From the NCBI GenBank assembly GCA_020073545.1, contig JAIQEZ010000016.1:1-51690 (forward strand): 51,690 nt of DNA, given 5' to 3'. The notes under the pieces were generated by a model, which worked only from the letters and a program-made list of their open reading frames with translations, had not been told where the DNA came from and made no database searches. This stretch comes from Terriglobia bacterium. GTDB taxonomy: Bacteria > Acidobacteriota > Terriglobia > UBA7540. Position numbers and translations under genes: made by a program. Below, in pieces: positions 1 through 51,690 of the stretch (the first letter of the stretch is position 1; every line of letters starts with the position of its first letter).

Positions 1-475
1 GTTGGGGATTTATTTTGTGACCGGAAACCATGAAACCTTCCTGGGCGTGGAGCGCGCTTATGCGGCGCTCCGGACCACTCCCGTCAGGATCCTGGCCGAC
101 GAAAGGGTGATGATCGACGGCCTGCAGTTGATCGGAATCAGCTACCCCGAGCGCGGGCACTCAAAAGATTTTGCACAGGCGATCGCCAGGCTCCCCGGCT
201 TCGACCCCGCCTTGCCGTCGATTCTCCTTTACCATAGCCCCGCCCATATCGCGGAGGCGAAGGCGGCGGGTATCAGCTTGCAGCTTTCCGGCCACGCCCA
301 CCACGGCCAGATCTTCCCTATCCAGTTCATCTCAAGGTTGATCTATGGAAGGTATTACTACGGATTGCATATCGAAGGGAATTACACCCTCTACACCTCG
401 AGCGGGGCCGGCACCTGGGGCCCGACCATGCGCACCGGCAACCATCCCGAAATCGCCGTGATCCACCTGGAATGA
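1..475 (+). CDS. Calcineurin-like metallophosphoesterase, C-terminal part (5' end outside window)
   Basis: The visible 157 residues are the C-terminal half of a metal-dependent phosphoesterase. A GNHE motif lies at the start (residues 8-11 of the visible part) and an SGHAHHGQ motif near residues 96-103. These are the metal-binding Asn-His and His-x-His blocks of the calcineurin superfamily. The arrangement resembles the YkuE/YaeI subgroup, membrane-associated phosphoesterases that can act on UDP-diacylglucosamine or similar lipids, but the substrate cannot be read from this fragment. The frame is open to the left edge, so the TTG at 2-4 is probably not the start. It ends with TGA at 473-475. 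Confidence 0.85.
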   Translation, partial: LGIYFVTGNHETFLGVERAYAALRTTPVRILADERVMIDGLQLIGISYPERGHSKDFAQAIARLPGFDPALPSILLYHSPAHIAEAKAAGISLQLSGHAHHGQIFPIQFISRLIYGRYYYGLHIEGNYTLYTSSGAGTWGPTMRTGNHPEIAVIHLE

Positions 476-789
476 TCAGCGCTCGGCCTCGCTGGTCACT
501 CTGAAGACCGCAACGAATCTCGCATCGGTTCTTTGCGCTCTCCCGATCATCCGATCACCCGATAATCGGGCTTTCCTTCCCTTGCTCTATAAACCGTTTG
601 GGTGTATAGGGGTTATCAGGTGGTGGCCCGGCAAAGACCGAGCATTGCCACAGCTTCGCGACCAAGGATTCCGGTGTTTAGCCCCAGGCCAAACTTCATG
701 GCGAACGGGAATCCCCCCGAGTCCTCACGGTCGGCTGGGCGGCAGCATGCTCAACTGCCTCAGGCGTCGCAGAGAATGGGGGTAGCGCC
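476..789. other. Intergenic spacer with ATC-rich short repeat and possible promoter
   Basis: No convincing gene is seen in these 314 bases; the two short open frames here have no recognisable content. Positions 545-571 carry a GATC-rich repetitive stretch (CGATCATCCGATCACCCGAT), the same style of spacer as at 35945-36085. A possible promoter for the RDD gene is TTGCTC (582-587), 17 bases, then TATAGG (605-610), which would leave a leader of about 180 bases. The promoter is a weak match. Confidence 0.4.
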
Positions 790-1395
790 ATGAGCGTTTT
801 AGGTCTGAGTATCATAGACACCAAGCCGACCATCGAAGGAGCGGGTTTCTGGATTCGCGTATTGGCTCGCATCGTTGACTATGCGTACGGCTATGTGGTT
901 GGCTTCTTCGCAGGAGTGTTTGGGGCCATCGCCTTGGCGATCCTGCAGGTTCTCTCTATTGCCGAGCCAGGTTGGCAAATCCGAATTTCCCAAGGGAAGG
1001 TGCTGATGGTGGTGATGAGCTTGGTCGGCGGCATCTGTTACCACACCATCTGTGAAGGCATGTACGGCGCCAGCCTGGGGAAACTGGTTTGTGGCCTGCG
1101 GGTACTGTCGGAGGATTGCTCCCCTTGTCGCTTGAAGCCGGCCCTGATTCGTTCCCTCGCTTATTTCATCGACGGCCTGGTGTTCGGCGCTGTTGGGTAC
1201 CTGGAAATGACCAAGACGCGCATGGAACAGCGACACGGCGACCACTGGGCCAAGACGGTGGTAGTGCGTAATCCCCAAGTTCCCGAGGGATCAAAACGCT
1301 CTGGGCTCCGGTTCCTCCTGGCGATTTTCTTGGGCTCCGCAGTTTGGAGTCTTCCCCTGATCGCAGCAATCGTCGGGCTCGGCCTGGACGCTTAG
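790..1395 (+). CDS. RDD family membrane protein
   Basis: A 201-residue integral membrane protein. The N-terminal segment GFWIRVLARIVDYAYGYVVG has the spaced Arg...Asp pattern that defines the RDD family. Hydrophobic segments follow at about residues 36-56, 75-95, 117-140 and 175-197. An 'ASLGKLVCGLRVLSED' block is typical of the middle of RDD domains, where the fold returns to the membrane. RDD proteins have no single function; some are linked to Na+/H+ antiport. The start is ATG after a G-rich stretch (GGGGGT) 5-10 bases upstream. The gene appears to stand alone between the phosphoesterase and the DUF2914 gene. Confidence 0.8.
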   Translation: MSVLGLSIIDTKPTIEGAGFWIRVLARIVDYAYGYVVGFFAGVFGAIALAILQVLSIAEPGWQIRISQGKVLMVVMSLVGGICYHTICEGMYGASLGKLVCGLRVLSEDCSPCRLKPALIRSLAYFIDGLVFGAVGYLEMTKTRMEQRHGDHWAKTVVVRNPQVPEGSKRSGLRFLLAIFLGSAVWSLPLIAAIVGLGLDA

Positions 1396-1545
1396 CTGGT
1401 AACCACGGTTGACTCGTATGGTGGATCGACCGCGGGTTTGTGGAGGGAGAAAAGCCCACAGTTGGGAGAGCGCCGACCGTAGCTGGCCTATTGTAAGCAT
1501 TCTTGGTCGGTAAGAGTCCGGAAATTCCTAACGGGAGGAGAATTC

Positions 1546-1947
1546 ATGAAGAACCTGCTCGGTATTCTTCTGTGTGTGCTGTTGACCGCAGGCTTCGTCG
1601 CAGCTCAGGAAAAATCCGAAAAGGCGGCAAGTCCGGCCCTGACAGTTGAGAAGATTGTCGTGGCGACCTCCGTCGAAAACCGGGAACCTGTCGGCGAGAA
1701 CACGGAATTTGAGGCTTCGGTCGGCACCGTCTATTGCTGGACCAAGATTACGGCCTCGACTACGCCCGCCACGATCAAACACGTCTGGTATTTGGACGAC
1801 AAAAAGGTTTTTGAAATTCCCCTGGAAATCAATTTCGCTTCCACGCGCACCTGGAGCTCCAAAACGGTCCAGACGGGGAATTGGAAAGTTGAGGTCACCA
1901 ACGATGCCGGGACCGTCTTGTCGTCGGTGACCTTTACGGTGAAATAA
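1546..1947 (+). CDS. Secreted DUF2914-domain protein
   Basis: A 133-residue protein with a clear signal peptide (MKNLLGILLCVLLTAGFVAA, cleavage near residue 20). The mature part matches the DUF2914 pattern: 'ENREPVGEN' near residues 45-53, 'VYCWTKI' near 64-70, 'IKHVWYLDDK' near 79-88, 'TRTWSSK' near 101-107 and 'GNWKVEVTNDAGTVL' near 111-125. This looks like a small beta-sandwich acting in the periplasm or at the surface; the family has no known biochemical role. A strong ribosome site (GGGAGGAG) precedes the ATG by 7 bases. No functional partner is visible next to it. Confidence 0.8.
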   Translation: MKNLLGILLCVLLTAGFVAAQEKSEKAASPALTVEKIVVATSVENREPVGENTEFEASVGTVYCWTKITASTTPATIKHVWYLDDKKVFEIPLEINFASTRTWSSKTVQTGNWKVEVTNDAGTVLSSVTFTVK

Positions 1948-2255
1948 CTCGCGCCGCAGATACATGCCGGCCCTCGACGGTTGCGGCGGGTGCGCGGATC
2001 GAAATTTCGGCGACCCGCTCCCGACGCGACAAGGCCGTGAGGAGCGACCGACCGACGTGTAGTTCCGCAGGTCGCGCGTCGCACCCCTGGCCGTGTCTCG
2101 GTTGAAATTGGGCAGGCTTCGCACCCTACGCGCAAAACCTAACCGCCAGCCATAACCGCAGCCCTTTGCCCATCGCAAACCTCACGATTCAGCACATCTC
2201 CTGCCCACGTTTTTTCTCTTCCGCAGTCAGCCTCCTTGCCAGTAGACTCTTCCCG
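1948..2255. other. Intergenic spacer, no gene seen
   Basis: These 308 bases between the DUF2914 gene and holA hold no supported gene. The long open frame that crosses it is only an upstream extension of holA without family similarity. A TAGACT hexamer at 2243-2248, 7 bases before the holA ATG, could be a -10 element giving a leaderless holA transcript. No matching -35 is obvious. Confidence 0.35.
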
Positions 2256-3341
2256 ATGCGCCCCACCGAATTCATCGCCGCGCTGCGCAAAGGCCAGGCA
2301 GAGTCAGTGTATTTCCTGCGCGGTCCCGATCGTTTCCTCCAGGAGGAGTGCCGCAAGGCCGTGGTGGACTCCATCCCCCCGGACGCGCGGCAGTGGTGCC
2401 TGGCGGAAATTGAGTTTGAATCGGGCAAGCTCCAGCACGCGCTGGAGGGCGCCGAGCAGATGCCCATGCTGGGCGGCCACAACTTCCTGCTCATTTCCGA
2501 CTCGGAAGACTTCAAGCAAGCCGGCGACGAGGACGTGGAAGCGCTGCGCGCTTATCTCGAGCGCCCCTCGCCGTTCTCGACTGTGGTGTTCCTCGCCACG
2601 GAGCCCGACCGCCGCCGGCGCTTCATCCAGTTGCTCGAAAAGAAGGCGCAGCTCGTCGAGTTGCGGTCGCCGGACCGCCCGGAAGCCGCGCGGTGGGCGC
2701 AGCACTTTCTCCAGCACGCGGGCGTGGAGATCGCAAGCGAGCTCGCGGAGGAAATCGCCGCCAAGTTCGAAATCAGCGAGGATTCGCGCTCGGCTGCCGG
2801 TCCCTCCGCCGTCAACGTGCTCTGGATGCGCACGGAGCTCGAGAAACTCCTGACGGCCCGGCCCGGCCTGAAGCGCCTGGAGCCCGCGGACTTGGAGGTG
2901 ATCGTCGCCTTCCGTGAGGAGCGCGAGATCGGCAAGCTGCTCCGCGCCATCGGCGAACGCAAGTGCAGCGAGGCGCTGCAAACGCTGCGCGAGTTGCTGG
3001 CGAGTAAAGTTGCGGAAACCCTCATCCTCTGGTGCATCGCTGACCTGTTCCGGCAGGCGCTGCGCGGCGTGGCGAGCTACGGCTATCGCGGCGGCTGGTC
3101 GCGCGGCGCGAATCCTTACTCGACCCCGCAAATCGTCCCACTCGCGCAGAAGAACTATCCACGCGAGGAGTTGTTGCAGGCCATGCGCGCCGTGCGCCGC
3201 GCCGACCTGGGAATCAAGTCTTCTTGGAAGGATTCCAAAATCCTACTGGAATTCCTGGTGTGGCAAATCGTGGTGGGGAAAGCGCCGTCGGGCGAAGCGG
3301 CCCTCGGCGACGAAGTCCCTGTGCCCTCGGCCGAAAGCTGA
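2256..3341 (+). CDS. holA: DNA polymerase III delta subunit
   Basis: HolA is the clamp-loader subunit that opens the beta sliding clamp at the replication fork. The 361-residue product fits the family (about 340-350). It begins with 'SVYFLRGPDRFLQEE', the degenerate P-loop-like start of delta (real delta does not bind ATP). It continues with 'MPMLGGHNFLLISD', the 'TVVFLATEPDRRRRFIQLLEK' sensor-region strand and a C-terminal helical collar domain from about residue 225. ATG 2256 is chosen because family similarity starts there; an in-frame upstream extension to 2166 has no homology-like content. rpsT lies convergently downstream, and holA-rpsT adjacency is common in bacteria. Confidence 0.9.
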   Translation: MRPTEFIAALRKGQAESVYFLRGPDRFLQEECRKAVVDSIPPDARQWCLAEIEFESGKLQHALEGAEQMPMLGGHNFLLISDSEDFKQAGDEDVEALRAYLERPSPFSTVVFLATEPDRRRRFIQLLEKKAQLVELRSPDRPEAARWAQHFLQHAGVEIASELAEEIAAKFEISEDSRSAAGPSAVNVLWMRTELEKLLTARPGLKRLEPADLEVIVAFREEREIGKLLRAIGERKCSEALQTLRELLASKVAETLILWCIADLFRQALRGVASYGYRGGWSRGANPYSTPQIVPLAQKNYPREELLQAMRAVRRADLGIKSSWKDSKILLEFLVWQIVVGKAPSGEAALGDEVPVPSAES

Positions 3342-3364
3342 GCCCTCGTTCAATGCTCCACGGT

Positions 3365-3402
3365 CGTCACCCTGAGTCGGCTGCGGCGGACGAAGAGTCC
3401 TT
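3365..3402 (+). repeat. Dispersed spacer repeat, 'TCACCCTGAG...GACGAAGAGTCC' family
   Basis: This copy begins CGTCACCCTGAGTCGG and ends GACGAAGAGTCC. It belongs to the same family as the copies at 4434-4475, 4517-4572, 10650-10727 and 13122-13262. It is located between convergent genes. Confidence 0.65.
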
Positions 3403-3410
3403 TGTTTCGA

Positions 3411-3433
3411 GGTCTCCGCGCCTCTGCGGTGAG
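3411..3433 (+). repeat. Short dispersed repeat, 'CTCTGCGGTGA' family
   Basis: The stretch contains CGCGCCTCTGCGGTGAG and is nearly the same as the right arm of the palindrome at 18297-18365. It sits in the spacer between the convergent holA and rpsT genes. Confidence 0.6.
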
Positions 3434-3514
3434 ATGGGTCTTTGGGGATTATTTTACAGCTTCTGAGCCCGGCGAGGGGCTAAGAGCTGATAGCTGGTCA
3501 CTGACCGCTTCCTA

Positions 3515-3778
3515 TCACGCCAGCGCGTTGAAGGCGAGCGTCAGCCGCGACTTGTAGCGCGCGGCGGTCTTGGGATGCAGGATGCCCTTGTGCACGGAGT
3601 GGTCGATGAGCGCCACCGTGGGCTTCAGGAGCGCCTGCGCGGCGGGCTTGTCCTTGGTTTTCAGCGCGGCGCGGAATTTGCGAATCTGATGACGCAGCCG
3701 GGTGGTGTGCACCTGGTTCTGTTCGGTGCGCTTGTGGGTTTGCTTGATGCGCTTGAGGGCGGATTTGTGACTTGCCAC
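3515..3778 (-). CDS. rpsT: 30S ribosomal protein S20
   Basis: An 87-residue basic protein starting VASHKSALKRIKQTHKRTEQN and ending 'TAARYKSRLTLAFNALA', the classic S20 helical-bundle sequence that binds 16S rRNA in the small subunit. The GTG start at 3778 is preceded by AAAAGGAG 5 bases upstream and gives the usual S20 length. The open frame continues further upstream without any family similarity. S20 genes often use non-ATG starts. It is convergent with holA and divergent from hpt, with its own promoter (3811-3840). Confidence 0.95.
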   Translation of the reverse strand: MASHKSALKRIKQTHKRTEQNQVHTTRLRHQIRKFRAALKTKDKPAAQALLKPTVALIDHSVHKGILHPKTAARYKSRLTLAFNALA

Positions 3779-3810
3779 AGAGACTCCTTTTGAGCAGAAT
3801 GCAATTCTTG

Positions 3811-3840
3811 AATCTAGCAGATAGCCTTCCGAACCGTCAA
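3811..3840 (-). promoter_or_regulatory. rpsT promoter (sigma-70-like)
   Basis: Read on the minus strand: -35 TTGACG (3835-3840), 18-base spacer, -10 TAGATT (3811-3816). The distance to the rpsT GTG at 3778 leaves a leader of about 25 bases that includes the ribosome site. The hexamers match the consensus well. Confidence 0.65.
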
Positions 3841-3852
3841 CGGTGAACACGC

Positions 3853-4401
3853 ATGGGCGAGCCCGCCGCCGAGCCCGAACTCCCGGTTCTGCTGGACTCC
3901 GCCAAGATCGCGGCACGCGTCCGCGAACTCGCCGCCGAGATCTCGCGCGATTACCAGGGCCGCACGCCGCATCTGGTCGGAGTGCTAAAAGGCGCCTGGG
4001 TTTTCATGGCGGACCTCATCCGTCATCTTTCCATCCCCTGCACGGTGGATTTCCTGGGCATCGCAAGCTACGGCGCGGACGCCATCTCTTCCGGCGAAGT
4101 GAAGATCACCAAGGACCTCGACGCCAGCATCGATGGCCGCGATGTGCTCATCCTCGAAGACATCCTCGACACGGGCCGCACCTTCCACTACTTGCAGGGA
4201 GTCCTCGCGGCGCACGGCCCGCGCAGCCTGAAACTGGTCGCGCTGCTCGACAAGCGCTCGCGCCGTGTGATTCCTGTCCAGCCCGATTACGTGGGTTTTG
4301 AAATTCCCGACGTGTTCGTCGTCGGCTACGGTCTGGATTTCGACCAGAAGTTTCGTCACCTCCCCGACGTGCGTTACCTTCCCAAACCTCCGTCACACTA
4401 A
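3853..4401 (+). CDS. hpt: Hypoxanthine (guanine) phosphoribosyltransferase
   Basis: This purine-salvage enzyme converts hypoxanthine or guanine plus PRPP to IMP or GMP. The 182-residue product fits. The PRPP-binding signature is at residues 98-110 (VLILEDILDTGRT), the PPi-loop 'VGVLKGAWVF' at 42-51, and 'ALLDKRSRR' supplies the conserved lysine that contacts the purine. 'VGFEIPDVFVVGYGLDF' is the usual C-terminal hood region. The ATG at 3853 is used; no strong ribosome site is visible, so a slightly different start is possible. It is divergent from rpsT. Confidence 0.92.
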   Translation: MGEPAAEPELPVLLDSAKIAARVRELAAEISRDYQGRTPHLVGVLKGAWVFMADLIRHLSIPCTVDFLGIASYGADAISSGEVKITKDLDASIDGRDVLILEDILDTGRTFHYLQGVLAAHGPRSLKLVALLDKRSRRVIPVQPDYVGFEIPDVFVVGYGLDFDQKFRHLPDVRYLPKPPSH

Positions 4402-4433
4402 TCCTCTCCCAAGCAATGGTAGGATCGCCCGGT

Positions 4434-4475
4434 GTCATTCTGAGGAGTCCCGATCTGATCGGGACGACGAAGAAT
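4434..4475 (+). repeat. Dispersed spacer repeat, 'TCATTCTGAG...GACGAAGAATCTC'
   Basis: GTGTCATTCTGAGGAGTCCC, a small GATCTGATC palindrome, then GACGACGAAGAATCTC. It is a member of the family also at 3365, 4517, 10650 and 13122, in the hpt-mutS spacer. Confidence 0.65.
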
Positions 4476-4516
4476 CTCGGCATTGCGTTTGTCCACTAAA
4501 GGCTGAACTGCAGAGA

Positions 4517-4572
4517 CCCTTCGCCCACAGAACGGGCTCAGGGTGACAGGGCAAGCGGGCTCAGGATGACCA
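4517..4572 (-). repeat. Dispersed spacer repeat, inverted partial copies
   Basis: Two tandem half-copies in opposite orientation: CGGGCTCAGGGTGACAGG and CGGGCTCAGGATGACCAGG. Together with the forward copy at 4434-4475 they could fold into a long imperfect hairpin ahead of mutS. Confidence 0.6.
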
Positions 4573-4605
4573 GGCGAACGCTCTAGCCCGGCGCCCAAAA
4601 CGCCC

Positions 4606-4636
4606 TTGCGAGTTCCTTCGCGAGGCACGCTATAAT
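4606..4636 (+). promoter_or_regulatory. mutS promoter candidate
   Basis: A perfect -10 TATAAT at 4631-4636, with TTGCGA at 4606-4611 as a possible -35 (19-base spacing, slightly long). It is 23 bases from the -10 to the mutS ATG. Confidence 0.6.
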
Positions 4637-4659
4637 GAGCAAGCGAGTCCGCCACACCC

Positions 4660-7278
4660 ATGGAAGAATTCTCCACGCCACTCATGCGGCAGTACAGCGC
4701 CATCAAGCAGCGTCATCCGAACGCGTTGCTTCTCTTCCGCCTGGGCGATTTCTACGAACTCTTCTTTGAAGACGCCGTGGTTGCCTCCAAGGAACTCCAG
4801 ATCACGCTGACCTCCCGCAATAAGGAGAAAGGCTCGCCCGTGCCGATGTGCGGCGTCCCCTACCACGCCGCCGAGGGTTACATCGCCAAGCTCATCCGGC
4901 GCGGCTTCCGCGTGGCCATTTGCGACCAGATGGAGGACCCGCGCCTGGCGAAGAAGCTTGTGAAGCGCGAGGTGACGCGCGTCGTGACGCCCGGCACCGC
5001 GATTGATCCGCAACTCCTCGAACCGCGAGAGAACAACTATCTGGCTGCGGTCGTCGAGCGCGACGGCGCCGCGGGCCTGGCACTCGTGGACCTGTCGACC
5101 GGAGATTTTCGCGCCACGGAATTTTGCGGCGCAGAATCCACCGCGCACCTGCAGGACGAACTTGACCGCATGCGGCCGAGCGAACTCCTGTTGGTCTCGG
5201 GCGCCGCCGGTCCACTCGAGGGCCGCGCGGGCTCCGGCGCGATCGTCACGCAAACGCCGCTCGAGGAATGGGTGTTCGGTGAAGAGTACGGCGCGCGCCT
5301 GCTGCGCGACCATTTCCGTGTGGCGACGCTGGCGGGTTACGGCCTGGAAGGCCATTCCCTCGCCGTGGCCGCGGCCGGCGCCATCCTGCATTACGTGCGC
5401 GAAGCGCAACGCGGCTCGCTCACGCATCTCGATGGCATCCGCTTCTACCAGCAGCAAGACTCGCTCCTTCTCGATCCCGCCACGTTGCGTAACCTGGAAC
5501 TTCTGGACCCGGCGTTCGGTGAATCACGCGCCGCCACGCTGCTCGGCGTGCTGGATGGTTGCGCCACCTCGCTCGGTGCGCGCAAACTCAAGACCTGGAC
5601 GCTGCGGCCTTCTCTCGACCGCGCTGAGCTGGAGGCGCGCCTGGATGCGGTCGAAGAACTGGCGAAGAACACCATCGCGCGGGAGGAGTTGCGGCGCGTG
5701 CTCGGCGCGATTCAGGACCTCGAGCGCCTGCTGAGCAAAGTTACCCTGGAGACCGCTAACGCCCGCGACCTCCTGGCGCTCAAGCAATCGCTGCGCCCCC
5801 TGCCGATCCTGCGGACGTACCTTACCCATTTCCGGGCGTGCCTCCTCGGCGAGCTGCACGCGCGGCTCGACGAACTCGCCGACGTACACGAATTGCTGGA
5901 GAAGTCCATCCATCCCGAGCCGCCCGTGGTCCTGAACGAAGGCGGCTTGATTCGCCCCGGCTATCACCCTGAGCTTGACGAGCTCCGCGACCTGAGCCAG
6001 AACAGCAAGCGCTTGCTCGCCCAGATCGAAATACGCGAGCGCGAGCGTTCCGGCATTGGCTCGCTCAAGGTGCGCTTCAACAACGTTTTCGGCTATTACA
6101 TCGAAGTTTCCAAACCCAACCTGCACTTGGTGCCGGGGGATTACGAGCGCAAACAGACTCTCGTCAACGCCGAGCGCTTCACCACGCCGGAGTTGAAGGA
6201 ATTGGAAGCCAAAATCTTGGATGCCGAGGAGCGCAGCCACGGGCTCGAACGCGATCTCTTCGTCGGCATCCGCCGCCAGGTGGCCCAGGAAGCCGCGCGC
6301 ATTCGCCAGACCGCCGCGGTGCTGGCGGAGCTCGACGTGCTCGCCTGTTTCGCGCACCTCGCTGCGGAGCGCGACTATCACCGTCCGGAATTTTCCGACG
6401 ACGGCGAATTGCTCATCCTGCAGGGACGCCACCCGGTCATCGAGCGCGTTGTGGAAGAAGGGCAGTCCGGCAAGTTCATTCCCAACGACCTTTACATGAA
6501 TGGCGGCGCCGACCTGCTCCTGATCGTCACCGGGCCGAACATGGGCGGGAAGTCGACCTATTTGCGACAGGCCGCGCAGATCGCGGTGATGGCGCAGATG
6601 GGCAGCTTTGTGCCCGCCGCACGCGCCAAGCTTCCGATTTTCGACCGCATCTTCACGCGCATCGGCGCCTCCGACAACCTGGCGCGCGGCCGCTCAACTT
6701 TTATGGTCGAGATGACGGAGGCGGCGACCATTCTGAATACCGCCACACCCCGCAGCCTGGTGCTGCTCGACGAGGTCGGCCGCGGCACGGCCACCTTTGA
6801 TGGTCTGTCTATTGCCTGGGCGGTGGTTGAGTATCTACTGACGCACACGCGCGCCAAGACGCTTTTCGCGACGCACTACCATGAATTGACGGAACTGGCG
6901 GAGCTGCTTCCCGGCGTGAAGAACTACCACGTTTCGGTGAAGGAATCCGGGTCGACCATTGTGTTCTTGCGCAAGGTTGAGCCGGGCAGCGCCGACAAGA
7001 GTTACGGCATCGAAGTGGCGCGCCTGGCGGGTCTGCCCAACACCGTGATCGAGCGAGCGCGCGAAATCTTGGCGCGCCACGAACAGAGCGAGCACAGCCT
7101 GAGCGAGCGGCTGGCGGCCCGGCAGGAGGCCCCCGAGGCCGGTCCGCTGCAACTGACCATCTTCACGCCGCTCAACGCCGAAGTCGTGAAGGCCATCGAG
7201 AATGCCGATCTCGACAACCTGAAGCCCCTCGACGCGCTGAACCTGCTCGTGGAATTGAAGAAACAGATTCAATCATGA
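4660..7278 (+). CDS. mutS: DNA mismatch repair protein MutS
   Basis: MutS recognises mismatches and small loops and recruits MutL. The 872-residue length is normal for MutS1. The mismatch-reading Phe-x-Glu is at F31-Y32-E33 in 'LGDFYELF'. The connector, lever and clamp domains occupy about 125-570. The ATPase has its Walker A at 625-633 (GPNMGGKST), the '[18 protein letters not shown]' signature, Walker B at 701-705 (VLLDE) and '[13 protein letters not shown]'. The C-terminus ends '[11 protein letters not shown]', as in other MutS. Its stop overlaps the next gene by 4 bases (ATGA), so the GH3-like gene is translationally coupled to it. MutL is not in the window. Confidence 0.97.
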
Positions 7279-8321
7279 AATCGGGGTCCCAGAGCCTGCC
7301 GGGCCAACCGCTCATGCTGCGGCTCGCTGAGCCGCGCTGGAGTTCCTCATTCGAGCGGCAGCTTCGGGGTCTCGCTCCGGGTGGCATTCTGCTGGCGGGA
7401 CCACTTCCTCACTCGCCCGAGACACTGAGGGAATTGCTTAGTCGGATTTCGCGAAGCCTGCCCGCCACACCCTTCCTGGCCATTGAAGAAGAAGGTGGCG
7501 CCACGGACCCGCTCTCGGCCCTGCTGCCACCGCTTCCCTCGCCATGCGCGGTCGCGGCGAAGGGCCCGCGCGCTGCTGGCCAAGTGGGCGAACTGATCGG
7601 CGAGGCGCTGAAGCTTCTAGGATTCAACACCAACTTTGCGCCGGGACTCGACTTGGCGTCGGCGAACGCGGAGAAAACGCTGGGCACGCGTACGTTCGGC
7701 GCTGACCCACGCGAGGTGGCGCAGTGCGGCCGAGCGTTTGTCGAACGACTCAGACGGCACAAGATTCTAGCTTGCGGAAAGTATTTTCCGGGCCTCGCCA
7801 GCGTGCCGCCTGCAACCGGTGGCGAATTGCCTATCAGTGGGCGTTCGATGGCCGAGCTCTGGCGGCAGGATCTTGTCCCCTATCGCGAATTGCTGCCGCA
7901 GCTTCCTCTGGTCATGATGAGTACGGCCGCTTACAAGGCCTACGATTTTGAGTGCCCGCGCTCGGCCGCGCTCTCCGCGCAGGTAGTGGAGGGGTTGCTC
8001 CGTACCAAGCTCGGCTATCGCGGCGTGGTGGTAGCGCCGCAGCTTGAGTCACAGCACGTGCACGGGGTGCTGGACCTGGGTCGCGCTGCGGTGCAATCCG
8101 TTAACGCCGGGTGCGACCTGTTGGTCGTCGAAAAGGAAGAATCCTGGCTCGCGATGCGGCAGGCGCTCGAATCCGGCAAGCTTCCGGACGTGCGCCTGGA
8201 GCAGGCACTGGGGCGCATTCAAAGAGCCAAGAAGGGGCTCCCGCAACCGTGCGGGAAGATCTCCAGGGGTGCCTGGGACCGGCTGACGCGGCGTTTTGAG
8301 GAACTCGGTTCCGGTGCTTGA
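7275..8321 (+). CDS. GH3 / NagZ-like domain protein lacking catalytic residues
   Basis: The 348-residue protein follows the beta-N-acetylhexosaminidase (NagZ, glycoside hydrolase 3) fold from end to end: 'FLAIEEEGG' (NagZ DQEGG), '[13 protein letters not shown]', '[10 protein letters not shown]', 'KYFPGL' at 169-174 (NagZ KHFPGHG), '[12 protein letters not shown]' and 'AGCDLLVV'. The active-site parts are altered. The KHFPGHG histidines are gone, the DSH catalytic dyad is absent, the 'M-x-a-H' histidine is Ala in '[11 protein letters not shown]', and the SDD nucleophile position reads A254-P255-Q256. It is therefore probably not a hydrolase and may bind a peptidoglycan-like ligand or act as a scaffold. 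No signal peptide, so cytoplasmic like NagZ. It overlaps mutS by 4 bases. Confidence 0.75.
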
Positions 8322-8438
8322 TTGCAGAAGAAACTGGAATAATGATCACCGGACCGTGCTGTTTACGGTGTGCCGGCCAGAATGGGTGAGGCTGCTTTTG
8401 TTACCTCTCTGTGCTAACATCCGTCCGGAGGCGAACTT

Positions 8439-8699
8439 ATGAGCGGAGGCTCGGCCCTGAATGTGCCGGAGGAACTCAAGGAAAGGATTGAACAGGCCGC
8501 GCGAGAGCGGAACGAGAATCCTTCATCCTTAATTGCCAGTGCCCTCAACCTGTTGCTGGAGACCGAACAGGTTCAAGGGGAAGAGGTCCGGCGACGACTT
8601 GCCTCGCGCTCGGGAAAAACCGTCCGCAACGACCGCGTCATGGCGTGGCTCGACACTTGGGGTCTAAACGGAGAGATTCCCCCGCCCAAATGCGAATAG
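8439..8699 (+). CDS. Ribbon-helix-helix (CopG/ParD-like) antitoxin
   Basis: An 86-residue protein. Residues 6-45 (ALNVPEELKERIEQAARERN then PSSLIASALNLLLE) fit a ribbon-helix-helix DNA-binding domain: one strand, then two helices. The C-terminal tail (45-86) would be the toxin-binding part. A strong GGAGG lies 8 bases before the ATG. Its stop codon overlaps the ATG of a ParE-like frame by 10 bases (8690-8699), the usual antitoxin-toxin arrangement. Such antitoxins repress their own promoter. The toxin frame is interrupted, so the antitoxin may now be an orphan. Confidence 0.75.
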   Translation: MSGGSALNVPEELKERIEQAARERNENPSSLIASALNLLLETEQVQGEEVRRRLASRSGKTVRNDRVMAWLDTWGLNGEIPPPKCE

Positions 8700-8971
8700 A
8701 ATAGGATTCCCGCGCTGTCCGGGACCTGGAGGAGATACGTGCGTTCATTGCGGCTGACAAACCTGTTGCTGCAGCCCGGGTTGCGGAACAGGTTAAAACC
8801 TCCATTCGCCGCTTGAGTGAATTCCCTCTTATGGGCAGGCAGAGGATGGAACCCAATATCCGGATACTGCCGATCACCGGAACCCCGTACGTGGTGTACT
8901 ATCACCTTCTATCGGACGTAGTCGAAATCCAGGCCGTTTTCCATGGAGCTCGTCGACGCTTCTCCGACTGA
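8690..8971 (+). pseudogene. ParE/RelE-family toxin frame with an in-frame amber codon at codon 5
   Basis: Reading from ATG 8690 gives M-R-I-E-stop-D-S-R-A-V-R-D-L-E-E-I and then an uninterrupted ParE-type sequence: 'AFIAADKPVAAARV', 'IRRLSEFPLMGRQ', 'IRILPITGTPYVVYY' and 'VVEIQAVFHGARRR', ending with TGA at 8969-8971. ParE proteins nearly always have Trp at this fifth position (MRIEW...), so TGG to TAG (8702-8704) is the simplest explanation. ParE poisons DNA gyrase. No alternative ATG, GTG or TTG lies close downstream, so the toxin is probably dead unless UAG is suppressed or the base is a sequencing error. It is too short and interrupted for standard gene calling. Confidence 0.75.
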
Positions 8972-9030
8972 CCCGCTGCAGCCATGCAGAGATGAATTGC
9001 GTTTCACTCCCCTTAACAAGGAGCTAAAGA

Positions 9031-10209
9031 GTGCCTGAAGAACACTCGCGCGGTGCACGTCTGGTGGTGGGGCTTATTTCCGGAACGTCTATGGACGGCA
9101 TCGACGCGGCTTTGGTGCGCATTTCCGGCCCCGCAACGCAACCCCGTGTCCGCCTGCTTGGGTTCGAGACGTATCGTTACTCGGCGCCCGTCCGGCGGAG
9201 GATTCTGCGCATCGCCGCCGGCGAAGCCGCCACCGCGGGTGAAATCAGTCAACTCAATTTTCTATTGGGAGAACTTTTCGCGGAGGCAACGCTGCGCGTC
9301 TGCCGCACGGCTCGCGTTCCACTGGGGCGGCTCGCGGCCATCGGCACACACGGCCAGACCATCTACCATCAGGGTTCGCCCACCCGGGAAGCTGGCCGGC
9401 TCGTTACCAGCACACTGCAGGTTGCCGAGCCCGCGGTCATCGCTGAGCGCACCGGCGCGCCCGTGGTGGCGGATTTTCGCCCGGCCGACATGGCCGCCGG
9501 TGGCCAAGGCGCGCCGCTCGTGCCTCTGGTGGATTATCTGCTCCTGCGCGACGCCCGCCGCGGAACCGTGGCGCTCAATATTGGCGGCATTGCCAACTTC
9601 ACCGTGATCCCCGCGAACGCCCGACCGGAAGACGTCTTTGGTTTTGACACGGGCCCCGGAAACATGATCATCGATGGGCTGGTTCGGCACTTCTCGCATG
9701 GTCAGAAGACCTACGATGCCGGCGGCCGTTGGGCGGCGCGCGGTCGTGTGATCGAGCCCCTGCTGGCTCAGGTTCTGCGTGAGCCATTCTTCCAGCGACA
9801 GCCTCCTAAAAGTGCGGGGCGCGAAGAGTTCGGCCAGCGTTTTGTCGAGCACTTCTTCCTCAAGCGTCGCGGCGCGCGAGCGGAAGACCTGCTCCGCACG
9901 GCCACTGAGCTGACCCCGCGCACCATCACTGACGCGCTCGACCGTTTCGTCCTCGGCAGCATCTCGATCCATCGTCTCATCGTGTCGGGCGGCGGGGCGC
10001 ACAATCGCCTGCTGGTCAGCCGGCTCAGCCAACTGCTTCCCCGTCTGCGCGTGCAGCTTTCGGATGCTTGCGGACTGCCGGTGGACGCGAAGGAAGCCAT
10101 TGCCTTCGCCGTGCTTGCCGACCGCACCATGCACGGCCTCCCTGGCAATCTGCCCAGGGTTACCGGCGCCCGCCGAGCGGTGGTGCTCGGCAAGATATCG
10201 CGGCCCTGA
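9031..10209 (+). CDS. anmK: Anhydro-N-acetylmuramic acid kinase
   Basis: AnmK cleaves and phosphorylates 1,6-anhydro-MurNAc to MurNAc-6-phosphate during cell-wall recycling in the cytoplasm. The 392-residue product has the ATP-binding 'GLISGTSMDGIDAALV' (14-29), 'AIGTHGQTIYH', 'VVADFRPADMAAGGQGAPLVPLVD', 'LNIGGIANFT', 'GFDTGPGNMIID' and 'LIVSGGGAHN'. All of these are family signatures of the sugar-kinase/actin fold, and the catalytic Asp lies in 'VADFRPADMA'. The start is GTG 9031 with AAGGAG 8 bases upstream. It is separated from the NagZ-like gene only by the toxin-antitoxin remnant. Confidence 0.95.
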   Translation: MPEEHSRGARLVVGLISGTSMDGIDAALVRISGPATQPRVRLLGFETYRYSAPVRRRILRIAAGEAATAGEISQLNFLLGELFAEATLRVCRTARVPLGRLAAIGTHGQTIYHQGSPTREAGRLVTSTLQVAEPAVIAERTGAPVVADFRPADMAAGGQGAPLVPLVDYLLLRDARRGTVALNIGGIANFTVIPANARPEDVFGFDTGPGNMIIDGLVRHFSHGQKTYDAGGRWAARGRVIEPLLAQVLREPFFQRQPPKSAGREEFGQRFVEHFFLKRRGARAEDLLRTATELTPRTITDALDRFVLGSISIHRLIVSGGGAHNRLLVSRLSQLLPRLRVQLSDACGLPVDAKEAIAFAVLADRTMHGLPGNLPRVTGARRAVVLGKISRP

Positions 10210-10211
10210 TC

Positions 10212-10245
10212 GGGATGCTGAGGATATCCCTCAGCTTGGCATCCC
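10212..10245 (+). terminator. Stem-loop downstream of anmK
   Basis: GGGATGC (10212-10218) pairs with GCATCCC (10239-10245), and the inner CTGAGG pairs with CCTCAG. This gives a compact hairpin 3 bases after the anmK stop. There is no U-tract, so it may be a processing or 3'-end stabilising structure rather than an intrinsic terminator. Confidence 0.5.
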
Positions 10246-10275
10246 GGGATGATTCGGGTGCCTGGTTATCTCTGT

Positions 10276-10304
10276 TTGAATTGAACAAGTCGCCGTAGGA
10301 TAAT
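10276..10304 (+). promoter_or_regulatory. Promoter candidate for the Cdd1-like gene
   Basis: -35 TTGAAT (10276-10281), 17-base spacer, -10 GATAAT (10299-10304). It is 27 bases from the -10 to the ATG at 10332. Confidence 0.6.
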
Positions 10305-10331
10305 CCCACGTTCGCTTCGGGAGGAGATGCG

Positions 10332-10625
10332 ATGCCATTAACGGAACGCCGCCTGGAAGACTTGGTTTCTATTGGGCCGGCTATGCTGGGGGATTTTGAG
10401 GTACTCGGCATCCGCACGGTCGAGCAACTCGCGCGGCAAGAACCGGAAAGCCTCTACGAGAAGCTCTGTCGCGCGACCGGCAAAAGCCAGGACATCTGCT
10501 GCCTCGATGTCTTCAGCGCCGCCGTGGCGCAAGCACGGAATCCGCGGCTCTCCGCCGAGCAATGCCAGTGGTGGTATTGGAGCCGCAAGCGCAAGGCGCG
10601 GGACAGAAGACAGGCCCAGGGTTGA
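10332..10625 (+). CDS. Cdd1 ('pathogenicity locus') helix-hairpin-helix protein
   Basis: A 97-residue protein. 'LEDLVSIGPAMLGDFEVLGIRTVEQLARQEPESLYEKLC' is split between an HhH motif (residues 9-33) and the conserved 'LY-x-x-LC' helix. It is followed by 'DICCLDVFSAAVAQA', which matches the Cdd1 family. HhH proteins bind DNA backbone non-specifically; the role of Cdd1 is unknown despite its database name. A strong GGGAGGAG site precedes the ATG and a promoter lies at 10276-10304. It appears to be a single-gene unit, convergent with the ydcF-like gene. Confidence 0.7.
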   Translation: MPLTERRLEDLVSIGPAMLGDFEVLGIRTVEQLARQEPESLYEKLCRATGKSQDICCLDVFSAAVAQARNPRLSAEQCQWWYWSRKRKARDRRQAQG

Positions 10626-10649
10626 TGGGTTTAGAGCGAACCCAATGCA

Positions 10650-10727
10650 GAGGCCCTTCGCGGAGTTTATCCTGAGCCCGTTCGCTTCGCTCAGGGTAAA
10701 CTCCGCGAAAGGGCTCAGGGTGACAGG
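10650..10727. repeat. Long inverted repeat of the dispersed 'CCTGAGC' family, possible bidirectional terminator
   Basis: The left arm at 10654-10677 starts CCCTTCGCGGAGTTTA. The right arm at 10689-10713 is its near-perfect reverse complement (one mismatch, one extra base). The loop is CCGTTCGCTTC, and GCTCAGGGTGACAGG follows. It lies between the convergent Cdd1 and ydcF-like genes, where such a hairpin could end transcription from both sides. Confidence 0.7.
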
Positions 10728-10743
10728 CAGGGGAGACGCCCGG

Positions 10744-11319
10744 CTACAACCTCAACCCCAGATACCAGAGCGTCGTGACCACCGTCTCGCGGAGGGAATA
10801 GAGCGTGCGTAATGTGGGGTTGTCCTCGATGGGGCTGGCGGGCGCGGGAGAGGCGTAGGCCGTCATCCCCAGGGCGCGGAACATGAGCTTGATGCGGTAG
10901 AGGTGGAAGCCATCGCTGACCGCGAGGCAAGTGTGGGCGTGGCGCTGCTTCAGGATTTGCGCGACGGCCTGCACGCTCTCGTAGGTCGTATCACTGCGCG
11001 TTTCGGAGAGAATTTTCGATTCCGCCACGCCCTGCTGGATCAGGTAGTCGCGCGCCACGCCGCCTTCCGTAAAGCGGGGATCGCCGCCGCTCCCGCCCGT
11101 CGTGATCACCACGGCCGCCAAGCTACGGTTTTCGAGATCCAGCGCGTGGTCCAGGCGGGCCTTGAACACTGGTGACGGTGCGCCATTGTATTCCGCGGCT
11201 CCAAAGATCACCAGGGCGTCGGCAGAGCACGCCTCATCGCGTCCGGCCTGCGCGCGGATCGCCGTGTACAGAAACCACTCGGCGCAGGCGCAAGCCAGCA
11301 ACGCCAAGAGCGATGCCAC
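10744..11319 (-). CDS. YdcF-like DUF218 protein
   Basis: A 191-residue protein with an N-terminal membrane segment (residues 2-17) and a DUF218 domain: 'ADALVIFGAAEYNGAPSPVFKARLDHAL', 'VVITTGGSGG', 'SETRSDTTYESVQ', 'CLAVSDGFHLYRIKLMF'. The family includes YdcF, SanA and ElyC, which work in envelope metabolism. The conserved Asp/Glu/His residues form a Rossmann-like pocket thought to bind a nucleotide-linked or lipid-linked sugar. The start is GTG 11319, 29 bases after the tsaC stop, so the two are probably one transcript. The exact substrate cannot be inferred. Confidence 0.75.
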   Translation of the reverse strand: MASLLALLACACAEWFLYTAIRAQAGRDEACSADALVIFGAAEYNGAPSPVFKARLDHALDLENRSLAAVVITTGGSGGDPRFTEGGVARDYLIQQGVAESKILSETRSDTTYESVQAVAQILKQRHAHTCLAVSDGFHLYRIKLMFRALGMTAYASPAPASPIEDNPTLRTLYSLRETVVTTLWYLGLRL

Positions 11320-11348
11320 GAAAAATCCGGAGTGAAAGCGTGCGGGGG

Positions 11349-11978
11349 TCAGCCGAGAAACTCCTTCAACTCAGACTCGGGGATGGCGCCCTGGCGAACG
11401 ATACGGCCACGTTCACCCAGCAATTCGACGACCGTCGAGGCCAGTCCGCCCGGGGTCAGCCCTCCATCCAGAATGAGCGGCAACAGGTGGCCGAGTTGGC
11501 AGTCCACTTCGTCGGCGGTCGAGCAGGCCGTCATGTCAGAGAGATTGGCGCTGGTTCCTGTCAGCGGGCGCGCCGCCGCCACGATCAGGGCGATGACGAA
11601 AGGCGCCTGGGGCCAACGCAGTCCGACCTTGCCGGTGTTCGCGGTGACTTTCAGCGGGATCTGACGTGAGGCGGGAACGACGAGGGTGAGAGGGCCCGGC
11701 CAGAACTTCTGCGCCAGCGTGAAGAACAGTTTCGGGGGATTATTGGCAAGGTCCCCCGCCTGATCGATGGAATCGACCAGTAGGGGCAGTGCTCGGTCCG
11801 CGGTGCGGCGCTTGATGCGAAAGATTTCACTGACGGCCGCCAGATTGAATGGGTCGGCGCCCAACCCGTAATAGGTGTCCGTGGGAAAGGCCACCACCTT
11901 GCCGCGCAGGATGAGTCGGACAGCGTGCTCCAGAACATATTCGAGCGAGGTATTGTCCAGCTTAAGGATTTCGGCCAT
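11349..11978 (-). CDS. tsaC: Threonylcarbamoyl-AMP synthase (TsaC/YrdC/Sua5)
   Basis: This enzyme makes threonylcarbamoyl-AMP from Thr, bicarbonate and ATP, the first step of the tRNA t6A37 modification. The 209-residue short form lacks the Sua5 C-terminal domain. Motifs are 'FPTDTYYGLG' (31-40), the basic 'KRRTADRALPLL' (56-67), 'FWPGPLTLVVP', 'VGLRWPQ' and 'LTGTSANLS'. The ATG at 11978 is chosen because similarity begins at MAEILKLDN; the open frame runs further upstream with no family content. mtaB, which acts on t6A-modified tRNA, is 1.4 kb away on the other strand. Confidence 0.9.
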   Translation of the reverse strand: MAEILKLDNTSLEYVLEHAVRLILRGKVVAFPTDTYYGLGADPFNLAAVSEIFRIKRRTADRALPLLVDSIDQAGDLANNPPKLFFTLAQKFWPGPLTLVVPASRQIPLKVTANTGKVGLRWPQAPFVIALIVAAARPLTGTSANLSDMTACSTADEVDCQLGHLLPLILDGGLTPGGLASTVVELLGERGRIVRQGAIPESELKEFLG

Positions 11979-12018
11979 TGGACCGCCGGGGGACGGCACC
12001 TTACGTGCTCGGAGACAG

Positions 12019-12047
12019 ACCGTAACACAAGCATTCCACAGGGTCAA
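12019..12047 (-). promoter_or_regulatory. tsaC promoter candidate
   Basis: Minus strand: -35 TTGACC (12042-12047), 17-base spacer, -10 TACGGT (12019-12024), about 40 bases before the tsaC ATG. The -35 is good and the -10 weak. Confidence 0.45.
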
Positions 12048-12276
12048 GAACCCCCTCAGCGGAAAAGGGATTCGGGCGGCCAAGCGGTCGGTGGCAGGTC
12101 GCCTCGCTCGCTGCCACGCGGGAACCGCGGGGGATTCGCGCCTCGACCCGTACCGTTCCAACTTAATTTCCCAGTCTGTGGCGCCTGCATTTTGCGCGGC
12201 CCGAAAGTTGGCCCTTCGGAGAACGGCCAGATTATGACAAGTTAGACGGTGCTCGCCGCGTTCGGCCAAAATGCCC

Positions 12277-12305
12277 TTGACTTAGGCACAGCGGATAGGT
12301 AACAA
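12277..12305 (+). promoter_or_regulatory. rpsU promoter candidate
   Basis: -35 TTGACT (12277-12282), 17-base spacer, -10 TAACAA (12300-12305). The leader before the rpsU TTG start is about 60 bases. Confidence 0.5.
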
Positions 12306-12370
12306 TCCTGTCACCTGCTACTTAGGTTTGTGTTCTTCATACTCCACAACGAAATGGGGGTGCAGATCGG

Positions 12371-12568
12371 TTGGCTGAAGTTAGACTTCAGGACGGAGAG
12401 TCTCTAGAAAACGCGCTACGACGCTTTAAGCGAAAGGTTCAGCAAGAGGACATCATCAAAGAAATCAAAAAGCATTCCTTCTACCTGAAACCTGGAGAAA
12501 AGCGAAGGGTGAAGGCGGCATTGGCTCGTAAGAGGGCTCGTAAGAAGGCCAGACACGAACAGGACTAA
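12371..12568 (+). CDS. rpsU: 30S ribosomal protein S21
   Basis: A 65-residue, very basic protein: 'AEVRLQDGESLENALRRFKR' is the S21 hallmark, followed by 'IIKEIKKHSFYLKPGEKRR' and a Lys/Arg-rich tail. S21 sits near the anti-Shine-Dalgarno region of the 30S subunit. The TTG start is fixed by family length and by the G-rich site GGGGGTG about 7 bases upstream. It is followed by the zinc-ribbon gene. Confidence 0.93.
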   Translation: MAEVRLQDGESLENALRRFKRKVQQEDIIKEIKKHSFYLKPGEKRRVKAALARKRARKKARHEQD

Positions 12569-12673
12569 ACCTCGTGCGTTGAGCCAGTGGTGGGAAGAGT
12601 GGCAAGCTGGGTCTTCCCTTGCAGGCCGAGAGAGGCGAGCCGGTGAGGCCCTGTTCGAGCGAGGGAGCGAGTC

Positions 12674-12973
12674 ATGGAATACCTGGATAGGGTCCTCAAG
12701 TGTGTCGATTGCGGCGCGGAATTCGTTTTTACTGCAGGTGAACAACTGTTCTTCTCCGACAAGGGTTTCAAGAACGAACCCAAGCGGTGCAAACCCTGCA
12801 AATCAAAACGAAGTCAAATGCTGAGCGGCCAGGGCTACCAGCGCGTCGAAACCACCACCGTATGCTCGCAGTGCGGCAAGGAGACGACGGTGCCCTTTAA
12901 GCCGACTCAGGGCCGGCCGGTTTACTGTCGGGAGTGCTTCCAACAACGGCGGACTGCCGCTTCCCCGGCTTAA
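12674..12973 (+). CDS. Double zinc-ribbon protein (CxxC-x17-CxxC domain)
   Basis: A 99-residue protein with two four-cysteine zinc sites. The first is C10-x2-C13 ... C39-x2-C42 (probable zinc-ribbon domain). The second is C64-x2-C67-x17-C85-x2-C88, the exact 'CxxC-x17-CxxC' spacing of a small bacterial domain family. There is no enzymatic domain; such proteins are usually expected to bind nucleic acid or protein, but the function is unknown. The start is ATG with GGGAGCGAG upstream. It lies 105 bases after rpsU and could share its transcript, which would suggest a translation-related role (inference). Confidence 0.8.
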   Translation: MEYLDRVLKCVDCGAEFVFTAGEQLFFSDKGFKNEPKRCKPCKSKRSQMLSGQGYQRVETTTVCSQCGKETTVPFKPTQGRPVYCRECFQQRRTAASPA

Positions 12974-12979
12974 CCTTTT

Positions 12980-13006
12980 CCCACTCACACTTTGTGGGTC
13001 CCTTTT
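12980..13006 (+). terminator. Intrinsic terminator-like hairpin after the zinc-ribbon gene
   Basis: CCCAC (12980-12984) pairs with GTGGG (12994-12998) across a 9-base loop and is followed by TCCCTTTT. The stem is short, so the strength is uncertain. Confidence 0.4.
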
Positions 13007-13121
13007 GAAGGCCGAAGTGTCTCTGCAGGTCGCGGAGACAGGGCGTAGGCTGTCTCTGCCTTGGCTGGTCCGCCCCTTCGCTACGGCCCTCCAGCACATG
13101 TGAGAGTCCGTTCGGTCCGGC

Positions 13122-13262
13122 TGTCATCCTGAGTCCGGCGTGGCGGGCGAAGGATCTGCAGTGGGTTCCAGAGCGCGACAGGACTGCAGATTCCTAGGTC
13201 GGTCGCCGCGACCGACGGTCCGCCGATCTTAATGGCGGGCGACCTCCCTCAGAATGACAGCC
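13122..13262. repeat. Composite dispersed repeat with inverted ends
   Basis: It starts CTGTCATCCTGAG and ends CTCAGAATGACAG, which is nearly its reverse complement. Between them are 'GCGAAGGATCTGCAGT', 'ACTGCAGATTC' (inverted), 'GGTCGGTCGCCGCGACCGAC' (a palindrome) and the 25-base unit shared exactly with 42851-42875. The whole could fold as one long hairpin. There is no coding content. Confidence 0.65.
13217..13241 (+). repeat. 25-base exact repeat, copy 1
   Basis: Identical over 25 bases to 42851-42875; the core is CCGCCGATCTTAATGGCGG, a small palindrome with 5-base GC arms. A diverged relative forms the P3 stem of the SAM riboswitch (24749-24772). Confidence 0.85.
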
Positions 13263-13342
13263 GACGCCGTGCCTGCCAGCCCGCCCGGCCCCCAAATCGC
13301 TGGCGGCCACGAGGGACCTCAGCTACAATTCCTTTTCTGGGC

Positions 13343-14851
13343 ATGGCGACGTTTCACATCATCAATTTCGGCTGTCGCGCCAGCCAGGCCGATGGCTCTG
13401 CGCTGAAGCAGCAATTGCTTCAGGCCGGGCTTCAGGAAGCCACGAGTGTCGACGAAAGCCAGGTGGCGATCCTGAACACCTGCACCGTCACGGCCACGGC
13501 GGATGCGGAAGTGCGCCAGTTCGTGCGTCGCATCCATCGACGCAATCCTCACTGTCGCATTCTGGTCACGGGCTGCTACGCTCAGCGCGCGCCGGGTGAG
13601 GTGGCTCGTTTGGAGGGCGTCGCCTGGGTGGTGGGCAATTCTCACAAGCACCTGGTAAGCACGCTGGTCAACCAGCCGCGCGCGGCGGCCGAAAACGCCG
13701 CGAAATCGCTCTCCGCATCGCCTGCCGTGCAGATTCAGGCCGCGCCAGCAAGCGGTGTTCATGACTTGATAAATAGCCTTGATTCGGCTCTGGACCCCGG
13801 ACTCCTGCCTGCGCCTGCCTCCGCAAGCGGGCCGGCAGGTCGGACTCACGACGCCGTCCAGGTACTGGTCGGTGAGATCACAGAAGAATTCCATTTTGCC
13901 CCCGTCTTCCCTGACGATCGGACGCGCCCCACGCTGAAAATCCAGGATGGGTGCAACGCGCGCTGTTCCTTCTGCGTGATCCCCTCCGTGCGCGGGCGTA
14001 GCCGCAGCCTCGAGCCGGAAAAAGTGCTGGCCGAGGTGCGACGTCTTGAGGAAGCCGGCTACCAGGAAGTTGTTCTCTCGGGGATCAATCTGGGCAGCTA
14101 TGGACGCGACCTGGATCGGCGCACGAACTTCCTCGGAATCCTGGAGCGCATCCTCCGCGAGAGCTCGATCCCGCGCATCCGCATCAGCTCCGTCGAGGCC
14201 ATGGATGTGAGCGTCGCGCTGATTCGCCTGGTGGCGCAGGAGCCGCGCCTGGCGCAGCATTTCCACGTTCCGCTGCAGAGCGGTTGCGACCGGATCCTGC
14301 GGCTCATGAACCGCCGCTACTGGGCCCGGCAGTACGCCGAACGGATTCTGGCTATTCGCGAACAGATTCCCGACTGCGGGATCGGCGCCGACGTCATGGT
14401 GGGTTTCCCGGGCGAGACCGACCAGGAGCACTCGACCAGTCTGCGCTTCATCGCCTCTCTCCCCTTCACCTACCTGCATATCTTTCCTTACTCGACCCGG
14501 CCGGGCACGCCGGCGGCCGCCGGCACGGGGCAAGTGAACGGGCGCGTGGCGCGCGAGCGCAGTCAGGAAATCCGCGCCGCCATGGCCGCCAAGCGCGAGG
14601 CGTTCCTCGCCGCGCAGGTTGGCCGAAGCATCCCTGGCCTGACTCTGGACGAAGTCGAAGAAGGCGCCCGCGTGGCGCTCACGACCAACTACCTCAATGT
14701 CGCGCTGCCGGGTTCGGAGGTTCCTGCAAACAAGCTCGTGGATGTCTGGGTGGGCCGCACCAGTTCCGGCCAGCTCTTCGGATACCCGCACGGAGCGGGC
14801 GTCGGGTCCGCTGCGCTTCCCCTCGAAGAGCCGTCAAAGGTCGAAAGTTGA
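13343..14851 (+). CDS. mtaB: tRNA t6A37 methylthiotransferase MtaB
   Basis: This radical-SAM enzyme adds a methylthio group to t6A37 of tRNA to give ms2t6A. The N-terminal domain has the cluster-binding cysteines C11, C47 and C78 ('NFGCRAS', 'LNTCTVT', 'VTGCYAQ'). The radical SAM motif is C204-x3-C208-x2-C211 (CNARCSFC), followed by 'IPSVRGRSRS', 'LSGINLGSYG' and 'HVPLQSGCD'. At 502 residues it is longer than the usual 430-450. The extra length is an Ala/Pro-rich insert at about residues 109-186, partly encoded by a repeat-like CCTGCCT/AGGC sequence. ATG 13343 is where similarity begins; TACAAT at 13324-13329 may be the -10. The C-terminal codons run into a spacer repeat. Confidence 0.9.
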   Translation: MATFHIINFGCRASQADGSALKQQLLQAGLQEATSVDESQVAILNTCTVTATADAEVRQFVRRIHRRNPHCRILVTGCYAQRAPGEVARLEGVAWVVGNSHKHLVSTLVNQPRAAAENAAKSLSASPAVQIQAAPASGVHDLINSLDSALDPGLLPAPASASGPAGRTHDAVQVLVGEITEEFHFAPVFPDDRTRPTLKIQDGCNARCSFCVIPSVRGRSRSLEPEKVLAEVRRLEEAGYQEVVLSGINLGSYGRDLDRRTNFLGILERILRESSIPRIRISSVEAMDVSVALIRLVAQEPRLAQHFHVPLQSGCDRILRLMNRRYWARQYAERILAIREQIPDCGIGADVMVGFPGETDQEHSTSLRFIASLPFTYLHIFPYSTRPGTPAAAGTGQVNGRVARERSQEIRAAMAAKREAFLAAQVGRSIPGLTLDEVEEGARVALTTNYLNVALPGSEVPANKLVDVWVGRTSSGQLFGYPHGAGVGSAALPLEEPSKVES

Positions 14852-14905
14852 AAGTCGAAAGCAGGGATTATCACTTTCAACTCTTAACCCTCAACTTTCA
14901 ACTGC
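14836..14905. repeat. GAAAGTTGAAAG / CTTTCAACT inverted low-complexity repeat
   Basis: GGTCGAAAGTTGAAAGTCG on the left is mirrored by CACTTTCAACTC and CAACTTTCAACTG on the right. It spans the last codons of mtaB and the spacer behind, so it could act as a 3' hairpin. Confidence 0.65.
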
Positions 14906-15262
14906 CCTCTAATACAACGTGTAGCGCAGAGTTCGGCCAGCTCGACCTCTGCCGCTTGCTTTTCTATCAGGCAATTTCTCATTCTTGAAATACCAGCTGT
15001 TGTACGGGGCCTGAGGCCCTGCGGAGGCGACGAACGCAACCAAGGGCCGCAGAATGATGCGCTACCGCGCATAACTCCGCACCCAAAACCTATTGTAGGG
15101 CCGGGGCTCCCCCCGGCCATGGCCAAGGCAAGCCTTGGCCCTAGGTCAGGCCCGGCCATTGGCGGACACAAGCCGCAGATGCAAAGGCGGCTTGTGCGCT
15201 GCCTCGCTGTTCATCAAAACCGTGTACGGGTGGACAGACCCTGCGTTACAATCATTTTGAAA
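14852..15262. other. Intergenic spacer mtaB-glmM, repeats only
   Basis: No gene is seen. After the GAAAGTTG repeat come GC-rich inverted repeats at 15095-15160 (TAGGGCCGGGGCT / CCCCCCGGCC, and GGCCAAGG / CCTTGGCC). A TACAAT at 15247-15252, 10 bases before the glmM ATG, would give glmM a very short leader. Confidence 0.5.
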
Positions 15263-16615
15263 ATGTCCAACAAACCTGAACTCTTCGGCACCGACGGCAT
15301 CCGCGGTGTGGCAGGCCAATACCCTTTGGATCAGGCGACGGTTCGCAAAATCGGCAGCGCCTTGGGAACGGAGCTCCGGAAATCCTCGGGCCAAGCGCGA
15401 GTCGTGGTGGGCAAAGACACGCGTGAATCGAGCGAGTGGATTTCCTGCGCTCTGACCCGCGGGCTGACTTCAGCCGGCGCGCAGGTGGTTGACGCGGGGG
15501 TTCTGACCACACCGGGTGTGGCTTTCCTGACCCGTCAGCACGGATTCACCGCCGGCGTAGCGGTGTCGGCCTCTCACAATCCCTTTGAGGACAACGGCAT
15601 CAAGATCTTCTCGCACGCGGGAACGAAGCTGGCAGAAACAGAGGAACTTGAAATCGAGCGTCTGCTCGCGACTCTGCCCGAATTGCAGGGGGAGACGGAA
15701 AGCGCGGCGGAGTTTATTCGCAGCCTCGTCGACGATTACGTGGAATATCTGGCGAGCCTGGTTCCCGCAGGATTGGCGCTTTCCCGGTACCGGCTGGTTG
15801 TGGACTGCGCCAACGGCGCGGCGTCCCGCGTGGCGCCCTTGCTGTTCGAGCGCTTGGGGATGACCGCGCACACGCTGAATACGGAGCCCAACGGCCGCAA
15901 CATCAATTTGCACTGCGGCTCACTTCATCCCGAGCCGATGGCGGAGACGACCAAGGCCCTGGGTGCCGACCTGGGGGTGGCCTTTGATGGGGACGCTGAT
16001 CGCGCCATCTTCGCCACCCGTGACGGCCGCCTGGCTGACGGCGACCACGTGCTCTACGCGATTGCCCCCTTCCTCGATCGTCGCGGGAATCTCCAGGGAC
16101 GCGCCGTAGTGGGTACGCTGATGACGAACCTCGCTCTGGAACTGGCTCTCGCGCGCCACGGCATCGGCCTGAAGCGCACCCGGGTCGGCGACAAGTATGT
16201 GCTCGAAGAAATGCTGCGCTCGGGAATTTCGCTGGGCGGCGAGCCCTCCGGGCACCTGATCTTTGCCGACCTCTCGCTCGCCGGCGACGGCATGCTCACG
16301 CTGCTCGAAGTTCTGCGCCTGCTGGCCGAAACCCGGCACCCTCTCGGCCAGTTGCTCGAAGGCTTCAAGCCTTTTCCCCAGTTGATCCGCAACGTGCGCG
16401 TCCGGGAAAAGCCGCCCCTGGAATCGATTCCCGCTGTCGCACGGGCGATCAAGCAATGCCGCAGCGAGTTGGGTGAGCGCGGTCGTGTGGTGGTGCGCTA
16501 CTCCGGCACGGAGCCCCTGGCGCGGGTGATGGTGGAAGCCGAAGAAGCGGAAGTGGTGGAGACTCACACCGCGCGTATCGCCGGGGCCATCGACTCCGCG
16601 CTGGGGCTACGCTGA
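15263..16615 (+). CDS. glmM: Phosphoglucosamine mutase
   Basis: GlmM interconverts glucosamine-6-P and glucosamine-1-P on the way to UDP-GlcNAc for peptidoglycan and lipid A. The 450-residue length is standard. Motifs are 'LFGTDGIRGVAG' (7-18), the phosphoserine loop 'VSASHNP' with active Ser104, the metal-binding 'DGDADR', the sugar-binding 'GGEPSGHLIF' and the phosphate-binding 'RYSGTEPLARVM'. The start is fixed at ATG 15263 by similarity; no Shine-Dalgarno sequence is visible, in line with a near-leaderless transcript from the TACAAT at 15247. Confidence 0.95.
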   Translation: MSNKPELFGTDGIRGVAGQYPLDQATVRKIGSALGTELRKSSGQARVVVGKDTRESSEWISCALTRGLTSAGAQVVDAGVLTTPGVAFLTRQHGFTAGVAVSASHNPFEDNGIKIFSHAGTKLAETEELEIERLLATLPELQGETESAAEFIRSLVDDYVEYLASLVPAGLALSRYRLVVDCANGAASRVAPLLFERLGMTAHTLNTEPNGRNINLHCGSLHPEPMAETTKALGADLGVAFDGDADRAIFATRDGRLADGDHVLYAIAPFLDRRGNLQGRAVVGTLMTNLALELALARHGIGLKRTRVGDKYVLEEMLRSGISLGGEPSGHLIFADLSLAGDGMLTLLEVLRLLAETRHPLGQLLEGFKPFPQLIRNVRVREKPPLESIPAVARAIKQCRSELGERGRVVVRYSGTEPLARVMVEAEEAEVVETHTARIAGAIDSALGLR

Positions 16616-16679
16616 GGTTTTCGGTCATCCCCGTCCCCGCCCCGGGCGCGCAGTAGGCGCATCGCCTGAGGAGGCCGAT

Positions 16680-17222
16680 ATGCGAAAGGCTCTTCTTCTG
16701 CCTGCCTTTCTCGTTTGCATTCTCTGTCCCGCCCGGCTCTCCGCGCAGGACGCGCTGACCCCCGCCAATCTTCCCGGTTTCCTGGCGCGGTTTGACCAGA
16801 ACTTCTCTTTCGTGGAGGAGGTCTACACAGATCTCGCCAATGAGAAGTTGCCCGTGCACGACACGCAGGGACAGCCGCTCAGTCGGCGGCCCATCGAAGA
16901 CCGGCGCCGGGTGATTTCCGCGCTGCGCCAAATCTCCCGCGAGGTCGCGGGCAATCCGCAATGCCTGGTAGTGGTGGCAAAGCTTGTTTTGCAGACGGAA
17001 GAATTAGCCGATGACCTCTTTGACCTCGCGCAGATTGCCTACGATAATGACCGAGAAGATCTGGGTAGGCGGCTCGCGGTCGCCCAGACGACCATGGAGC
17101 AGAACAAAGATCTGCTGGCAGACTATCTCCTCGCCCTGGCCGCCGAAAAGGACGAGCGGCTGAAAAAGCTGGAGAAGGAAAACGCCGAATTGCAGCTTCG
17201 GATCAAGCCCGCGACGCCCTGA
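16680..17222 (+). CDS. Secreted coiled-coil protein of unknown function
   Basis: A 180-residue protein I do not recognise. It has a signal peptide (residues 1-22, ending ARLSAQ). The mature part is strongly helical, and residues 140-176 (LALAAEKDERLKKLEKENAE...) look like a coiled coil. There is no cysteine pair or catalytic motif. A GAGGAGG site precedes the ATG by 7 bases. It lies 64 bases after glmM on the same strand and before another secreted protein, so it could be a periplasmic accessory protein; that is inference only. Confidence 0.65.
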   Translation: MRKALLLPAFLVCILCPARLSAQDALTPANLPGFLARFDQNFSFVEEVYTDLANEKLPVHDTQGQPLSRRPIEDRRRVISALRQISREVAGNPQCLVVVAKLVLQTEELADDLFDLAQIAYDNDREDLGRRLAVAQTTMEQNKDLLADYLLALAAEKDERLKKLEKENAELQLRIKPATP

Positions 17223-17357
17223 CCGCCGCGCCATCGCGGGCGGGGGGAACCGAAAGTTAGTAGAAGAGACGTGCCGGTATTGGCATCTTAGCAACCCTGT
17301 ATCAGGAGACGACATCCAACCGCCTTGAAACAACTGAACAGCAACGGATGGTGCATC

Positions 17358-18194
17358 ATGAAAGCAATCACCCTCTCACTTCTGGCGCTGGCACTCACGC
17401 TTCCGCTTCTCGCCCAATCACCGGGAGTTCCACCTGGGGCCCCAAGTCAAGCTCCGCCCACGGCGCAGCCACAGACACAACCACCCGGTCCGCCTGCGGC
17501 GCCGGTCGCGCCGACTGCCCCGGCGGTCGCTCCTGACAACTCCAAGATTGTGGTGCCTGCGGAAACGACCATTCCTCTGGTTCTCGTGAACACGGTCAAC
17601 ACGCGCACGGCCTACGTGGGTCAGGCCATTTATTGCGAAACGATCTTCCCCATCACTGTGGGCAACCGCCTGGTGATTCCCAAGGGCAGTTCCGTGAAAG
17701 GCGCGGTGACGCAGGTGGTCCAGCCCGGTCGCGTCAAGGGCCGGGCGCAAATCGGTCTGCGGTTTGAAGAGCTCATCCTTCCCAACGGCACCACGGTCCC
17801 CTTGCGCGCCACGCTTTCGGGCTTCGGGAGCAGAGGAAAAGAGGACTTCAAGCCGAACGAAGGGAAAATCAAAGGGGAGTCATCCAAAGGCGAGGACGCT
17901 GGAAAGGTTGTGCAATCGACTGTGACGGGCGCCGAACTCGGAACCATCACCGGGGCCGTGAGGGGAAGTCCCGGCGTCGGACTGGGCATCGGCAGTGCAG
18001 CGGGAGCGGCAGGTGGATTAATCTGGGTTTTGGCCAGCCGCGGAAAGGATGCGGTACTGCCCCGTGGCACGAGCCTGGAGCTGCAACTCACCGTACCGCT
18101 GACTCTCAATCGCGACGAACTCGATCCGCCGTCCCGTTATGACCGGGGCCCGACGCTGCCTGGCCGCGAATACGAGTACGGGCCGGAACGTTAG
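17358..18194 (+). CDS. Secreted protein with TrbI/VirB10-like beta-barrel segment
   Basis: A 278-residue protein: signal peptide (MKAITLSLLALALTLPLLAQ), a Pro-rich linker (about 22-60), then 'VVPAETTIPLVLVNTVNTRTAYVGQAIYCETIFPI' (segments of it) and 'RLVIPKGSSVKGAVTQV', the pattern seen in TrbI/VirB10 C-terminal barrels. A glycine-rich stretch (200-225, TGAVRGSPGVGLGIGSAAGA) resembles a glycine-zipper membrane segment. No other conjugation or secretion genes are nearby, so it is more likely a stand-alone envelope protein. ATG 17358 is preferred over an in-frame TTG at 17325 because the signal peptide begins there. Confidence 0.7.
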   Translation: MKAITLSLLALALTLPLLAQSPGVPPGAPSQAPPTAQPQTQPPGPPAAPVAPTAPAVAPDNSKIVVPAETTIPLVLVNTVNTRTAYVGQAIYCETIFPITVGNRLVIPKGSSVKGAVTQVVQPGRVKGRAQIGLRFEELILPNGTTVPLRATLSGFGSRGKEDFKPNEGKIKGESSKGEDAGKVVQSTVTGAELGTITGAVRGSPGVGLGIGSAAGAAGGLIWVLASRGKDAVLPRGTSLELQLTVPLTLNRDELDPPSRYDRGPTLPGREYEYGPER

Positions 18195-18514
18195 CGTTCT
18201 GAAATCCCGCCGAGACTTGGCCTCGCAACGCGGCCGCATCGCTGCGAACTCATCCGGGCTTTTGAGAAGCTATGAAACAAATCCCAAAGACCTTGCTCAC
18301 CGCTGAGACGCAGAGGTTTGAAGGCCGGGGGCCATTCCTCTGCGTCTCGGCGCCTCTGCGGTGAAGCCATTTTTCACGGCATCTTAACGACCGGGAAGGC
18401 TGCCTTGCGCGGATTGAAGCTCTGCCCGCCAACGGAGAAGCACCGCGTCTCCAGAACGGGCCTTCTCATCTCGCGGGGAACCCTACCCACACCCTGAGCG
18501 CAGGGAACCAAGAC
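18195..18514. other. Intergenic spacer between convergent genes
   Basis: No gene is seen in these 320 bases. The main content is the palindromic 'CTCTGCGGTGAA' repeat at 18297-18365. Confidence 0.5.
18297..18365. repeat. Palindromic dispersed repeat, 'CTCTGCGGTGAA' family
   Basis: The left arm TCACCGCTGAGACGCAGAGG (18297-18316) is the inverse of the right arm CCTCTGCGTCTCGG...CTCTGCGGTGAA (18337-18365). The related single arm is at 3411-3433. It sits between the convergent TrbI-like gene and the thr/met cluster and could serve as a bidirectional terminator. Confidence 0.7.
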
Positions 18515-18787
18515 TCACGAGAATACGACGGACTGGACTCCTGAAATCTCGAAGCGCTTCCGGCAACGCGGGTTCTTGCACTGCATAAAGTCATCGCGAC
18601 GCAGCATGTAAGAACGCGCCTTGGCAAAGCGCGCCCGGTCGCGTTCATCCGCCGGACCCCGCAGCGACTGCTTCTTGGTGCGCACCAGCCATCGAATCTC
18701 GTAAGTGTCGGTTTGGTGGCAGAACATGCAGGAAAGGGCGGCAGGCTTCCGAGTCTCGGTCTCGTCAAAGAAATCGCGCTCCTCCAT
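18515..18787 (-). CDS. Small CxxC...CxxxxC zinc-binding protein, unknown
   Basis: A 90-residue protein that I cannot assign to a named family. It has cysteines at C20-x2-C23 and C70-x4-C75 ('LSCMFCHQTD' and 'MQCKNPRCRKRFE'), separated by a basic helix-like region. This pattern fits one structural zinc. The ATG at 18787 lies 77 bases after the thrB stop on the same strand, so it may be the last gene of the thr/met cluster. The function is unknown; the basic middle suggests nucleic-acid contact (inference). Confidence 0.6.
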   Translation of the reverse strand: MEERDFFDETETRKPAALSCMFCHQTDTYEIRWLVRTKKQSLRGPADERDRARFAKARSYMLRRDDFMQCKNPRCRKRFEISGVQSVVFS

Positions 18788-18864
18788 AGTGGGCCTATTT
18801 TAGCCGGAATCGATTGTTAAGGCCACTGCGACGTGCGCGGGACCGCCGGGCAGCGCGCGCCAGC

Positions 18865-19776
18865 CTAGACGGGCAGACTCCAACCCTTGGCGCCGCGATT
18901 GTCCGCTGCCAGCAGGTAGACCTGGGCCCGCACCTGCTTTTCGTTAAGCGTGTCTTGGATGAGTTCGCCGATGGCGGCGCTGTTCTCCCGCGCAAAAGCC
19001 AGAATGGAAGGGCCGGCGCCGCTCAGGCAGACGCCCAGTAAATCCGGGTGCCTCAACGCGAGCACGTCCGAAAGGCCCGGTACCAGGGGAGCGCGGTAGG
19101 ACTGATGCCAGCGGTCGTCGAAAAAGGTGCGATGCAGTTCCGCTCGGCCGGAAAAAAGCTGGGCGGTCAGCATCGCCGCGCGCTGCAAATTGTGGATGGC
19201 GTCAGCTCGGGAATACTGGTCGGGCAGAACCTTGCGGGCTTCTTCGGTCGGCAAAGCGTAGTCCGGCACGACCAGAACCAGTCCAAGCGGCTCGGGGACC
19301 GGGCACGAATAGGTCAGAACGCGGCCGGCGGATTGAGTGGCAACCGTGAACCCGCCGTGCCAGGCCGCCGCCACGTTGTCCGGGTGGCCTTCCCGTTCCG
19401 TGGCAAGCGAAACAAGTTCCTCGTCAAACATCACGCGGTCAGCCAGGATGTGACTCGCGGCGAGCGCGCCGACGATCGCGGCGGCGCTCGAACCAACGCC
19501 TACACCCACTGGAATCTGATTTTCTATTTCGAGTTCAAACCCGCGGGTCTTGCCCCAGCTCCGGAGCGTCTCCTGCAAAGTGCGCGCGATGAGATTGTTC
19601 GAACCCGTACAAACCCGGTCGGCATGGATACCGCTATAACGAACCACACTCGCGTCATCGCCACGCAGCGTGACGTGGATGTTGGCGTAAAGGCTCAAGG
19701 CAATCGCGCCACAATCAAAGAGACAGCCGAGGTTGGCGCAAGTAGCCGGCACACGAACTGACACGCGCTCACTCAT
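18865..19776 (-). CDS. thrB: Homoserine kinase
   Basis: ThrB phosphorylates homoserine, committing it to threonine. The 303-residue GHMP kinase has 'VSVRVPATCANLGCLFDCGA' (N-terminal substrate site), the ATP loop 'PVGVGVGSSAAAIVG' and the C-terminal 'GVCLSGAGPSILAF'. The canonical loop is P-x-G-x-GLGSSAA; here it reads GVGSSAA, still compatible. ATG 19776 starts at MSERVSVRVP; a longer form from 19818 is possible but adds non-conserved residues. It follows metW by about 170 bases on the same strand. Confidence 0.92.
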   Translation of the reverse strand: MSERVSVRVPATCANLGCLFDCGAIALSLYANIHVTLRGDDASVVRYSGIHADRVCTGSNNLIARTLQETLRSWGKTRGFELEIENQIPVGVGVGSSAAAIVGALAASHILADRVMFDEELVSLATEREGHPDNVAAAWHGGFTVATQSAGRVLTYSCPVPEPLGLVLVVPDYALPTEEARKVLPDQYSRADAIHNLQRAAMLTAQLFSGRAELHRTFFDDRWHQSYRAPLVPGLSDVLALRHPDLLGVCLSGAGPSILAFARENSAAIGELIQDTLNEKQVRAQVYLLAADNRGAKGWSLPV

Positions 19777-19946
19777 ATGCAAGATCCCCGGAAACGAAAA
19801 AAGCATCATAAGCGACACAGGGTCTCGTCGGCAACGGTGGAATTGGGAAATTAAATGACTGCGATGGACCGAAGCTCAGGCAGCAGCGGCAGGAGCGGAG
19901 CCCGTTCCATGCGACTCCATCCTCGACAGCGAGGCGCGAGGGGATT

Positions 19947-20633
19947 TCAGCGGGGCGTGCCGGATTTGGCGGGCGGCGGGTCTCCCTCCTCCAAAACAAA
20001 AATCGCCGAATCGGCCAGAAGGTTGGGGAGGAACCGAACCACGATACATCGCCCGGAAGCGGAGGTTCGGAGGGGAATTTCCTGGAGCACTGTCAATTCG
20101 GCTTGGCGACAGAAATCGCGGAAGTCGATGATGGTGGTCAGGTGAATGTTCAGGGTCTCGTACCATTCGTAGGGTAGCTTTTCGGTCTTGGGCATGCGGC
20201 CTCCGAAGAAATGCTGCCAACGCACCGGCCAGTGTGCGAAGTTCGGAAAGCTCACGATGCAACGCTTGCTCACTCTCGCCATCTCCCGGATCAGGAACAT
20301 GGGACGATGCAAAACCTGAATGGTATTCGTGAGGATAACGTAATCGATGGATTTGTCGGGGTAGTCGGCCAGCCCTTCGTCCAAATCGCCGTGATGAACG
20401 TTGAACAAACCCTTGGCGACACAAGATTGGATGCAGGCGTCGGAGAGCTCAATTCCCTCGGCGCGAACCTTCTTCATGACCTTCAGGGCCAGCAGCAAAT
20501 CGCCCTCGCCGCAGCCGAGGTCCATAACGCGCGTGCCCTCCGGGATCAGGTCGATAATCGTCCGGTGGTCAGGAGTCAGACGCACCACCGTGCCGGCGTC
20601 ATCGAGTCGAATTTCTTCGGCAAGCCCGCCCAT
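19947..20633 (-). CDS. metW: Methionine biosynthesis protein MetW
   Basis: A 228-residue SAM-binding methyltransferase-fold protein. Motif I is 'VMDLGCGEGDLLLAL' (about 36-50), followed by 'VHHGDLDEGLADYPDKSIDYVILTNTIQ', 'FPNFAHWPVRWQ' and 'PYEWYETLNIH', which are MetW-specific. MetW works together with MetX to acylate homoserine in many bacteria that have this gene pair; its own reaction is not settled. It starts 3 bases after the metX stop, so the two are co-translated. The C-terminal 25 residues are a Pro-rich tail. Confidence 0.93.
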   Translation of the reverse strand: MGGLAEEIRLDDAGTVVRLTPDHRTIIDLIPEGTRVMDLGCGEGDLLLALKVMKKVRAEGIELSDACIQSCVAKGLFNVHHGDLDEGLADYPDKSIDYVILTNTIQVLHRPMFLIREMARVSKRCIVSFPNFAHWPVRWQHFFGGRMPKTEKLPYEWYETLNIHLTTIIDFRDFCRQAELTVLQEIPLRTSASGRCIVVRFLPNLLADSAIFVLEEGDPPPAKSGTPR

Positions 20634-20636
20634 GCG

Positions 20637-21779
20637 CTAAGCAGCTCCCCTCCGGCCGTGGCTCAGGAAATTGGTGATGAGGGAACTCAGTTGCTCCGAC
20701 TCCAGCAGGAAAGCATCGTGCCCGTAATCCGTCTGAATTTCCGTGTAGATGGCTTGCGCGCCGACGCGCCGCAAGGCGCTGACGATTTCCTTGGACTGAT
20801 ACGATGGAAACAGCCAGTCCGACGAAAACGAAATCACCAGGAACTTCGCCTTCACGCCGGAAAAGGCCTGTTCCAGTGTCCCATAAGGCTGCGCGAGATC
20901 GAAATAATCCATTGCTTTCGAGATATAGAGATAGGAATTGGCGTCAAACCGATTGACGAAATTATCTCCCTTGTACTGCAAATAGCTTTCCACCTGAAAA
21001 TCCGCCAGAAAGTTGTACCCGTACTCCGTCTTGTCTTGCAGTTTGCGGCCGAATTTCTGGTGCATGGACCGCTCGGAAAGATAAGTGATGTGCCCGATCA
21101 TCCGCGCAATGGCCAGGCCCCGGCGCGGGATGGGCTTCCCATAGTAGTCGCCTTCCTTCCAATGAGGATCCGACTGGATGGCCTGCCGGCCCACCTCGTC
21201 AAACGCGATCGCCTGCGCCGACAGCTTGCTGGTGGTGGCAATGGGAATGGCCAGCCGAACCCTGTCCGGGTAGCTCACCACCCACTGCAGCACCTGCATC
21301 CCACCCATCGAGCCGCCCACTACACAGAGCAATTGGTTAATTCCCAGATGGTCAATCAACTCTCTCTGGGTATTCACCATGTCGCGGATGGTGACAATGG
21401 GAAAGCTCAGCCCATAGGGACGGCCCGTCTGCGGGTTGACCGAGCTCGGTCCCGTCGAGCCCTTGCAGCCCCCGATGACGTTGGAGCAAATCACGAAGTA
21501 TTGCCGCGTGTCGAAGGCTTTGCCCGGACCAATCATGATGTCCCACCAGCCGGGCTGACGCTCGCCGGGCTGATTGTACCCGGCGGCATGGGCGTTTCCA
21601 GAGAGGGCATGGAGAATGAGCACGGCGTTGTCCTTGGCCGCGCTCAACTCTCCGTAAGTCTCGTAGGCCAAAGTGATCGGCCCGAGACTTCGCCCGCACT
21701 CCAGGAGCATCTCCTGGGGCGGCTCGGCAAAGGTGAGGTGCTGCGTTTTAACGATCCCAACCGAACCTGGGTCTCCCAT
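20637..21779 (-). CDS. metX: Homoserine O-acetyltransferase
   Basis: MetX transfers an acyl group to homoserine, the entry step to methionine. The 380-residue alpha/beta-hydrolase has the nucleophile Ser157 in '[10 protein letters not shown]', the triad Asp in 'SFSSDWLFP' and the His in '[10 protein letters not shown]'. '[11 protein letters not shown]' and '[12 protein letters not shown]' are family signatures. Sequence alone does not fully settle acetyl- versus succinyl-CoA use. The start is ATG 21779 with GGGAGGAAAG 10 bases upstream. It sits between metY and metW. Confidence 0.95.
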
Positions 21780-21864
21780 AGTCTAAAGCTTTCCTCCCCG
21801 CGATCGCCGCACACCCTCTGCTGAGCAGAGGGTGTGGTAGGGGGCGCGGTGCTTCTCCCCGGCG

Positions 21865-23193
<1,329 letters not shown>

Positions 23194-23338
23194 CTATGAG
23201 TTCACTTCGCCCGCGCCGCAATCCCTGCGAACTGTAGAGGCACGGATTGCCGCACCCGCATTTATCGTTAGAACCAACCGCGGTAGGGCAACCTGGCACG
23301 GCGAAGTCGGGCGCCCTGCCCCTACCGTCCAAGACGCC

Positions 23339-24580
23339 TCACGCGGTGGCCGCCGTACTCAAAAACTGCTCGTCAAAATCTTCAACCTTGGGCCGGATGA
23401 GCACGCCCTCCGCCAGCCGCCCTTGCAGCGCGCCCAGGGTCTTCAGCCCGTTGCCGGTGATCGCGAGTACAAGGGATTCCTCGGGATTCAGGCGGCCTTG
23501 GCGGATCAGCTTGCGCGCCACGGCGATCGTCACACCGCCGGCGGTTTCCGCAAAAATACCCTCGGTTTCGGCGAGCAGGCAGATGCCGTCGACGATTTCC
23601 TGGTCTTCCACATCCTCGCCCGCTCCGCCGCTCGCGAGAATGGTCTTCACGGCAAAAATGCCGTCCGCCGGGTTGCCGATGGCCAGCGACTTGGCGATCG
23701 TACGAGGTTTCTGGGGCTCAATCTCCGTCGTGCCGCGCTTGGCCGCGGTGGTAATCGGCGAGCAGCCCGCCGCCTGCGCGCCGAAAAAGCGGGTTCGGGC
23801 CGGTGCAACCCAGGCGAGTTTCTTCAGTTCTTCAAAGGCCTTGTTGACCTTGGTGATGAGAGAACCGCCGGCCATGGGAATCACGATGTTCTGCGGCAGG
23901 CGCCAGCCGAGTTGCTCGGCGATTTCATATCCGAGGGTCTTCGACCCTTCGGAGTAGTAAGAGCGCAGGTTCACGTTGACCATGCCCCAGGAATGCTTCT
24001 GAGCGATCTCCGCGCACAGCCGATTCACTTGATCGTAGTTGCCCTGCACCTTCACGAGCGTTGCGCCGTAAACCTGCGTGCCGATGATTTTCTCCGGCTC
24101 GAGCTCGGCGGGAACAAAGATGAAAGTCTTGAAGCCGCCGGCCGCAGCTTGCGCCGCGAGGGCATTCGCCAGGTTCCCCGTCGAGGAGCATCCCACCGTG
24201 TCGAATCCGAACTCGTGTGCCTTCGAGAGCGCCACCGCCACCACGCGGTCCTTGAAGGAAAGTGTGGGGTGGTTGACGGCGTCGTTCTTCACGTAGACTT
24301 CGCGCGCTCCGAGCGCCGCACCCAGACGCGGCGCGGCCACGAGCGGCGTGAATCCCGTCTGGTGGCCCACCCAGGGCTCGCCCGCGACCGGCAGCAATTC
24401 CCGATAACGCCACATGTTGGGAGGACGCGAGGCGAGGTCTTCGCGCCGCAGATCCGCCCACAGCTTGCCGTAGTCATAGACGACTTCCAGCGGCGCCCAA
24501 CACTCCTCGCAGGCGGCGATGGGATCGAGCGGGTACGTTCGCTCGCATTCCCGGCACTTCAGGCGAATCGCGTAACTCAC
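23339..24580 (-). CDS. thrC: Threonine synthase
   Basis: ThrC converts phosphohomoserine to threonine. The 413-residue protein has PLP-Lys110 in 'HPTLSFKDR', the 'VGCSSTGNLANALAAQAA' loop that binds the PLP phosphate, and an N-terminal zinc-ribbon-like module with C9-x2-C12 and C24-x2-C27. The latter is common in this thrC subtype. The GTG at 24580 is chosen because AAAGGGAGG lies 5 bases upstream; an in-frame GTG at 24598 would swallow that site. It is the first gene behind the SAM riboswitch at 24710-24818. Confidence 0.93.
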   Translation of the reverse strand: MSYAIRLKCRECERTYPLDPIAACEECWAPLEVVYDYGKLWADLRREDLASRPPNMWRYRELLPVAGEPWVGHQTGFTPLVAAPRLGAALGAREVYVKNDAVNHPTLSFKDRVVAVALSKAHEFGFDTVGCSSTGNLANALAAQAAAGGFKTFIFVPAELEPEKIIGTQVYGATLVKVQGNYDQVNRLCAEIAQKHSWGMVNVNLRSYYSEGSKTLGYEIAEQLGWRLPQNIVIPMAGGSLITKVNKAFEELKKLAWVAPARTRFFGAQAAGCSPITTAAKRGTTEIEPQKPRTIAKSLAIGNPADGIFAVKTILASGGAGEDVEDQEIVDGICLLAETEGIFAETAGGVTIAVARKLIRQGRLNPEESLVLAITGNGLKTLGALQGRLAEGVLIRPKVEDFDEQFLSTAATA

Positions 24581-24658
24581 AAGTCCTCCCTTTGTCACCT
24601 GAGTGGCCCGGGAATGTCAGGGGGAGAAGAATGAAACGTTCGGGAAGAGGCAGAAACT

Positions 24659-24685
24659 AAAAAACCTCCTCCGGGTGGGAAGAGG
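24659..24685 (-). terminator. Intrinsic terminator of the SAM riboswitch
   Basis: On the minus strand, CCTCTTCC (24678-24685) pairs with GGAGGAGG (24665-24672) across the loop CACCC: eight base pairs, one of them G-U. Six U residues follow (24659-24664). The 5' strand CCTCTT can instead pair with GAGAGG of the aptamer's P1 3' arm, which gives a classic antiterminator. SAM binding would lock P1 and leave the terminator free to form. Confidence 0.9.
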
Positions 24686-24709
24686 CTCTTTGAAGACCTA
24701 GCGGCCCCC

Positions 24710-24818
24710 TCTCATCTCCCCCATACCGGGTGGGAATTGGCACCTGACCCCGCCATTCTGACTGGCGGGCGGTTGTCGTGGCGTCACTGGGCCCGTCCCT
24801 CGGCCACTCTAGATGAGA
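24710..24818 (-). promoter_or_regulatory. SAM-I (S-box) riboswitch aptamer
   Basis: Read on the minus strand this region carries the S-box conserved core in order: P1 5' arm TCTCATCT, AGAGTGGCCGAGGGA, GGCCCAGTGACGCC, GACAACC, a variable P3 stem, GGTGCCAATTCC, GGGGGAGATGAGA. P1 is eight perfect pairs (24811-24818 with 24710-24717). All expected landmarks (GAGGGA, GGCCC, CAACC, GGTGCCAATTCC) are present, so this is a confident call. It lies about 130 bases upstream of thrC and, with the terminator at 24659-24685, should switch off the thrC-metY-metX-metW-thrB transcript when SAM is high. Confidence 0.95.
24749..24772 (-). repeat. Palindrome forming the riboswitch P3 stem
   Basis: CCGCC-AGTCAGAATGGCGG on the minus strand is 16 of 20 identical to the core of the 25-base repeat at 13217-13241 and 42851-42875. 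In the aptamer it occupies the variable P3 helix. Confidence 0.55.
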
Positions 24819-24835
24819 TTCAGGGTTACTGAATC
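24817..24835. promoter_or_regulatory. Perfect 7-bp dyad at the riboswitch transcript start region
   Basis: GATTCAG-GGTTA-CTGAATC is a perfect inverted repeat just upstream of, and overlapping by two bases, the aptamer P1 arm. The surrounding 24830-24865 is AT-rich and should hold the promoter. It could be an operator or an extra 5' hairpin. No regulator is assigned. Confidence 0.45.
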
Positions 24836-25003
24836 AAATATTCAATTGTCGCAAATCATCCTAGAGGAATGCCCCGCGCGTGTCAATATTTTTTCTGCGC
24901 ACAAATTCCACGGGTTGGCCAGAAATCTCCGTTGTGCGGTTTGCCGCCGCGTGTTCCCCGGACACACGCGGATATCTTGATGCCCCTGTATCGCGGTGTT
25001 AAC

Positions 25004-26101
25004 ATGGAAAGAAACGGGCATGAAATGGATTCTGTGAAGCAGAGTGGCAATCTCCTCGGGCTCAACCTTGCGGAGCTGGAAGATTTCGCGGTGAGTTATG
25101 GCCAACCTCGATATCGGGGTCGGCAGCTCTACCACGGGATCTACGCCCGCCGCGTTCGAGACTTTGGCGGGTTCACCGACCTCAACCGGGAATTCCGCGA
25201 ATCGCTATCCTCTCTTCATCAGATCACCTACCCGGAAGTTCAGCGTGAATTCCGTTCGCACGATGGCTCCGTCCGCTACCTGTTCCGCGTCGGGGACGGG
25301 AATTCCATCGAGACCGTCTCGATGCCGGAGGAAAACCGTACGACTCTCTGCCTGTCGAGCCAGGTCGGCTGCGCGCTGGATTGCCGCTTTTGTTTCACCG
25401 CACTTCTCGGCGGGAAACGAAACCTCACGGCGGGCGAGATGATCGGCCAAGTGCTGGCCGTGGCGGCTGCCGAGAGCCTCGCGCGCACGGCCCGGCTCAA
25501 CTTGGTTTTCATGGGAATGGGTGAGCCCTTGCTGAACCTGCCTCAGGTCCTGAAGGCCGTCAAAATCCTCGCCGATTCGAAGGGTGTGGGTGTTGCGCTC
25601 CGGCGCATCACGGTTTCGACCGTCGGCATCACCCCGCGCATCGAGGAGCTGGCGCGCGAGCCGAGGCGTCCCAAGCTGGCGCTTTCGCTCAATGCCTCCA
25701 GCGAGGAGCAACGCAGCGCCCTGATGCCCATTAACAAGAAGTACCCGCTGGCCGAACTGCTCCGTGTCTGCCGCGCCTACCCTCTGCGCCCGTGGGAGCG
25801 TCTGACTTTCGAATACGTGTTGCTGGAAGGGTGCAATGATTCTGACGCCGACGCGCGCCGCGTTGCCGACCTCCTGAGGGGCCTGCGTGCCAAGGTCAAC
25901 CTGATTCCCTACAATTCCGGCCCCGAGCTTCCCTATCGCTCGCCTCCCTTCGAGCGCGTGCTGGCGTTCCAACAGATCCTCACAGATCATCGCATTCCGG
26001 CGTTCATCCGACTTTCGCGAGGCCAGGACATCCGTGCCGCCTGCGGCCAGCTCAGCCTCGAAGGCTTGCGGCAGAGCGCTCTTCCTGCCTCCGCGTCGTA
26101 G
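25004..26101 (+). CDS. rlmN: Dual-specificity rRNA/tRNA methyltransferase RlmN
   Basis: RlmN uses radical SAM chemistry to methylate C2 of A2503 in 23S rRNA and A37 in some tRNAs. The protein has the radical SAM cysteines C123-x3-C127-x2-C130 (CALDCRFC), 'LVFMGMGEPLLN', 'RITVSTVGI', 'LALSLNA' and the C-terminal catalytic Cys347 in 'QDIRAACGQL', which forms the methylated Cys pair with one in the core. ATG 25004 gives 365 residues; ATG 25025 is also possible. The open frame runs to 24869 without family similarity. It is divergent from the SAM-riboswitch transcript. Confidence 0.93.
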   Translation: MERNGHEMDSVKQSGNLLGLNLAELEDFAVSYGQPRYRGRQLYHGIYARRVRDFGGFTDLNREFRESLSSLHQITYPEVQREFRSHDGSVRYLFRVGDGNSIETVSMPEENRTTLCLSSQVGCALDCRFCFTALLGGKRNLTAGEMIGQVLAVAAAESLARTARLNLVFMGMGEPLLNLPQVLKAVKILADSKGVGVALRRITVSTVGITPRIEELAREPRRPKLALSLNASSEEQRSALMPINKKYPLAELLRVCRAYPLRPWERLTFEYVLLEGCNDSDADARRVADLLRGLRAKVNLIPYNSGPELPYRSPPFERVLAFQQILTDHRIPAFIRLSRGQDIRAACGQLSLEGLRQSALPASAS

Positions 26102-26192
26102 CTTGCCTTGGGTAATCCACTGGTTTCGGCCCGTAGGCTGGCAGAGACTCCTGTTTGCAGGTCTGCGATCTTGCCGGTGGAGAAGAGACCCC

Positions 26193-27257
26193 TCACCTGC
26201 CCTCGTACCTCGGGCATCCTCTCCCCAAGGGAGAGGCTTGCGGATTAGTATTTGTTGGGCTGCCCCGCTTGCCCGGTCGAATTCCCACGACGGCCATCTG
26301 CCGTCCGGTGCGCTCGCCTTCCTTGCGATGCGAGAAGAAGAGATCCGTGCGGCAGGCCGTGCAGTAGTCGGCGATCAAAGCATTTGAAAGCTTGACTCCG
26401 GCGCGCGCGAGCTGATCGAGCGCGACCGCGACCAGATCGAGGTGCGCTGCGGGACCCTGCTGGGGAGCGTGCCCGGGCGGGTAAGCACCCAGGAAGGGAA
26501 TCGAACGGCGTTGCGTGGCCGCCTCGGGACGGTGGGGTGGCGTCCGGAAGAACTGATCGGCGCGCACGAATTGTCCATGGAAGGCTTCGACAACTTCTTC
26601 TCCCACTTCGTAGCAGCAGGCGCGGATCGACGGCCCCAGCGCCGCCATCAGTTGCCCCGGATGGGACCCGAAAACCCGGTGCATATCTCCCACGGCTTTC
26701 TCGATCACGCGCGCCAATGCGCCGCGCCACCCTGCATGGACCGCCGCCACGACCCGCCTGTGGGCATCCACCAGCAGCACCGGCAGGCAATCGGCGATTC
26801 GGACCGTCAACAAGATACCCGCCTCTGCCGTCAATAGCCCGTCTCCCGCGGGCGGGCTGGTTGGGGCTTGCTCAGTGAGCGCAACGCCGGACGGTTGGTA
26901 ACAGAGCTGGCCCGCCCCGTCACGAGCCAGCATATAGGCATGCGAGGAATGGATTTGCCGCAGCGACGCGAGCACAAAATCTGCTGCGTCAAGTTGTCTG
27001 AGAGAGCGCCGGCGGTTCAGCTCCACGAGCTCGCGCCGGTCCCATCCGCTAGACCCCAGGTTGAGGCCTGCGCAAGGGGAGTGACTTCGACCGCCCTGGC
27101 GCGTGCTGAACGCGTGGACGAGCCACGGCACCTTGCTGAGGCGCAGGGCCTCGATCCACGCCAAGCCGCCGCGGAAAACGATTTTGAACGGTTGACCGCC
27201 CAAACCCGGAATATAACATAGCCGCTGCTTTCCCCCGTATTGCAATCCGGCTGACAA
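26193..27257 (-). CDS. pgeF: Peptidoglycan editing factor PgeF (YfiH/YlmD, DUF152)
   Basis: A multicopper-oxidase-like 'laccase domain' family. PgeF removes misincorporated UDP-MurNAc-Ser species; relatives have purine nucleoside phosphorylase activity. Visible motifs are 'HAFSTRQGGRSHSP', 'RIADCLPVLLVD', 'VAAVHAGWRGAL', 'GPSIRACCYEVG' and 'YCTACRTDLFFSHRKEGERTGRQMAVVGI'. The His/Cys metal ligands are present. The C-terminal ~25 residues after AVVGI are encoded by spacer-repeat sequence (CTCTCCCTTGGGGAGAG-like), so the protein runs on into a repeat. The start is uncertain: TTG 27257 is the longest, and the family usually begins around 30 residues later. Confidence 0.85.
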   Translation of the reverse strand: MSAGLQYGGKQRLCYIPGLGGQPFKIVFRGGLAWIEALRLSKVPWLVHAFSTRQGGRSHSPCAGLNLGSSGWDRRELVELNRRRSLRQLDAADFVLASLRQIHSSHAYMLARDGAGQLCYQPSGVALTEQAPTSPPAGDGLLTAEAGILLTVRIADCLPVLLVDAHRRVVAAVHAGWRGALARVIEKAVGDMHRVFGSHPGQLMAALGPSIRACCYEVGEEVVEAFHGQFVRADQFFRTPPHRPEAATQRRSIPFLGAYPPGHAPQQGPAAHLDLVAVALDQLARAGVKLSNALIADYCTACRTDLFFSHRKEGERTGRQMAVVGIRPGKRGSPTNTNPQASPLGRGCPRYEGR

Positions 27258-27563
27258 TTTGGTATTGTCAAGAACAGTTAATAAAGATTGACCCTGCCGG
27301 ATCGGGCTGGCGCACAGGTTAGCTAGGGGTTTGGCTCATATGATTGCAGATCACGCCAAGCAGTTGACTTCTGGCTTGATGGGTGACCTCCGGCAGGGCC
27401 CGCAGACTTACAAATATCACATACTCTCGCAGGCCGAAGGGTACCACTGGGTCCTCGATCACGAGGTGCCTTTGCGCACCTCATTCGGAAGTGGGGGCTC
27501 AGGTTCGGCGCTGCTGCATCCGCGACCACTGAGGGCGCGCCCTAGTAGGTTTGCAGCCTGACG
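27258..27563. other. Intergenic region pgeF / acpS
   Basis: No recognised gene. A 76-codon open frame at 27331-27561 has no family resemblance and no strong ribosome site, so I do not call it. AT-rich sequence at 27258-27290 (TTGTCAAGAACAGTTAATAA) probably contains promoters for one or both neighbours. Confidence 0.4.
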
Positions 27564-27947
27564 ATGATCGTCGGAACCGGAGTGGATATCGCGGAAACCT
27601 CTCGCATCGAGCAAAGTCTCGAACGACATGGCGAGCGGTTTACGAAGCGGATTTTCACCCCGGCGGAAATCGCCTACTGCGAAAAGTTCAAGAACCGTGG
27701 CGAGCGCTATGCCGCGCGCTTCGCGGCAAAGGAAGCAGCTTTCAAGGCTCTGGGAACCGGCTGGCGGGCGGGCATTCGCTGGCTCGACGTCGAAGTCACT
27801 CACCAACCGAGCGGTAAACCAGAGCTGATCTTGACAGGCCGGGCGCAAGAAGTAGCTCGCGAACTGCAGGTCACCCGCATGGCAGTTTCGATTTCGCACT
27901 CCGACCGTTACGTGGTGGCCCAGGTGATCTTGGAAAGCGATGACTGA
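27564..27947 (+). CDS. acpS: Holo-[acyl-carrier-protein] synthase
   Basis: AcpS transfers 4'-phosphopantetheine from CoA to apo-ACP. The 127-residue product is the right size. It has 'VGTGVDIAETSRIE' with the metal-binding Asp8, 'RYAARFAAKEAAFKALGTG' with the second metal ligand, and the C-terminal 'VSISHSDRYVVAQVI'. The start is ATG 27564. The stop overlaps the next gene by 8 bases. Confidence 0.95.
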   Translation: MIVGTGVDIAETSRIEQSLERHGERFTKRIFTPAEIAYCEKFKNRGERYAARFAAKEAAFKALGTGWRAGIRWLDVEVTHQPSGKPELILTGRAQEVARELQVTRMAVSISHSDRYVVAQVILESDD

Positions 27948-28662
27948 ATTCAGCTCCCGCAGCCATAGGCTTGTTCTCCTGGTTCTGGCAGTGGTGTGCA
28001 TGCCGGAGGCCGCCCTCCCGCAGGCTGCGCCCCCTCCGCCGGCCTCGTCCCCGATCATACTAGACCGCAAGACGGCCAGCCAATTGATACAGGATCAAGC
28101 TGCGCCGGAGTATCCGATACTTGCCAGGATCAACTACATCCAAGGACGCGTTGACGTGCAGATCGTGGTCGGGCGCGATGGGAAAGTCGCATGGGCTCAC
28201 GTCCTGTACGGCAATCCCATCCTGGCGGCGTCGGCCCTGAAGACGATTCGCAGTTGGATCTATCACCCGCTGCTGACACCCTCTGGGCCCTCAGCGTTCC
28301 TCACCAGCGTGGAACTGAACTTCGCCTTGCGCATGCACGCAATGGATCTGACGGCATCCCGGGCAGAAAGCGACCTTAGCCGTCAGATCAAACCGCCCGA
28401 AGTCATCGGGCGGCCCGCGAACCCCCCTCCGACCAGTGTGGTGCATCTGCGGCTGCTGCTGAATGACCAGGGCCAAGTGATCGATTCCGAGTCGCCGCCC
28501 GTGACCGCAAGTGACCTGGAAGCAGCCCGAAAGACCCTCCAGGGCTGGACCTTCCGCCCCGCGCATTGGGGTACTCTCCCCATTCCGTGGTACCTCGGCG
28601 TCGATATCCCCATCAGCGAGCCCTCCGGAGGCCGGCCCGCCGCCGATCCGGGCCTTCGCTGA
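27940..28662 (+). CDS. TonB C-terminal-like domain protein, exported
   Basis: A 240-residue protein: N-terminal hydrophobic segment (10-28, signal peptide or anchor), a Pro-rich stretch, then 'YPILARINYIQGRVDVQIVVGRDGKVAWAHVLYGNP' (read in pieces) and 'ALKTIRSWIYHPL'. This is a TonB C-terminal-like fold. A second copy follows at about 140-230 ('VVHLRLLLNDQGQVIDSES', 'ARKTLQGWTFRPA'). No ExbB/ExbD or receptor genes are nearby. It overlaps acpS by 8 bases. Its role in energy transduction versus simple envelope binding is unknown. Confidence 0.7.
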   Translation: MTEFSSRSHRLVLLVLAVVCMPEAALPQAAPPPPASSPIILDRKTASQLIQDQAAPEYPILARINYIQGRVDVQIVVGRDGKVAWAHVLYGNPILAASALKTIRSWIYHPLLTPSGPSAFLTSVELNFALRMHAMDLTASRAESDLSRQIKPPEVIGRPANPPPTSVVHLRLLLNDQGQVIDSESPPVTASDLEAARKTLQGWTFRPAHWGTLPIPWYLGVDIPISEPSGGRPAADPGLR

Positions 28663-28965
28663 ATTTCGCCCGCCCCTCCAACCTGAGCCCGCTACCGTGT
28701 TCCCCCGCGGCCCTTCGAGGTGGGCCAAGTTGCCATCAATCGACGCCACCGTGCGGTTGAAACGCTCCAGGCTGTCTACGGAATGTTCCGGCGCGCGCTG
28801 CCCTTCGACGGGACAAAACTGTTTCAGCCCAAATCATATCCTGTCCAGGAGGTGGCCCGTGCCCAACTCGCTTCCTGAACCCCACGAAGAAAGAAATTTC
28901 CCACACCTGCCTGCGGCAAGCAGGCCCTTCAAGAAAGAAAAAACTCCTGAAATCTAAGAGAGAAT
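28663..28965. other. Intergenic region between convergent genes
   Basis: No gene is seen in these 303 bases. A small palindrome CCTGCCTGCGGCAAGCAGG at 28904-28922, close to the PAP2 stop, resembles the repeat-like insert in mtaB. The open frames here are shadows. Confidence 0.45.
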
Positions 28966-29994
28966 CTACCTTGCACACTCCGCTGCGGCCCCAGAACTCC
29001 TTCGCAGGCCACGAGAAATCAGGTAGGCCGCCGCGCCGACCAGCGCTCCGGCAACGGCGTCCGCAGCGTAATGGTACCGGCCGTAGACCGTCGCCACCGC
29101 GATGCTCCCGGCGAGAAGGAGAAACAAAACACCGAGCCGTGGTGAGTGCCTGCGAACGGCCAGCGCCACGGCGGTGACCGCCGCCACGTGCCCGCTGGGG
29201 AAAATACAGGCTTGGACGCTGTAGTGGTCGAGAAGCCAGAAATTCCACCTGCGCAGCAGCGGGTCGATGTGCGGTCCGGGCACGTCGCGGAACAACACGC
29301 GCGGCGGCGTCAAAGGAAAGAAAGGATAGACGGCGAAGCAGAAAAGCGTGGCGAGGAGAACCGTCGCCCAGAAGTCATCGAGCGCGCGCCGGCCGGGTGG
29401 GGCGGCGGGTTCGTTTAACTTGGCCCGTTGCGGCGTGAGATAAATCGCTGCGACGCCCAGCGGCACGAGCGGGTAGCAGAGCAGATAGGCGAATTCCAGG
29501 TAGTGTTGTAGCCAGGGCGCTCCAGCATAAAACACGGCTTGCACGGCGGCGTTCTTCAGCAGCAACCGGTCCCATTGCACGAAAAGGTAATCCAGACGAT
29601 GGCTGGGGTCGGGCTTGAGCAGCAGGCCTGATTCGCGATAGGCCACCAGGATCAACAGCGCGGGAAGCCAGTCACGGGCGGCGGCGAGCCAGCGAGCCTG
29701 TCGTGAGTCGCGGCTGAGCGCCACCATCGTGGCGACGGTCACCGAATTGAGCGCGACGATCACCCAGCGGTCGCGCGGGGCGAGGGCGAACCCGAACGCG
29801 GCGAGGGTGATGTAAGCGAAGAAACCGAGCGCGACCTGCTCGGCAAACGAAAGACGCGAGCGCAGGCCGAGTGCAGAGGACCGGAGCGATCTGACCAGCG
29901 AGATGGGGACGGTTCCGCTCACAGTGTCTGCTCCCGATCGAGCAAGGCGGCGCAGCGTGGCCATGGCCTGGGCCCACCCTGCTCCGGAGCGCAC
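28966..29994 (-). CDS. PAP2-superfamily membrane phosphatase/phosphotransferase
   Basis: A 342-residue protein with about six hydrophobic helices. The PAP2 motifs 2 and 3 are clear: 'IFPSGHVAAVTAVAL' and 'YGRYHYAADAVAG' (R-x-H-x4-D). Motif 1 is weak, as in the Aur1/inositol-phosphotransferase-like branch, and 'YPFFPLTPPRVLF' is typical of that branch. It probably acts on lipid phosphates such as phosphatidate or undecaprenyl-PP at the outer face of the inner membrane. The start is GTG 29994 or ATG 29964. It is divergent from phoB, so it may share phosphate control (inference). Confidence 0.8.
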   Translation of the reverse strand: MRSGAGWAQAMATLRRLARSGADTVSGTVPISLVRSLRSSALGLRSRLSFAEQVALGFFAYITLAAFGFALAPRDRWVIVALNSVTVATMVALSRDSRQARWLAAARDWLPALLILVAYRESGLLLKPDPSHRLDYLFVQWDRLLLKNAAVQAVFYAGAPWLQHYLEFAYLLCYPLVPLGVAAIYLTPQRAKLNEPAAPPGRRALDDFWATVLLATLFCFAVYPFFPLTPPRVLFRDVPGPHIDPLLRRWNFWLLDHYSVQACIFPSGHVAAVTAVALAVRRHSPRLGVLFLLLAGSIAVATVYGRYHYAADAVAGALVGAAAYLISRGLRRSSGAAAECAR

Positions 29995-30197
29995 CTTGAA
30001 CAGGAGTTATCGCTGCAGCCGACCCCGCCAGCTTCACCTGCGCGTTTTTGTTGCCAAAGGTATACGCTCGCCACCCTAAGGATAATACACGACTTATGGG
30101 AAACCATAGGCATAGTGTCCTGGGGATGCACTGTCGCCCTAACCCGCCAAGTGTCGGGGAGGGACGGCAAACCCTGTCTCGCCGGTTCTTTCATCTA

Positions 30198-30230
30198 TTA
30201 ACATTCCCGTAACATTTCAGATGCTATAAT
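30198..30230 (+). promoter_or_regulatory. PHO-box-like direct repeats and -10 of phoB
   Basis: TTAACATTCCC (30198-30208) and GTAACATTTCA (30209-30219) are 11-base direct repeats with a shared TAACATT core, the spacing of known PHO boxes. A perfect TATAAT follows at 30225-30230, ten bases after the second TAACA. The box therefore takes the place of the -35. Transcription would start about 7 bases later, at the GTG start codon 30237. Confidence 0.7.
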
Positions 30231-30236
30231 TCTGAC

Positions 30237-30950
30237 GTGCGACAAAGAGTAGTCATCATCGAAGATGAACGCGACATCGTTGAACTGGTGCGTTACAACT
30301 TCCGCAAGGAAGGCTTTGAAGTCGAGAGCTTCTCGCGCGGCCGTGACGGTTTGGAGTTCCTGCGGCGCAATCCCGTCGACCTCGTCCTACTGGACATTCT
30401 CCTTCCTGACGAAGACGGGTTCGAAATCTGCAAGCGCCTGCGCGCCGACGAGCGGCTGAAGGCGCTGCCCGTCATTTTCCTTACCGCGAAGAGCGAGGAG
30501 ATGGACCGTGTTCTGGGTCTGGAAATAGGTGCGGACGATTACGTGGTGAAACCTTTCAGCCCGCGCGAGCTCGTGGCGCGCGTCAAAGCCGTATTGCGTC
30601 GCCAGGCACGCGTGGCGGAAAAGCGCGAGGTCGTGGAATCGGGCTCGCTTCGGCTGGATACGCGGACGCAGGAAGTGACCGTGCGCGGGCGGCCCGTGGT
30701 CCTGAGCGCCCTGGAGTTCAAGCTTCTGTATTTCCTGGCTTCGCACCCGCGGCATGTTTTCGGCCGTGATCGCCTGCTGGATGAAGTCTGGGGCCGTGAC
30801 CGCTTCGTGACGCCCCGCACGGTAGACGTGCACATTCGCCGCCTGCGTGAGAAAATCGAAGAGTTGCCAAACCGCCCGGAATTCCTGCAGACCGTTCGGG
30901 GCAGTGGCTATCGCTTTTCGCCGGAAGTCATGGAAAGCGTGGAGGCGTAG
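30237..30950 (+). CDS. phoB: Response regulator, OmpR/PhoB family
   Basis: A 237-residue two-domain regulator. The receiver has the acidic pair E9/D10, phospho-acceptor D53 in 'LVLLDILLPDEDG', T83 and K105 ('VVKPF'). The winged-helix DNA-binding domain spans about 135-230 ('LSALEFKLLYFLASHP', 'VDVHIRRLREKIE', 'VRGSGYRF'). The PAS-containing partner kinase downstream and the PHO-box-like promoter support PhoB rather than another OmpR member. The GTG start at 30237 has no Shine-Dalgarno sequence and coincides with the predicted transcription start, so the message is probably leaderless. Confidence 0.88.
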   Translation: MRQRVVIIEDERDIVELVRYNFRKEGFEVESFSRGRDGLEFLRRNPVDLVLLDILLPDEDGFEICKRLRADERLKALPVIFLTAKSEEMDRVLGLEIGADDYVVKPFSPRELVARVKAVLRRQARVAEKREVVESGSLRLDTRTQEVTVRGRPVVLSALEFKLLYFLASHPRHVFGRDRLLDEVWGRDRFVTPRTVDVHIRRLREKIEELPNRPEFLQTVRGSGYRFSPEVMESVEA

Positions 30951-31158
30951 TCGCGCGCCGGGTAGCCGGTGCGCCGTGGACCACGCCGCGGCCCTCTCTG
31001 CGCAAGGCTCGGGCGCCACACGCGAAGTCATTGCTCCCTACGAACCGCTGTGATGTAATCCTGGCGCGGCGTCGGCCTCGGGCGGCGCCTGCCCCGATGT
31101 TGTGCGGTGGCGCGCCGGGATCGGCTCGCGAGATAAGCGTCGTTTCAGTCCAGCCGCC

Positions 31159-32913
31159 ATGACCTTTCGCAGCCCCATCTTTCGCAAGTTGCTGGCCAGC
31201 GCCTTCCTGCTGATCGCTGTCACCCTGGTGGTTCTGGATTTCTATCTCACCCGTTACACCTCACGCCGTGAAGTCCAGACCGTAGAGCAGCGACTGGAGG
31301 CGGAAGCGCGAATTCTGCAGACGGAAGTCGCGGAGGTTCCGCTCCCCCGGCTGGAGGATTGGGCGCACCAGGCCTCGCAGCGGGCGGGCGCGCGCGTCAC
31401 CATCATCAACCCGCAGGGTGGCGTGCTGGCGGATTCGCATCACGATCCCGAAACCATGGAAAACCACGCGAAGCGTCCGGAAATCCAGGCGGCCTACCGG
31501 AGCGGGGTAGGCAGCTCGATCCGCCACAGCCACACCATCAACCGCGATCTTTGTTACCTGGCCCTGGGCCTGAATTACCAGGGAGAACCGGGCTACATAC
31601 TGCGCCTGGCCTTACCGCTCGAGGACGTGGATTCCTCCATCGCCGCGGTGCGCTGGCGCATCCTGTGGGCATCGCTGGCGGCGGCACTCGTGGCGCTGGT
31701 GATCGCCTATTTCTTCTCGCAATCGTTCACGCAGCGCATTGCCCGGCTGCGCGCCTTTGCCGAAGGCCTGGTGCGCGAGCACTTCTCCCAACCGCCGTTG
31801 CCCGCTGCCGACGACGAGCTGGGCGCGCTGGGGCGCTCGCTGAATTCCACCGCCTTGCAGCTTCGCGACCTGGTGGACCGGCTGAGTGTGGAGTCGGCGC
31901 AGCGCGAGGCCATTCTGGCCAGCATGGTCGAGGGTGTGCTGGCCGTGGATAACAGCCTGCGGATCACCTTCGCCAACGAATCGTTCGCGCGCGCGGTCGG
32001 CGCGCCCAATCCCATCCCGGCCAAGCAGCCACTCGTCGAGCTGGTGCGCGCCCCGGAGTTGCGTGAGATCCTGACGCGCGTACTGGGCGGCGGCGAGTTT
32101 GTGAAGCGGCGATTGCAGCTTCCCGCCGCCGAGCGTATCTTCGAGGTGCAGGCGGCCCCGCTGACCTCGGGTGCAGCGCGGGGCGCCATCGCCATCCTGC
32201 ACGACATCACGGATCTGGAGCGCCTGGAGCGCATCCGCAAGGATTTTGTCGCCAACGTCTCACACGAACTGCGCACGCCGCTCACCGCCATCCGTGGCTA
32301 CGCCGAAACGCTTCTGGAAGGGGCGCTGGAAGACGACGAAAACAATCGCCGCTTTCTCGAGATCATCAAGGCGCATGCCATCCGGCTGAACAACATCGCC
32401 TCGGACCTGCTCACGCTTTCCGAGCTCGAGTCCGGCAAGGTGCGGCCCGGCCCCGAGCCTGTCTCCGTGCGCGCGGCCCTGGAGTCAGCCTTGCGGACCG
32501 TGGAGGCCGAAGCGCGCGTGCGCACCGTTACTTTGATCTGCGGGCGTGTAGAGGATGCCCAGGTGCTCGGTGACCGCGTCCAGATCGAGCAGGCGCTGGT
32601 AAATCTCCTGGATAACGCCGTCAAGTTCAACCGGCCTGCCGGTGAGGTTCTGGTGGAGGTTACGCGCCCCGCCAGCGGCAAGATCCGCATCTCCATCACC
32701 GACACCGGCATCGGTATCCCCCACGACGACCTGCCGCGCATCTTCGAGCGTTTCTATCGCGTCGACAAGGCTCGCTCGCGCGAAGTGGGCGGGACGGGCC
32801 TGGGTCTCTCCATCGTCAAACACATCGTCGAGCGCCTGGACGGCACGGTCACCGTCGAAAGCCAGTTGGGCAAAGGCTCGACCTTCACGCTGCTGCTTCC
32901 CGTCGCCTCCTGA
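31159..32913 (+). CDS. phoR: Phosphate-sensing histidine kinase
   Basis: A 584-residue membrane kinase. TM1 is at about 11-29, an extracytoplasmic sensor at 30-168, TM2 at about 169-188 and HAMP at about 190-242. A PAS domain (about 250-350) contains 'ASMVEGVLAVDNSLRITFANESFARAVG'. The H-box has H369 in 'ANVSHELRTPLTAIRGYAE', and the ATPase has the N, G1 and G2 boxes 'NLLDNAVKFN', 'DTGIGIP' and 'GGTGLGLSIVKHIVE'. This layout matches PhoR of Gram-positive and Acidobacteria type, with a periplasmic loop. ATG 31159 is preferred; the frame is open upstream to 31102. It follows phoB by about 200 bases. Confidence 0.88.
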   Translation: MTFRSPIFRKLLASAFLLIAVTLVVLDFYLTRYTSRREVQTVEQRLEAEARILQTEVAEVPLPRLEDWAHQASQRAGARVTIINPQGGVLADSHHDPETMENHAKRPEIQAAYRSGVGSSIRHSHTINRDLCYLALGLNYQGEPGYILRLALPLEDVDSSIAAVRWRILWASLAAALVALVIAYFFSQSFTQRIARLRAFAEGLVREHFSQPPLPAADDELGALGRSLNSTALQLRDLVDRLSVESAQREAILASMVEGVLAVDNSLRITFANESFARAVGAPNPIPAKQPLVELVRAPELREILTRVLGGGEFVKRRLQLPAAERIFEVQAAPLTSGAARGAIAILHDITDLERLERIRKDFVANVSHELRTPLTAIRGYAETLLEGALEDDENNRRFLEIIKAHAIRLNNIASDLLTLSELESGKVRPGPEPVSVRAALESALRTVEAEARVRTVTLICGRVEDAQVLGDRVQIEQALVNLLDNAVKFNRPAGEVLVEVTRPASGKIRISITDTGIGIPHDDLPRIFERFYRVDKARSREVGGTGLGLSIVKHIVERLDGTVTVESQLGKGSTFTLLLPVAS

Positions 32914-32989
32914 CGTTTCCTCTGCTTTCGCGCTTGGCTTTGAGCCCGTGGGGCCGATCCTTCCGGGACCGCGAGGTGAGCGCCGGCTA

Positions 32990-33979
32990 TTACGGGGGAA
33001 TGTTGTAAAGGAAGAGGAACTGCAAGACGAGGTGATTGCCCGTGAACTCTTGGGGCAGTGGTGGAAAGGGAATGGAGGCGCGGATGCCTGCGACGGCGGC
33101 GCGGTCGAGCGGATCAGACCCCGAGGAAGCCACCAGTCGCAGTTGCGGCACGGCGCCATCCTTGACGATTTCGAAGATCACTCCCACGCGCCCTTTTTCC
33201 CCCAGACGCGCGGATTCCGGGATCACCGCATACCAGTTGCGGCGCACGGCATACACGACGCGTGCGAGGTAAGGGCCAAAGTCCACCCCGCGGGTGTCAG
33301 ACAAGATGATGGGCGCTTCGGTGGAGAAGTTCGGCCGCAGATTGTTGAACTGCAGGTCGGAATTGCCCCCGCTTCCGGCCCCTGCTCCGGGGTGATATCC
33401 GCCCCGCGCGGCGGCTTGCAGTGACTGCTGGATGGCTTGGCCCGGCGTCATCGAAGGCATGCGAACTCTGCCTCCGCTTTCAGGCTTGACGTCTTCCAAG
33501 CGCAAGCCCGTGTCACTCTTGGGTTGCGGCGGAGGGCTCGGGAAGGGGGCCGGCCCACCCGGCGACGGCGTAGGCGCGGCCGCGGGCGGCGGAGGGGGCA
33601 GGCCGCCGCGCGCTATCTCCGGTAGTGTCGTGTTGCCGCGCGAGTAGGGCGCGTGCAGGCCGTTCGGATCGACTTCGGGCGACCGTCCCTGGGCACGGCG
33701 GTTCTTGTCGGAGAGGTGGCGCGCTTCCGGAGGTGGCTCGCGCAACGCCCTCAACAGATCCGGCGGGAGCCACAAAGTAGTTAACTGCCGGTCCGGGCGC
33801 TCGCCCACCGGAATGCCCATCATGAGCTTGCCGCGACGAAAGAGGTCGGGTGCGAAGATGATGAGGAGAACTAGGAGTGCGTGCAAAATCACCGAGGTCA
33901 GGAACATCGCGCGCCGGCGCCAACGTGCGAGTTCCGGGTCGAGTTCCACAAACAGGCTGATTTCGGATCCCACACTCAT
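32990..33979 (-). CDS. TonB-family energy-transducer-like protein
   Basis: A 329-residue protein with a single N-terminal TM helix (about 24-45, 'AMFLTSVILHALLVLLIIFA'), a long Pro/Gly-rich periplasmic linker (about 70-200, with runs such as PPPPPAAAPTPSPGGPAP) and a C-terminal TonB-like domain ('YLARVVYAVRRNWYAVIPES', 'GRVGVIFEIVKDGAVP', 'DRAAVAGIRASIPFPPLP'). It fits TonB-type proteins that span the periplasm. ExbB/ExbD are absent here. It starts 52 bases after the Gfo/Idh stop, so it may belong to the envelope cluster. Confidence 0.82.
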   Translation of the reverse strand: MSVGSEISLFVELDPELARWRRRAMFLTSVILHALLVLLIIFAPDLFRRGKLMMGIPVGERPDRQLTTLWLPPDLLRALREPPPEARHLSDKNRRAQGRSPEVDPNGLHAPYSRGNTTLPEIARGGLPPPPPAAAPTPSPGGPAPFPSPPPQPKSDTGLRLEDVKPESGGRVRMPSMTPGQAIQQSLQAAARGGYHPGAGAGSGGNSDLQFNNLRPNFSTEAPIILSDTRGVDFGPYLARVVYAVRRNWYAVIPESARLGEKGRVGVIFEIVKDGAVPQLRLVASSGSDPLDRAAVAGIRASIPFPPLPQEFTGNHLVLQFLFLYNIPP

Positions 33980-34031
33980 TGGATGATTCCGAGCCCTGCA
34001 CTTCCTCTTGCCGCAGGATGTTTGTCAGGTC

Positions 34032-35018
34032 CTATGACTCACCACTTTGCCCGACCGAGCGACCTATCGGGACGTTAAGCAAGGCTGCATGTTCTTCGAT
34101 GCGATTCATGACTTGCTCGGCCAATGCCAAAGCTTGTTTTCCTTCGCGGCCGCCGACCAAGGGCGGACGGCGTGTTCGAACCGACTCCACGAAGGCTTCC
34201 AGCTCTGCGCGCAGAGGCTCCTGCGGCGTGGTTGCCAGTTTCTGGAAGGCGATGCGGGGGCTGGGCCCGCTGCGGTCCACCCGGATCAGGGTGGCGTCGC
34301 GCCGCGTAAAATCAATCGAAAAATACTCGTTGGGCTGGAAGTAGCGGAACTTCCGGACCTTCTCCGTGCTCACCCGGCTGGCGGTAAGGTTGGCCACGGC
34401 CCCGTTCTCGAATTCCACGCGCGCGTTGGCGATGTCCACCTTGTCGGAGAGCACGGGCAAGCCCACGGCGCGCACGTCGCGCCAGGGCGCATCCACCATC
34501 CACAGCACAAGATCGAGGTCGTGAATCATCAGGTCAAAAACCACATCCACATCGAGGCTGCGAGAGCTGAAGACGCCCAGGCGATGAATCTCAAAGAACA
34601 TCGGGTGCGTGCTCACGGCCTTGGCCGCCACCACGCCGGGATTGAAGCGCTCCAGGTGACCGACCTGCAAGATGCGCCCTGCGCGTTCCGCCAGTCGAAT
34701 GAGCTCGTTCGCCTCCTCCACGCTGCGCGTGAGAGGTTTTTCCAGCAGCGCGTCCACCCCGCGCGCGAAAGCCTGGCGCGCGATGGCAGCGTGATCGGTC
34801 GTTGGGATCACCACACTCACCGCGCGCACGGCGGAGAGCGCCTCGTCCAGGCTCGGGAAGGCGCGAACGCCGAGTTCTGCGGCCGTTTCCCGGGCGCGCT
34901 CCGGACGCAGGTCGTAAACCCCGACCAGTTCCGCCCCGGCGACCTGTTTCAGCTCCCGCGCGTGCTTCTTGCCATGCTCGCCGACACCCAGCACCGCAAC
35001 CGGAATCCTCTCGCTCAA
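34032..35018 (-). CDS. Gfo/Idh/MocA oxidoreductase, possible UDP-GlcNAc 3-dehydrogenase
   Basis: A 328-residue NAD(P)-dependent dehydrogenase. The Rossmann start is 'PVAVLGVGEHGKKHARELK', followed by the 'EKPLTRSVEEA' motif and 'IHDLDLVLWMVD' in the C-terminal domain. TTG 35018 is chosen because GAGGAG lies 6 bases upstream; the longer frame to 35081 adds unrelated residues. The position directly after lpxI, lpxA and fabZ suggests the GnnA role: oxidation of UDP-GlcNAc to the 3-keto form for amino-linked lipid A. The partner aminotransferase GnnB is not in the window, so the assignment is inference. Confidence 0.75.
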   Translation of the reverse strand: MSERIPVAVLGVGEHGKKHARELKQVAGAELVGVYDLRPERARETAAELGVRAFPSLDEALSAVRAVSVVIPTTDHAAIARQAFARGVDALLEKPLTRSVEEANELIRLAERAGRILQVGHLERFNPGVVAAKAVSTHPMFFEIHRLGVFSSRSLDVDVVFDLMIHDLDLVLWMVDAPWRDVRAVGLPVLSDKVDIANARVEFENGAVANLTASRVSTEKVRKFRYFQPNEYFSIDFTRRDATLIRVDRSGPSPRIAFQKLATTPQEPLRAELEAFVESVRTRRPPLVGGREGKQALALAEQVMNRIEEHAALLNVPIGRSVGQSGES

Positions 35019-35150
35019 TTCTCTCCTCGAAATTCTTTCCTCAGTCGGACGCGTGTGTGGCGCCGAACTCACGCTCGGCACGTGCTTGCCCGTGCAAATC
35101 TGCGCTGCACGGCCAAAGCCTGCCCTGAGCGATGCGAAGGGATGGCCGTG

Positions 35151-35990
35151 TTACATGCCGACGATGGCGATTCCCGCCTGGTTGGCGTCCTCGATTAGGC
35201 TCTGGCGGTCGAAGAGCAGGGTCTTGCCCGCATCGACGGCAAGTACCGTGGCTTTGGACCGGTGCATGACCTGGACGGTTTTCCTTCCCACGACCGGAAC
35301 GTCGAAGCGCATGTCCTGGTGAGGCTTGCTGACTTTGACGACCACGAGCCGGCGGCCGTTGCCCAGGGCGGAGGCGCGCTCGATGGTGGCGTCGGTGCCT
35401 TCCATGGCCTCGACAGCCACGCAGGCGCGGTCCGCCACCACGATCGTCTGACCGATGTCGAGTGCCGCAAGCCTCTTGGCGATTTCGCGCCCGTAAGCGA
35501 TGTCCGCCCGCTCCTCAGCATCGGGGGCGCGCTGGGTGAGCGGGCCGGGCTCCGGCAGCAGTGGCTTCAGGAAGAGCGTCGAATCGACCACATGGATGCC
35601 GCGTTTCTCGACCATGCGCACGAACGCACCGATCAGCGCATTGGTGTTCTTCCGGTGGAGCCCTCGCAGCGTGCGGCTCACCAGTCCGTCGGGTTTGATG
35701 GAGCTGAACAATTGCGCGTGCTTCACCTGTCCGGCCAGCACCACCTTGCTGACCTTTTCGGCGCTCAGCAGGTCGAGACACTTGGCAAATTCACCCAGGC
35801 TCAGCCAATGGATGTCCCGCGCCTTCTCCGCCAACTCGGGCGCGGCTTCTTCCTTGATGGCCACGATCAAGGGCTCCAGGCCCTGGTCCCGGGCCGCGTC
35901 CAGCACCAGGAAAGGAAAATTCCCGTTGCCCGCAATGATGGCGTAACGATCGGGAGATCGAGTGATCGGGAGATCAGGTGATCGCCTCAT
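35151..35990 (-). CDS. lpxI: UDP-2,3-diacylglucosamine hydrolase LpxI
   Basis: LpxI (DUF1009) cleaves UDP-2,3-diacylglucosamine to lipid X, replacing LpxH. Motifs are 'YAIIAGNGNFPFLVLDAARDQG' (in pieces), 'VVLAGQVKHAQLF', 'DSTLFLKPLLPEPG', 'ADRACVAVEAMEGTDATIERA' and 'MRFDVPVVGRKTV'. At 279 residues it is normal. The first ~15 residues (RRSPDLPITRSPDR) are encoded by the ATC-rich spacer repeat, so the true start may be nearer the conserved 'AIIAGNG'. It sits between lpxA and the Gfo/Idh gene. Confidence 0.9.
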   Translation of the reverse strand: MRRSPDLPITRSPDRYAIIAGNGNFPFLVLDAARDQGLEPLIVAIKEEAAPELAEKARDIHWLSLGEFAKCLDLLSAEKVSKVVLAGQVKHAQLFSSIKPDGLVSRTLRGLHRKNTNALIGAFVRMVEKRGIHVVDSTLFLKPLLPEPGPLTQRAPDAEERADIAYGREIAKRLAALDIGQTIVVADRACVAVEAMEGTDATIERASALGNGRRLVVVKVSKPHQDMRFDVPVVGRKTVQVMHRSKATVLAVDAGKTLLFDRQSLIEDANQAGIAIVGM

Positions 35991-36085
35991 CGGATGGTCG
36001 GGAGATCCTGTGAATGGATGATCTGTTGATCTGCCGTTTTCGTCCCTGTTTGCCAGATCACCCGATCATCGAATCACCGGATAGC
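35945..36085. repeat. GATC-rich tandem-like spacer repeat
   Basis: Irregular repeats built on GATCGGGAGATC / GATCACCCGATCATC (for example GATCGGGAGATCGAGTGATC, GATCAGGTGATCG, GATCACCCGATCATCG). They overlap the lpxI 5' end and run almost to the lpxA stop (36087). A related block is at 545-571. Confidence 0.7.
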
Positions 36086-36086
36086 T

Positions 36087-36860
36087 TCACTTGGCCACGC
36101 CCCGCGGGGAAGTGCGGATGAACTCCACGAGCACGTCGACGTGAGAAGACTTGAATCCACGGGCTTCGATCGCTTCCAGCGCTTGCGTGGTATTCAACTT
36201 CGAGCGCGAGAGCAGCTTGAGGGCGGCCTGCAATTCGCTGATTTCCTCCTTGCTGATGCCGCGGCGTTCCAGCCCGATCGTGTTGGCGCCGTACATGTCC
36301 ACCGGCCGCGGCGCCGACATCTTCGAGTATGGCAGGATATCCTTGTTGACAACCGAGTAGGCTCCTAGGAACGCATATTTGCCGACCCGGCAGTACTGGT
36401 GTATTCCGCAGAAGGGCTCTACGATGGCGAAATCCTGCACCTCCACGTGCCCAGCCAGTGATGCGGCGTTCCCCATGACGACGTGATTGCCGATCACGCA
36501 GTCGTGGGCGATATGGACGTAAGCCATCAGCAGGTTTTGGTCGCCGATGCGGGTCACTCCACTCTCGCCCGTCCCGCGATGGATGGTGATGAACTCGCGG
36601 AGGGTGTTGCCATCGCCGATTTCGACGCGCGTGGGTTCGCCGCCATACTTCAAATCCTGCGGGGCGAGCCCGATCGAGGCGTAAGGGAAAATCCGGTTGT
36701 CCTTGCCGATGCGGGTGTGACCGTCGATCACGGCATGAGACATCACTTCCGTGCCTTCGCCGAGCTCGACGTTCTTACCAATCAGCGAGTACGGTCCGAC
36801 CGTCACACTGCTGGCGACTTGAGCGCGGGGATGAATAATCGCGGTGGGGTGAGCTTTCAT
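36087..36860 (-). CDS. lpxA: UDP-N-acetylglucosamine acyltransferase LpxA
   Basis: LpxA puts the first acyl chain on UDP-GlcNAc (or UDP-GlcNAc3N). The 257-residue left-handed beta-helix has many hexapeptide repeats, 'QDLKYGGEPTRVEIGDGNTLREF' (in parts) and catalytic His119 in 'AYVHIAHDC'. The residue that acts as the chain-length ruler (E. coli Gly173) is Ala167 here, which should shorten the acceptable chain a little. Overlaps fabZ by 4 bases (ATGA), so it is translationally coupled to it. It is the second gene of the fabZ-lpxA-lpxI set. Confidence 0.95.
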   Translation of the reverse strand: MKAHPTAIIHPRAQVASSVTVGPYSLIGKNVELGEGTEVMSHAVIDGHTRIGKDNRIFPYASIGLAPQDLKYGGEPTRVEIGDGNTLREFITIHRGTGESGVTRIGDQNLLMAYVHIAHDCVIGNHVVMGNAASLAGHVEVQDFAIVEPFCGIHQYCRVGKYAFLGAYSVVNKDILPYSKMSAPRPVDMYGANTIGLERRGISKEEISELQAALKLLSRSKLNTTQALEAIEARGFKSSHVDVLVEFIRTSPRGVAK

Positions 36861-37354
36861 TGACCTGATTGACCGGGCCGATCGGCAATCGCGAACATGA
36901 CCACGGCTTCCGCCGCGAGTTTGCCATCCACCAAGGCGCGCCCGGCCATCTTGCCGAAGGTGCTCCGGCGATTGACCAGCTCCATTTCGATGCGTAACTG
37001 GTCCCCTGGCACGACCGGGCGGCGAAACTTAGCGTTCTCGATACCGGTAAAATATATGAGCTTCCTGCTTTTCTCCTCGTCGGGCATTTCCCGGTAGATC
37101 ATCACGCCGGCTACCTGCGCCATCGCTTCGATGATAAGAACTCCCGGCATGACCGGCGCGCCGGGAAAGTGCCCCTGGAAGAACTGCTCGTTCATAGTGA
37201 CGTTCTTCAGCCCGACGATGCGCTGGGGCGGCTCCAGCTCCACAATCCGGTCGACCAGCAGGAACGGATAGCGGTGCGGGAGAAACTTCATGATCTCCGT
37301 CACGCTGTAAATGACACGGTTCTCCGTGTCGGGGGCTGTCGTGGGGTCCGCCAT
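36857..37354 (-). CDS. fabZ: 3-hydroxyacyl-ACP dehydratase FabZ
   Basis: FabZ dehydrates 3-hydroxyacyl-ACP in fatty-acid synthesis and competes with LpxA for the same substrate. The 165-residue hotdog-fold protein has 'LPHRYPFLLVDRI', catalytic His62 in 'QGHFPGAPVMPG' and Glu76 in 'IIEAMAQ'. The start is ATG 37354 with AGGGAGGG 6 bases upstream. The promoter at 37456-37484 drives it. Confidence 0.96.
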   Translation of the reverse strand: MADPTTAPDTENRVIYSVTEIMKFLPHRYPFLLVDRIVELEPPQRIVGLKNVTMNEQFFQGHFPGAPVMPGVLIIEAMAQVAGVMIYREMPDEEKSRKLIYFTGIENAKFRRPVVPGDQLRIEMELVNRRSTFGKMAGRALVDGKLAAEAVVMFAIADRPGQSGQ

Positions 37355-37656
37355 ACGTCACCCTCCCTGTCGCACGTTGCGCGGCTGGACAGCTTGCGAT
37401 CCGCGTTTCGAAGGCCCACAGCGTGTCGCAGGAAAAGCAGCCGGGGCTGGCAGCCATTATAATCGAAAGCCCCAGCGCTTCCAATCCGCGCAAACTGTGT
37501 TGCTGCGGACGGGATCTTTGGTGACACTTCACCCACCGACCCATGTGTATGGACGAATCCCGACTCGTCGGGGGTTACGCCGGCTTTGCGCAGGCATGCC
37601 GGAAGCTCCGGTTGTGCTAAACTCGCTGCGCTTCACAAAACCCTGGGGGTATCGCG
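37355..37656. other. Divergent intergenic region fabZ / folD
   Basis: It holds the fabZ promoter (37456-37484) on the minus strand. On the plus strand a TAAACT at 37618-37623 could be the folD -10, with no clear -35. No gene is seen. Confidence 0.45.
37456..37484 (-). promoter_or_regulatory. Promoter of the fabZ-lpxA cluster
   Basis: Minus strand: -35 TTGGAA (37479-37484), 17-base spacer, -10 TATAAT (37456-37461). The leader to the fabZ ATG is about 95 bases. It is a strong match. Confidence 0.7.
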
Positions 37657-38592
37657 GTGACAGCTCGCATTCTTGACGGCAATAAAATTCGAGATGAAAT
37701 CAAATCAGAACTTCTGGAACAGATCGCGGACCTGAAGCGCTCGGGCGTCACACCGGGCCTGGCGGCGGTGCTGGTGGGCGAAAATCCCGCCTCGCAGAGA
37801 TACGTCCGAAGCAAAGTGAAGACTTGCGAGACGCTGGGGCTGTTCAGCGAGAAAATCGAGCGGCCCAAAGAGATGACCACCGAAGAACTCTTGGGGCTGG
37901 CTGACGACCTCAACTGGCGGGATGAGATCGACGGCATCCTGATTCAACTCCCCCTGCCGCCACAGATTGATACCAAGCGCGTGCTAATGGCCGTCGACCC
38001 CGCGAAGGACGTGGACGGCCTCCACCCCGTCAACGTCGGCAACCTGGTGGCGGGACGTGCGGGGTTTGTGCCGTGCACGCCGGCGGGAATTCTGGAAATA
38101 CTCAAACGCTCCAAGGTCGAGATCAAAGGCGCGCGCGCGGTGATAATCGGGCGAAGCGATATCGTGGGGAAGCCGGTGGCCATGCTGCTGCTCCACGAGC
38201 ACGCCACGGTCACGATCTGCCACTCCCGCACCCGCGACCTGCCTGCGGTGACGCGCGAGGCGGATATCCTGGTGGCGGCCATGGGCAAAGCGGCTTACGT
38301 CACCGGTGACTTCATCAAGCCCGGCGCCACCGTGATCGATGTGGGCCAAAACCTCCTGACGTCGGAAGAGGAAGTCCGCAAGGTCTTTCACGATGCCCGT
38401 GAGCCTCTCGATGCCCTGAAGAAGAAAGGTTCTGTGCTGGTGGGTGATGTGCAGCCGGAAGACGTGAAAGAAAAAGCGGGTGCTTATACGCCGGTGCCGG
38501 GCGGTGTCGGGCCCCTGACCATCATCATGCTCATGTCGAACACCATCGAGGCCGCGCGCCTCCGCCGTGGGTCGCGCGGTGCGGCGCGCTGA
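37657..38592 (+). CDS. folD: Bifunctional methylene-THF dehydrogenase/cyclohydrolase FolD
   Basis: FolD interconverts 5,10-methylene-THF and 10-formyl-THF. The 311-residue product has 'VLVGENPASQRYVRSK', 'DGILIQLPLPPQID', 'DPAKDVDGLHPVNVGNL', the NADP loop 'VIIGRSDIVGKPVAMLLL' and 'YTPVPGGVGPLTI'. All family landmarks are there. The start is GTG 37657. The stop is immediately followed by the coaE ATG, so they form an operon. Confidence 0.95.
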   Translation: MTARILDGNKIRDEIKSELLEQIADLKRSGVTPGLAAVLVGENPASQRYVRSKVKTCETLGLFSEKIERPKEMTTEELLGLADDLNWRDEIDGILIQLPLPPQIDTKRVLMAVDPAKDVDGLHPVNVGNLVAGRAGFVPCTPAGILEILKRSKVEIKGARAVIIGRSDIVGKPVAMLLLHEHATVTICHSRTRDLPAVTREADILVAAMGKAAYVTGDFIKPGATVIDVGQNLLTSEEEVRKVFHDAREPLDALKKKGSVLVGDVQPEDVKEKAGAYTPVPGGVGPLTIIMLMSNTIEAARLRRGSRGAAR

Positions 38593-39216
38593 ATGTCCCA
38601 ACTCCTGCCCAGTTTCGGCCTTACCGGTGGTGTCGCTTGCGGAAAGAGCACCGTGGCGCGTTTCTTCCAGGACCGGGGCGCAAGGATCATCGACGCCGAC
38701 CGGATCGGGCATGAGCTGATCGAGCCCGGCCGCGCCGCTTATCAGGAAATCCTTCAGCGCTTCGGGGAAGAGATCCTCGATCCCACCGGCGTCATCGACC
38801 GCAAAAAACTCGGCGCCCGGGTGTTTGCGGAGCCGGAACAACTGCGTCAGCTCAACGCCCTTCTCCATCCGCCCATCATCGCGCGCGTGGGGGAACTCGC
38901 ACGCGAACACCGGGCACGCGACCCGCACGCGGTCGTGATCGTCGATGCCGCGCTGATTTTCGAGTCGGGCATCGGAGGCACGCTGCGGAAAGTGATTGTA
39001 GCGTGGTGCCGGCCGGAGCAGCAACTGGAGCGGCTGATGGCCAAGCTGGGTGTCTCACGCCAGGAGGCCGAGCGGCGCATTCGGGCGCAGATGCCCCTCG
39101 AGGAAAAGCGGCGCCGTGCCGACTACGTGATCGATTGCTCGGGGAGCAAGGAAGAAACGCGCGCGCAGGTCGAAGCGCTTTTTCCGGAACTCGAAAGGCT
39201 CGCCCGGCCGGACTAG
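38593..39216 (+). CDS. coaE: Dephospho-CoA kinase
   Basis: CoaE performs the last step of coenzyme A synthesis. The 207-residue P-loop kinase has 'GLTGGVACGKSTVARFF' (9-25, Walker A), 'IIDADRIGHELI', 'LLHPPIIARV' and the lid-region 'RRIRAQMPLEEKRRRADYVID' (in pieces). It directly abuts folD with no gap. Confidence 0.95.
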   Translation: MSQLLPSFGLTGGVACGKSTVARFFQDRGARIIDADRIGHELIEPGRAAYQEILQRFGEEILDPTGVIDRKKLGARVFAEPEQLRQLNALLHPPIIARVGELAREHRARDPHAVVIVDAALIFESGIGGTLRKVIVAWCRPEQQLERLMAKLGVSRQEAERRIRAQMPLEEKRRRADYVIDCSGSKEETRAQVEALFPELERLARPD

Positions 39217-39308
39217 CTTTGCAGGAGACTGCGGGCAAATCCCCACGGATGTCATCCCGGGCCGTCATCAAGCTCGGCGGACCTTCGGCCGCGCCGAGTC
39301 ACTCGTCA

Positions 39309-40850
39309 CTATGGGTGTTTGGGAGGGAGGATTACTGCGACCACCGCTGTGGTCCAGTCGCCGTGGTTATTGGTGTAGGAAGGGCCTCGCATCCAAACCA
39401 GCGCCGTCCGCTTGTCTTTCCATTTCGGCACCAGGGGACGCAGGTTATTCACGGTAGAGTTTGCGGTAACGGGCTGCCAGCGCCAGTGGGCGCCACGGTC
39501 GTTGGTCTCGCCGCGGAAAAGCTCGTAGTGCCGTTGGCCGTCCGCTGCGCTGAGAAGCGGCTTGCCTGTGGTCGGTTCCGCATTGGTGGAGATGAAGACG
39601 GTGTTGGGATCCTGCGGGTCGAGCGCCACCAATCCGCTGTAATCGTCCTCAAAGGGATAGAGGCGCGTGCCCGCGTAGGCCATTTCGTGGACGTGCCACC
39701 GGCGCCCGTCCCAACGGCCGTAATAATAGCGGAGGTCCAATCCGCCCTGCCTCGGCGGGAGCCCGCGGCCGTCCTTCTGCGTCGAAAAGGCGATGTACGG
39801 GCGGTTATGCTTATCTAACGCAATATCCACAGTCCAGGCAACATTATCAGGGTCACCCTGAAATACCCGGGTCAGGTCCCATGCCGCCAGCGCCGTTTCC
39901 GTCGAGAGGCTGAGCTTCCCGATCATCCGGCCATCGGAGGCGTGAATCTCCCCGTCCCGCAGAAAGCCGTGGTAGATGCTGTTGTCGTAGTTGCGCGGGT
40001 GGTCCTCGGTCGCGATGAAATGGATGGTCCGCTGATGGTCAAAGGCGTATTTCAAATAAGGACTGTAGCCGCCCTTACCGTGCAGCAACCGCCCGCAGCA
40101 GGCCCAGGTTTGGCCGTTGTCATCCGAATACATGTAATTAGGGTCGTGGTGGAAGCCGCGGTAGAAGTTGTAGATGCGGCCGCCCGGCAGCCGAAACAGG
40201 TTCGAGTAGGTGACGTTGTCGCCGGCAAACTGCTTATCCGTTCCCGGCGTTTCAACAACGCGGGCGTCGCTCCAGGTGAGCGGATCACCGGGCTGCGAAA
40301 ACCGATAATACACTTTGCGCTCGACAGCATGCTTGCTGTAAACAGCCAAGTACCGCCCGTCGGGGAGCGCCAAGAAAGCCGGGGCATCGTGGTCATCCTG
40401 CTCGAAGTGCGGGTGGAGGACGACGTGGCGGGCCTGTCCCGTTTCGAGATCGCAGACCGAGACCTCGACGTTCCCCCAGTCGGGCCGGTCCTGCGTGGCG
40501 GCAAAATCGCCGAGCGATCGCACCGACCCCACAATCAACTTGCCCTTGTCCACGATGGCGCGCTCGTCCATGAACCAGGACCAAGCACCATTGTCATTCA
40601 ACTGGACCAGTGGACCGGCCACGTAGTTGAGCGGCAGTTGCCCGGCGCCGGACAGTTGCGGAAGAATGCCGTTGGCAATGCCGAGCGGAGCGAAGCCTCT
40701 GCTTTTGCCCGCTGCAAGCAAAGGGCTTAGATCCTCCGCTGCTCTCAGGATGGCAGGCCCCCAAACGTTCTTCTGCAACTCCCCGGCCGCCACGAGAAGG
40801 ACCGCGAACATAACAAGAGAAAGCTTGGATCGAAAGTGCCGGCGTGTCAT
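39309..40850 (-). CDS. Secreted BNR-repeat (BNR_4) propeller protein
   Basis: A 513-residue exported protein. N-terminal Arg-rich then hydrophobic segment (signal peptide 1-26), mature part made of repeated beta-propeller blades with 'YMYSDDNGQTW'-type BNR boxes, 'GRIYNFYRGFHHDPNYMYSD', 'WTVDIALDKHNRPYIAFST', 'VFISTNAEPTTGKPL' and 'LVWMRGPSYTNNHGDW'. The BNR_4 family includes polysaccharide lyases of the ulvan type and other sugar-active proteins; the specific substrate cannot be read here. ATG 40850 is used, with GGAGAGC upstream. It stands alone and points away from coaE's start. Confidence 0.75.
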   Translation of the reverse strand: MTRRHFRSKLSLVMFAVLLVAAGELQKNVWGPAILRAAEDLSPLLAAGKSRGFAPLGIANGILPQLSGAGQLPLNYVAGPLVQLNDNGAWSWFMDERAIVDKGKLIVGSVRSLGDFAATQDRPDWGNVEVSVCDLETGQARHVVLHPHFEQDDHDAPAFLALPDGRYLAVYSKHAVERKVYYRFSQPGDPLTWSDARVVETPGTDKQFAGDNVTYSNLFRLPGGRIYNFYRGFHHDPNYMYSDDNGQTWACCGRLLHGKGGYSPYLKYAFDHQRTIHFIATEDHPRNYDNSIYHGFLRDGEIHASDGRMIGKLSLSTETALAAWDLTRVFQGDPDNVAWTVDIALDKHNRPYIAFSTQKDGRGLPPRQGGLDLRYYYGRWDGRRWHVHEMAYAGTRLYPFEDDYSGLVALDPQDPNTVFISTNAEPTTGKPLLSAADGQRHYELFRGETNDRGAHWRWQPVTANSTVNNLRPLVPKWKDKRTALVWMRGPSYTNNHGDWTTAVVAVILPPKHP

Positions 40851-40959
40851 TTTGCTCTCCGCGCTGAGACCCGTGTGCCGGTAAGGCCACAACCGGCCTA
40901 TCGCGCCCCCACATTCCCCAGGATTTCACATCCAGCCTGTGCAAGGTTGAATTCCGCGT

Positions 40960-41724
40960 TCACTCCTTCTTCGTCAACCATTCTTCGCCGCGCTTGACGA
41001 GTTTATCGAGAGTAGCTTGGACCTGCGCGACGTACTTTGCCTGCTCCTCATCGCTGATATCGCGGGGAACCTCAATGGGTGGAGCGATAAAGATTGCGGT
41101 GCGGGCGAAGGGCCTGGGAACCTCCGTCTGGTCCCAACTCTTGGGGAAGACCCAGGAGCGCCGGGGCACGATGTGAAAGCACAGAATGGAGGCGCCGCTC
41201 AGTCTGGCAAGCTGAACAACGCCGGGCTTCGCGAGAAACTTCGGGCCGCGGGGTCCGTCGGGAGTGACCGCGGCTTCCAGTCCTTTGCGCAGGGTCCGCA
41301 CCATTTCCACCAGGACGCGAGAGGCTCGACGGCTGCTGGAGCCCCGCGCCGTTGCGTATCCGTGCCGGTGAATGGTGCGCGAAATATATTCGCCGTCGAA
41401 ATTCTGGCTTACCATGACGACCATTCCCCGCTTACGCCAGTACCAGATAGCGGAAAAGATCTCGCGATGCCAGAAAGTGACGATAAAGCTTTTTCCGCGC
41501 CGCACCGCTGCCTCGTAGTTCCCCTTTCCTACGACTTCCCAGCGCAGGCTGCGGCCGATCAGCAGAACAGCGAGATACCCGATCCAGCCCGCGAAAAAAA
41601 TCTGCAGGCGCTGCCAGCGCGTGAAGGGGCGCGGATTGGCTGCTAACAGGAGCTGGGTTTCGTTCCCTGAAGCAGCCTCGCTCGGGTCGATCACCGTTCT
41701 GCTATTCCCGCCTTGTTCATTCAT
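40960..41724 (-). CDS. DUF374 lysophospholipid-acyltransferase-like protein
   Basis: A 254-residue protein with one or two membrane-associated helices (about 37-58) and the DUF374 pattern: 'FIVTFWHREIF' (in place of the acyltransferase H-x4-D region), 'VVMVSQNFDGEYISRTIHRHGY', 'ARGSSSRRASRVLVEM', 'AAVTPDGPRGPKF' and 'GVVQLARLSGASILCFHIVPRRSWVFPKSWDQTEVPRPF' (in parts). The family is thought to acylate lipid or lipid A-like acceptors. Located among envelope genes. The start is ATG 41724. Confidence 0.78.
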   Translation of the reverse strand: MNEQGGNSRTVIDPSEAASGNETQLLLAANPRPFTRWQRLQIFFAGWIGYLAVLLIGRSLRWEVVGKGNYEAAVRRGKSFIVTFWHREIFSAIWYWRKRGMVVMVSQNFDGEYISRTIHRHGYATARGSSSRRASRVLVEMVRTLRKGLEAAVTPDGPRGPKFLAKPGVVQLARLSGASILCFHIVPRRSWVFPKSWDQTEVPRPFARTAIFIAPPIEVPRDISDEEQAKYVAQVQATLDKLVKRGEEWLTKKE

Positions 41725-42031
41725 GTGAGGGAGGCCACCGCCACAGCGGTCAGCATCGCAACGCCGTCGAAGGTCGCCTCAAAGAAGATTGCCATAGGGG
41801 AACAGCGACGGCAAGCGTGTTGAGGCGCTCGCTCCGAAAGCTACACCGTCCCACGGTTGACCGTTCGGTGGTCGTCGTAGATTCCCACTCCTACTCGCCG
41901 CCGCGCATTGCTGGCGCCCCGGCGGGCGAGCCGCGTGGAATGCTGGAATCTTTCGCTGATTTGGACAGCCCTGGTCGTGAACAGGTTCTGCATAGAATAA
42001 CTATCACTGTAGGTTGAAATCCTGAGCGGGT
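41725..42031. other. Intergenic region, no gene seen
   Basis: These 307 bases lie between two minus-strand genes. The only open frames are shadows with no family content. AT-richer sequence at 41985-42020 may contain a promoter for the acyltransferase, but I see no clear hexamer pair. Confidence 0.4.
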
Positions 42032-42799
42032 TCAACGCGGCGGCGCAGACGACTCGCGACGCGCCGCACGCACTGAGTTCCGCCGGCGCAACGACCTCAT
42101 CACGATCCACCGCAGGAAATAGGCGGCCGCGGAAACCCAGAGGACGCCGTAGTAAAGAGGAAGACTCAGCCTCCATGCGAAGAGGAGGCTATCCAGGGCA
42201 AGGATCCACATCCACCCCTCGCCTAAGAAACCCTGAAGCCACCTTGGCTGGGTACCACCTGCAGGCATGTGGGGCCGCAGCGCGGGCCAAAGGCGCGGCA
42301 CAGCGGCGAGGTACTCTCGATACGCCTCGCCCTGCGCTTCTCGCAAGACGGTTTCCTCCCGCTCAATCAGGCGGCGCAGGAAAAGCAGCTGCCCGATGAC
42401 CAGCACGAACCAACCGGTTCGACAGGTGAACAGTCCCACGCCGGCAGCCAGGAGAAGATTGCCGAAGTAGAGGGGATTGCGGACGTACCGAAAGGGCCCG
42501 TCTGCGACCAGCTTTTCGGTCCGCAGCGCAGAATCGTGGACGACCTCGGCCCGCAGGTAAGCGCTTCCCCAGGTGCGCATCCAGGCGGCGGCGATGACCA
42601 AGCTGGCCGAGAGTGCAAATAGAATCTGAATTCTCTGGCGAGCGGCCAGGGAATTCATGTCGAAGCCGCGGCCCGCCAGCAGCTTCGCCAGTGCCACAGC
42701 CGCGTTCACGTGGTCAAAAGCGTAGCAACTGAAAGCCAACCCAAAGATCAGACTGATGAACCAGAAGCGGTAACGGAATTCAAAATCGGTCGCGCGCAT
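42032..42799 (-). CDS. Isoprenylcysteine/phospholipid methyltransferase-family membrane protein
   Basis: A 255-residue membrane protein with five or six hydrophobic segments. The ICMT/PEMT signature is 'LVADGPFRYVRNPLYFGNLLLAAGVGLF' (in parts, about 98-125) and 'RLIEREETVLREAQGEAYREYLAAVPR' (in parts), where SAM and the acceptor bind. In bacteria these enzymes methylate diverse lipids or small molecules; the substrate is unknown. Start ATG 42799 with GGAGCT-like site upstream. The C-terminal extension (200-255) has two more helices not needed for the core. Confidence 0.78.
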   Translation of the reverse strand: MRATDFEFRYRFWFISLIFGLAFSCYAFDHVNAAVALAKLLAGRGFDMNSLAARQRIQILFALSASLVIAAAWMRTWGSAYLRAEVVHDSALRTEKLVADGPFRYVRNPLYFGNLLLAAGVGLFTCRTGWFVLVIGQLLFLRRLIEREETVLREAQGEAYREYLAAVPRLWPALRPHMPAGGTQPRWLQGFLGEGWMWILALDSLLFAWRLSLPLYYGVLWVSAAAYFLRWIVMRSLRRRNSVRAARRESSAPPR

Positions 42800-42850
42800 G
42801 GAAAGCTCCTGAGTTCAGCGGGGACAAGGGTAGCGCCTGCCGAAGCTGCA

Positions 42851-42875
42851 GGTCCGCCGATCTTAATGGCGGGCG
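42851..42875 (+). repeat. 25-base exact repeat, copy 2
   Basis: Identical to 13217-13241. It lies between the ICMT-like gene and the iron-sulfur oxidoreductase, 6 bases before the stop codon of the latter. Confidence 0.85.
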
Positions 42876-42881
42876 GGCTCT

Positions 42882-44912
42882 TCAAGTCTGCTGCTTTTTC
42901 TCTGGCACCACACGAAGAGCCGCGGAGTTCAAGAACAACTCCGCATCCGGCTTCGGCTGGAGGGTCTTGGCGACGATTTCCGCGAGGTCAACTATCTCCA
43001 CGTCATCGCGCTGGATGTGGTTCGCAGCGTCGCGAAGCATGATGGGACAGTACGGGCAAGCCACAACCACGGTGGATGTCTTTGTTTCGACGAGCTCAGC
43101 GAAGCGAAGTTCGTTCACTCGCGCCTGGCCCTGACCCCGCTGGTCGTCAGCCACAAAAAGCTGTGCGCCGCCGGCTCCGCAGCATTGGGTGTTTTGGCCA
43201 TGATGCGCGGCTTCCGTTACCGAGATCCCGCAGGAGCGAAGGATTTTCCGGGGCGCCGCGGTGATGGCGCGGCCCCTCGCGAGGTAACAAGGGTCATGGT
43301 AGGTTGCCCTCACAACCGAGGGTTTGATGGGCAGCCGCGGCAGCAGTTCTGCAATGAGTTCCGTGTGGTGCATGACCCCCACATGGAGTTTTGCGTAAGA
43401 GGCGATTTGCCGGTAGTCCTTATCCAACATCGTCGTGCAGTGCGGACAACACGAAACAAGCTTTTTCACCCGCGCGGTCTCGAAGGTCTCGATGAGTTTT
43501 TCAGATAGTTCCAGGAAAAGGTATTCGTTGCCCGCTCGTCGCGCCGGTTCGCCGCAGCAGGTTTCACGCGGAAGTACGCCCCAGGAGACGCCGGCGAAAT
43601 CCAGAATCTGTTTCATAGCCTGAGCGACCGCCTGGCCGTGCTGATCGAAACTTAATCCGCAGCCAAGCCAGAAGAGCCATTCCTGGGTGCCGTCAAAAGT
43701 CGGAAATTGCCTCGACTCGATGAGTTTTTGTCGTGTGTCGTGAGCTATGCCCCAGGGATTGTGCGGCGCCCGTTCCATCGTCGTGAAGAGTTGGTTCACC
43801 TTGTCGTTGGTGATGCGGCCCTCGCTGACAAGTCCGCGCCGGAGGTCGAGAATCTTTCTTCCCACATGCTCGACGCCCACCGGGCACACATATTCGCAGG
43901 CACCACAGGAAAAACATTGGAAGAGATCCTCTTCCGAAATGAAGGCCTTGCCCTGTTCTTTCTCCGCGGCAGTTCTGGTGACGATATCTCCGCCGGAGAG
44001 CAGGCCCTTTCGCATGTCCAGGATGATTTCCTTGGGACTCAGCGATCCTCCCGCAAGGTTGGCCGGACAGAACTGGGTGCAGCGGCCACACTCAACGCAA
44101 GCATCGACATCGAGGACGTCCTTGCGGCCCAAGTCCTTGAAGTGAATCATTCCCAGGTCGTCGCCTTCTACCCGCAGCGCGCGCATGGGGCTGGTGGTCT
44201 CTGAGCGGAGGAATATCGTGACCGGGGCAAGCACCAAGTGCAGGTGCTTCGATATCGGGATGACCACGAGCAGCAACAAGAACGCCGAGGTGTGCATCCA
44301 CCAGTTGACCTTCCAGGCCACGCTTCCGATCGGCAGCACTCTCCAGCCCAAAAGATACGTGGCCATGAGCGCCGAGATTAAGAAGGCGACAATCCCCGAT
44401 GTTGCGGAGAGTTTTCCGAGGAGCTTCGGCCGTAATACAAACCGCCGGAAGGACAGTCCAATCATGGCCACCAGCACGGCCAAAGCCCATGTGGCGACAA
44501 ACGTGCCGTACCAGGTTCGCGCTTCTGTGGCTTTTTCAAGACCGCGCAAGCCCCATTGGAGGTGTTCTGCGCTTGCCCAGGCGAAGGCGAAAAATCCCCA
44601 CAAGACTGCGGCGTGGAGAATGCCCACGACAGGCCGGTCGCGCACCACTCGGTACTGCAGGATGACTTCCACAAAAACCCGCCACAGCCGTTTGGGAATG
44701 TGGTCGTGAGGAAGGTCCCCATGCTTGGGAAACACCGAAAAAAGACGCCGATTAACCGTTCTGAAGAATAGCCATATGCTTCCTACCGAGAGCGCGATAA
44801 ATATCGCCCGCGCCAAGCCGCCGAGAAGAAAGGCCGCGCATACCACGAGTGCTAGGAGTGCAATCATCCAGGTGTCTTCCTTGATTCGTTTCAAGTCCAT
44901 CCCTTTCCACAT
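42882..44912 (-). CDS. Membrane iron-sulfur oxidoreductase, EMO/FadF-like (CCG domains)
   Basis: A 676-residue protein. The N-terminal part (about 15-235) is a NarI-like membrane domain with histidines H100, H117, H207, H223 and H225 placed to bind b hemes. It is followed by two 4Fe-4S motifs: C272/C275/C278/C282 ('CVECGRCTQFCP') and C333/C336/C339/C343 ('CFSCGACEYVCP'). Two CCG cysteine-rich domains follow ('ETCCGEPARR', 'CCPHC'; 'CCGAGGAQ', 'CPYC'), as in heterodisulfide reductase HdrD/HdrB. This architecture matches membrane ETF:menaquinone oxidoreductases that feed electrons from acyl-CoA dehydrogenases to the quinone pool. No etfAB or acyl-CoA genes are in the window, so the role is inference. 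Confidence 0.85.
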   Translation of the reverse strand: MWKGMDLKRIKEDTWMIALLALVVCAAFLLGGLARAIFIALSVGSIWLFFRTVNRRLFSVFPKHGDLPHDHIPKRLWRVFVEVILQYRVVRDRPVVGILHAAVLWGFFAFAWASAEHLQWGLRGLEKATEARTWYGTFVATWALAVLVAMIGLSFRRFVLRPKLLGKLSATSGIVAFLISALMATYLLGWRVLPIGSVAWKVNWWMHTSAFLLLLVVIPISKHLHLVLAPVTIFLRSETTSPMRALRVEGDDLGMIHFKDLGRKDVLDVDACVECGRCTQFCPANLAGGSLSPKEIILDMRKGLLSGGDIVTRTAAEKEQGKAFISEEDLFQCFSCGACEYVCPVGVEHVGRKILDLRRGLVSEGRITNDKVNQLFTTMERAPHNPWGIAHDTRQKLIESRQFPTFDGTQEWLFWLGCGLSFDQHGQAVAQAMKQILDFAGVSWGVLPRETCCGEPARRAGNEYLFLELSEKLIETFETARVKKLVSCCPHCTTMLDKDYRQIASYAKLHVGVMHHTELIAELLPRLPIKPSVVRATYHDPCYLARGRAITAAPRKILRSCGISVTEAAHHGQNTQCCGAGGAQLFVADDQRGQGQARVNELRFAELVETKTSTVVVACPYCPIMLRDAANHIQRDDVEIVDLAEIVAKTLQPKPDAELFLNSAALRVVPEKKQQT

Positions 44913-45107
44913 AATGCCAACTGAAGTATCAGCGCATCGGTTTCGAGTATTTCGCGCTCGATCTCCGGCATGAACTGAGTTCCTTCGAAAAAACTGGAAG
45001 GATGCGGTCCGCGCTTTGCGGCCCGGCCAAGCGGACGAAAATTCCGGGTGTGCGGCTCTGGAGAGAAACTCCGGTCTGATATTCGGGCGACCAGCGCGTC
45101 AGGCGGC

Positions 45108-45836
45108 CTACTGTGCAAGGCTCGCCATCTGCTGCTTGACGGCCTGGGACACCGCAGCGTTGGAGGCGAATTCTTTCTCCATCCGCTCGTAGATCTGGCG
45201 CGCCTGCGCGGGTTGCGAAGCGCGATAAGCATCCGCCAGGGCCAGTAACGCGCTCGCCTTCGGCACGGACAGCGTGGGATGGTCCACCAGTTCCTGGTAA
45301 AGCTTGGCGGCGTCCTGCACCTTCCCGGTCTTCCCCAGCTCACCGGCCAGGGCGAACTTGGCGAGCGAGGCAATCTCCTGGTCGCGGCCTTGGCTGGCTT
45401 GCTGCAACGTCTGGATGGCCGCAGCGTGATCGTCCAGAAACGCCTGGCACACTCCCGCCTGGTAGCGCGCAATCTCGACCGCCTTCGGTCGCGGAATCAT
45501 CTTGTATTTGTCGACAATGGCCTGAAACTGCTCGAGCGCTTTCTGGTATTTGTCCTGCGCGGTCGGGAAAAAGGGCCCGCCAAGTTCCATCGCGCCGGGC
45601 GTAGGCTGGCCCACGTAGGTGCGGAACGTTTGCAGCGCCGCACCCAGATCGGCGTTGGCTTGGCCTTCCTGCCGGTCCGTGTAAAACTTCAAGCCGACGG
45701 CCAAGCCGACCACGACCACCACGATGATCGTGACATTGAGGATTTCCTTGTAGTGCAGTTTGAAATAGTCTTCGAATTGCTCGAGGGTATCGCGAAATTC
45801 GTCTTGCTTCAGTTGATGGCGGGTCAGCCGGTCCAC
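45108..45836 (-). CDS. Membrane-anchored TPR protein (YfgM/DUF2133-like)
   Basis: A 242-residue protein: short basic N-terminus, coiled-coil-like 'RDTLEQFEDYFKLHYKEIL', one TM helix (about 34-50, 'VTIIVVVVVGLAVGLKF') and a periplasmic region of TPR-like helical pairs ('AQDKYQKALEQFQAIVDKYK', 'ARYQAGVCQAFLDDHAAAIQTLQQA', 'DAAKLYQELVDHP', 'ARQIYERMEKEF'). The layout matches YfgM, an ancillary SecYEG-associated chaperone. Other YfgM genes lie next to bamB/der, not the case here. Confidence 0.75.
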   Translation of the reverse strand: MDRLTRHQLKQDEFRDTLEQFEDYFKLHYKEILNVTIIVVVVVGLAVGLKFYTDRQEGQANADLGAALQTFRTYVGQPTPGAMELGGPFFPTAQDKYQKALEQFQAIVDKYKMIPRPKAVEIARYQAGVCQAFLDDHAAAIQTLQQASQGRDQEIASLAKFALAGELGKTGKVQDAAKLYQELVDHPTLSVPKASALLALADAYRASQPAQARQIYERMEKEFASNAAVSQAVKQQMASLAQ

Positions 45837-46001
45837 AGTTTTCGCTCCTTCCGGATGCTTATCCTTGCCATCTTAGCAACCTGCCCGAGGGGCGTCAATT
45901 GGCGAGCGTGGCGCGCGAGTGGCACCGAGGTTGACCTGAGGAGATTCGAAGCGTAGGCTTGAGCCACCTCCGACGACGGTCATAACCTCTTGGAGAAGGC
46001 T

Positions 46002-46748
46002 ATGGCTTCAAAATCGCACCCCGCTCTGGCGCTGCCCACTGTGGCCGTTGGCTTTCGGCCGGAGTTCCTGGATTTCCGGCGGGGCATTCGCGTCGGTAAT
46101 CTTGAAGACAACGAGCGCATCACGCGCCTCCTGAAGCTGGCGCTGGAAGCGCGCTACCAGCAAGGGTTCGTCACGGAGCGCTGGGGCCGTGGCGTCTTCT
46201 GGCAATGGATTGCCTTCCTGCCGCGCGCCAACCGCGAGGCCAAGCCGCTTTCCTCGCACCTGAGCTTCGGCTGCGCGAAGTTCTTCATCTCCGTAGAGAC
46301 CGACGAGAAACTCTTCAAGTGCGGATTGCAGATCGAGCGCGGCTACGTCAAGGCGCCGCGCTCATTCCGTGAGTGCCAACTGCGTTCGGATTGGGACTGG
46401 CATCGGCTGCTCAAGGGCCTGCGGCCCGGGAGCCCCGTGGAGCGCGAACTGCGCCGGCTGATCTTACGCGAGGGCTTTGGCCTCCACGCCGGCAGTTGGG
46501 AAACGGAAATCGCCCAATTCTCGAAGGAGAATTTCCCGGGCGTCGCGAAGCTGCGCCGGCTGTTGGCGGCTGCTCCCCAGAACCACTGGGCGGGGTTCCA
46601 GCTTTTCTACCCCATGAGCGAAGCAGAAGTCCGCAGCGCGACGGGCCTGGACTTGGTGGAGTCGATGCTCGCCGTGTTCCACGAGGTCACGCCGCTCATG
46701 AACCTGACCATGCAGAGCGAATTGCAGGCAACTGGCGACGCGCGTTGA
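46002..46748 (+). CDS. Conserved-looking protein of unknown function
   Basis: A 248-residue soluble protein I do not recognise. It is rich in aromatic residues: 'RGVFWQWIAFLPRANREAKPL', 'SFGCAKFFISVETDEKLFKCGLQ' (in parts), 'DWDWHRLL' and 'NHWAGFQLFYPMSEAEV'. It has two cysteines far apart and no obvious catalytic motif. ATG 46002 is chosen because GGAGAAGG lies 2 bases upstream; a TTG at 45990 is possible. The mixed alpha/beta pattern suggests a folded domain. Neighbours (TPR protein divergent, epimerase 740 bases downstream) do not hint at a role. Confidence 0.6.
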   Translation: MASKSHPALALPTVAVGFRPEFLDFRRGIRVGNLEDNERITRLLKLALEARYQQGFVTERWGRGVFWQWIAFLPRANREAKPLSSHLSFGCAKFFISVETDEKLFKCGLQIERGYVKAPRSFRECQLRSDWDWHRLLKGLRPGSPVERELRRLILREGFGLHAGSWETEIAQFSKENFPGVAKLRRLLAAAPQNHWAGFQLFYPMSEAEVRSATGLDLVESMLAVFHEVTPLMNLTMQSELQATGDAR

Positions 46749-47490
46749 CCACGGGTTCCTCAAGCAGTAAGACGTTACAGCGTGGAAGGTGTTCGCCCTG
46801 GCAATTCCCTCGGATGCTGTTGCTACCTTCCGAATCGGTGCTGAGTGTGTCAGCTGCATTTCGTGGTGGTGATCAGGGTGAGATAGTTGCGGCTGAGTTC
46901 TCCCAGCCCGCGCTTCGACCCGCCGGCAACTTAGATTTCCTGGCCAATGCGTTGGTGCGCGCTACCTGCCAACATGGCGTACTCAGGTGGTTATTTTTGC
47001 TTAATCTGCTATCATTTCGTACTTCATTTTGGCCGCAGAGGCCTAGCACGGCCGTTGGCCGCAACCAAAACGGAGTTCTCCGTGACCTCCGTGCCTCTCA
47101 AGCCTCAACGCCGAGGGCACGGAGCATCTCAGCGACCTCCATGTTGAGGCTCTGCTGGCCACGGAGGAAACGGAGGGAGTACTCACAGAAGGAGGAATCT
47201 TCGCGCACAGCGAGGAAACTCAGCCTTTGTAGTACAGAAAAGAGCGCCTCGCGGGTGTTACAGGTGGCTCTCATAGGAAGCGGGTGGTTGCCGGTAAGCA
47301 TCGCGGCGATCGAACGGTCAGACTCAACAGCGTCGTAAGGCCCCTTCCGCGCCTGCCGGCCCCTGGGAAGAGGTCACAGGGGCTTCGGTCATGGCCCAAG
47401 AGAGGATGGGCGAAGTTTCCGGACGACGACTTAGCGCGTCCTCTCCGAGGCGCTCGCAAACGGGGACTTCGGTTTCAAAGGAGAGTCATC
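46749..47490. other. Long intergenic region with repeat remnants
   Basis: No supported gene in 742 bases. Positions 47035-47180 contain degenerate 'CACGGAGG' repeats in both orientations (GGAGTTCTCCGTGACCTCCG, CCACGGAGGAAACGGAGG). A short minus-strand open frame at 47098-47301 is encoded mostly by these and is not called. The upstream extension of the epimerase frame (47284-47490) lacks similarity. The epimerase's ribosome site AAAGGAGAG is at 47478-47486. Confidence 0.5.
47035..47180. repeat. 'CACGGAGG' dispersed repeat cluster
   Basis: The units TCTCCGTGACCTCCGTGCC and GAGGGCACGGAGC / GCCACGGAGGAAACGGAGGG lie in opposite orientations, so the block can fold back on itself. Confidence 0.55.
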
Positions 47491-48534
47491 ATGGAAAAGC
47501 GGCAGTCAGGCACCAGCAGTCTGCTCCTGAACAAAGACGACCTGATGGTGATTGCGGGAGCGGGGGGATTCGTTGCGGGAGCTCTGGCGCGGTATTTCCA
47601 CGAGCGGGGGTTTACGCGGATCCGCGCCATCGACAAGAAGCCCCTGCCCGAGTGGTATCAACACGTGCCCGGGGTGGAGAGCTTGTGCCTGGATTTGAGT
47701 GAGAAGGAAAACTGCGTGCGCGCCTGCGAAGGCGCTGTGGAAGTTTACAACCTTGCCGCCGACATGGGGGGCATGGGTTTCATCGAGCGGTTCCGCATTG
47801 AGTGCTTACGGAGCGTGTTGATCAACACCCACATGATTGAGGCTGCCTGCCGCGCCGGAGCCCAGCGCTATTTCTTCTCCTCCTCGGCCTGCGCTTACAA
47901 CACGGAACTGCAGAAGGATCCGAACGTCCGCGCTCTGAAAGAATCGGACGCCTACCCGGCCATGGCCGAACGCGGTTACGGATGGGAGAAGCTCTTCTCC
48001 GAAATGGTCTGCCAGGAATACTGGGCGGAGCGCGGAATGAAGACCTTTATCGCCCGCTTCCATAACGTCTACGGACCTCACGGCACGTGGGACGGCGGCC
48101 GCGAGAAAGCGCCAGCGGCGATTTGCCGCAAGGTGATTGAGGCCAAGGACAGAGGGAAGAAAGAAATCACGATCTGGGGCGATGGTACCGCCACCCGCAG
48201 CTTCATGTACATCGACGACTGCCTTAAGGGTATCGACATGATCGCGCACTGCGAGGACTTGATCGCCACGCCGATCAACCTGGGTACGAGCGAGCTGGTC
48301 ACCGTTAACCAATTGGTGGACATCGTGGAGGATATCGCCGGAACCAAACTTCATCGGAATTACGATGTGACCGCGCCGCGCGGCGTGGCGGGCCGCAACA
48401 GCGATAACACCATGATCCAGCGCATCCTTCACTGGGGGCCGCACACTCCGCTGCGGGAAGGAATGGCCAAGACTTTTGCCTGGATCGAGCAGCAGTACGC
48501 TGACAGGAAGGCCGGCAAGCGGACGGTCATCTAG
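47491..48534 (+). CDS. NAD-dependent epimerase, GDP-mannose 3,5-epimerase-like
   Basis: A 347-residue extended short-chain dehydrogenase. It has the NAD loop 'VIAGAGGFVAGALARYF' (20-36), 'VYNLAADMGGMGFIER' (85-100), 'FSSSACAYN' with Cys134 and the Y163-x3-K167 pair in 'RGYGWEKLFSE'. 'RFHNVYGPHGTWDGGREKA' (189-207) includes Lys206. These match the catalytic Cys, Tyr/Lys and second Lys of plant GDP-mannose 3,5-epimerase, which makes GDP-L-galactose and GDP-L-gulose. Bacterial members feed surface polysaccharides. The start is ATG 47491 with AAAGGAGAG. No glycosyltransferases are adjacent. Confidence 0.82.
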   Translation: MEKRQSGTSSLLLNKDDLMVIAGAGGFVAGALARYFHERGFTRIRAIDKKPLPEWYQHVPGVESLCLDLSEKENCVRACEGAVEVYNLAADMGGMGFIERFRIECLRSVLINTHMIEAACRAGAQRYFFSSSACAYNTELQKDPNVRALKESDAYPAMAERGYGWEKLFSEMVCQEYWAERGMKTFIARFHNVYGPHGTWDGGREKAPAAICRKVIEAKDRGKKEITIWGDGTATRSFMYIDDCLKGIDMIAHCEDLIATPINLGTSELVTVNQLVDIVEDIAGTKLHRNYDVTAPRGVAGRNSDNTMIQRILHWGPHTPLREGMAKTFAWIEQQYADRKAGKRTVI

Positions 48535-48762
48535 TGTCGTGTAACAGGAGTTCGTTCATGAAGTCAGCCCGTGTAGCGGGCGGAAGAACCTAGCCCACGG
48601 TCCCGCAGGGCGGGATGGGTGTGCGAGCTCCCCCTCACCCCCATCCCCTCTCCCGGTCGCCGCGGCGACAGAGCGGTGTCCCGCGGACGCGGGATTCCGC
48701 CCCTGTCGGGGCTGCGGATCTCCTTGCCAAAGCGCGGGCGTTCAACAACAAACTTCTGTTAC
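48535..48762. other. Intergenic region, repeat-like
   Basis: No gene in these 228 bases. A 'CCCCTCACCCCCATCCCCTC' block at 48630-48653 resembles the sequence at 26190-26230 (which encodes the C-terminal tail of pgeF). A GC-rich hairpin (GGACGCGGGATTCCGCCCC... GGGGC) lies around 48683-48712. Confidence 0.45.
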
Positions 48763-48852
48763 ATGGACACGCCTTTCCTCTCGGCAGCCTTTCAAGTCGT
48801 AATAGGCGGCGTGCTGGTTTTTCTGACGGGAATTCTGATCGGGAGCTCGTGA
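48763..48852 (+). CDS. Possible 29-residue single-span membrane protein
   Basis: ATG 48763 to TGA 48852 encodes a 29-residue peptide: a short polar start (MDTPFLSAAFQ) and one hydrophobic helix (VVIGGVLVFLTGILIGSS). The helix resembles the last membrane span of VIT-type transporters. There is no strong ribosome site, so translation is uncertain. It lies 45 bases before rpiB on the same strand and could also be a leader peptide. It is below the usual gene-calling cutoff. Confidence 0.35.
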   Translation: MDTPFLSAAFQVVIGGVLVFLTGILIGSS

Positions 48853-48897
48853 AGCGGCCTGCGCCTCCACGAGCAACATCTAAGGGAGAAGCTTCTC

Positions 48898-49359
48898 ATG
48901 CGCCTCGTATTGGGTTCGGATCATGCCGGGTTTGAACTGAAACAAAGCCTGGCTAAATACCTTCGCGAACTGGGCCATGAGGTCTTGGACGTCGGCACCC
49001 ACAACACCGAATCCGTGGATTACCCCGACTACGCGGAGGCGGTGGCAGAAGCGTTGCGCGACGGCCGGGCGGAGCGCGGCGTGCTGATTTGCGGCAGCGG
49101 CGTCGGCGCTTCCGTGGCGGCGAACAAGATTCCCGGCATCCGCGCCGGCCTCTGCCACGACGCCTATTCCGCCCACCAGGGAGTCGAGCACGACGACATG
49201 AACGTGCTGGTGCTGGGCGCGCGGGTCATTGGGCCGGGACTGGCGAAGGAACTCTTGCGCGGATTTCTGCACGCCAGCTTTTCCGGCGAGGAACGTCACG
49301 TCCGTCGCCTCGGAAAAGTCAAGGCAATCGAGGCGCGCTACCTGCACTCGGAGCGGTGA
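48898..49359 (+). CDS. rpiB: Ribose-5-phosphate isomerase B
   Basis: RpiB interconverts ribose-5-P and ribulose-5-P in the pentose phosphate pathway. The 153-residue protein has '[14 protein letters not shown]' (5-18), the catalytic Cys65 in '[19 protein letters not shown]' and His98 in the mobile-loop region 'HDDMNVL' neighbourhood ('[23 protein letters not shown]' in pieces). An AAGGGAGAAGC site precedes ATG 48898. The NTF2-like gene follows 25 bases downstream. Confidence 0.95.
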
Positions 49360-49384
49360 ATGCGCCGCGCCCCCAGGAGGAGCT

Positions 49385-49783
49385 ATGACTTGGTCACTCG
49401 AAGGTCCCGACCAGCAAGAGATCTGGCGGATTCTCCGCACCCTCAACCAGGCCTGGGTGAACGGCCAACCGGAGCAGATCGCCAACTTCCTGCACCCGGA
49501 CGCGGTGTTTGTGGGCCCGGACCTCCAGAAGAGGATGCAGGGCCGGGAGGCCTGCGTGGCGAGCTACAAGGAATTCTGCCGCCAAGCCACAATCCACAAC
49601 TTCAGCGAATCCGAGCCCGCCATCGATGTGTGCGGCAACACGGCCGTGGCGATTTATCGTTTCGAGATAGATTATGAAATGAATCAACAGACCTTCCAGG
49701 AGACGGGGCGAGACCTGTTTGTCTTCACGCGCGAGGCAGGCGAATGGAGAGCCGTCTGGCGGACGATCCTGGGCCTGGCCTGA
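49385..49783 (+). CDS. NTF2-like (SnoaL/DUF4440) protein
   Basis: A 132-residue cone-shaped NTF2-fold protein: 'RILRTLNQAWVNGQPEQIANFLHPDAVFVGPDLQ' (in parts), 'GREACVASYKEFCRQATIHNFSESE', 'VAIYRFEIDYEM' and 'GEWRAVWRTIL' follow the DUF4440/SnoaL pattern. Proteins of this kind bind small ligands or act as isomerases/cyclases; none is assigned. The start is ATG 49385 with AGGAGGAG 4 bases upstream. An open frame further upstream overlaps rpiB and is not real. It is probably cotranscribed with rpiB. Confidence 0.75.
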   Translation: MTWSLEGPDQQEIWRILRTLNQAWVNGQPEQIANFLHPDAVFVGPDLQKRMQGREACVASYKEFCRQATIHNFSESEPAIDVCGNTAVAIYRFEIDYEMNQQTFQETGRDLFVFTREAGEWRAVWRTILGLA

Positions 49784-49980
49784 AAGGGTGATGCGAGTGG
49801 CGTGCCCACGCGCGGCTCCGTGTGGCATCGACTCCCTCCGATTGGCCGCCGCATTCCGAGGCGCTTCGCGCCAACAGCACGATCCGAGCAAGCTTTCAAC
49901 AAATACCGAGAACCCAGTCCCCGGAAAATCCCGGTGCACGACGGGATCCTTTCCGGCGTCGCGGCCGGTGGCTTTTCGGG

Positions 49981-49986
49981 TACAAT
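49981..49986 (+). promoter_or_regulatory. -10 element of a probable leaderless promoter
   Basis: TACAAT at 49981-49986 ends 6 bases before the ATG at 49993, so transcription would start at or next to the start codon. There is no Shine-Dalgarno sequence and no good -35. Confidence 0.45.
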
Positions 49987-49992
49987 CCCCGC

Positions 49993-50430
49993 ATGCTGGT
50001 GCGTTTTTGCATCTACGGGCTTCTCGGTTGGTGCTTCGAGGTCGTCTGGAGTGCGGTCACGGAAAAGGCCTGGGGCAAGCAGCACGACTGGCGCCTGGTG
50101 GGCCATACCTATCTCTGGATGTTCCCGATCTACGGCCTGCTCGCTCCATTGGGTGAACCCATCCACAACTTTCTGCGGACGTACTTTTGGTTGTGGCGCG
50201 GCCTCGCGTATCTTACCGGCATCTGGATAGTGGAATTTGTTTCCGGCTGGACGATCAAGAAACTGACGGGCGCCTGCCCGTGGGACTACTCCAACTTTCC
50301 CGGGAATTTTCACGGGATCGTCACGCTCGAGTATGCGCCCGTATGGTTTGTCTTCGGCCTCGCCTTCGAGCGCGTGCACGACGCACTGGTCAAGCTCACG
50401 CCTGCCCTCTACCACGTCCTGATCCACTGA
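49993..50430 (+). CDS. CmpB-type putative ABC-transporter permease membrane protein
   Basis: A 145-residue protein of the ABC_trans_CmpB family. Hydrophobic helices lie at about 4-20, 35-58, 65-90 and 115-135. Family motifs are 'YGLLGWCFEVVW', 'WMFPIYGLLAPLGEPIHNFL', 'LAYLTGIWIVEFVSGWTIK', 'CPWDYSNFPGNFHGIVTLEY' and 'PVWFVFGLAFERVHDAL'. The transporter label is historical; function is unknown. ATG 49993 is preferred over the longer frame because similarity starts at MLVRFCIYG. Confidence 0.75.
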   Translation: MLVRFCIYGLLGWCFEVVWSAVTEKAWGKQHDWRLVGHTYLWMFPIYGLLAPLGEPIHNFLRTYFWLWRGLAYLTGIWIVEFVSGWTIKKLTGACPWDYSNFPGNFHGIVTLEYAPVWFVFGLAFERVHDALVKLTPALYHVLIH

Positions 50431-50478
50431 CTGAGTGACCTACTGACTCAGTGACCTACTGACTCACTGACTCAGTTT
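50429..50478. repeat. CTGACTCAGTGAC tandem-like repeat
   Basis: About three imperfect units of CTGACTCAGTGACCTA / CTGACTGAGTGACCTA between the CmpB-like gene and the protease stop. The units are too short and without spacers for CRISPR. It could fold as a hairpin between the convergent genes. Confidence 0.75.
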
Positions 50479-50479
50479 G

Positions 50480-51690
50480 TCATTCCATCTCGAACGCCAG
50501 GAACTGCAACCTCCCGTCGCGCTCGATTTGCAGCACGGCGGCGTCACCCGGCTGCAGTCGGAGAATGCCCGACCGCAGTGCCTCCAGGCTGATGATAGGC
50601 ACGCCGTTCAGGGAGTGAATGACGTCGCCGGTTGTGAGCCCCAACTCGATGCTGGCGGCCCAGGTAGTCCGCGCGGCCACGATCACTCCCGATCCCATGC
50701 GTGAATTCGGAATCATCTCCGCAAGGTGCCGGTCGATTTCGACGCCGAGGATGCCCAGTTTTGGCACCAGGCTCTTGCGCGGATCCAGGGCGTCCGCCAG
50801 CCTGTCCATCTCATCTTTTTGCTCGACCACGGGGATCTCCAGCGAGGCTTTTTGCGAGCCGCGCAGCACCTCCACTTTCAGCGGCGCGGGATTCACGCGC
50901 AGCATGAAATTGGCTTCGAATTGCGGCATGCTGGTCACGGTTCCGCCGTTCAAGGTGAGAATGATGTCCCCAATCTTGAGTCCGGCTCCCTCGGCAGGAC
51001 CGTCTGGAATGACGTCGGAAACCACTAAGCCTTGATCCCGCGCGAGACCCAGCCCCGCCGCCAGGGTCGGCGTGATATCCTGCACGCTGGCTCCGATTGC
51101 TCCGCGGTGCACGTGGCCGTGGTCCCGCAGTTGAGTGTAAACGTAGTGCACGACCAGGCTCGGAATCGCAAACCCGATGCCTTCATTCCCGCCGCCCTGG
51201 GTCAGGATGAAGGTATTAACCCCCACCAATCGGCCCTCGATATCGACGAGTGGCCCGCCGCTGTTGCCAGGGTTGATAGGTGCATCGGTCTGGATGTAAA
51301 CCATCGGGCGCTCGGGATCGGGCTGGCGCGCGACGGAGCTGATCACTCCCATGGTCACGGAGTTTCCCAAACCCTCCGGGCTTCCGAAGGCGAAAACCAA
51401 TTGGCCTTGCCGCACGTCCGGGTAGCTGCCGAAGGGAAGAAAAGGCAAACCGTTCGCTTCGACCTTGAGCAACGCCAGGCGGTCTGATGGGGCCGCCGGA
51501 TGGCGGACGGCCGCGATCTCACGCTTCGTACTGACGATGGCGTCGCGGAGCGCCTCCAGCTCATGCTTGATTTGGACGGTATCCGTTGCGTTCGGCTCTG
51601 CCGGTGGAGGAGCGGCGTGACCCAGGGTCTCGGCGATGAAACTCCGGAGCCCGGCGATGGCGGCCAAGATTTCGCCGTTTCCGGCGCCCT
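50480..51690 (-). CDS. S1C-family serine protease with PDZ domains (HtrA/DegP-like), N-terminus outside window
   Basis: At least 395 residues visible; the frame stays open to the right edge. The protease part has 'GQLVFAFGSPEGLGNSVTMGVISSVARQ' (in pieces) and the catalytic Ser in 'INPGNSGGPLVDIEGRLVGVNTFI'. A first PDZ domain ('GLVVSDVIPDGPAEGAGLKIGDIILTLNG') and a second ('GVIVAARTT...GLTTGDVIHSLNGVPI') follow. The segment just before the protease core is unusual: where the catalytic His and Asp strands should be there is a helical 'IKHELEALRDAIVSTKREIAAVRHP' stretch. Either the His lies further out of the window or the protein is not a standard protease. It is convergent with the CmpB-like gene. 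Confidence 0.78.
   Translation of the reverse strand, partial: GAGNGEILAAIAGLRSFIAETLGHAAPPPAEPNATDTVQIKHELEALRDAIVSTKREIAAVRHPAAPSDRLALLKVEANGLPFLPFGSYPDVRQGQLVFAFGSPEGLGNSVTMGVISSVARQPDPERPMVYIQTDAPINPGNSGGPLVDIEGRLVGVNTFILTQGGGNEGIGFAIPSLVVHYVYTQLRDHGHVHRGAIGASVQDITPTLAAGLGLARDQGLVVSDVIPDGPAEGAGLKIGDIILTLNGGTVTSMPQFEANFMLRVNPAPLKVEVLRGSQKASLEIPVVEQKDEMDRLADALDPRKSLVPKLGILGVEIDRHLAEMIPNSRMGSGVIVAARTTWAASIELGLTTGDVIHSLNGVPIISLEALRSGILRLQPGDAAVLQIERDGRLQFLAFEME

Follow-up and report, generated by a model that had tools for sequence, protein, structure and literature searches.

SAM-I (S-box) riboswitches are on record as regulators of methionine and sulfur genes, and in Bacillota also of hom (PMC12452182). 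The contig analyzed here, a 51,690-nt stretch of DNA from a Terriglobia bacterium that we refer to in its whole length as the window, raises the question of why such an element would lead an operon whose first gene is annotated as threonine synthase. The original prediction for this locus took the annotation at face value and proposed that both outlets of homoserine fall together when SAM is high. In the following sections we describe the regulatory RNA, the identity of its leading target gene (denoted ThrC*), the genomic context of this gene in related and distant bacteria, and a metabolic role that would make its control by SAM an ordinary one. The features of the window considered in this analysis are as follows:

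24858..24886, minus strand: sigma-70-like promoter TTGACA-17-TAGGAT (10/12 consensus match only)
24709..24819, minus strand: SAM-I (S-box) riboswitch aptamer (RF00162, 73.2 bits)
24659..24685, minus strand: intrinsic terminator with an 8-bp stem, a 5-nt loop and U6 (letters checked)
23339..24580, minus strand: ThrC*, a ThrC-fold PLP enzyme annotated as threonine synthase, here proposed to be an O-phosphohomoserine-dependent homocysteine synthase
21865..23148, minus strand: metY, O-acetylhomoserine sulfhydrylase (homocysteine synthase; NF006096, 728.6 bits, cut-off 726)
20637..21779, minus strand: metX, homoserine O-acetyltransferase (NF001209, 543.8 bits, cut-off 331)
19947..20633, minus strand: metW (TIGR02081, PF07021)
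18865..19776, minus strand: thrB, homoserine kinase, likely start ATG 19776 (profile scores)

SAM-I riboswitch and attenuator upstream of the operon

The covariance search with cmscan identified a match to RF00162 on the minus strand at 24819-24709 (73.2 bits against a gathering threshold of 44.4, E=2.5e-15) that covers the model in full length (positions 1-108), confirming the complete S-box core with a perfect 8-bp P1 that had been read from the letters. The P1 helix is formed by UCUCAUCU (24818-24811) and AGAUGAGA (24717-24710), with 8/8 perfect pairs. The attenuator likewise agrees with the original prediction: the terminator stem arms CCUCUUCC (24685-24678) and GGAGGAGG (24672-24665) form eight pairs including one G-U, enclose the loop CACCC and are followed by six U residues (24664-24659), and the GAGAGG stretch of the P1 3' strand (24713-24708) is complementary to CCUCUU (CCTCTT in the DNA) of the terminator 5' arm (24685-24680). 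The promoter-like site with 10/12 matches is located 38 nt upstream of the aptamer, and a scan for sigma-70-type sites on the minus strand revealed none between the terminator and thrC. By genome search, this riboswitch is the only SAM-I element of the window genome. The divergently transcribed gene rlmN (24869-26101, plus strand) encodes a radical-SAM rRNA methyltransferase; its longest ORF reaches into the promoter of the riboswitch, so its true start is probably located further in.

Terminators, defined by at least 7 pairs and a U-tract, were detected in 34 of 44 homologous leaders, compared to 1.3 expected from dinucleotide shuffles; the 10 leaders in which none was detected may work differently. 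Most homologous leaders are characterized by appreciable nascent-RNA pairing between the terminator 5' arm and the P1 3' strand; this pairing is weaker in the window, where the predicted antiterminator of the nascent fold amounts to 1.6 expected pairs. Based on these sequence features, the window element is a genuine SAM-I riboswitch that most likely acts as a transcriptional OFF switch, as its arrangement of P1, antiterminator and terminator indicates. At low SAM, the P1 3' strand would pair with the terminator 5' arm and transcription would go on; when SAM is bound, P1 would be closed, and the terminator would form and switch the operon off. A translational platform was set aside because the terminators are conserved across the leaders, and an inverted (ON) switch, which the odd regulatory logic had raised, receives no support from the leader layout.

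Profile scores confirmed the predicted gene order thrC-metY-metX-metW-thrB, with all genes on the minus strand and the first of them thrC-like. One correction applies: the likely start of ThrC* is GTG 24580, which is placed behind the Shine-Dalgarno sequence GGGAGGA (24590-24584) and matches the starts of its homologs, in place of the start of the longest ORF at 24598. No homoserine kinase was found in the genome other than the one encoded by thrB, the last gene of the cluster. A 9/12 promoter-like site at 19834-19805, in itself weak evidence, lies ahead of its likely start. The product of a plus-strand ORF beside thrB (17325-18194) resembles TrbI/VirB10 with a score that barely reaches the Pfam threshold (35.2 vs. 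35 bits).

The leading gene encodes a probable ThrC paralog

ThrC* is annotated as threonine synthase because it passes the TIGR00260 model (267.2 bits, cut-off 167.1); its score against NF006050 (293.9 bits) is slightly under the cut-off of 303. The protein has a common fold with solved threonine synthases (PDB 1uim, 6cgq, 2zsj) at ~30-36% identity and keeps the catalytic-lysine motif SFKD. Its predicted structure, of low confidence in parts around the active site, is closest to threonine synthases and allows no further functional discrimination. However, a motif comparison that took in 119 ThrC* sequences revealed other letters at 4/4 active-site motifs of the solved enzymes: PTGSFKDRG(M) is replaced by PTLSFKDRVV, STGNT by STGNL, EGQK by EGSK (within EGSKT), and GNAGN by AGGSL, with small variants among ThrC* sequences. 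Unlike threonine synthases, ThrC* also possesses an N-terminal region with four invariant Cys residues. In the maximum-likelihood tree, the ThrC* proteins constitute one clade (support 100/100), outside of which are the Thermus and Bacillus threonine synthases of known structure.

The canonical motifs are kept in canonical paralogs, one of which is encoded in the window genome itself (C121:634-1746), displays PTGSFKD, STGNT, EGQKT and the GN(L)GN loop, and also falls outside the ThrC* clade. Its gene comes after the apparent C-terminal end of an aspartokinase gene, and in three relatives an aspartokinase-like gene is located immediately upstream of canonical ThrC. Judging by motifs and phylogeny, ThrC* is probably a distinct ThrC-fold paralog and not the threonine synthase of the cell; thus the part of the original prediction that named the first gene threonine synthase is probably wrong, given the canonical ThrC on C121 and the placement of ThrC* in a separate, carrier-linked clade. 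A third ThrC-like family (L075 2508-3695, G000:C102, and relatives) matches the NF006050 'threonine synthase' model at 583 bits; its motifs PSAGNAGG, EGKKT and GGGTG are unlike those of solved threonine synthases, and it may also be misnamed.

Riboswitch targets in related genomes and other phyla

The thrC-led arrangement recurs when the gene order downstream of S-boxes is compared in related genomes. SAM-I elements occur in 41 of 61 genomes of the same class, at 44 loci, of which 37-38 (in at least 34 genomes) run straight into a ThrC* ortholog with 55-87% identity; counted by genome, SAM-I precedes ThrC* in 34 of the 61. Most of these riboswitch-ThrC* operons are without met genes. In the 80%-complete assembly of one genome (G006, locus L065), the riboswitch leads directly into metY-metX-metW and ThrC* is missing, which looks like an exchange of one homocysteine route for another under a common switch. 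A covariance model was derived from 34 leaders and used to scan 80 loci from other genomes and phyla; it found SAM-I upstream of ThrC* in 33 of them, in 30 cases within about 400 nt; other sequence or genes intervene in L102, L117 and L167. The lineages combining SAM-I with ThrC* include Verrucomicrobiota, Kiritimatiellota, Methylomirabilota, Nitrospira, Binatota and deltaproteobacterial lineages. Near other ThrC paralogs, nine stretches contained neither a riboswitch nor a carrier.

Some relatives carry SAM-I copies with other targets: a second copy precedes SufS-ThiF-CysK in G016 (L062), and further ones precede NifS-CysK-CysE in G025 (L074) and a cystathionine-gamma-synthase-like gene in G049. 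Extra riboswitches ahead of cysteine desulfurase genes are seen in L062, L074 and L073 (G056). These loci suggest that sulfur mobilization and cysteine synthesis are under SAM control in the same class, and because SAM-I also precedes cysteine-synthesis genes, SAM control alone cannot separate methionine from cysteine functions.

Sulfur carrier genes and the neighborhood of ThrC*

In many relatives, a ThiS-family (PF02597) gene of about 90-120 codons is located between ThrC* and thrB, and its product bears ...IPAIAGG, a Gly-Gly motif, at or near the C-terminus. Among 80 ThrC* loci that were taken from public genomes and represent many phyla, a ThiS/CysO-like carrier gene lies downstream of ThrC* in 72, within 600 nt in 67. 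We take the carrier sequence and its C-terminal AGG motif to resemble CysO of Mycobacterium tuberculosis. Genes for a ThiF-type E1, a JAB peptidase, a NIL domain or the homoserine pathway are often found nearby: E1 (ThiF/MoeB) occurs in many ThrC* loci, together with asd in L032 and L033; JAB was assigned by Pfam in L101 and by inspection in L119; and thrB accompanies ThrC* in 25 same-class loci. Nitrospirota loci have ThrC* and canonical thrC side by side, as in L101, with the order hom-TusA-ThiF-type E1-JAB-ThrC*-ThiS-NIL-canonical thrC and a proposed homoserine kinase (TIGR02535) nearby. No carrier adjoins ThrC* in some genomes of the same family, including that of the window, in which the carrier gene sits on contig C231 alongside cysM and genes resembling E1-rhodanese and cysE; nor does a carrier gene occur near ThrC* in the Hydrogenobacter (Aquificota) locus L160.

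Next to ThrC*, a small NIL domain is found repeatedly, either on its own or as a fusion with the carrier (L101 7629-7865, L119 7544-7783, L113 and, fused, L102), assigned by Pfam PF09383 in L101 and similar by inspection elsewhere. This domain could serve in sensing or binding; NIL domains occur also in the DUF39 homocysteine pathway (PMC5764234).

Distribution of ThrC* and other methionine biosynthesis genes

Among 149 Acidobacteriota genomes with at least 90% completeness, ThrC* is present in 39, MetX in 34 and MetA in 11. Co-occurrence of ThrC* with MetX or MetA is limited to 3/149 genomes (Fisher p=2e-4, a value that relatedness inflates, the genomes not being independent samples), of which two have MetX (the window genome and G168) and one has MetA. 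In the family f10, 12 genomes have ThrC* only, three have MetX only, one has neither and none has both. Most ThrC* genomes are without MetX and their loci without MetY, the exceptions being the window, G010 and a few others. ThrC*, MetX and MetA are all absent from 68/149 of these near-complete genomes; therefore the anticorrelation is an incomplete account, and another route is possible. MetA was rejected as the missing acyltransferase in view of its low count and single co-occurrence with ThrC*, and the HcyBio/DUF39 route, sought in 61 same-class relatives, was absent from all of them. A homocysteine methyltransferase domain was found in 40/41 genomes and PF01053 enzymes in all genomes checked but one; an O-phosphohomoserine-using cystathionine synthase of the latter family could supply homocysteine instead.

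Proposed function of ThrC* and alternative readings

Threonine synthase and a gamma-replacing enzyme can have the first half of the PLP-dependent reaction on O-phosphohomoserine in common, in which loss of phosphate gives a beta,gamma-unsaturated intermediate. Attack of sulfur at C-gamma would then yield homocysteine, as opposed to attack of water at C-beta, which yields threonine. We propose that ThrC* takes the O-phosphohomoserine made by ThrB and swaps its phosphate for sulfur, with the thiocarboxylate of the ThiS/CysO-type carrier as the putative sulfur donor. The carrier would be charged by a ThiF/MoeB E1 and a cysteine desulfurase, and in some loci a JAB peptidase would service it as well; SAM-I in turn controls some of the E1 and desulfurase genes. 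In most relatives, the switch would drive ThrC*, often together with the carrier and ThrB, in genomes lacking MetX; in the window lineage, metY-metX-metW would have joined the operon, placing two homocysteine routes under one SAM switch. ThrC* is possibly redundant in the window genome, because metX-metY are present and the carrier is encoded elsewhere. The sequences themselves show the riboswitch with its terminator, the order of the genes, the separate clade with its divergent motifs, the link to the carrier and the avoidance of MetX/MetA, whereas the in vivo response to SAM and the substrate, sulfur donor and product of ThrC* are inferred. Taken as a whole, a SAM-I OFF switch controlling a homocysteine synthase that uses O-phosphohomoserine and carrier sulfur is the best explanation and a likely one.

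If ThrC* forms homocysteine, its repression by SAM is ordinary methionine feedback, and the seemingly paradoxical control of threonine synthesis by SAM disappears. The proposed joint fall of both homoserine outlets would mostly reduce to this feedback; it stands insofar as the only thrB found ends the cluster, so that the O-phosphohomoserine supply for threonine could also fall with SAM, unless thrB has its own promoter. That ThrC* is nevertheless a true threonine synthase, with SAM repressing both outlets, seems very unlikely to us: the TIGR00260 score above the cut-off, the solved threonine synthases as nearest structures and the thrB gene in the cluster agree with it, but the same genome encodes a canonical ThrC with all hallmark motifs, directly preceded in three relatives by an aspartokinase-like gene, canonical thrC adjoins ThrC* in Nitrospirota loci, and this reading would not account for the link to the carrier, the association with SAM-I across phyla or the avoidance of genomes with MetX/MetA.

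Two further readings keep ThrC* within sulfur metabolism. As a carrier-dependent cysteine synthase acting like CysM/CysO on phosphoserine, it would be SAM-controlled within sulfur assimilation, in keeping with the CysO-like carriers and JAB peptidase that partner the actinobacterial cysteine synthase (PMC1779556) and with SAM-I ahead of SufS-ThiF-CysK or NifS-CysK-CysE in relatives. We consider this improbable, since the same genome or locus encodes CysM/CysK separately, in one case with a carrier of its own, the companions of ThrC* are thrB, hom, asd or canonical thrC and not serine genes, and ThrC* avoids MetX/MetA genomes. It is similarly doubtful that ThrC* converts O-phosphohomoserine to another product (e.g., to cystathionine with cysteine), or uses free sulfide to make homocysteine, with the carrier serving a neighboring function; the Hydrogenobacter locus and the same-family genomes, including the window's, with no carrier beside ThrC* would fit, but a carrier after ThrC* in 72/80 loci across phyla is hard to explain without a common reaction.

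The preferred reading, in its general form that ThrC* together with a ThiS-type carrier constitutes a widespread and undescribed homocysteine synthase on O-phosphohomoserine, which fills a methionine gap in many phyla and whose true pathway is revealed by SAM-I, appears reasonably probable. At least one homocysteine pathway has been listed as undiscovered, with Aquifex, Pyrolobus and Acidimicrobium named (Price et al., 2018; PMC5764234), and ThrC* is a concrete candidate for such a route. No earlier description of a ThrC paralog as homocysteine synthase was found in the openly accessible literature, subscription journals being mostly outside this search. If correct, the proposal would close this gap for numerous members of the Acidobacteriota, Verrucomicrobiota, Nitrospirota and other groups, possibly including Aquificota, and would remove false predictions of methionine auxotrophy for abundant soil bacteria. 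It would also place the branch point at O-phosphohomoserine as in plants, but with another enzyme and sulfur source. The regulatory RNA exposes a likely database misannotation, in which a match to the threonine synthase model is apparently a methionine-pathway enzyme in many phyla.

Comparison with known systems

As an RNA, the window element shares with SAM-I (RF00162) the full-length covariance match, the invariant core and the P1/antiterminator/terminator layout, and shows no difference; only its leading target gene, ThrC*, is unusual. With protein-thiocarboxylate-dependent methionine biosynthesis, the ThrC* loci have in common the ThiS-like carrier and ThiF-type E1, the JAB peptidase in some loci and, as proposed, a homocysteine-forming PLP enzyme; the carrier with its C-terminal GG is encoded beside ThrC* in relatives and is not adjacent to it in the window. 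The acceptor enzyme in Wolinella is reportedly MetY with O-acetylhomoserine. Instead of MetY and an acylhomoserine, the loci described here combine a ThrC paralog with ThrB, implying O-phosphohomoserine as the acceptor. The CysO-CysM-Mec+ gene cluster is the corresponding type for cysteine synthesis in M. tuberculosis (PMC1779556), and the ThrC* loci differ from it in that their PLP enzyme belongs to the ThrC clade and their operon partners are homoserine genes.
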